Under the pieces are notes generated by a model that saw only the letters and a list, made by a program, of their open reading frames with translations, made no database searches and was not told the DNA's origin. A stretch of 35,829 nt of DNA from Actinomycetota bacterium (GTDB lineage Bacteria > Actinomycetota > Actinomycetes > Nanopelagicales > Nanopelagicaceae): the NCBI GenBank assembly GCA_029977785.1, contig JAPOKG010000008.1:1-35829 (forward strand), read 5' to 3'. Below, piece by piece: positions 1-35,829 of the stretch (positions are counted from its first letter, which is position 1; each line of letters opens with the position of its first letter). Both the position numbers and the translations under genes were made by a program.

Positions 1-1331
1 CCTTCGCCAGAGCATGTGATCTCTTTGCCCTGAGCAGTAACAGTGACTTCGGCTTTAGTAATGATTGAGTTTTTGGCGCCTCGCTCTGTTGTGGTCAGCC
101 AGTGATCAATAGTGAAAAATGATGGGCGTTTTCCTGTGGCTTCTTCACGCAGAAGAAGTTCGAATGAGGCATCGGCTGCTTCGAATGTAAAACCGCGAGA
201 TTCCATCTCTTTGACGCGTTCGACAACGCGACCAATCAGTTCGCGGTCTCCCCCAAGGTCTACGCCAAGTTCCATAGATTTAAGTTCGATAGATGCTCGT
301 CCTGCCATATCTGAAACAAGCATGCGCATATCGTTTCCGACAGAAGATGGATCTTCATGTTGGTACAAAGATGGATCAACCTTGATTGCAGATGCATGTA
401 ACCCAGCTTTATGAGCAAAGGCTGATACGCCAGTATATGGCTGGCGAGGAGAAGGAGAAATATTGGTCACTTCAGCAACTGCGTGAGAAATACGGAACGC
501 TTCTCGTAGCGCGTTTTGAGGCAAAACTTCCTTCTTCTTCTTCAATTCTAAGTTAGCGATGATGGTGACAAGGTCTGCATTTCCAGTTCGTTCGCCATAT
601 CCATTGAGCGTTCCTTGAACATGGGTTGCACCTGCTGCAACTGCAGCCATTGAGTTTGCTACTGCGCACCCTGTGTCGTTGTGGCAGTGAATTCCAAGGC
701 GTGCAGAGGTTGCGCCCAATACATCGTGAACAACATCGGCGATCTCATCAGGCAGCATTCCGCCATTGGTATCGCAGAGCGCTGCCACATCAGCGCCGGC
801 CTCCATCGCAACGCGAATGACTTCAAGAGCATAAGCACGATTGGCACGATAGCCGTCGAAGAAGTGTTCTGCATCGAGAAAGACTCGCTGACCTTCTTGG
901 CGCAAATGTGAAATCGAATCTCGAATCATTTCAAGGTTCTCATCAAGGGATGTCTTAAGCGCTAGATCAACGTGGCGGTCATATGCCTTGGCAACAAGCG
1001 TTACTGCTGGAGCGCCTGAATCACGGAGCGCACCGAGTAATACATCATCGGCTGCCTTTACATTCGGGCGACGGGTTGCACCGAAGGCGACGAAGGTGGC
1101 GTTCTTAAGCTTGAGTTCTTTTTTAGCCAGTGCAAAGAATTCAGTGTCCTTTGGATTAGCTCCGGGCCATCCACCTTCAATAAAACCGACGCCTAAATCA
1201 TCAAGGTGGCGTGCAATCGTTAACTTGTCATGGACTGAGAGATTGAGGCCTTCTTGCTGCGCACCATCGCGAAGAGTGGTGTCATAGATGTGGAGGGCTT
1301 CCCTATCAAATGAAGTTTTATCTGGGGTCAC
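1..1331 (-). CDS. cimA: (R)-citramalate synthase, 3'-truncated by the window edge; GTG start overlapping the ilvE stop (GTGA)
   Basis: Minus-strand translation reads VTPDKTSFDREALHIYDTTLRDGAQQEGLNLSVHDKLTIARHLDDLGVGFIEGGWPGANPKDTEFFALAKK..., then ...VFLDAEHFFDGYRANRAYALEVIRVAMEAGADVAALCDTNGGMLPDEI... . This matches the DRE-TIM/LeuA-like superfamily with the GGWPGxNPKD motif typical of CimA. It is not in the supplied ORF list because it is open at the window edge. Confidence 0.9.
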   Translation of the reverse strand, partial: MTPDKTSFDREALHIYDTTLRDGAQQEGLNLSVHDKLTIARHLDDLGVGFIEGGWPGANPKDTEFFALAKKELKLKNATFVAFGATRRPNVKAADDVLLGALRDSGAPAVTLVAKAYDRHVDLALKTSLDENLEMIRDSISHLRQEGQRVFLDAEHFFDGYRANRAYALEVIRVAMEAGADVAALCDTNGGMLPDEIADVVHDVLGATSARLGIHCHNDTGCAVANSMAAVAAGATHVQGTLNGYGERTGNADLVTIIANLELKKKKEVLPQNALREAFRISHAVAEVTNISPSPRQPYTGVSAFAHKAGLHASAIKVDPSLYQHEDPSSVGNDMRMLVSDMAGRASIELKSMELGVDLGGDRELIGRVVERVKEMESRGFTFEAADASFELLLREEATGKRPSFFTIDHWLTTTERGAKNSIITKAEVTVTAQGKEITCSGE

Positions 1332-2410
1332 AGTGAAACCTGCTTCACCCAACCATGCTTATCGGCGATGGTGCCGTGTTGAATTCCAAGGAGGTGGTTA
1401 CGGATCTGCATGGTGATTGGTCCTGGTTGCCCATCACCTGTTACCCAGGTACCCATCGCAGATTTTGCTTGTCCCACAGGAGAGACAACTGCTGCAGTTC
1501 CGCAGGCAAAGATTTCAGAGATTTCACCCGATGTAACGCCATCGCGCCAATCATCGATAGAGAGCATGACTTCATCTGTCTTGTAACCAAGATCTTTAGC
1601 CACAGACAAAATTGAATCGCGTGTGATTCCAGGAAGCAGAGTTCCAGTTAGCTTTGGAGTAATAACTGTTGCATCGGCGCCTTTACCTTTAACGAAGTAA
1701 AGGTTCATGCCGCCCATCTCCTCAATCCATTTACGCTCTTTGGCATCAATCCAGACAACTTGATCACAACCTTCTTTTGCAGCAGCCTTTTGGGCAACGA
1801 GGGATGCTGCGTAGTTTCCGCCGCACTTTGCCTCGCCTGTACCACCAAGGGCGGCGCGAACATATTCAGTTGATATCCAGACAGAGACTGCCTTTGATGG
1901 ATCAAAGTAAGCACCTGCTGGTGTTGCAATAAGAATGTAGGTCGCTTTATTTGTTGGGCGAACACCCAAGCCAACTTCTGTGGCAATCATGAATGGGCGA
2001 ATGTAGAGAGATTCACCAACTTTGCCTGGAGTCCAACCTGCATCATGCTTAACGAGAGTGTGAACTGTTTCCAAGAAGAGCTCTTCCGGCATTTCAGGGA
2101 GAGCTAGGCGTTGAGCTGATTTTGCAAAGCGTCGCGCATTTGCTTCCGGGCGAAAGAGTGAAATACCACCATCAGGTTGGCGATAGGCCTTCATTCCTTC
2201 AAAGATTTCCTGGCCGTAATGAAAGACTGCAGTTGCAGGATCCAAGGTCAGCGGACCATATGGCTTTAACTCTGGTTCCTGCCAACCACCGCTCTCAGTC
2301 CATTCGCAGACGACCATATGGTCGGTGTAATACTTTCCGAAACCACAGTTAGCGACCTTTTCTTCGCGCTCTGCCGTTGGAACTGCGTGTGGATTGAGAT
2401 TAATTTTCAT
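1328..2410 (-). CDS. ilvE: branched-chain amino acid aminotransferase
   Basis: 360 aa ORF; class IV aminotransferase motifs (FHYGQEIFEGMKAYR, GGNYAASL, EEMGGMNLYFV, TSGEISEIFACGTAAVVSPVG). Confidence 0.95.
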   Translation of the reverse strand: MKINLNPHAVPTAEREEKVANCGFGKYYTDHMVVCEWTESGGWQEPELKPYGPLTLDPATAVFHYGQEIFEGMKAYRQPDGGISLFRPEANARRFAKSAQRLALPEMPEELFLETVHTLVKHDAGWTPGKVGESLYIRPFMIATEVGLGVRPTNKATYILIATPAGAYFDPSKAVSVWISTEYVRAALGGTGEAKCGGNYAASLVAQKAAAKEGCDQVVWIDAKERKWIEEMGGMNLYFVKGKGADATVITPKLTGTLLPGITRDSILSVAKDLGYKTDEVMLSIDDWRDGVTSGEISEIFACGTAAVVSPVGQAKSAMGTWVTGDGQPGPITMQIRNHLLGIQHGTIADKHGWVKQVSL

Positions 2411-3450
2411 TTACTTCACCAATGCCGCTAGCGCTGAACCGATTTCGGTGGTGCCGCGTTTGGTATCACCTCGTGATACTAAATCGCTAGCCACAGCCTT
2501 TTCAACATCCTTTGCTGCATCCGATAAACCAAGGTGGTGAAGCATCATCGCAACAGACATCACTGTCGCAGTTGGGTCTGCGATGTTCTTGCCGGCGATA
2601 TCTGGCGCAGAGCCATGAACCGGCTCAAACATAGATGGGAACTTGCCAGTTGGGTTGATATTTCCTGAAGCAGCAAGGCCGATTCCCCCGCAAATTGCAG
2701 CTGCGATATCGGTCAAGATATCTCCGAAGAGATTATCGGTGACTACAACATCAAAACGTTCTGGGTTGGTGACAAAGAACATTGACGCAGCATCAACATG
2801 CAAGTAATCAGTTGTGACGTTTGGAAACTCTTTTGCAACTTCATTGAAGGTGCGAGTCCATAAGCTGCCAGCACGAGTGAGCACGTTGTTCTTATGTACC
2901 AAGGTCAGTTTCTTACGATCACGGGCTGCAGCGCGAGCGAAGGCATCTCGGATAACGCGCTCGGCGCCACGACGAGTGTTGAGTGATTCTTCAGTTGCAA
3001 TCTCTGCATCTGTGCCTTCAGCAAGAACGCCACCGGCGCCAACATATGGGCCTTCAGTTCCTTCGCGGACAACGATGAAATCGATTGGCGCCTTTGTTGC
3101 AAGTGGACCAGTAACTCCAGGCATCAACTTTGCAGGGCGCAAGTTGATGTAGTGATCAAAGGCAAATCGAAGTTTAAGAAGTAGGCCGCGCTCAAGAACA
3201 CCGCTTGGAACTGTTGGATCCCCCACTGCGCCAAGCAAGATGACATCAGCTTTGGCGAGCTCTGCCAGAACTGAGTCAGGTAGAACTTCGCCGGTGCGAT
3301 GCCAATAGCCAGCACCTAAGTCGTAGTTGGTCTTATTAAATGTCACGCCGTATTTAGCTGCAACGACATCAAGAACTTTAAGACCTTCAGCAACAACTTC
3401 ATTGCCGATTCCATCGCCTGGAATAACTGCAAGGTTAATTGTGCGCGCCA

Positions 3451-3451
<1 letters not shown>
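2411..3451 (-). CDS. leuB: 3-isopropylmalate dehydrogenase
   Basis: 346 aa ORF; isocitrate/isopropylmalate dehydrogenase family ([58 protein letters not shown]). Neighbours are BCAA genes. Confidence 0.93.
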
Positions 3452-6398
<2,947 letters not shown>

Positions 6399-6399
<1 letters not shown>

Positions 6400-8162
6400 T
6401 AGAGCTCCTGTGAATCCCAGTCAGGCGCGGTAGCGCGGGCGATCATGATCTCATCGTTAGAAGTTCCGGCAGCAACCATCGGCCAGACCATGGCATCGCG
6501 GTGAACACGGAAATCAACAACAACTGGTTGATCGTTAATTGACATCGCTTTTTCAATTGTCTTATCAAGATCGTCTGGATTATCACAGGCGAGCCCGACA
6601 CATCCCATTGATTCTGCAAGCATTGGAAAGTTTGGTACGCGCTTGGAATCGAGCGATGTATTTGAGTAACGACCTTCGTAGAACAATGTTTGCCACTGGC
6701 GAACCATGCCAAGAGATTCATTGTTGATAATTGCGACCTTGATTGGGATGTTGTTAAGAGCACATGTAACAAGTTCTTGGTTTGTCATCTGGAAGCAGCC
6801 ATCGCCATCGATAGCCCAAACAGTTGCATCTGGTGCACCGACCTTTGCGCCCATTGCAGCAGGAACTCCGTAACCCATGGTTCCGGCTCCACCTGAGTTG
6901 AGCCAAGTACGTGGATGTTCATAAGAGATAAATTGTGAAGCCCACATCTGATGTTGGCCAACGCCTGCTGTGAAGATTGTGTCTGTTCCAGAAATCTGGC
7001 CGATGCGTTGAATAACTTGCTGAGGAGAGAGAGATCCATCATCAGGAAGGTCATATCCCAATGGATATGTTGATTTAAGCGAGTTCATCTGGCGCAACCA
7101 TGGAGCAAGATCTGGCTGGTTCTTTGCAAGGGCTGCCTTCAGCGCTGGAATCAGCGCCGTGATTGTTTCGCGGACATCGCCAACAACGGCGACATCTGCA
7201 TGGCGATTCTTGCCGATTTCAGCAGGATCAATATCTGCATGAAGAATCTTGGCGTTGACTGCGAAAGTTGAAAGTTTGCCGGTAACGCGGTCATCAAAGC
7301 GTGCGCCCAAAGTAATAAGCAGATCAGCCTTTTGCAGCGCAGTTACCGCAGCTACTGTGCCATGCATGCCTGGCATACCCATATGAAGTGGGTGTGAATC
7401 TGGGAATGCACCGCGTGCCATCAAAGTGGTGACAACTGGTGCGCCAAGAAGTTCGACTAATTGACGGAGCTCTTTATGAGCATCTGCCTTAATGACGCCG
7501 CCGCCGACATAGAAGACAGGCTTGGAAGATTGTGCAATCAACGCTGCAGCATCGGTAATTGCTTGCGCCTCTGGCTTCACTCGTGGCTTGTAGCCAGCCA
7601 AGTTAATTGAAGTTGGCCAGTTGTACGTTGTCATTTTCTGCAGCGCATCTTTAGCGACGTCAACAAGTACTGGACCTGGACGGCCTGTTGTTGCAATATG
7701 GAATGCTTCAGCAATAACGCCTGGGATCTGAGCTGGATCTGTCACCAAATAGTTGTGTTTTGTAAATGGCATGGTGATGCCACGAATATCTGCCTCTTGG
7801 AATGCATCGGTGCCGATAGCTGCAGATGGAACCTGACCAGTGATTGCTACAAGTGGGACAGAGTCCATTGCAGCATCCATGAGCGGCGTGACAAGGTTTG
7901 TTGCACCTGGCCCTGAAGTTGCAATACAGACACCGGCGCGACCAGTAACTTGTGCGTAACCAGTGGCGGCATGTCCTGCGCCTTGTTCATGGCGAACCAA
8001 GATGTGGCGAATAGTGGAATCGAAGATCGGATCGTAAGCAGGAAGAATTGCGCCACCTGGTAGTCCAAACATCACTTCTACGCCAGCTGCTTCAAGGCTC
8101 TTCACCAATGAAGTAGCTCCTGTCATTTCTGTTCCGTTCGCTGTTGGAACGTGTGTGGCCAT
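6399..8162 (-). CDS. ilvB: acetolactate synthase large subunit
   Basis: 587 aa ThDP-enzyme; [79 protein letters not shown] upstream. Confidence 0.96.
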
Positions 8163-8207
8163 CTTCTTGCTCCTTTCTTCTTCCCTTTTCTATTTCTTTC
8201 CTAAACG

Positions 8208-8231
8208 AAAAAACCCTCAGATATCTGAGGG
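8208..8231 (-). terminator. Rho-independent terminator in the ilvB leader (attenuator terminator)
   Basis: On the minus strand CCCTCAG-ATAT-CTGAGGG (perfect 7 bp stem, 8214-8231) followed by TTTTTT, located between the leader ORF and the ilvB SD. Confidence 0.88.
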
Positions 8232-8254
8232 CGCGCGTGACATGAAGGCACGCG
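8232..8254 (-). promoter_or_regulatory. hairpin between the leader ORF stop codon and the terminator (possible pause or pre-emptor element)
   Basis: Minus strand GCGCGTG-CCTTCATGT-CACGCGC, 7 bp perfect stem beginning at the leader ORF stop codon boundary. Confidence 0.65.
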
Positions 8255-8314
8255 CTATCGAATCACCACCACTGAAACTACTGACTCTGTTACGACAGAT
8301 AGGGCTGATTGCAT
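8255..8314 (-). CDS. ilvL: putative ilv leader peptide MQSALSVVTESVVSVVVIR (19 aa)
   Basis: Minus strand ATG CAA TCA GCC CTA TCT GTC GTA ACA GAG TCA GTA GTT TCA GTG GTG GTG ATT CGA TAG. 7 Val, 1 Ile and 1 Leu of 19 residues, with GTG GTG GTG ATT just before the stop; followed by hairpin and terminator, then ilvB. Confidence 0.82.
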   Translation of the reverse strand: MQSALSVVTESVVSVVVIR

Positions 8315-8320
8315 GGCGCT

Positions 8321-8349
8321 ATTCTCCAATGCGCAGGGCTATGCGTCAA
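8321..8349 (-). promoter_or_regulatory. predicted promoter of the ilv leader/ilvBNC operon
   Basis: Minus strand TTGACG (8344-8349) - 17 bp - GAGAAT (8321-8326); 6 nt between the -10 and the leader ATG. Confidence 0.6.
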
Positions 8350-8391
8350 GAGATGAGATGAACGTCTCAATAAATGGACGGTGCCCCTCAA

Positions 8392-10065
8392 TTAGTCGCA
8401 GACAGCGCCTTTCGATGCAGAGCCAACCAGCTTCGAATACTTATGGAGAACACCACGGGTGTATTTGTGGGGCAGCGGCTTCCATCCAACCTTACGGGAT
8501 TGAAGTTCTGACGGCTCCACGAGTAAATCAAGTGTGCGATTTGGGATATTAATACGAATGCGATCGCCATCTTTAATGAATGCAATTGGACCGCCATCGA
8601 CTGCTTCAGGAGCAACATGTCCAACGCAGAGACCAGTAGAACCACCAGAGAAGCGACCGTCGGTAAGTAAAAGTGTTTTCTTACCAAGACCCGCACCTTT
8701 GATTGCACCTGTAATCATCAACATCTCGCGCATACCCGGTCCACCCTTTGGGCCTTCATAGCGAATAACTACTACATCACCTTCTTGGATAGTTCCATTT
8801 TCAAGTGCATCCATAGCGGCTTGTTCGCGTTCAAAAACGCGCGCTGGGCCTTCAAAGGTTTCGATGCCAATTCCTGCCGTCTTACAAACCGCGCCTTCGG
8901 TTGCAAGAGTGCCACCCAGAATGGTGATTCCAATATCTGTTGACATGGGCTTCTCGGCCGGAAACAACACTTCGCCATCTGCCAGCGGAGGATTAATGTC
9001 GGCCAAATTTTCAGCCATTGTTTTTCCTGTCACGGTGAGGCAATCTCCATGTAAATATCCAGCATCAAGCAGAATGCGAAGTACGACAGGAATTCCACCA
9101 ACTCGATCGACATCTGTCATGACGTACTTACCGAATGGTTTGAGGTCTCCAAGAAGAGGAACCTTCGATCCAATGCGATGAAAATCTTCAAGAGTCAGGT
9201 CGACATCTGCTTCATGTGCAATAGCAAGTAAGTGCAGAACCGCGTTGGTAGAACCGCCCAGAGCCATCAAGATGGTGATTGCGTTTTCGAAGGCATTCTT
9301 TGTCAATATATCGCGGGTAGTGATTCCCTTTGCAATGAGGTTTACAACTGCAGCGCCAGCTTGTTCAGCATATGCGTCGCGACGTCGATCAACTGCCGGA
9401 GGGGCTGCAGATCCTGGAAGTGAAAGTCCAATTGCTTCAGCAATACTCGCCATAGTGTTTGCGGTGTACATACCGCCACACGCGCCTTCGCCAGGACAGA
9501 TTGCCTTTTCAATTTGGTCAACACGCTCTCTTGTTATTAATCCACGTGCGCATGCACCAACTGCCTCAAAGGCATCAATAATCGTGACGTCTTTGCCATC
9601 GACGTTACCTGGCAAAGTCGAACCGGCGTAGACAAATACTGATGCCACATCGATGCGAGCTGCGGCCATCATCATGCCTGGAAGTGATTTATCACAACCT
9701 GCGAATGTGACCATTCCATCTAAACGTTCAGCCTGCATCACAGTTTCAACAGAGTCTGCAATTACTTCACGAGAGACGAGCGAGAAGTGCATTCCTTCAT
9801 GGCCCATAGAAATACCATCAGAGACTGAGATAGTTCCAAATTGCATAGGGAATCCACCCGCATCAAGAACACCCTTTTTGGATGCCTTTGCCAAGCGATC
9901 GAGTGAAAGATTGCATGGTGTGATTTCATTCCAGCTTGATGCGATACCAATCTGTGGTTTTACCCAATCTTCATCGCCCATACCGACTGCACGTAACATT
10001 CCACGCGCTGGTGCACGTTCTAATCCATCAGTAACGAGCCCTGAGCGCGGTTTCATCGTAGACAT
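8392..10065 (-). CDS. ilvD: dihydroxy-acid dehydratase
   Basis: 557 aa [76 protein letters not shown]. Confidence 0.96.
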
Positions 10066-10071
10066 GAGATG

Positions 10072-10077
10072 ATTCTA
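10072..10077 (-). promoter_or_regulatory. predicted -10 element of ilvD (leaderless geometry)
   Basis: Minus strand TAGAAT-CATCTC-ATG: -10-like hexamer 6 nt before the ilvD start codon; no clear -35. Confidence 0.5.
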
Positions 10078-10144
10078 TCCTGAAGATTTCTTCACGCGAT
10101 ATACCCACTCATGAAATACAACAATGAAAGAAGGAGACACCCCT

Positions 10145-11620
10145 GTGTCATTTCAAGATAGCGCGCCAACCCAAGATAAAGCCTTAGATCCAACGAGATG
10201 GCGGACCTTATTTGTCGTGGCAATCGCACAATTAATGATTGTTCTCGATAGCTCAATCATGAATATTGCGATTCCTAGCGCCAAGATTGAACTCGGAATC
10301 ACAGATGCCAACCAGCAGTGGATTATCACTGCCTACACCTTGGCCTTTGGCTCGCTTCTACTGCTCGGTGGTCGTGTCGGCGATTACATGGGTCGCAAGA
10401 AGATTTTCCTCATTGGACTTATTGGTTTTGCAGCAGCATCCGCACTCGGTGGAATCGCTTCAACGCAAGAGCTTCTCTTTGCAGCTCGTGCACTTCAGGG
10501 AGTTTTTGCAGCACTTCTCGCTCCAGCTGCTCTCTCCATCATCTCAGTCACATTTACAGTGCCAGCAGAGCGCGCCAAAGCCTTTGGTGTTATCGGGGCT
10601 ATCTCTGGTGGAGGCGCTGCAATCGGTCTCATTCTCGGTGGAGCGCTTACCGAATATGCATCATGGCGTTGGTGCTTGGGAGTAAATACTCCTATTGCAG
10701 TCGGGGCTGCAATTTTGGCAATTAAATTTGTTCATGAATCTAAGGCGCAAGGCGATAGCACTTACGACATCCCAGGCGTCTTTACTGCGACTGCAGGTCT
10801 TTTCTCACTTACATATGGCTTTAATGAAGCCGCTACAAAAGGATGGTCATCAAGCACAACCATTACTTTCTTGGTAGCAGCGGTTGTTCTTCTCGCCATC
10901 TTTGTGACAATCGAAAAGCGTGTAGCTAATCCATTAATGCCACTTCGCGTAGTCACAGAGCGAAATCGTGGTGGGTCATACCTTGGATCCCTTGTGGTTG
11001 GCGCTGGACTTTTCTCAATGTTCCTCTTCCTCGGACTTTATCTCCAAGTAATCCTAGGATTTAGCGCACTGAAATCAGGTTTTGCATTCTTGCCATTTAC
11101 CGCTGGAATTATCATCTTCGCTGGTATCGCATCGCAATTGCTTCCAAAGGTTGGCCCAAAGCCGTTGATGGTTCCGGGACTCATCTTCGCTGGAATTGGA
11201 CTCTTGCTCCTTACTCGCATTACTCCTGAAACTTCTTATTTAACGCATGTTGTTCCATCACTGCTCATCATGTCTAGCGGAATGGCGCTTGTCTTTATCC
11301 CACTGACATCGACCTCTCTCCACGCTGTCTCTAACCACGACACAGGGGTCGCCAGTGCCATGCTCAATACATCCCAACAAGTTGGTGGATCACTTGGAAC
11401 AGCTTTATTGAATACAGTTGCTGCTACAGCTGCCACTACATATGCCACAGCTAATAAGCAGTTAGGTGAAATGGTTCAACCATTCGCTATGACACATGGA
11501 TTTACAGTGGCATTTAAGTGCAGCGCTGCTTTGCTCTTTGTTGGCGCCGTGGTGCTCTTCTTCTTTATTAATATCGGTAAAGAGTCACTGGTCGAAACTG
11601 AAGGCGCTGGCCTCCACTAA
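10145..11620 (+). CDS. MFS transporter, DHA2 (EmrB/QacA-like) drug efflux family
   Basis: Hydrophobic ORF; WRTLFVVAIAQLMIVLDSSIMNIAIPSAKIELG, GGRVGDYMGRKKIFLIGLIGFAAASALGG. Listed ORF start is 10124, but AAGGAG (10131-10136) lies 8 nt before an in-frame GTG at 10145, which is the better start. Confidence 0.85.
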   Translation: MSFQDSAPTQDKALDPTRWRTLFVVAIAQLMIVLDSSIMNIAIPSAKIELGITDANQQWIITAYTLAFGSLLLLGGRVGDYMGRKKIFLIGLIGFAAASALGGIASTQELLFAARALQGVFAALLAPAALSIISVTFTVPAERAKAFGVIGAISGGGAAIGLILGGALTEYASWRWCLGVNTPIAVGAAILAIKFVHESKAQGDSTYDIPGVFTATAGLFSLTYGFNEAATKGWSSSTTITFLVAAVVLLAIFVTIEKRVANPLMPLRVVTERNRGGSYLGSLVVGAGLFSMFLFLGLYLQVILGFSALKSGFAFLPFTAGIIIFAGIASQLLPKVGPKPLMVPGLIFAGIGLLLLTRITPETSYLTHVVPSLLIMSSGMALVFIPLTSTSLHAVSNHDTGVASAMLNTSQQVGGSLGTALLNTVAATAATTYATANKQLGEMVQPFAMTHGFTVAFKCSAALLFVGAVVLFFFINIGKESLVETEGAGLH

Positions 11621-11626
11621 TTAGTT

Positions 11627-11654
11627 ATTTCAATGGCCATCAGCCATGTGAAAT
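11627..11654. terminator. hairpin between convergent MFS and gatB genes, possible bidirectional terminator
   Basis: ATTTCA-ATGGC-CATCA-GCCAT-(G)-TGAAAT inverted repeat with one bulge in the 41 bp convergent intergenic gap. Confidence 0.5.
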
Positions 11655-11661
11655 TACAGAT

Positions 11662-13164
11662 CTAGTGACCCAGGTGGCCAAGTAGAAGCTCGCGCACACG
11701 CGCAGCATCTGCTTGGCCCTTTGTCTCTTTCATAACAGCGCCAATAAGCGCTCCAGCTGCAGGTAGGTGTCCCCCACGAACTTTTTCGGCTGTCTCTGCT
11801 TGTTCTGCGCAGACTTTCTCGATCGCTGCCATTAGCGCGCCATCATCGTTAACAACCTTAATTCCACGTTTTGCAACAACCTCTGATGGAGTTCCTTCTC
11901 CTGCAACCACACCTTCGACAACTTGGCGAGCAAGTTTGTCGGTTAATTCACCCTTCGCAACGAGCTCTACCAACTCGGCCACGTGAGCTGGGGTAATGGC
12001 AAGTTCTGCGATTGGAAGTTCTTTTTCGTTAGCAATTCGTGAAATCTCACCTAGCCACCAGGTGCGCGCCTTGGTTGGATCTGCGCCCATTAGAACTGTT
12101 GCTTCGACGATATCGAGAACATCAGCGTTAATCATTGCTGCCATCTCTTTATCCGGTACGTTCCACTCTTCCTTTAAGCGCTTGCGACGCAGCGATGGCC
12201 GTTCCGGCAAGCTCGCACGCAGCTCTTCTATCCATGAAGCAGCAGGGGTTACTGGAACCAAATCTGGATCTGGGAAGTAACGGTAATCCTCTGCTTGTTC
12301 CTTGGAGCGACCTGAGCGAGTAAGGCCAGTATCTTCCTGGAAGTGACGAGTCTCTTGCTTCACTTTCTTTCCATCATTGAGAAGTTCAGCATGGCGAATC
12401 ATTTCACCGCGGATTGCGCGTTCGACGGAGCGAAGTGAGTTGACATTCTTCGTCTCTGAACGAGTACCGAGCACATCAGAGCCAATCGGCTTGAGGGATA
12501 CGTTCGCATCGCAACGCAAAGAACCCTGCTCCATCTTTACATCTGAAACTTTGAGCCCGCGCAAAATATCGCGGAGTTCGGCAACGTAGGCCTTAGCAAC
12601 TTCTGGTGCGTACTTACCCGTGCCAGGCACAATCTTGGTAACTATTTCAACCAGGGGAATACCAGCACGGTTGTAATCAAGGAGCGAGTAATCAGCGCCA
12701 TGGATGCGGCCAGTTGCGCCACCCACATGAAGTGACTTACCGGTGTCTTCCTCCATATGTACGCGTTCAATCTCAATGCGGAACTGCTTAGCGCCTTCTT
12801 CGGTTTCGATTTCAACATCAACATAGCCATCAAAACAGATTGGCTCGTCATATTGAGAAATCTGGAAGTTCTTTGGCATATCTGGATAGAAGTAATTCTT
12901 ACGAGCAAAGCGGCTATACGGCGCGATCTTGCAGTTAAGGGCGAGTCCAATCAGGATGGTTGATTCGATAGCTTTCTCATTGACTACAGGAAGTGCGCCC
13001 GGAAGTGCCAAGCAGACTGGACAGGTTTGAGTATTTGGTGCAGCACCAAATTCAGTAGCGCATGAACAGAACATCTTGCTCTGTGTATTGAGTTCAACGT
13101 GAACTTCAAGACCTAAAACCGGGTCCCACTTTGCAATTACTTCTTCATAGGTTGGAAGAGCCAT
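11662..13164 (-). CDS. gatB: Asp-tRNA(Asn)/Glu-tRNA(Gln) amidotransferase subunit B
   Basis: 500 aa [63 protein letters not shown]. Confidence 0.97.
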
Positions 13165-14660
13165 TACTTCGCTCCCTTCAACTCTGGAGCTTTAGAAAGA
13201 ATGGGTGCGCCCCACTTGGAAAGTAGAGCTGCTTCAAGTGCTGCGCCTGCCTGGTATAAACGTTGATCCTGCATTGCGGGTGCCATGATTTGGAAGCCGA
13301 CCGGCAAGTTGTCTTCATCAGCGAGGCCTGCAGGTAGCGACATTCCACAGATGCCAGCAAGGTTTACTGGAATGGTTGCAACATCCCCTAAGTACATCGC
13401 CATCGGGTCATCAACCTTCTCGCCAATCTTGTAGGCAGTAGTTGGCGCAGTTGGTGAAACCAGCACATCTGCTTGAGCAAATGCTTTGGCATAATCTTGA
13501 ATGATCAACGTACGAATCTTCTGAGCGCTGCCGTAATAAGCATCGTAATAACCTGATGAGAGAGCGTATGTACCAAGGATGATGCGGCGCTTTACTTCGC
13601 GGCCAAAACCAGCATCACGAGTTGCGCTCATGACAGCTTCTGCTGAAGCGCCATCAACATCGCCAGTGCGCAGGCCGTATCGCATCGCATCGAAGCGAGC
13701 TAAGTTAGAGGAGCATTCAGATGGTGCAATGAGATAGTAAGCCGCAAGTGCATATTCAAAACTTGGGCAGTCAACTTCAACAATTTCGGCACCAAGGGAT
13801 GCAAGAACCTGAAGTGATTCATCAAAGCGAGTTTGCACGCCCTTTTGATATCCCTCACCTTGCAACTGCTTGATAACTCCAATCTTCATTCCCTTAACGT
13901 CACCGCTCTTGGCTGCTGCGACTACCGCAGGAACGGGCGCATTGATACTTGTTGCATCCTTAGGATCATGTCCTGCCATAACTTCATGTAACAAAGCGGT
14001 ATCCAACACTGTGCGACCAAATGGTCCAGCTTGATCCAGACTTGATGAATAAGCAATCAGACCAAAACGTGATACAGCGCCATATGTTGGTCGCACTCCG
14101 ACAATTCCGGTCAGGGCGGCCGGTTGGCGAATTGAGCCACCAGTATCTGAGCCAATTGCAAGGGGCGCTTGAAAGGATGAGACAGCTGCTGCAGATCCAC
14201 CCGATGATCCACCTGGTGTGCGAGTTAAATCCCAAGGATTAAAAGTTGGTCCGTAGCCAGAGTTTTCTGTCGATGAACCCATCGCAAATTCATCCATATT
14301 GGTCTTACCCATAATGACAACGCCAGCGCTCTTTAACTTGCTGACAACTGTTGAGTCGTAGGGCGGATGCCATCCCTGCAAAATCTTTGAGCCTGCAGTT
14401 GTTGGCACGCCCTTCTGTACAAGCACATCTTTAAGTGCAAGTGGGATACCTGCAATCGGCGATAAATTTTCGCCCTTGGCGCGACGCGCATCTACATCCT
14501 TTGCCTGCGCAAGTGCGCCTTCAGTATCAACATGCAAAAACGCTTTTACTTGGCCATCAACTGCTGCAATGCGATCAAGGTGTGCCTGCGTTAATTCAAC
14601 TGATGTTGTCTCACCTTTTGCCAGGGCTTCTGCCATTTGGGCAGCAGTCTTATTAATCAT
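13164..14660 (-). CDS. gatA: Asp-tRNA(Asn)/Glu-tRNA(Gln) amidotransferase subunit A
   Basis: 498 aa amidase-signature protein; [42 protein letters not shown]. Confidence 0.97.
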
Positions 14661-14956
14661 TCCGCTTCGCCTAAAATTTGTGGCACACGAAAACGTGAGT
14701 CCTCTTGAGCTGGTGCTCCCGAGAGCGCATCCTCAGGAGAGAGGCTTGGGTGAACTACATCGGGGCGCGCAACATTTTCTAGCGGCTGTGGATGCGACGT
14801 TGCCTTAACGCCTGATAGATCCATCTCTTGGACGCGTGCTACAGCATCGAGAATTAATCCAAATTGTGAAGAGAGTTCGACGAGTTCAGCTTCAGTCATT
14901 TCAATGCGGGCTAGGCCTGCAAGCTTTGCGACATCATCGCGGGAGAGGCTGCTCAT
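14657..14956 (-). CDS. gatC: Asp-tRNA(Asn)/Glu-tRNA(Gln) amidotransferase subunit C
   Basis: 99 aa [49 protein letters not shown]; first gene of gatCAB. Confidence 0.94.
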
Positions 14957-14962
14957 TGTCGC

Positions 14963-14968
14963 AGTCTA
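14963..14968 (-). promoter_or_regulatory. predicted -10 element of gatCAB (leaderless geometry)
   Basis: Minus strand TAGACT-GCGACA-ATG. Confidence 0.5.
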
Positions 14969-14992
14969 TAAACTTTAGGTGAAAAATCCGAA

Positions 14993-16261
14993 TTAGATGC
15001 GAATCTGCCCAGTACCCGTAACAATCCAGGTTGTTGTAGTCATCGCTTCAAGGCCCATAGGTCCACGCGCATGTAACTTCTGATTAGAGATACCGATCTC
15101 TGCGCCGAAGCCCATCTGCTCGCCATCGGTAAATCGTGTCGATGTATTGACCATCACAGCTGCGCAATCAGAGAGCGCAATAAAGCGAGCAGCATTGGCT
15201 TTATCTTCCGTCACTATCGCTTCGGTGTGATTGGTGCCGTATCGAGCAATGTGATCGGCTGCAGCATCTACTGAATCTACAACTGCCACGTTCATCTCAA
15301 GGACGCCGTATTCGGTAGACCAGTTGGCATCTGTTGCGATAGTCGATGCAATCTTGAAGGTATCTGCCACTTTCTGAGCAGTTGCATCAGAGTGCAAGAT
15401 AACGCCAGCATCGCTGAGCGCTTTCAGAGCCATCGGTAAGAAGGTAGGTGCAATCGCCTTATGCACCAGCAAAGTTTCAGCAGCGTTACAGACGCTTGGT
15501 CGATGGGTCTTTGAATTAATGAGAATCGGTAGCGCCTTTTCGATATCAGCAAACTCATCAACATAAACGTGGCAGACGCCAGCGCCGGTTTCGATTGTTG
15601 GCACAGTCGCTTCATCAACGACCATGCGAATCAGCGAGGCAGAACCGCGTGGAATAACCAGATCAACTTTGCCACGTGCAGTCAGAAGAGCCTTCACGGT
15701 GTCACGATCCTCAGATGGGATCAACTGCAGAACCTCAGGTGAAATCTTCGTTGTCGCAAGAGCGTCCTTCATGACGTTTACCAAAATCTCATTGCTATTG
15801 CGCGCAGTGGATGAGCCGCGCAAGAGCGCTGCATTTCCTGACATCAACAAAATCACTGCGGCATCGACTGTGACATTAGGGCGGGCCTCATAGACCATTC
15901 CAATAACTCCAAATGGAACAGAGATCTGCTCAAGTTCGAGACCATTAGGAAGAGTGGATTTACGGAGTATCTGACCGAGTGGATCCGGTAGCGCTGCTAC
16001 TTGGCGTGCACCTGCTGCGATTGCTTTGATGCGTTCGGCAGTCAGGAGTAAACGATCTTGCATCTGTGGATGCATATTCTCTGCCCGAGCGTTGACCATG
16101 TCAGCTTCGTTTGCTGCCAGAATTTCAGCGCTGCGAGATTCAAGAGCCTGTGCAATTGCTGCAAGAGCAGCTTTACGTTCTGCGCCTGTCGCAGTCGAAA
16201 GTGTGCGAGCTGCCGTACGTGCTCTTGTTGCTAGATCTGCAACGAGTTCAGTGGCGCTCAT
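14993..16261 (-). CDS. proA: glutamate-5-semialdehyde dehydrogenase (gamma-glutamyl phosphate reductase)
   Basis: 422 aa ORF; PFGVIGMVYEARPNVTVDAA, RPSVCNAAETLLVH; overlaps proB. Confidence 0.96.
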   Translation of the reverse strand: MSATELVADLATRARTAARTLSTATGAERKAALAAIAQALESRSAEILAANEADMVNARAENMHPQMQDRLLLTAERIKAIAAGARQVAALPDPLGQILRKSTLPNGLELEQISVPFGVIGMVYEARPNVTVDAAVILLMSGNAALLRGSSTARNSNEILVNVMKDALATTKISPEVLQLIPSEDRDTVKALLTARGKVDLVIPRGSASLIRMVVDEATVPTIETGAGVCHVYVDEFADIEKALPILINSKTHRPSVCNAAETLLVHKAIAPTFLPMALKALSDAGVILHSDATAQKVADTFKIASTIATDANWSTEYGVLEMNVAVVDSVDAAADHIARYGTNHTEAIVTEDKANAARFIALSDCAAVMVNTSTRFTDGEQMGFGAEIGISNQKLHARGPMGLEAMTTTTWIVTGTGQIRI

Positions 16262-17373
16262 AGGAGTACTAAATCATCTCTATGTACTAGTTCACGTTCA
16301 TACTCTGGACCAAGTGCAGCCGCTAGCTCCTTGGTGGATCGACCCAGCATCTGAGGAATCTCTTCTGAATCAAAAGCGACGAGGCCTCGTGCAATAACTT
16401 TGCCTGATTGGGATACGAGTTCAACGGTATCTCCTGAGATGAATTCACCTGCAACAGCTGTAACCCCTGCCGGCAATAGCGAAACGCCTCTTTCCAAGAT
16501 CGCCTTGACTGCGCCATCATCGAGAATCAACTTGCCGCGAGGCGTTGAAGCATGTGCCAACCAGAGAAGTCGTGAATTTGTCTTTGATGAGTGCGCTTCG
16601 AAGAAAGTTCCCAGCTCTTCGCCGGCAATGACGCGATCTGATTGGGCAAGTGAGGTTAGGAGCATCGGAATTCCTGCGCTGGTTGCAATGCGCGCTGCTT
16701 CGACTTTGGTAACCATTCCCCCGCTGCCAACGCCTGCAGAGCCTGCGCCGCCGAGCGCAATACCTTCGATATCTGCCATCTGCGCAACGTTACGAATTAC
16801 TTGTGCACCGCTTTGAGATGGTGGCGCATCATAAAGAGCGTCGATATCTGAGACGAGAATAAGTAGGTCTGCTTGAATCAAGAGAGCAACGAGAGCTGCC
16901 AAGCGATCGTTATCGCCAAAGCGGATTTCTTGGGTACCGACTGTGTCATTTTCGTTAATGACTGGAACAACGCCCAGTGAGAGCAACTTGGTTAGCGTTT
17001 GCTGCGCATTGGCATAGTGAGAACGTCTGACGACATCTTCAGTTGTAAGCAGTACCTGTGAAGAGATAACGCCATGGGCCTTGAACTTCTCGCTGTACTG
17101 AGCGATCAATAAACCTTGTCCTACAGATGCAGCCGCTTGTTGTGTTGCTAAATCTTTAGGACGAACCTTTAGACCCAGTGGTGAAAGACCTGCAGCGATG
17201 GCGCCGGATGAGACAACAACGACCTCGGCACCTCGTTGCTTAAACGAATAAGCCAGATCAACGATTTTTTGAACTGCGGCTGGATCAAGTTCTGCGCCAG
17301 CAGAACCAGTTAAAGATGATGAGCCAACCTTGATGACAACGCGCTTAGCGCTAGCAATAGCTGCGCGGCTCAC
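16258..17373 (-). CDS. proB: glutamate 5-kinase (with C-terminal PUA domain)
   Basis: 371 aa [63 protein letters not shown]. Confidence 0.96.
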
Positions 17374-18851
17374 TTGTCATCTCCCTCGATTAATTCGGGA
17401 GTATGGGGATTAGCCACGTTGTACTCCCATTGGCGGGCAATCTCTTCATCGGTAAGAACGTCTTCTTCACGTTCTACTGCCTGCCATGCGCCTTCAAGGC
17501 GTGAATCTTCTCCACGGCGATGTAAGAATCCAGCGAGCTGTTCGGCGCCTGCTTCAATGGTTGGTTCCCATTCAAAGACAACTTCATTATCGCCAGAGCC
17601 GATACGAACTTCAGAGCCAGCAACTGCGCCCTTCTTAAAGAGTTCTTTCTCAACGCCGAGTTGAGCCAAACGATCGGCCAGATAACCAATTGCTTCAGCA
17701 TTCTTAAAGTTTGTCTGACGCACCCAGCGCACGACTTTCTGTCCGCGTACGCTAAATGACCCGTCGCCATTTTTTTGTACAGTAAATCCTGAGTCATCAA
17801 CTGCTGTTGGGCGAAGGATGATGCGAGTACGTTCATCCTTTGCTGCTTCTGCACGTTCGCGTTGTACAAGACGAGCCATGGCATAGAGAAGTTCTTGCAA
17901 GCCTTCACGGCTTGCAGCCGATACCTTGTAAACCTCGTAACCTTTTTCGCGAAGCTGTTCTTCGACCATATCTGCCATAGCCTTACCATCAGGTAAGTCA
18001 ATTTTATTGAGAGCAACAATTCTTACTCGATCTTCGAGTCCACCATAGATTGCAAGCTCATCTTCAATCGCCTGTAGATCATCAACTGGATTGCGGTCTG
18101 TTTCTAGAGTTCCACAATCAAGAACATGAACGAGTGCAACGCAGCGTTCTACGTGGCGTAAAAATTGCAGTCCAAGACCTTTGCCTTGTGAGGCCCCTGG
18201 AATAAGCCCTGGAACATCAGCTACCGTGAAACGAGTATCTCCAGCCTGTACAACACCTAAGTTTGGAACGAGCGTTGTAAATGGGTAGTCAGCAATCTTT
18301 GGGCGAGCAGCTGAAATCGCGGCAATTAATGAAGATTTGCCTGCACTTGGAAATCCAACGAGTGCAATATCTGCAACTGATTTTAATTCAAGAATGAGTT
18401 TACGTTCTTCGCCAGGTTCTCCGAGGAGCGCAAAGCCCGGTGCGCGTCGCTTAGAAGATGAAAGCGCTAAGTTGCCGAGGCCACCGTGTCCTCCACGGGC
18501 TGCAAGGAAAGTTGTGCCGATTCCAACTAGGTCTGCTAACTGTGTTCCATCTTCATCGTAGATAACTGTGCCATTTGGAACAGCCAAGATGAGATCTTCG
18601 CCAGACACTCCATCTTTGCGATCACCGTAACCCTGATGGCCAGAGGTCGCCTTGCGATGTGGTGAGTGGTGGAAATCAAGAAGAGTTGTGACCGATGAAT
18701 CGACGACGAGAATGATGTCTCCGCCGCGACCACCGTTGCCACCATCTGGTCCACCGAGTGGCTTAAATTTTTCACGCTTTACAGAGACGCAGCCGTCGCC
18801 ACCTTTTCCGGCAGAAGCAAAGAGAGTGACGCGATCAACGAATGTTGTCAT
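17370..18851 (-). CDS. obg: GTPase Obg/CgtA
   Basis: 493 aa [33 protein letters not shown] (Obg fold), [11 protein letters not shown] (P-loop), [16 protein letters not shown]-terminal OCT domain. Confidence 0.97.
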
Positions 18852-18892
18852 CTTCCTTCACTCCCCTTTCTTGGCTACAAGCATGTGTGCAA

Positions 18893-18924
18893 TAAAAAAG
18901 CGGACCGCGATAAATGCGGCCCGC
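18893..18924 (-). terminator. Rho-independent terminator after rpmA
   Basis: Minus strand GCGGGCCGC-ATTTATC-GCGGTCCGC (9 bp stem with one G-U) followed by TTTTTT. Confidence 0.88.
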
Positions 18925-18944
18925 TCCTTTAAGAGAAACCTAAA

Positions 18945-19199
18945 TTAAACTGCAGGGACTACATTCACTACGCGACGACCGCGAGCGCGACCGAATTCAA
19001 CTGCTCCTGCTGCAAGAGCGAAGAGAGTGTCATCCTTACCGCGTCCTACGTTCTTGCCTGGGTGGAAGTGTGTTCCACGCTGGCGAACGAGAATTTCTCC
19101 TGCATTAACTTCTTGACCGCCAAAGCGCTTAATACCGAGGTACTGTGGATTGGAATCGCGACCGTTACGTGTTGAGGAAACACCCTTCTTACTTGCCAT
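18945..19199 (-). CDS. rpmA: 50S ribosomal protein L27
   Basis: 84 aa; [61 protein letters not shown]. Confidence 0.98.
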
Positions 19200-19219
19200 T
19201 TACTTTGCTCCCTTAACCC

Positions 19220-19540
19220 TTACTTAGCACCGCTGATTGCGGTGATCTTTACTCGTGTGTGCTGCGCACGGAAACCTTGACGACGGCGATGACCTGTCTT
19301 GTTCTTGTAACGAAGGATGTCGATCTTTGGACCCTTAACTTCGTCGATAACTTCGCCAGTTACCTTGATGCTTGAGAGAACCTTTGGGTCAGTTGTGACA
19401 TTTGCGCCATCGACAACGAGGAGCGCTGGGAATGAAACTGATGCGCCAGCAGCAGCGTCGATGCGATCGACGGTGATGGTCTCGCCAACAGTTACCTTCT
19501 CCTGGCGACCGCCAGCTTTAACGATTGCGTACATGCTCAT
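19220..19540 (-). CDS. rplU: 50S ribosomal protein L21
   Basis: 106 aa; [26 protein letters not shown]... [22 protein letters not shown]. Confidence 0.97.
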
Positions 19541-19568
19541 TGCCTCAGTTCTTCTTATTAGTTATCAA

Positions 19569-19598
19569 GCCCGATTCACGCGTGAGGCGCGTTCAGGC
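19569..19598 (-). promoter_or_regulatory. structured 5' UTR hairpin of rplU-rpmA (candidate r-protein leader)
   Basis: Minus strand GCCTGA-ACGCG-CCTCA-CGCGT-GAA-TCGGGC: 5 bp inner plus 6 bp outer stem (one G-U) with a 3 nt bulge. Confidence 0.6.
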
Positions 19599-19606
19599 AG
19601 ACGCTA

Positions 19607-19636
19607 AGGGTACGGATTTCGTACCCCATGGGTCAA
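19607..19636 (-). promoter_or_regulatory. predicted promoter of rplU-rpmA
   Basis: Minus strand TTGACC (19631-19636) - 18 bp - TACCCT (19607-19612). The same DNA contains the inverted repeat GGGTACGaaatcCGTACCC. Confidence 0.45.
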
Positions 19637-19648
19637 ATCAGCTCATTG

Positions 19649-21766
19649 CTATGCGGTGATAACCCCTGAACTAGCCGCCCTGCGACGGCGCTTGCCCTTT
19701 GGGGTTGTGACCGCTTCAGAGTCAGTTGGAGTCTCGTCGGCTGGCTCTTCTTCAATATCTGGATGGTGCTCGCTCTGCGCATTTACTTGAGGCATTGGAG
19801 CCTTCATCTTTACTGGATCCATATGAATATGAATTCCGCGACCATTACATGAATCACATGTAGTGGAGAAGGCTTCGATGAGCCCTTGTCCAACGCGCTT
19901 ACGAGTCATTTGCACAAGACCGAGCGATGTTACTTCGGCAACTTGATGCTTAGTGCGATCACGGCCCAGACATTCAACTAAGCGACGCAGAACTGCATCA
20001 CGATTAGATTCCAAAACCATATCGATAAAGTCGATAACAACGATTCCACCTAAGTCGCGAAGGCGTAACTGACGGGCAATTTCTTCTGCAGCCTCCAAAT
20101 TGTTCTTGGTGACAGTCTCTTCAAGGTTTCCGCCCTTACCAATGAACTTTCCAGTGTTCACGTCGATAACAACCATCGCTTCGGTGCGATCAATAACAAG
20201 GGAGCCACCTGACGGTAAATACACCTTGCGATCAAATGCCTTTGCGAGCTGTTCTTCAACGCGGTAATCAGCAAAGAGATCCCCAGTGCCGGCATACTTT
20301 TCAATCTTCGGCATTAACTCAGGTGCGATAGAGCCAAGATAAGAAGTGATCTCATCCCATGCTTCATTTCCTTGAATGATGAGCTTGCGGAAATCTTCAT
20401 TGAAGATATCGCGGATAACTCGGACAGCAAGATCTGGCTCTGAGAGTAGAAGCGCTGGTGCGTGGAAATTAGGGTTAACCGACTTCTGATAAATATCTTC
20501 CCATTGCGCCTTCAGGCGTTCGACATCTGCAGTCAACTCAACTTCCGAAACACCCTCTGCAGCAGTACGAACAATGACGCCCGCTTCTTCAGGAATAAGA
20601 GTCTTCAGAATCGCCTTAAGTCTTGTGCGCTCTGATTCAGGAAGACGCTTTGAAATACCACTCATTCCTCCACCAGGAACAAAGACAACATAGCGACCAG
20701 GAAGTGAAATCTGACTTGTCAGACGCGCACCTTTTTGACCAATTGGATCTTTAGTTACCTGCACCAAAACTGGTTGCCCCGTCTTGAGAACCATTTCAAT
20801 TTTTCGAGGTTCAGATTCAGAGATACCTGCTGCATCCCAATTTACTTCACCTGCATAGAGAACAGCGTTACGCCCCTTACCAATATCAACGAAGGCAGCT
20901 TCCATAGATGGAAGAACGTTCTGAACACGACCAAGATAAACGTTGCCAACGTAAGAAACGTTGGCATTTCGGTTGACGTAGTGCTCAACCATCACATTAT
21001 CTTCAATGACAGCAATCTGAATTCTGTCTCCAATTTGGCGAACAACCATCTCGCGATCAACGTTTTCACGGCGGGCTAGGAATTCTCCATCAGTGATAAT
21101 TGTTCCGCGTCGGCGGTATGGCTCACGGTATTCGCGTGAGTCGCTGCGACCACGATCGCGATCGCGGCGATTACGTGTTCCGCGCTCTGTACGTTCGCGC
21201 ACAGGGCGGTCTGATTTTTCACGCACTTCACGGACTTTGACAACTGTAACTACGCCATCTTCATCGATGACCTCACCCGGTGTAACGCCATCTCCGCTTG
21301 CACGGCGGCGGCGACGGCGGCGGTGAGTTGCACCTTCTGAACCTTCTTCTGATGCACCCTCTGGCGACTCATCGCTTTCTTGTGAACCTTCATTGGTAGT
21401 GAGTTCATCACCTTGTGGCTTACGGCGACCGCGTCCACCACGACGTCGGCGGCGATTTCGACCACCGCGTGAATCTGATTCTTCACTCTCGTCACTCGTT
21501 ACATCTTCAGCGACAGCAGTCTTTTCTGCATCAGCTTTCTTAGCGCTTGATTTACGAGCACGCGGAGGCGCAACAACTTCTGCTGCTTGGAAGATTGGAA
21601 CTGGGATTGCAGCGGTCTTCTTTGCGCCCGCTTTAGTAGCGCGTGTAGGCGCTTCATCGATAACCGTTACTTCTGAGGATGCCTCAGAGGTCGATTCTTC
21701 AACTTTAGACTTACCTTTTGATTTCTTAACCGCGCGCTTACGCGGTGATTTTGGCTCAATAGCCAT
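19649..21766 (-). CDS. rne: ribonuclease E/G family endoribonuclease with disordered charged N-terminal extension
   Basis: 705 aa; S1-like NVYLGRVQNVLPSMEAAFVDIGKGRNAVLYAGEV, catalytic VIDVNTGKFIGKGGNLEETVTKNNLEAAEEIARQLRLRDLGGIVVIDFIDM, Zn-link TCDSCNGRG. N-terminal ~230 aa rich in K/R/E/S. Confidence 0.93.
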   Translation of the reverse strand: MAIEPKSPRKRAVKKSKGKSKVEESTSEASSEVTVIDEAPTRATKAGAKKTAAIPVPIFQAAEVVAPPRARKSSAKKADAEKTAVAEDVTSDESEESDSRGGRNRRRRRGGRGRRKPQGDELTTNEGSQESDESPEGASEEGSEGATHRRRRRRRASGDGVTPGEVIDEDGVVTVVKVREVREKSDRPVRERTERGTRNRRDRDRGRSDSREYREPYRRRGTIITDGEFLARRENVDREMVVRQIGDRIQIAVIEDNVMVEHYVNRNANVSYVGNVYLGRVQNVLPSMEAAFVDIGKGRNAVLYAGEVNWDAAGISESEPRKIEMVLKTGQPVLVQVTKDPIGQKGARLTSQISLPGRYVVFVPGGGMSGISKRLPESERTRLKAILKTLIPEEAGVIVRTAAEGVSEVELTADVERLKAQWEDIYQKSVNPNFHAPALLLSEPDLAVRVIRDIFNEDFRKLIIQGNEAWDEITSYLGSIAPELMPKIEKYAGTGDLFADYRVEEQLAKAFDRKVYLPSGGSLVIDRTEAMVVIDVNTGKFIGKGGNLEETVTKNNLEAAEEIARQLRLRDLGGIVVIDFIDMVLESNRDAVLRRLVECLGRDRTKHQVAEVTSLGLVQMTRKRVGQGLIEAFSTTCDSCNGRGIHIHMDPVKMKAPMPQVNAQSEHHPDIEEEPADETPTDSEAVTTPKGKRRRRAASSGVITA

Positions 21767-21784
21767 GGCACCAAATCCTTTAGC

Positions 21785-21806
21785 GCATTTCTCTTATGAG
21801 AAATGC
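21785..21806 (-). promoter_or_regulatory. strong hairpin in the rne 5' UTR
   Basis: Minus strand GCATTTCTC-ATAA-GAGAAATGC, perfect 9 bp stem with a tetraloop, not followed by a U-run, ending 18 nt before the rne ATG. Confidence 0.6.
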
Positions 21807-21965
21807 ATTCTCGTGGCCCGCTGCGAACTTTCCATACTGGAACTTTCCTGACGAGCAAATCTTTTTGTGTAGTCCGCCGCAGGCGCGATAAGGATCGCTG
21901 GCCGCGCTGAACTGTTGGGCTAAGTATGGCAGATAGCGGAGCTGAAGTCCTATTTTGAGCGTAAT

Positions 21966-23126
21966 TTAGCCGCGATGGCTGGCGTGAACATTCTGCAAAA
22001 GCCCAAATCCGATGAGATTCGCGAACATGCTCGATCCACCATAGGAAAGAAATGGCAACGGTACCCCTGTCATCGGCATCAGCCCCAAAGTCATTCCTAT
22101 ATTTTCAAATATTTGGAATGCAAACCAAGCAACAACGCCTGTCGACACCAAAGTTCCATAGGGGTCGGTGGATCTTCGCGCGATTGCAAAACCACGCATT
22201 AAGACAATAAACAAAAGGAAGATGATAAATCCGCTACCGATGAAGCCTAGCTGCTCGCCAGCGACCGTAAAGATAAAGTCAGTCTGCTGTTCTGGAACGA
22301 ATCGACCACTTGTCTGTGGTCCATCAAATAAGCCAGTTCCTAATAAGCCACCTGAACCCACAGTAATGCGGGCTTGTCGTAACTGATAGCCAGCACCCTG
22401 CGTATCTGCATTGGGATCGACAAATGATTGCAACCTTTTAAGTTGATACTCGGTGACCACTCCTGTCTTTGTTGCGACAAAGCCTCCTATGACAGCAACG
22501 AGTAAGAGACCAACGACCCAACGTGTAGGTGCACCAGAGACTGCAATAATTGTTACGACTGAAGCGCTAATAATGAAGACAGTTCCCATGTCAGGCTGCA
22601 GCAAGATCAGCAGGATTGGTAGAGCTGCCACTCCTAAAGCTTTCAAAACATCTTGGTTACTAGGTTCATCACTATTATGCGTACGTTCAGAGAGCAACAT
22701 CGAGATTCCAATGATTATTGAAATCTTGGCAATTTCCGCAGGTTGAACTTGGAAACCAAATGGAAGACCAATCCAAGCTTGGGCGCCATTAATCTCGGAG
22801 CCGACTCCAGGAATAAGAACCAGGATTAGACCAAAAACTCCTAAGCCCCAAATAAATGGTGTGTAGGCGCGCAGTAAACGGTAATCAATAATTGTCGTTC
22901 CCCAAGCCAGGACGATACCAATCACAATATTGATGACATGACGCTTGAGGTAGTACTCAGGATCTAAACCATTTGCCGAATACCAATCGCGAGTTGCGGC
23001 ATAGACCAACAGAGTTCCAATAACCAGAAGTGCTCCGACTGCAGCCGTTAAAATCGGGTCAAAGCCAGCAAAGAAGGATGTCCGATGTGCGCGACGGTAT
23101 GGGTTGCGATTGAGGAAGGTGCTCAT
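21966..23126 (-). CDS. rodA: peptidoglycan glycosyltransferase RodA (SEDS family)
   Basis: 386 aa polytopic ORF; GAQAWIGLPFGFQVQPAEIAKI, QPDMGTVFIISA, GLMPMTGVPLPFLSYGGSSMFANLIGFGLLQN. Confidence 0.95.
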   Translation of the reverse strand: MSTFLNRNPYRRAHRTSFFAGFDPILTAAVGALLVIGTLLVYAATRDWYSANGLDPEYYLKRHVINIVIGIVLAWGTTIIDYRLLRAYTPFIWGLGVFGLILVLIPGVGSEINGAQAWIGLPFGFQVQPAEIAKISIIIGISMLLSERTHNSDEPSNQDVLKALGVAALPILLILLQPDMGTVFIISASVVTIIAVSGAPTRWVVGLLLVAVIGGFVATKTGVVTEYQLKRLQSFVDPNADTQGAGYQLRQARITVGSGGLLGTGLFDGPQTSGRFVPEQQTDFIFTVAGEQLGFIGSGFIIFLLFIVLMRGFAIARRSTDPYGTLVSTGVVAWFAFQIFENIGMTLGLMPMTGVPLPFLSYGGSSMFANLIGFGLLQNVHASHRG

Positions 23127-25270
23127 CTCTTCGCCACCGCCTTAGGTGTTGGGCTCGCACTGACTGCTTTACCTGGGTTGAGAATAGATGGTTTCGCTTT
23201 TGTTGCTGGTGATATTCGTGGCAATTTGGTTGGCGGTTTTCCTTCGGGGAAGAGCGCTAACTCTGGTTTTGCGGTGCGGCCTTGAACTCCGAAGAGTGCT
23301 TCAAAAATGTTCTTTACTCCAATACCTGAAGTGCTTGCACCATATCCACCCTGGCTCACCATCATCACAACGGCATATCGTGGGCTCTGCGTTGGTGCAT
23401 ATGCGGCATACCAAGATGTATCGGCCTTCAATGAACCATTGAGATTTCTTCCAAAGACTTGCGCAGTTCCTGTCTTTCCAGATGTCTGAACTGGGAATCC
23501 ATTAAAGACTCCCGCTGAAGTACCAGTGAGAGTAACTTCGTGGAGAGATTCTTGTAAAAGTTTGAGTGTGACAGGGTCTACGCCAATATCTCCAAGGTTT
23601 TCTGATTGAAATTTCTTCACAACGGTACCGTCAGATTTCACAACAGCTTTGGCAATCGTTGGCTTCCAGATAGTTCCCCCATTTGCGATAGCTGCATACA
23701 TCTGTGCCAACTTAATCGGAGTAATGACGGTATCTCCCTGACCAATTGAGAAGTTGACGGCGTCTCCAGCACGGATTTTGTCGCCATTCAAACAATTCTC
23801 TCGGGCGAGCTCGAGCAAGAAAGGAGTCTGTGCAGATTTTTTAGTACGTTCCTTGTAGTTGCAGTAGAAATCCTTATTTTGACTGTACCAATCTTTACGC
23901 CACTGGCGATCAGCAAGACGCCCTGAAGACTCAGAAGGTAGGTCGATACCTGTCTTCACGCCAATCTGGAAACGTTTTGCGGCGTTATAAAAATAGTCAT
24001 TAGCGTTTGATTTCGGGCGAAGTCCACCGTCGCGGACCCATTCGTCGTAGGCAATCTGATACCAAATAGTGTCACAGGAAATCGCTATCGCCTTCTTGAT
24101 GGAGATTGTTCCTTGCGCTCTACTTTCAAAGTTTTTAAATGCACGATTTCCTACTTGAACCTCTGCTGGGCAGGCATAGTTCTTCTTTAGGTCATAACCT
24201 GCATCAGCGGCAGCAACAAGTGAGACAGCCTTAAATGTAGAAGCTGGAGCGTAGAGACCTTGCAAAGCTCTATTGAGCGCTGGGACGCCAGCCTTCTCGC
24301 TAAATAAGTTGTTCGCTTGCTCAACGCTTAAGCCCCGTTCAAATGCGTTTGGATCAAAGGTGGGATGAGATGCAAGTGCCAGTACCTGACCATTACGCAC
24401 ATCCATCACAATCGCAGCTCCTCCATCTGCCGGAAAGCCAAGCCCGCGAGCACGCTTTACTGCATCAGCTAGCGCCTTCTCAGAAGCCGCTTGCAGTCGC
24501 ATATCAAGACTCGTCACAAGATGTGAACCGGCGATTGGCTCCGTATTTTTTCGGGTAGTTGTTACCGCTTCTTTGCGATCTACGATAAAAGTTTTAATTC
24601 CTGGCACGCCGCGAAGGTATGAGTCATACATACTTTCAAGCCCTGCCTTACCGATGGACTCAGAGCGGAAATATGTCCTTCCATTTGCCCCAGATAAATC
24701 TTCTTCAGTTAGTGGGCCGACATAGCCGAGTACATGTCCGCCACTAAGCCCTAAATTTTCTGGATAGCTTCTAATTGCAACTGGTGAGGCTGTCACGCCT
24801 GGATAGCGATCTGAACGCTCAACGATGCGAAGTGCAAGTTGTGGGTCGGCCTCTTTAGTAATTGGAATGGGTTGGAAACGTGATCCAGTCCAGCATCCAG
24901 CTTTCTGACCCTTGGGAAGTTCGCCGCAAAGTCGAGTACGTTGCCACACATCGGCATAGTTCAGACCAAGTAGCCCTACCAAGTCCCGAATTACTGCTTC
25001 ACCTTTATCTGGCAACTTATCTATTTTGGTGCGATCTACTGTGATTGCTAGGCCGACTTTATTCAGTGCCAAAGGGACACCGGAAGAGTCAACGATGAAA
25101 CCACGATTTGCAGGCGTTACAACGTCACGACTCTGGATGCTCAGCGCTGCATCACGATAAATCGGGCCTGCTGCAATCTGGAGATAAAAGAGCCGTCCGA
25201 AGAGCGCCAACATGAGACTAGCAAAGAAGATTTGAGTAACGAGAAGACTCAGGCGAGAACGTTGATTCAT
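23123..25270 (-). CDS. mrdA: penicillin-binding protein 2 (elongasome transpeptidase)
   Basis: 715 aa; one N-terminal TM, PBP dimer domain, active-site STFK, ISCD, SGKTGTAQVFG; adjacent to rodA and mreBCD. Confidence 0.93.
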   Translation of the reverse strand: MNQRSRLSLLVTQIFFASLMLALFGRLFYLQIAAGPIYRDAALSIQSRDVVTPANRGFIVDSSGVPLALNKVGLAITVDRTKIDKLPDKGEAVIRDLVGLLGLNYADVWQRTRLCGELPKGQKAGCWTGSRFQPIPITKEADPQLALRIVERSDRYPGVTASPVAIRSYPENLGLSGGHVLGYVGPLTEEDLSGANGRTYFRSESIGKAGLESMYDSYLRGVPGIKTFIVDRKEAVTTTRKNTEPIAGSHLVTSLDMRLQAASEKALADAVKRARGLGFPADGGAAIVMDVRNGQVLALASHPTFDPNAFERGLSVEQANNLFSEKAGVPALNRALQGLYAPASTFKAVSLVAAADAGYDLKKNYACPAEVQVGNRAFKNFESRAQGTISIKKAIAISCDTIWYQIAYDEWVRDGGLRPKSNANDYFYNAAKRFQIGVKTGIDLPSESSGRLADRQWRKDWYSQNKDFYCNYKERTKKSAQTPFLLELARENCLNGDKIRAGDAVNFSIGQGDTVITPIKLAQMYAAIANGGTIWKPTIAKAVVKSDGTVVKKFQSENLGDIGVDPVTLKLLQESLHEVTLTGTSAGVFNGFPVQTSGKTGTAQVFGRNLNGSLKADTSWYAAYAPTQSPRYAVVMMVSQGGYGASTSGIGVKNIFEALFGVQGRTAKPELALFPEGKPPTKLPRISPATKAKPSILNPGKAVSASPTPKAVAKR

Positions 25271-25788
25271 ATTCGTGAGCTCAACCCAAAGACGTTTGCG
25301 TGAATAAACGAAATAACTTTAAGCAATAGCGGAGAGATAATTGCTGTCCAGAAAGCTGTCCCTGCAAGGCTCCAGAAAATACTCTGCAGATTCCCTGCTT
25401 CCTCTCCCAAAAGTATTCCTAGAACGAGATAAACGATGCGTGCTGCAACAGTTCCGATTGTTGTAAGCAGGACGATATTGATTGGGTTGGCACGAATATT
25501 GTCATCACCATAACCTAGAAAAGCGACTGAATAGCAAGCGATAATCATTACTAGAGTCCACTGCCCCATCGGACCTGATGAACTTTGCGACAAATCCATT
25601 GCAAGTCCTGCCCCAAAACCTGTGAGCGCACCAATTTCAGGTGTGCTCAGCGCTGCCCAAATAAGAGCAACAATCAATAACAGATTAAAACCACCAAGCG
25701 GAAGGCGAAATTGGGTGACAACAGCTTCTTGTAAGAGAAAGACAGTGAGAAAGATTGGAGTCGAATAAAGAAAACTGCGCAGTGACAT
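25267..25788 (-). CDS. mreD: rod shape-determining protein MreD
   Basis: 173 aa membrane protein; position between mreC and pbp2; ALTGFGAGLAMDLSQSSSGPMGQWTLV. Confidence 0.88.
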   Translation of the reverse strand: MSLRSFLYSTPIFLTVFLLQEAVVTQFRLPLGGFNLLLIVALIWAALSTPEIGALTGFGAGLAMDLSQSSSGPMGQWTLVMIIACYSVAFLGYGDDNIRANPINIVLLTTIGTVAARIVYLVLGILLGEEAGNLQSIFWSLAGTAFWTAIISPLLLKVISFIHANVFGLSSRI

Positions 25789-25800
25789 AGCTACATTCGC

Positions 25801-26724
25801 TTAATTAGTTGGGCTCGGTGACGGCGTAACAAATACAGTCACGGTAGGTATTGGAGTTGGGATTGGCTTGGGTGGTACAAGAGCATCTCGTGGATCTGTG
25901 CCTTCACCCGATACGACAACTGCGACTACTCCTAAAGTTGAGAAGTTGGTATAGAACTTCACGTCAGCTGTCTGAGTAACGGCACCGGGTGAATTATCAA
26001 CATCTGTCACTGAACCAATCGGCACCCCTGGAACAAAGGGTCTACCGCCCTGGCTACCGCGAGCAAGAAGAACGTCGCCCTTCCTAATCTGTGTGCGGTT
26101 ATCTAAGAGTTGGAGAACTCCACGGCGAGTGCCTTGTCCGCTCAAGATTCCAATCTGCTGTGAACCCGCGATACGCGCGCCGATACGAAATGCTGGGTCT
26201 GATGCCAACTGCACAAGTGCGCTATTTGGATATACATACTTAACGACACCAACTAGCCCATACCCCGATAAGACAGTCATATTGCTACGCACGCCAGAGT
26301 TGGAACCAACGTCGATCGTAATTGATTGAGTATATGAAGTTGTTGAGCCATGAGAAATAACCTTGGCGCCAACTACCTTATATCCAGCGGTTCCAGCAAG
26401 ATCAAGAACGCCATTTAACTGCTTTAAGAGAGCATCGGCGTTCTTACGATTCTGCAAGGTAAGGCGCAACTTATCGTTTTCTGCTTGTAGCTTTTCAATT
26501 TTGTTACGAGTGCGACCGAGGCTTGTTACATCTGAGAGAAAATTACGGAGTGGAGAAATGGCCCATGAACCAGCTTTTTGAACGGGTGTAAGCGCTGTCT
26601 GAGTTCCTGTGCGCAGACCATCGATTACTTGCACACCGCGGAGATCAAGAGTGATCAAAAAAAGCGAGGTGACAATTAAAACGATGATAAGTAAGCGACC
26701 GCGGTTGTCGCCGCCGTAGCGCAC
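25801..26724 (-). CDS. mreC: rod shape-determining protein MreC
   Basis: 307 aa; N-terminal TM, coiled coil (KIEKLQAENDKLRLTLQNRK), VVGAKVISHGSTTSYTQSITIDVGSNSGVRSNMTVLSGYGLVGVV. Confidence 0.94.
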   Translation of the reverse strand: MRYGGDNRGRLLIIVLIVTSLFLITLDLRGVQVIDGLRTGTQTALTPVQKAGSWAISPLRNFLSDVTSLGRTRNKIEKLQAENDKLRLTLQNRKNADALLKQLNGVLDLAGTAGYKVVGAKVISHGSTTSYTQSITIDVGSNSGVRSNMTVLSGYGLVGVVKYVYPNSALVQLASDPAFRIGARIAGSQQIGILSGQGTRRGVLQLLDNRTQIRKGDVLLARGSQGGRPFVPGVPIGSVTDVDNSPGAVTQTADVKFYTNFSTLGVVAVVVSGEGTDPRDALVPPKPIPTPIPTVTVFVTPSPSPTN

Positions 26725-26734
26725 TTTAGATTAC

Positions 26735-27766
26735 CTATCGACGAGGCTCGGAGATCAAAACCTTTTCAAGGGCTTCAAACTCTTCAATGCACTTACCGGA
26801 GCCTTCAACAACTGCATCGAGTGGGCGATCTGCAATATGAATTGGCATGCCGGTCTCTTTGCGAAGTCTTTCATCAAGCCCCTTAAGAAGGGCTCCTCCA
26901 CCAGTAAGAACGATTCCACGATCCATGAGATCCGAAGAAAGTTCCGGTGGACACTTATCAAGAGTTGCCTTGACTGCGTTAACAATCTGATTGACAGGCT
27001 CTTCAAGTGCTTTGCGAATTTCAGCAGCTGTGACCACGATGGTCTTTGGTAGACCTGTAGCCAAATCACGACCACGAATTTCAGCATCGTTTTCACCCTG
27101 CAGTGGGTAGGCAGAACCGATAGCCATTTTGATTTCTTCAGCGGTACGTTCTCCGAGAAGCAATGAATATTCACGCTTGGTCCAATTAATAATTGATTGA
27201 TCTAGCTCATCGCCACCAATACGGATTGAGAGCGCTGTAACGATTCCACCGAGTGAAATCACAGCTACTTCAGTCGTACCGCCACCGATATCAACCACCA
27301 TATTTCCGGTTGGTTCGTGGATCGGAAGACCTGCACCGATTGCTGCAGCCATTGGCTCTTCAATGATGTAAACCTTGCGTGCACCTGCAGCGTATCCAGC
27401 ATCCTTGACCGCACGCTGTTCAACACCTGTGATACCCGATGGGACGCAGACAACGATACGTGGCTTTGCTAGATAGCTACGGCGATGGACTTTCTGAATA
27501 AAGTAACGGAGCATGCGCTCAGTGGTGTCAAAGTCTGCAATCACGCCATCTTTAAGTGGGCGAATAGCCACGATGTTGCCAGGAGTACGGCCAATCATCT
27601 TCTTGGCTTCAAGTCCAACAGCGAGAATTCCACCAGTGTCTTGGTTGACTGCAACTACAGATGGCTCATTAAGAACGATGCCACGACCTCGGACATAGAC
27701 GAGCGTATTTGCAGTACCTAGATCCACGGCCATATCGCGGCCGATGAAGGACATTCTGTTAGACAT
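26735..27766 (-). CDS. mreB: rod shape-determining protein MreB
   Basis: 343 aa actin-like ATPase; [72 protein letters not shown]. Confidence 0.97.
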
Positions 27767-28189
27767 TTATTTCCCTTCGAAGAAGATTGCTATTTCACGT
27801 GCTGCAGATTCTGGTGAATCAGAGCCGTGAACAATATTTTGTACAACTTTGGTTCCTTGATCGCGAGCAAGATCCCCGCGGATGGTGCCAGGGGCAGCAA
27901 CTGTTGGATCGGTTACTCCTGCAAGTGAACGGAAGCCTTCGATTACTCGATTGCCTTCAGCAACAATCGCAACTATGGGACCGGACATCATGAACTCAAC
28001 GAGTGGTTCAAAGAATGGCTTGCCCTGATGTTCTGCGTAATGCTTTTCAAGAAGCGCACGATCGGCTTGCATCATACGAAGCGCAGAAATTTTGTAACCC
28101 TTTGCTTCGATACGAGCAATGACTTCGCCAACCAAACCACGTGCAACGCCGTCTGGCTTGACTAGGACGAGTGTCTTTTCTGTGCTCAC
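27767..28189 (-). CDS. ndk: nucleoside diphosphate kinase
   Basis: 140 aa; [63 protein letters not shown] start. Confidence 0.97.
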
Positions 28190-28195
28190 TGGTGC

Positions 28196-28201
28196 AGTCT
28201 A
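28196..28201 (-). promoter_or_regulatory. predicted -10 element of ndk (leaderless geometry)
   Basis: Minus strand TAGACT-GCACCA-GTG, directly after the upstream gene's TAA. Confidence 0.45.
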
Positions 28202-28537
28202 TTAGGGGTTTGGAGTCTTGGAAGCCATGAGCGCTGCCCGAGCCGCCTCACCCTTACGACCCACCACTATGGCTGCAATCCAGAGTCCCCCAAAGATTAG
28301 CCCCACAATGGCCATGGACGGCACAACAACGGCATATCCAATCATCGAAATTTGCAGAAGTGATCCCACAATCCAACCTATGCGCTTCTTGAGAAGTCCT
28401 GGGGTGAGCAGCATTAAAAGTGCAATGACTGCTCCAGCAATAATCGCTGCGGAACCGTGGTTATCTTTTGCAAGCAACATAGCAAAGCCCATAATGAAAA
28501 CTTCCATGATGAGTACTGCCGATGCCAACATGCGCAC
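28202..28537 (-). CDS. DUF4233 family membrane protein
   Basis: 111 aa, about 4 TM; sits between folC and ndk, as the DUF4233 gene does in other Actinobacteria. Confidence 0.8.
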   Translation of the reverse strand: MRMLASAVLIMEVFIMGFAMLLAKDNHGSAAIIAGAVIALLMLLTPGLLKKRIGWIVGSLLQISMIGYAVVVPSMAIVGLIFGGLWIAAIVVGRKGEAARAALMASKTPNP

Positions 28538-29895
28538 TAGAAAGTCTCCTTTGCAAACTTTTTACGAATTATCGTGCGCGATTCTCCCACCGAAACAACT
28601 GAACCGGTAATTAAAATTCCGATGGTTTCATCACTCAAGGGTCTAATACAGTCTTTCACCGCTTTATCGATTGCTTCGGTAAGTGTTGGCGTCGAGAAAG
28701 TGCGATCGCTTCCAAAGATTTCAGCGGCCATCTTCTCGAGATCAGTTACTTTCATTCCCCGCGGTGAAGAGTTTGCGGTGACGATGATTGAATCCATCAC
28801 TTGTTCTAGCTCCAAGAGAATCCCCCGGACATCCTTATCCCCCATAGGCGCAAAAATTCCGATAACTTCATCGAAGGTGAACTCACTCTGAATCGTTTCA
28901 GCAATAGCCGCGGCCCCATGAGGGTTGTGGGCAGCATCAATAATGATTGTGGGGTCGCGATGCAGTACTTCACAGCGGCCAGGTGACTTCACGTTGGCAA
29001 ATCCTGCCCGGACCGCTTCAATATCTAAATCCTGATCACCAAAGAACGCCTCCACTGCCACAAGCGCTGCTGCTGCATTGGATGCTTGGTGCTTTCCATG
29101 AAGCGGAATGAAGATATCTGGATAGATTTCTTTGGCTCCTTGAATTGTCACCAGTTGTCCGCCAACAGCGACCGCTCGAGAAATCACTGAGTACTCAACG
29201 CCCTCGCGCGCGATATCAGCACCCACTGCTGCGGCTTGCTTCAGTAACTCGACCGCGCTTTCTGGTTCTTGGTGCGCCATGACTACAAAGCCGCCCTCTT
29301 TAATGATGCCAGCTTTAGTCTGTGCAATTTCAGCAAGAGTCTCGCCTAAATATTCAGTGTGATCTAAGCCGATCGGCATAATCATCGAGACATCTGCAGC
29401 AACTACATTGGTGGCATCCCATTGGCCACCCATACCTACTTCAATGATGCCAACATCAATTGGATGCTCTGCGAAAGCCACAAAGGCAAGAGCAGTGATT
29501 GCTTCAAAGAACGAGATGGGATGCTCAAACTTTGAATCCATTAAATCAAGGTAAGCGGCAATGTCGTTGTAGGCAAAGATCGCAGCGCTAGCCGTAATGG
29601 GTTCGCCATTGATGGCGATGCGTTCTAAGAAGCTTTCTAAGTGTGGGCTGGTAAATCTGCCGGTGCGCAGCCCCATCTCAAAGAGAAGCGAATCGACCAT
29701 GCGTGATGTTGATGTCTTGCCGTTGGTGCCACCGATATGAATTGTTGGATAGGTCAGTTGAGGCGAGCCCAAAATATCGACGAGCGCTGCAATTCTTTCT
29801 AAGCTCGGTTCAATACGAGTCTCAGGCCAACGCTTGAGCAGCGCCGCTTCAATCGCGTCGATGCGCGCTTGATCATCTGCTGAGATATGTGCCAT
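28537..29895 (-). CDS. folC: bifunctional folylpolyglutamate synthase/dihydrofolate synthase
   Basis: 452 aa; IHIGGTNGKTSTSRMVDSLL, GRFTSPHLESFLERIAINGEPI, DAAHNPHGAAA. Confidence 0.94.
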   Translation of the reverse strand: MAHISADDQARIDAIEAALLKRWPETRIEPSLERIAALVDILGSPQLTYPTIHIGGTNGKTSTSRMVDSLLFEMGLRTGRFTSPHLESFLERIAINGEPITASAAIFAYNDIAAYLDLMDSKFEHPISFFEAITALAFVAFAEHPIDVGIIEVGMGGQWDATNVVAADVSMIMPIGLDHTEYLGETLAEIAQTKAGIIKEGGFVVMAHQEPESAVELLKQAAAVGADIAREGVEYSVISRAVAVGGQLVTIQGAKEIYPDIFIPLHGKHQASNAAAALVAVEAFFGDQDLDIEAVRAGFANVKSPGRCEVLHRDPTIIIDAAHNPHGAAAIAETIQSEFTFDEVIGIFAPMGDKDVRGILLELEQVMDSIIVTANSSPRGMKVTDLEKMAAEIFGSDRTFSTPTLTEAIDKAVKDCIRPLSDETIGILITGSVVSVGESRTIIRKKFAKETF

Positions 29896-32475
29896 TTATT
29901 TAAGCGCTGCAAGTTGCGCAGTGATGCGCTCTATATCGGCTGTTGTTGCAGCTAAGCGTTCTTTGATTTCTACAACAACTGAAGCAGGAGCCTTTGCCAT
30001 AAATCCTTCATTGCCTAACTTCACTTCAGCAGTCTTGAGATCTTTCTGCGCTGTTGCTAAATCTTTTTCTAAGCGGGCGCGTTCTGCAACAACATCGACT
30101 GTTCCAGATAAATCTAGTTCAACCTTCATAGCGCCAATTTCTACAGAAGCGCTCGGTGTGAAATCTGTGAGCTCTAGCTTAAGTAAGAAAGCCATCGCTG
30201 ATGAATAGGCGGTCACTTCGGCAGGGGCAATAATGCGTCCTGGAATCTTCTGGCTTGGTTTAACGCCTTGATCGTTACGGAAGCGACGAACCTCGGTGAT
30301 AATTTTCTGAAGTTCACCAATGAGAGTCTCAGACTTCTTATCGATATGCGCTGTATCGGCTTCTGGCCACACAGCGGTAACAAGAGTTTCTTTGCCTGTC
30401 AGCGTTGTCCAGAGAGTTTCGGTAATAAATGGCATCACTGGATGTAGCAGGCGGAATAAGGTGTCAAGAACATGGCCAAGTACGCGTTGTGAATCTGCGG
30501 CGTTACCTGAGGCAAAAGTTTCTTTAGAAAGTTCTAGATACCAGTCACAGAGATCATCCCAAGCGAAGTGATAGATGGTTTCGCAGGCACGAGCGAATTC
30601 GTAACTTTCCAGGAGCGCTGTGTATTCGGTAGTTGTCTCGCTTAGGCGGGAGAGAATCCACGCATCAATTGCTGAAAGTGAACTCTGCGCCGGAAGTGGG
30701 CCTTCGGTCGTTGCGCCATTCATCATGGCAAAACGAGTTGCGTTCCAGAGTTTGGTCGCAAAGTTTCGAGAACCTGCAATCCAATCTTCAGCAAGTGCTT
30801 GATCTTTACCTGGGTTAGAGCCACGCGCCAGAGTGAAGCGAAGCGCATCTGCTCCGTACTTGTCGATAAATTCAAGTGGGTCAACAACGTTGCCACGAGA
30901 TTTAGACATCTTCTTTCCGAATTGATCGCGCACAAGTCCATGCAGAACGATGGTGTGGAATGGTGGTACGCCATCCATGGCAAAGAGGCCAAAGAGCATC
31001 ATGCGTGCTACCCAGAAGAACAAGATGTCGTAGCCTGTAACAAGCACACTAGTTGGATAGAACTTCTTTACATCTGCTGTCTGATTTGGCCAACCCAAAG
31101 TCGAAAATGGCCAGAGTGCGGATGAGAACCAGGTATCAAGAACATCTGGATCTTGTGTGTAACCAGCTGGCGCACTTTCGCCAGGACCTACGACGATGAC
31201 TTCATCGTTTGGTCCATACCAAACTGGAATGCGATGTCCCCACCAGAGTTGGCGAGAGATACACCAGTCGTGCATGTTATCTACCCACTCAAAGTAACGT
31301 GGAGCTAACTCCGCTGGTTCAATCTTGACGCGACCATCACGCACAGCATCGCCGGCAGCTTTTGCCAGAGGTGCAACCTTTACAAACCATTGCTTAGATA
31401 AACGCGGTTCGACAGTTGTATCGCAACGTGAACAGTGCCCGACTGCGTGGATGTAAGGGCGCTTCTCAGCAACGATACGCCCCATCTCTTTGAGCTTAGC
31501 GACAACTGCAACGCGTGCTTCAAAACGATCCATGCCATCAAATTCAGTGCCAGTCCCATCCATGACGCCGTGTTCATTCATGATTACGACGAAAGGCACG
31601 TTATGTCGCATCGCCATTTCAAAGTCATTTGGATCATGAGCTGCAGTTACCTTTACAGCACCTGTTCCGAAGTCGGGGTCCACTAGCTCGTCGGCAATGA
31701 TCGGAATCATGCGGTTAACCAAAGGCAAAAGAACTTCAGTACCAATCATGTGCTTGTAGCGCGGATCATCAGGGTGGACTGCGACAGCGCCATCGCCCAT
31801 CATGGTTTCAGCGCGAGTGGTTGCAACAACAATGCTCGCTTCGCCATCGCCGTAGCGAACCTGAACGAATTCACCTTCATCATCCTGATGCTCAACTTCA
31901 ATATCCGAGAGCGCAGTAAGGCAGCGTGGACACCAGTTAATGATGCGTTCGGCGCGATAGATAAGCCCTTGATCAAAGAGTTTCTTGAAGATTGTTAAAA
32001 CTGCCTTCGATAGATTCTCATCCATCGTGAACGCTTCGCGCGACCAATCGACAGAATCTCCGAGGCGCTTCATCTGTCCAAGAATCTGTCCACCAGATTC
32101 GGCTTTCCATTCCCAGACTTTCTTTACAAAATCTTCGCGCCCTAAATCGTGGCGAGATAATCCTTTTGCCGCTAACTGTTTTTCAACAACGTTCTGTGTA
32201 GCAATTCCTGCATGGTCCATTCCAGGTAGCCAGAGAGCTTCAAAGCCCTGCATGCGCTTTAGGCGAGTTAAACAATCTTGCAGCGTTTGATCGAGCGCAT
32301 GGCCAATATGAAGGTTGCCTGTGACATTAGGTGGAGGGATAACGATTGTGAATGGTTCTTTAGAAGAATTTGCATCTGCTGTGAAATATCCAGAGTCAAT
32401 CCATTTTTTGTAGAGCGGACCTTCGATATCGCCAGGAACAAATGACGATGCTAGTTCGCGCTGATTGGAAGACAT
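29896..32475 (-). CDS. valS: valyl-tRNA synthetase
   Basis: 859 aa; [44 protein letters not shown]-terminal coiled coil. Confidence 0.97.
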
Positions 32476-32482
32476 AGAGGCG

Positions 32483-32488
32483 ATTCTA
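32483..32488 (-). promoter_or_regulatory. predicted -10 element of valS (near-leaderless geometry)
   Basis: Minus strand TAGAAT-CGCCTCT-ATG in the 22 bp gap after clpX. Confidence 0.4.
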
Positions 32489-32497
32489 GTTTACTTT

Positions 32498-33796
32498 TTA
32501 AGCGCTTTTCTCCTCAGAAGACTTCTCGCGACGAGAAGCGCGCTTAGGAATATCACCAGTTCGATTTACCAAGGTTGGCGCTGCACCATCTTCAATGCAT
32601 GCCTTCTCGATTACTACCTTCGCAATATCGGTGCGGCTAGGCACGTCGTACATCACGGAAAGCAGCACTGATTCCATGATTGCGCGCAATCCACGTGCAC
32701 CAGTACCGCGCTTGAGAGCAAGCTCTGCGATTGCATCAAGGGATTCAGGAGTAAATTCAAGTTCGACATCATCGAGATCAAAGAGCTTCTGATATTGCTT
32801 TACGAGAGCGTTCTTTGGTTCGGTCAGAATCTGCATCAAGGCGGGCTTATCTAGTTGCTCAACGCTAGTGAGAACAGGCAAGCGACCGATGAATTCAGGG
32901 ATCATGCCAAACTTAAGTAAATCTTCAGGCATGACGTCAGCGAAGATATCTTTACGATTCTTATCTTCAGCAGTTTGAAGTTCTGCACCAAAACCAACTC
33001 CTGATGAACCGCTACGGGCTTCAATGATTTTATCGAGGCCAGCGAATGCGCCACCAACGATGAAAAGAACGTTGGTTGTATCAATCTGAATAAATTCTTG
33101 ATGTGGATGCTTGCGTCCGCCTTGTGGTGGGACAGAGGCGACTGTTCCTTCAATAATCTTCAATAGCGCTTGCTGCACACCTTCACCTGAAACATCGCGA
33201 GTAATTGATGGGTTCTCAGATTTACGAGCCACCTTATCGATTTCATCGATATAGATAATTCCTGTTTCAGCTTTCTTGACATCATAATCTGCTGCCTGCA
33301 AAAGCTTGAGAAGAATGTTTTCAACATCTTCACCGACATAACCAGCTTCAGTGAGCGCTGTTGCATCGGCGATTGCAAAAGGAACATTGAGCATACGGGC
33401 CAGAGTTTGCGCCATGAGGGTTTTGCCGCAACCTGTTGGTCCTAGGAGAAGAATGTTTGACTTCGCGAGTTCGATTCCATCATCGCTACGTGAGTCACCA
33501 GATTGCACACGCTTGTAATGGTTGTAGACAGCAACAGAGAGTGACTTCTTGGCGCGATCCTGGCCGATGACATATTGATCAAGAAATTCAAAGATAGCTT
33601 GTGGCTTTGGGAGTTCACTTAAACCAAGAGATGCTGCTTCAGAGAGTTCTTCAACGATGATCTCGTTACAGAGCTCGATACATTCGTCGCAGATGTAAAC
33701 GCCGGGACCTGCAATAAGTTTCTTGACTTGCTTCTGGGTCTTGCCGCAGAAAGAACATTTGAGAAGGTCGTTCGCTTCACCGATACGTGTAGACAT
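32498..33796 (-). CDS. clpX: ATP-dependent Clp protease ATP-binding subunit ClpX
   Basis: 432 aa; zinc finger [33 protein letters not shown], Walker [38 protein letters not shown]. Confidence 0.98.
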
Positions 33797-33802
33797 GGGT
33801 AA

Positions 33803-33808
33803 AGAGTA
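33803..33808 (-). promoter_or_regulatory. predicted -10 element of clpX (leaderless geometry)
   Basis: Minus strand TACTCT-TTACCC-ATG. Confidence 0.4.
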
Positions 33809-33823
33809 GTTTTCACGCCTAAG

Positions 33824-33845
33824 AAATGTGCCCTAAATCTGCCCT
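33824..33845 (-). repeat. perfectly adjacent 11-bp direct repeat upstream of clpX
   Basis: Minus strand AGGGCAGATTT|AGGGCACATTT (10/11 identical); overlaps the expected -35 region. Confidence 0.75.
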
Positions 33846-35115
33846 ATTTCTGTTCGCCCATAGAAGAATCGCGTACTTTCGGTGTGTACGGAGGTAACCC
33901 AGATTTCATTTGGCGCACCCCAGGTACAAAGAGCACTGCGGCGCAGATGGCGAGATGGAATACAGAAATTCCAATTAAGAGCGGTCGTTCACCGAGCCAA
34001 TCAGCCATCGGACCAGCAAGAGCCATTCCAAGTGGAAGTAAGCCAACTGTTCCCATGTAATCAATACTAAAAACTCGAGCTTGATACTCCGTAGGAACTT
34101 CTCGTTGCACAGTTGTGAACCAGAAAGCTTCCCAAGGGCCGACCGAGAATCCAGCTAAGAAGTAGGCCAAGAAGATGAATTCTCGAGAGGATGGAAAAGC
34201 TAAGGCAAGGGGTGCGAAGATAAATAGTCCCCACACAACAACTGCAACAGTTCCAGGATTCTTGATCTTGAGCTTGATGCTGATGATTGCTGAAATCAGA
34301 CCACCAGCGCTAAAGAGCGCGGCTGCTGTTGCATAGACAGCAGCAGTTCCGAAATCTCGCTTGGTGATTACCGGAAGCAAGACATTCTCAACACCTACAA
34401 CCATCAACAACTGAAAAGTTGCCATCACAATCATCGCTGCAATCCACTTGTAGTACCAAACAACGCGTAAACCTTCTTTTACCTCGTGCAGGAACTTCTC
34501 TGGCTCGCGATTATTATCTGCATTCCGATTCTCGTTGACCCTAAAAAGCATCGCAGCACCCAACAAGAAGAAACATGATGTAGCTATATACGTAACATGT
34601 GTGCCAAATGAAACGATCAGGACTCCAGCGATACCTGGACCCGCAATAGTTCCACCCTTCGTCGCAATCCCCCGCAGCACATTTCCAGCTGGTAATTGAT
34701 GATCAGGCAAGATGCTCGGCATGATTGCACCGACAGCGGGACCACCGAAGGCATCGCTGACTCCCATAAGAAAAACAATTCCGCCAAGTATCCAGAAAGA
34801 GATTGATTCGGGTTCAGCAAAGATAACGATGCTGCCAATTACTGCACGAAAACCATCAGCCACAATCAATACAGTCTTGCGTGGCAAACGATCTGCCCAG
34901 ACTCCACCAACTGGCGCAAAGAGCACTCCAGCAACGATGCGAACTCCGAGAATTAACCCGAGCACCGTGGCGCTGCCACCCGCATCAAGTACTGAGATTG
35001 CAAGAGCGATAGGAAATGCGGTCATCGCCACAATGGTCAGGACTGTTGAAAGCCAGAGGTTTCTGTAAGAGCGATTGGCAAAGAGAGAGCCCGGTTCGAA
35101 ATATTTCTTCAACAT
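33844..35115 (-). CDS. MFS transporter (MFS_3/EntS-like)
   Basis: 423 aa polytopic ORF; NRSYRNLWLSTVLTIVAMTAFPIALAISVLD, GGVWADRLPRKTVLIVADGFRA. Confidence 0.85.
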   Translation of the reverse strand: MLKKYFEPGSLFANRSYRNLWLSTVLTIVAMTAFPIALAISVLDAGGSATVLGLILGVRIVAGVLFAPVGGVWADRLPRKTVLIVADGFRAVIGSIVIFAEPESISFWILGGIVFLMGVSDAFGGPAVGAIMPSILPDHQLPAGNVLRGIATKGGTIAGPGIAGVLIVSFGTHVTYIATSCFFLLGAAMLFRVNENRNADNNREPEKFLHEVKEGLRVVWYYKWIAAMIVMATFQLLMVVGVENVLLPVITKRDFGTAAVYATAAALFSAGGLISAIISIKLKIKNPGTVAVVVWGLFIFAPLALAFPSSREFIFLAYFLAGFSVGPWEAFWFTTVQREVPTEYQARVFSIDYMGTVGLLPLGMALAGPMADWLGERPLLIGISVFHLAICAAVLFVPGVRQMKSGLPPYTPKVRDSSMGEQK

Positions 35116-35129
35116 TTCTCGCCGGGCTC
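35087..35129 (-). repeat. inverted repeat enclosing the start codon of the MFS gene
   Basis: GAGCCCGG (35087-35094) and CCGGGCTC (35122-35129), perfect 8 bp arms with the MFS ATG (35113-35115) in the loop, plus an internal GAAATATTTC palindrome. Confidence 0.7.
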
Positions 35130-35142
35130 GCTTTCTAATTTT

Positions 35143-35769
35143 TTACGCGGAAGGCTTAGCCTTACGTGAAGCCATAACCTTATCGATTAATCCGTACTCA
35201 ACTGCTTCAGCAGCGGTAAGAATTTTATCGCGCTCAATTTCGGCAGCGATCTGCTCAATTGTGCGGTTGGAATGCTTTGCCAGCATCGTCTCGAGGAGTC
35301 CACGCATACGCATGATTTCGCGCGCTTGGATTTCGATATCTGATGCCTGACCGCCACCTTCAGAAGATGGTTGGTGAATCAAGATACGTGAATGTTCTAG
35401 TCCATAGCGCTTACCTTTTGTTCCACCAGCAAGGATGATTGCTGCAGCTGATGCTGCTTGGCCAAGACAGATTGTGGTGATGTCTGGGCGAACAAATTGC
35501 ATGGTGTCATAAATCGCAGTTAGCGCCGTAAATGAGCCACCTGGTGAGTTGATGTAGATCGAGATATCGCGATCTGGATCCATGGACTCGAGGGTAAGGA
35601 GCTGCGCCATAACATCGTTTGCAACTGTGTCATCGATAGCCTGACCCAAGAAGATGATGCGCTCTTCGAAGAGCTTTGTGTAGGGATCAAGGCGCTTGTA
35701 ACCGTAGGCAGTCTTTTCTTCAATTGTTGGAAGAATGTAGCGGTTTGTAATTTCTTGAGCGTGCTTAAT
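35143..35769 (-). CDS. clpP: ATP-dependent Clp protease proteolytic subunit; apparent ATT start
   Basis: The listed ORF begins at TTG 35649, but the frame is open upstream and encodes conserved ClpP N-terminal sequence: [47 protein letters not shown]... . Catalytic GQAASAAA and LIHQPS; ends [17 protein letters not shown]. Confidence 0.9.
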
Positions 35770-35828
35770 TACTTCTTACCTCCCGCAATTTGGCCTTCGT
35801 TTGTTGCAATGTGATCAATAAATCCGTA
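35769..35828 (-). CDS. clpP: C-terminal end of a second, upstream ClpP paralog (partial)
   Basis: Minus strand [19 protein letters not shown]: YGxID near the C-terminus is typical of ClpP, and tandem clpP genes are common in Actinobacteria. Only 19 aa visible. Confidence 0.65.
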
Positions 35829-35829
35829 T

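Follow-up and report, generated by a model that had tools for sequence, protein, structure and literature searches.

How the long minus-strand operon ilvBNC-serA-leuB-ilvE-cimA is controlled is the question raised by positions 8208-8349 of the DNA analysed here, a stretch of 35,829 nucleotides (the window) that stems from a 1.04-Mb bin, 77% complete. Close public relatives bear the labels Nanopelagicaceae or Nanopelagicales, and also Actinobacteria bacterium IMCC26103. A sequence-only reading, made without database searches, had placed a valine-rich leader peptide and an attenuator at these positions. Our literature search found no report on attenuation in this freshwater actinobacterial group.

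The gene identities in the operon are backed by NCBIfam models. On the minus strand, ilvB (acetolactate synthase large subunit, 6399-8162), ilvC (ketol-acid reductoisomerase, 5036-6073), serA (phosphoglycerate dehydrogenase, 3451-5070, start codon uncertain), leuB (3-isopropylmalate dehydrogenase, 2411-3451), ilvE (branched-chain aminotransferase, 1328-2410) and cimA (citramalate synthase, 3-1352, which runs off the window) all score over the respective cut-offs, and ilvN (6100-6399), encoding a short acetolactate synthase small subunit of 99 aa, scores over that of TIGR00119. Both in the window and in its nearest relatives, IlvN is without its C-terminal half (about 100-116 aa compared to 171-205 aa elsewhere), while the terminal ...DYQN is still present, as after an internal deletion. 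The short IlvN might have an altered valine feedback. The leader element sits directly upstream of ilvB, and ilvD, located upstream of the leader, ends at 8392.

All minus-strand elements named by the sequence-only reading were found in the sequence. The -35 hexamer TTGACG (8344-8349; TTGAC in nearly all parsed relatives) is separated by a spacer of 17 nt from the -10 hexamer GAGAAT (8321-8326), which ends 6 nt upstream of the ATG of a short upstream open reading frame (uORF, 8255-8314). The encoded leader peptide, MQSALSVVTESVVSVVVIR, contains 7 Val, 1 Ile and 1 Leu among its 19 residues, with the putative control codons GTG GTG GTG ATT (Val Val Val Ile; GTGGTGGTGATT) at 8261-8272. The first G of hairpin 1 (8233-8255) doubles as the final base of the TAG stop codon; the hairpin reads GCGCGTG-CCTTCATGT-CACGCGC with a loop of nine nucleotides. 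It is directly adjoined by the intrinsic terminator GCCCTCAG-ATAT-CTGAGGGT with its T-tract (8208-8232), and the Shine-Dalgarno sequence GAAAGGAG of ilvB follows at 8170-8177. Of 200 dinucleotide shuffles, 198 fold less stably than the leader itself (z = -2.7). A pattern scan for a promoter, a leaderless uORF rich in branched-chain amino acid (BCAA) codons and a terminator picked out this site alone within the window, and locally shuffled sequence totalling about 717 kb gave no hit. No Rfam family matched the window above its gathering score, and a further Rfam search gave only a chance-level hit; a riboswitch reading, lacking an Rfam match, was rejected. The bases just 3' of the U-tract (8195-8208 in the window, and their counterparts in relatives) are conserved within genera even outside the terminator stem, occurring as TTTTTGCATTA, TTTCGCATTT and TTTTTTCATTTA, with TTTTTTGTTGC in Streptomyces.

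Unlike ilvB, the uORF of the window is not preceded by a Shine-Dalgarno sequence. This lack, together with the 6 nt between the -10 hexamer and the ATG, makes a leaderless transcript probable, and its start can probably be placed at the ATG. Across the family, a Shine-Dalgarno-like motif precedes ilvB in 121 of 123 leaders and the uORF in 3 of 123. The distance from the -10 hexamer to the ATG is 6-7 nt in essentially all parsed family leaders, with the proviso that the parser takes whichever start codon scores best for its promoter and therefore leans to leaderless readings. The spacing in the window agrees with that of leaderless promoters of S. lividans, where the mean distance from the -10 hexamer to the transcription start is 6.3 nt (PMC8079986). 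A probably leaderless uORF goes beyond what the sequence-only reading had claimed.

The element is conserved across the family. An IlvB search of 151 family genomes (17 genera) gave strong matches in 135, from which the upstream regions were taken, and automatic parsing yielded 123 leaders, representing 15 genera. Each of the 123 has a promoter, a near-leaderless uORF and a terminator; three further leaders, mis-scored by the parser, follow the same plan when read by eye. Of the 360 second-base cells in the last three BCAA codons, 359 hold T, whereas base 3 is variable, and this combination of a fixed second and a free third base points to selection on the encoded amino acid class. Three types of uORF ending were observed, namely right after VVVI, one codon later as in the window, and past the 5' arm of hairpin 1 (...SVVIxERAI).

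For the structures, 51 distinct leaders were aligned. Taken together, 91.7% of the cells of hairpin 1 and the terminator are paired, compared to 22-50% when the alignment is slid by 1-3 columns, and nine base pairs are changed on both sides, with compensatory changes in both hairpins; these pair counts are biased somewhat towards the structure, which was read from the same sequences. The covariation score of the two hairpins was matched by none of 500 shuffles. A covariation count at fixed offsets is blurred by register shifts of 1-2 nt, and the aligned count was used instead. The stretch from the last BCAA codon to the terminator folds more stably than shuffled sequences, on average by 4.2 standard deviations of the folding energy. 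The checks proposed along with the sequence-only reading, a uORF kept across relatives with BCAA codons free at the third base and compensatory changes in both hairpins, thus came out in its favour.

The bin also holds a second ilvB leader, on contig C53 (G000:C53, about 1130-1600; L306), with the uORF MSALTSSVSVLVSVVVIRCA. This leader is nearly identical to that of genus g17 (L121) and of another genus's type; the contig is probably a contamination of the bin.

A covariance model, R1, was built from the 51 leaders of the family alone. In the window, R1 matches at 8207-8269 and otherwise gives one weak partial match, which lies on the opposite strand at the terminator; all its matches in the bin are ilvB leaders. 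Outside the family, 60 regions upstream of ilvB were searched in other families of the class, and R1 was found at full length with E < 0.01 in 48. Its matches include named Streptomyces, Jiangella and Phytoactinopolyspora loci, that of Streptomyces at full length, and the uORFs in the matched leaders of other families read ILVLGKRVG, ILVVxxRAG, LVVIGQRVG and similar. A phylum-wide genome search with R1 matched 12 of 118 genomes and missed known leader carriers through its prefilters, so that it tells little of the distribution. The AGCGCG...CGCGCU core of hairpin 1 is nearly invariant from the family to Streptomyces, more so than pairing alone would need. With an adjacent ilvB, a short ORF with a run of Ile, Val or Leu codons, a terminator with U-tract and class-wide homology, the element belongs, as judged by sequence, to the known actinobacterial ilvB-leader (IlvL) attenuators.

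If the element is an attenuator, what could serve as its antiterminator? By inspection of the exposed RNA, no classical strand-sharing antiterminator, in which a segment pairs with the 5' or 3' arm of the terminator, is conserved; only an overlap with hairpin 1 recurs. The sequence-only reading had likewise found no antiterminator by eye. That part holds for conserved strand-sharing pairings, whereas hairpin 1 itself, which that reading had not put forward in this role, is now the best candidate. Pairing of UCAGU in the uORF with ACUGA in the terminator 3' arm shows up in the lowest-energy fold of three sequences and was rejected: the stalled ribosome would cover UCAGU, and TCA is replaced by TCT in some relatives. 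Also discarded was a pairing, in the window, of the terminator with an upstream TATCTG, because relatives with a short uORF lack such a segment.

When hairpin 1 and the terminator are folded together, they lie 0-1 nt apart in 119 of the 123 leaders. When hairpin 1 is folded before the 3' arm of the terminator exists, it takes 1-5 nt of the terminator 5' arm in 77 of 123, and most of the others adjoin. The leaders from other families behave similarly, with a gap of at most 1 nt or an overlap in 44 of 47 and capture in 29 of 47. A gap of at most 1 nt was found in 87 of 87 distinct leaders, compared to 52.9 expected from shuffles (about 61%); abutment is therefore enriched but not rare by chance. 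In the window, the two hairpins have no nucleotide in common and can both form in solution, so that only a steric or kinetic effect could make them mutually exclusive there.

We masked 26 nt for a stalled ribosome, as applied for M. tuberculosis, and determined how much of the hairpin-1 energy is kept. The mean across leaders is 0.87-1.0 for stalls that precede the last BCAA codon by at least two codons, and drops to 0.43 at the next codon, 0.18 at the last BCAA codon and 0.01 at the stop codon. The corresponding values in the window are 1.0 at the first and second GTG, 0.35 at the third, and 0 at both ATT and the stop codon. This geometry is that of a classical antiterminator. As only stalls at the first Val codons leave hairpin 1 free, the mask predicts that valine rather than isoleucine is sensed, in line with the valine-dominated control suggested earlier from the codon content. 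Tentatively, antitermination by abutment might even operate class-wide, again with valine being sensed; this would need no strand sharing, as the lowest pairs of the terminator would be sterically blocked within the RNA exit channel.

We consider it very likely that the element controls the ilvBNC-serA-leuB-ilvE-cimA operon by ribosome-mediated transcription attenuation, with charged tRNA-Val as the sensed signal. Such attenuation, as the sequence-only reading had proposed, is supported by the family-wide uORF, its BCAA codons, both hairpins and the homology to experimentally supported leaders. Transcription would start at or next to the uORF ATG, and a ribosome would load on the leaderless 5' end. 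With plentiful valine, the ribosome would reach the stop codon and cover the 5' arm of hairpin 1, and with hairpin 1 blocked the terminator would fold and the transcript end at about 8208. When valine is scarce, the ribosome would stall on the first or second GTG, and hairpin 1 could fold once made. Adjoining the terminator, or in many relatives taking 1-3 nt of its 5' arm, hairpin 1 would hold the base of the terminator open beside the U-tract, and RNA polymerase would read through into ilvB. The leaderless start, translation, stalling and read-through in this model, as well as the antiterminator action of hairpin 1, are what we infer from the sequence and its homologues.

A different division of labour, which we regard as unlikely, is that attenuation is real but hairpin 1 aids termination, by coaxial stacking or pausing, and that the switch is another pairing or the coupling of ribosome and RNA polymerase. 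The finding that hairpin 1 and the terminator adjoin and can coexist in the window would suit such a role, yet its sign would be wrong: a hairpin that is intact at stalls on the first Val codons and lost at the stop codon would turn the operon off under starvation. As to another pairing, the lowest-energy fold of three leaders (L109, L118 and L164), and of these only, pairs the control-codon region of the uORF with the terminator, so that hairpin 1 is enclosed. However, in many relatives only 2-4 codons precede the Val run, which leaves no RNA upstream of the stalled ribosome for an alternative antiterminator.

The promoter region raises a second alternative. A 16-bp palindrome, TGAGACGTTCATCTCA (8354-8369, minus strand), lies 4 bp upstream of the -35 hexamer as a candidate operator. 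The motif TGAGAY-N4-RTCTCA is found 4 bp 5' of the -35 hexamer in 98 of the 123 leaders, and at least 10 of its 12 positions match in 100 of 123. The 1.04-Mb bin has two perfect copies, both at ilvB leaders, one of them on contig C53. An identity with the NdgR/LtbR operator was rejected, as the published motifs differ. Control might thus be exerted mainly at the promoter by a protein on this palindrome, with the attenuator as a minor modulator, and the fixed spacing in most genera together with the restriction of perfect copies to ilvB leaders would fit this. On the other hand, the palindrome is poor or missing in four genera (g6, g10, g13 and g15) where the uORF and the hairpins persist, and we rate predominant promoter control as improbable, somewhat more so than a pro-termination hairpin 1. 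That the structure is a mere terminator of ilvD next to a small unrelated ORF is highly implausible, since, although ilvD ends just upstream and the terminator would also block read-through from it, a promoter and a uORF lie between the two and are conserved together with the terminator, the BCAA codons are conserved at the amino acid level and the same element recurs across the class.

Valine-sensing attenuation at ilvB remains our preferred reading. The element is kept across a family of freshwater Actinobacteria with small genomes (about 0.7-2.2 Mb), which suggests that RNA-level amino acid control is retained in reduced genomes. The many aligned leaders provide a concrete antiterminator candidate for actinobacterial ilvB leaders, and R1 models the structure of an RNA element that is found class-wide and matched by no family in the Rfam release searched.

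How does the element compare to known attenuators? In the trp and ilv attenuators of E. coli, the control codons are positioned just 5' of segment 2, which becomes masked once a ribosome occupies the stop codon, and the logic proposed here is the same. Segment 3 in E. coli is common to antiterminator and terminator, whereas the hairpins here adjoin or have only a few nucleotides in common.

Within the Actinobacteria, the family of ilvB leaders was first predicted in 2005, when its mode of action was called unclear (PMC1262725); its molecular details were still called underexplored in 2026. The mention of Corynebacterium in the sequence-only reading was right; the IlvL leaders of Streptomyces and the ilvB1 leaders of Mycobacterium are more closely related. 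The Corynebacterium ilvB-II motif, described in 2023 (PMC10272879), likewise has a BCAA uORF and two hairpins, the second being the terminator, 5' of ilvBNC, and its leader peptide lacks a ribosome binding site according to Morbach 2000, as cited there. Its uORF covers most of P1, and the proposed antiterminator consists of the terminator 3' arm and the P1 loop (PMC10272879). In contrast, hairpin 1 of the window lies downstream of the control codons. The combination of a uORF across P1 with the antiterminator of ilvB-II was not found in the family leaders: the control codons are 5' of hairpin 1, and by inspection no pairing of the hairpin-1 loop with the terminator 3' arm recurs family-wide.

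In Streptomyces, a short BCAA uORF, an AGCGCG-type hairpin and an intrinsic terminator follow one another 5' of ilvB as in the window, and in S. lividans TK24 MRTRILVLGKRVG has been annotated from RNA-seq as the leaderless leader peptide IlvL (PMC8079986). Streptomyces differs in having one Val codon where the window has a Val run, in a longer hairpin-1 loop and in a uORF that crosses the hairpin 5' arm, while that of the window ends at the arm's edge. As a point against the attenuation model, the substitution of leader codons in S. coelicolor ilvB is cited as having had no effect (in PMC1262725). The ilvB1NC leader of M. tuberculosis shares with the window a BCAA uORF and, in our model, an antiterminator/terminator switch, and its LVVI control codons can be set beside the LVVIGQRV of the leaders from one of the other families. 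This leader of 166 nt lies 5' of the structural gene and gives rise to a short terminated leader RNA (PMC13236596). In this work of 2026, exchanging LVVI for AAAA abolished induction and removal of the terminator eased the phenotype, and both mutants fit the attenuation model (PMC13236596).
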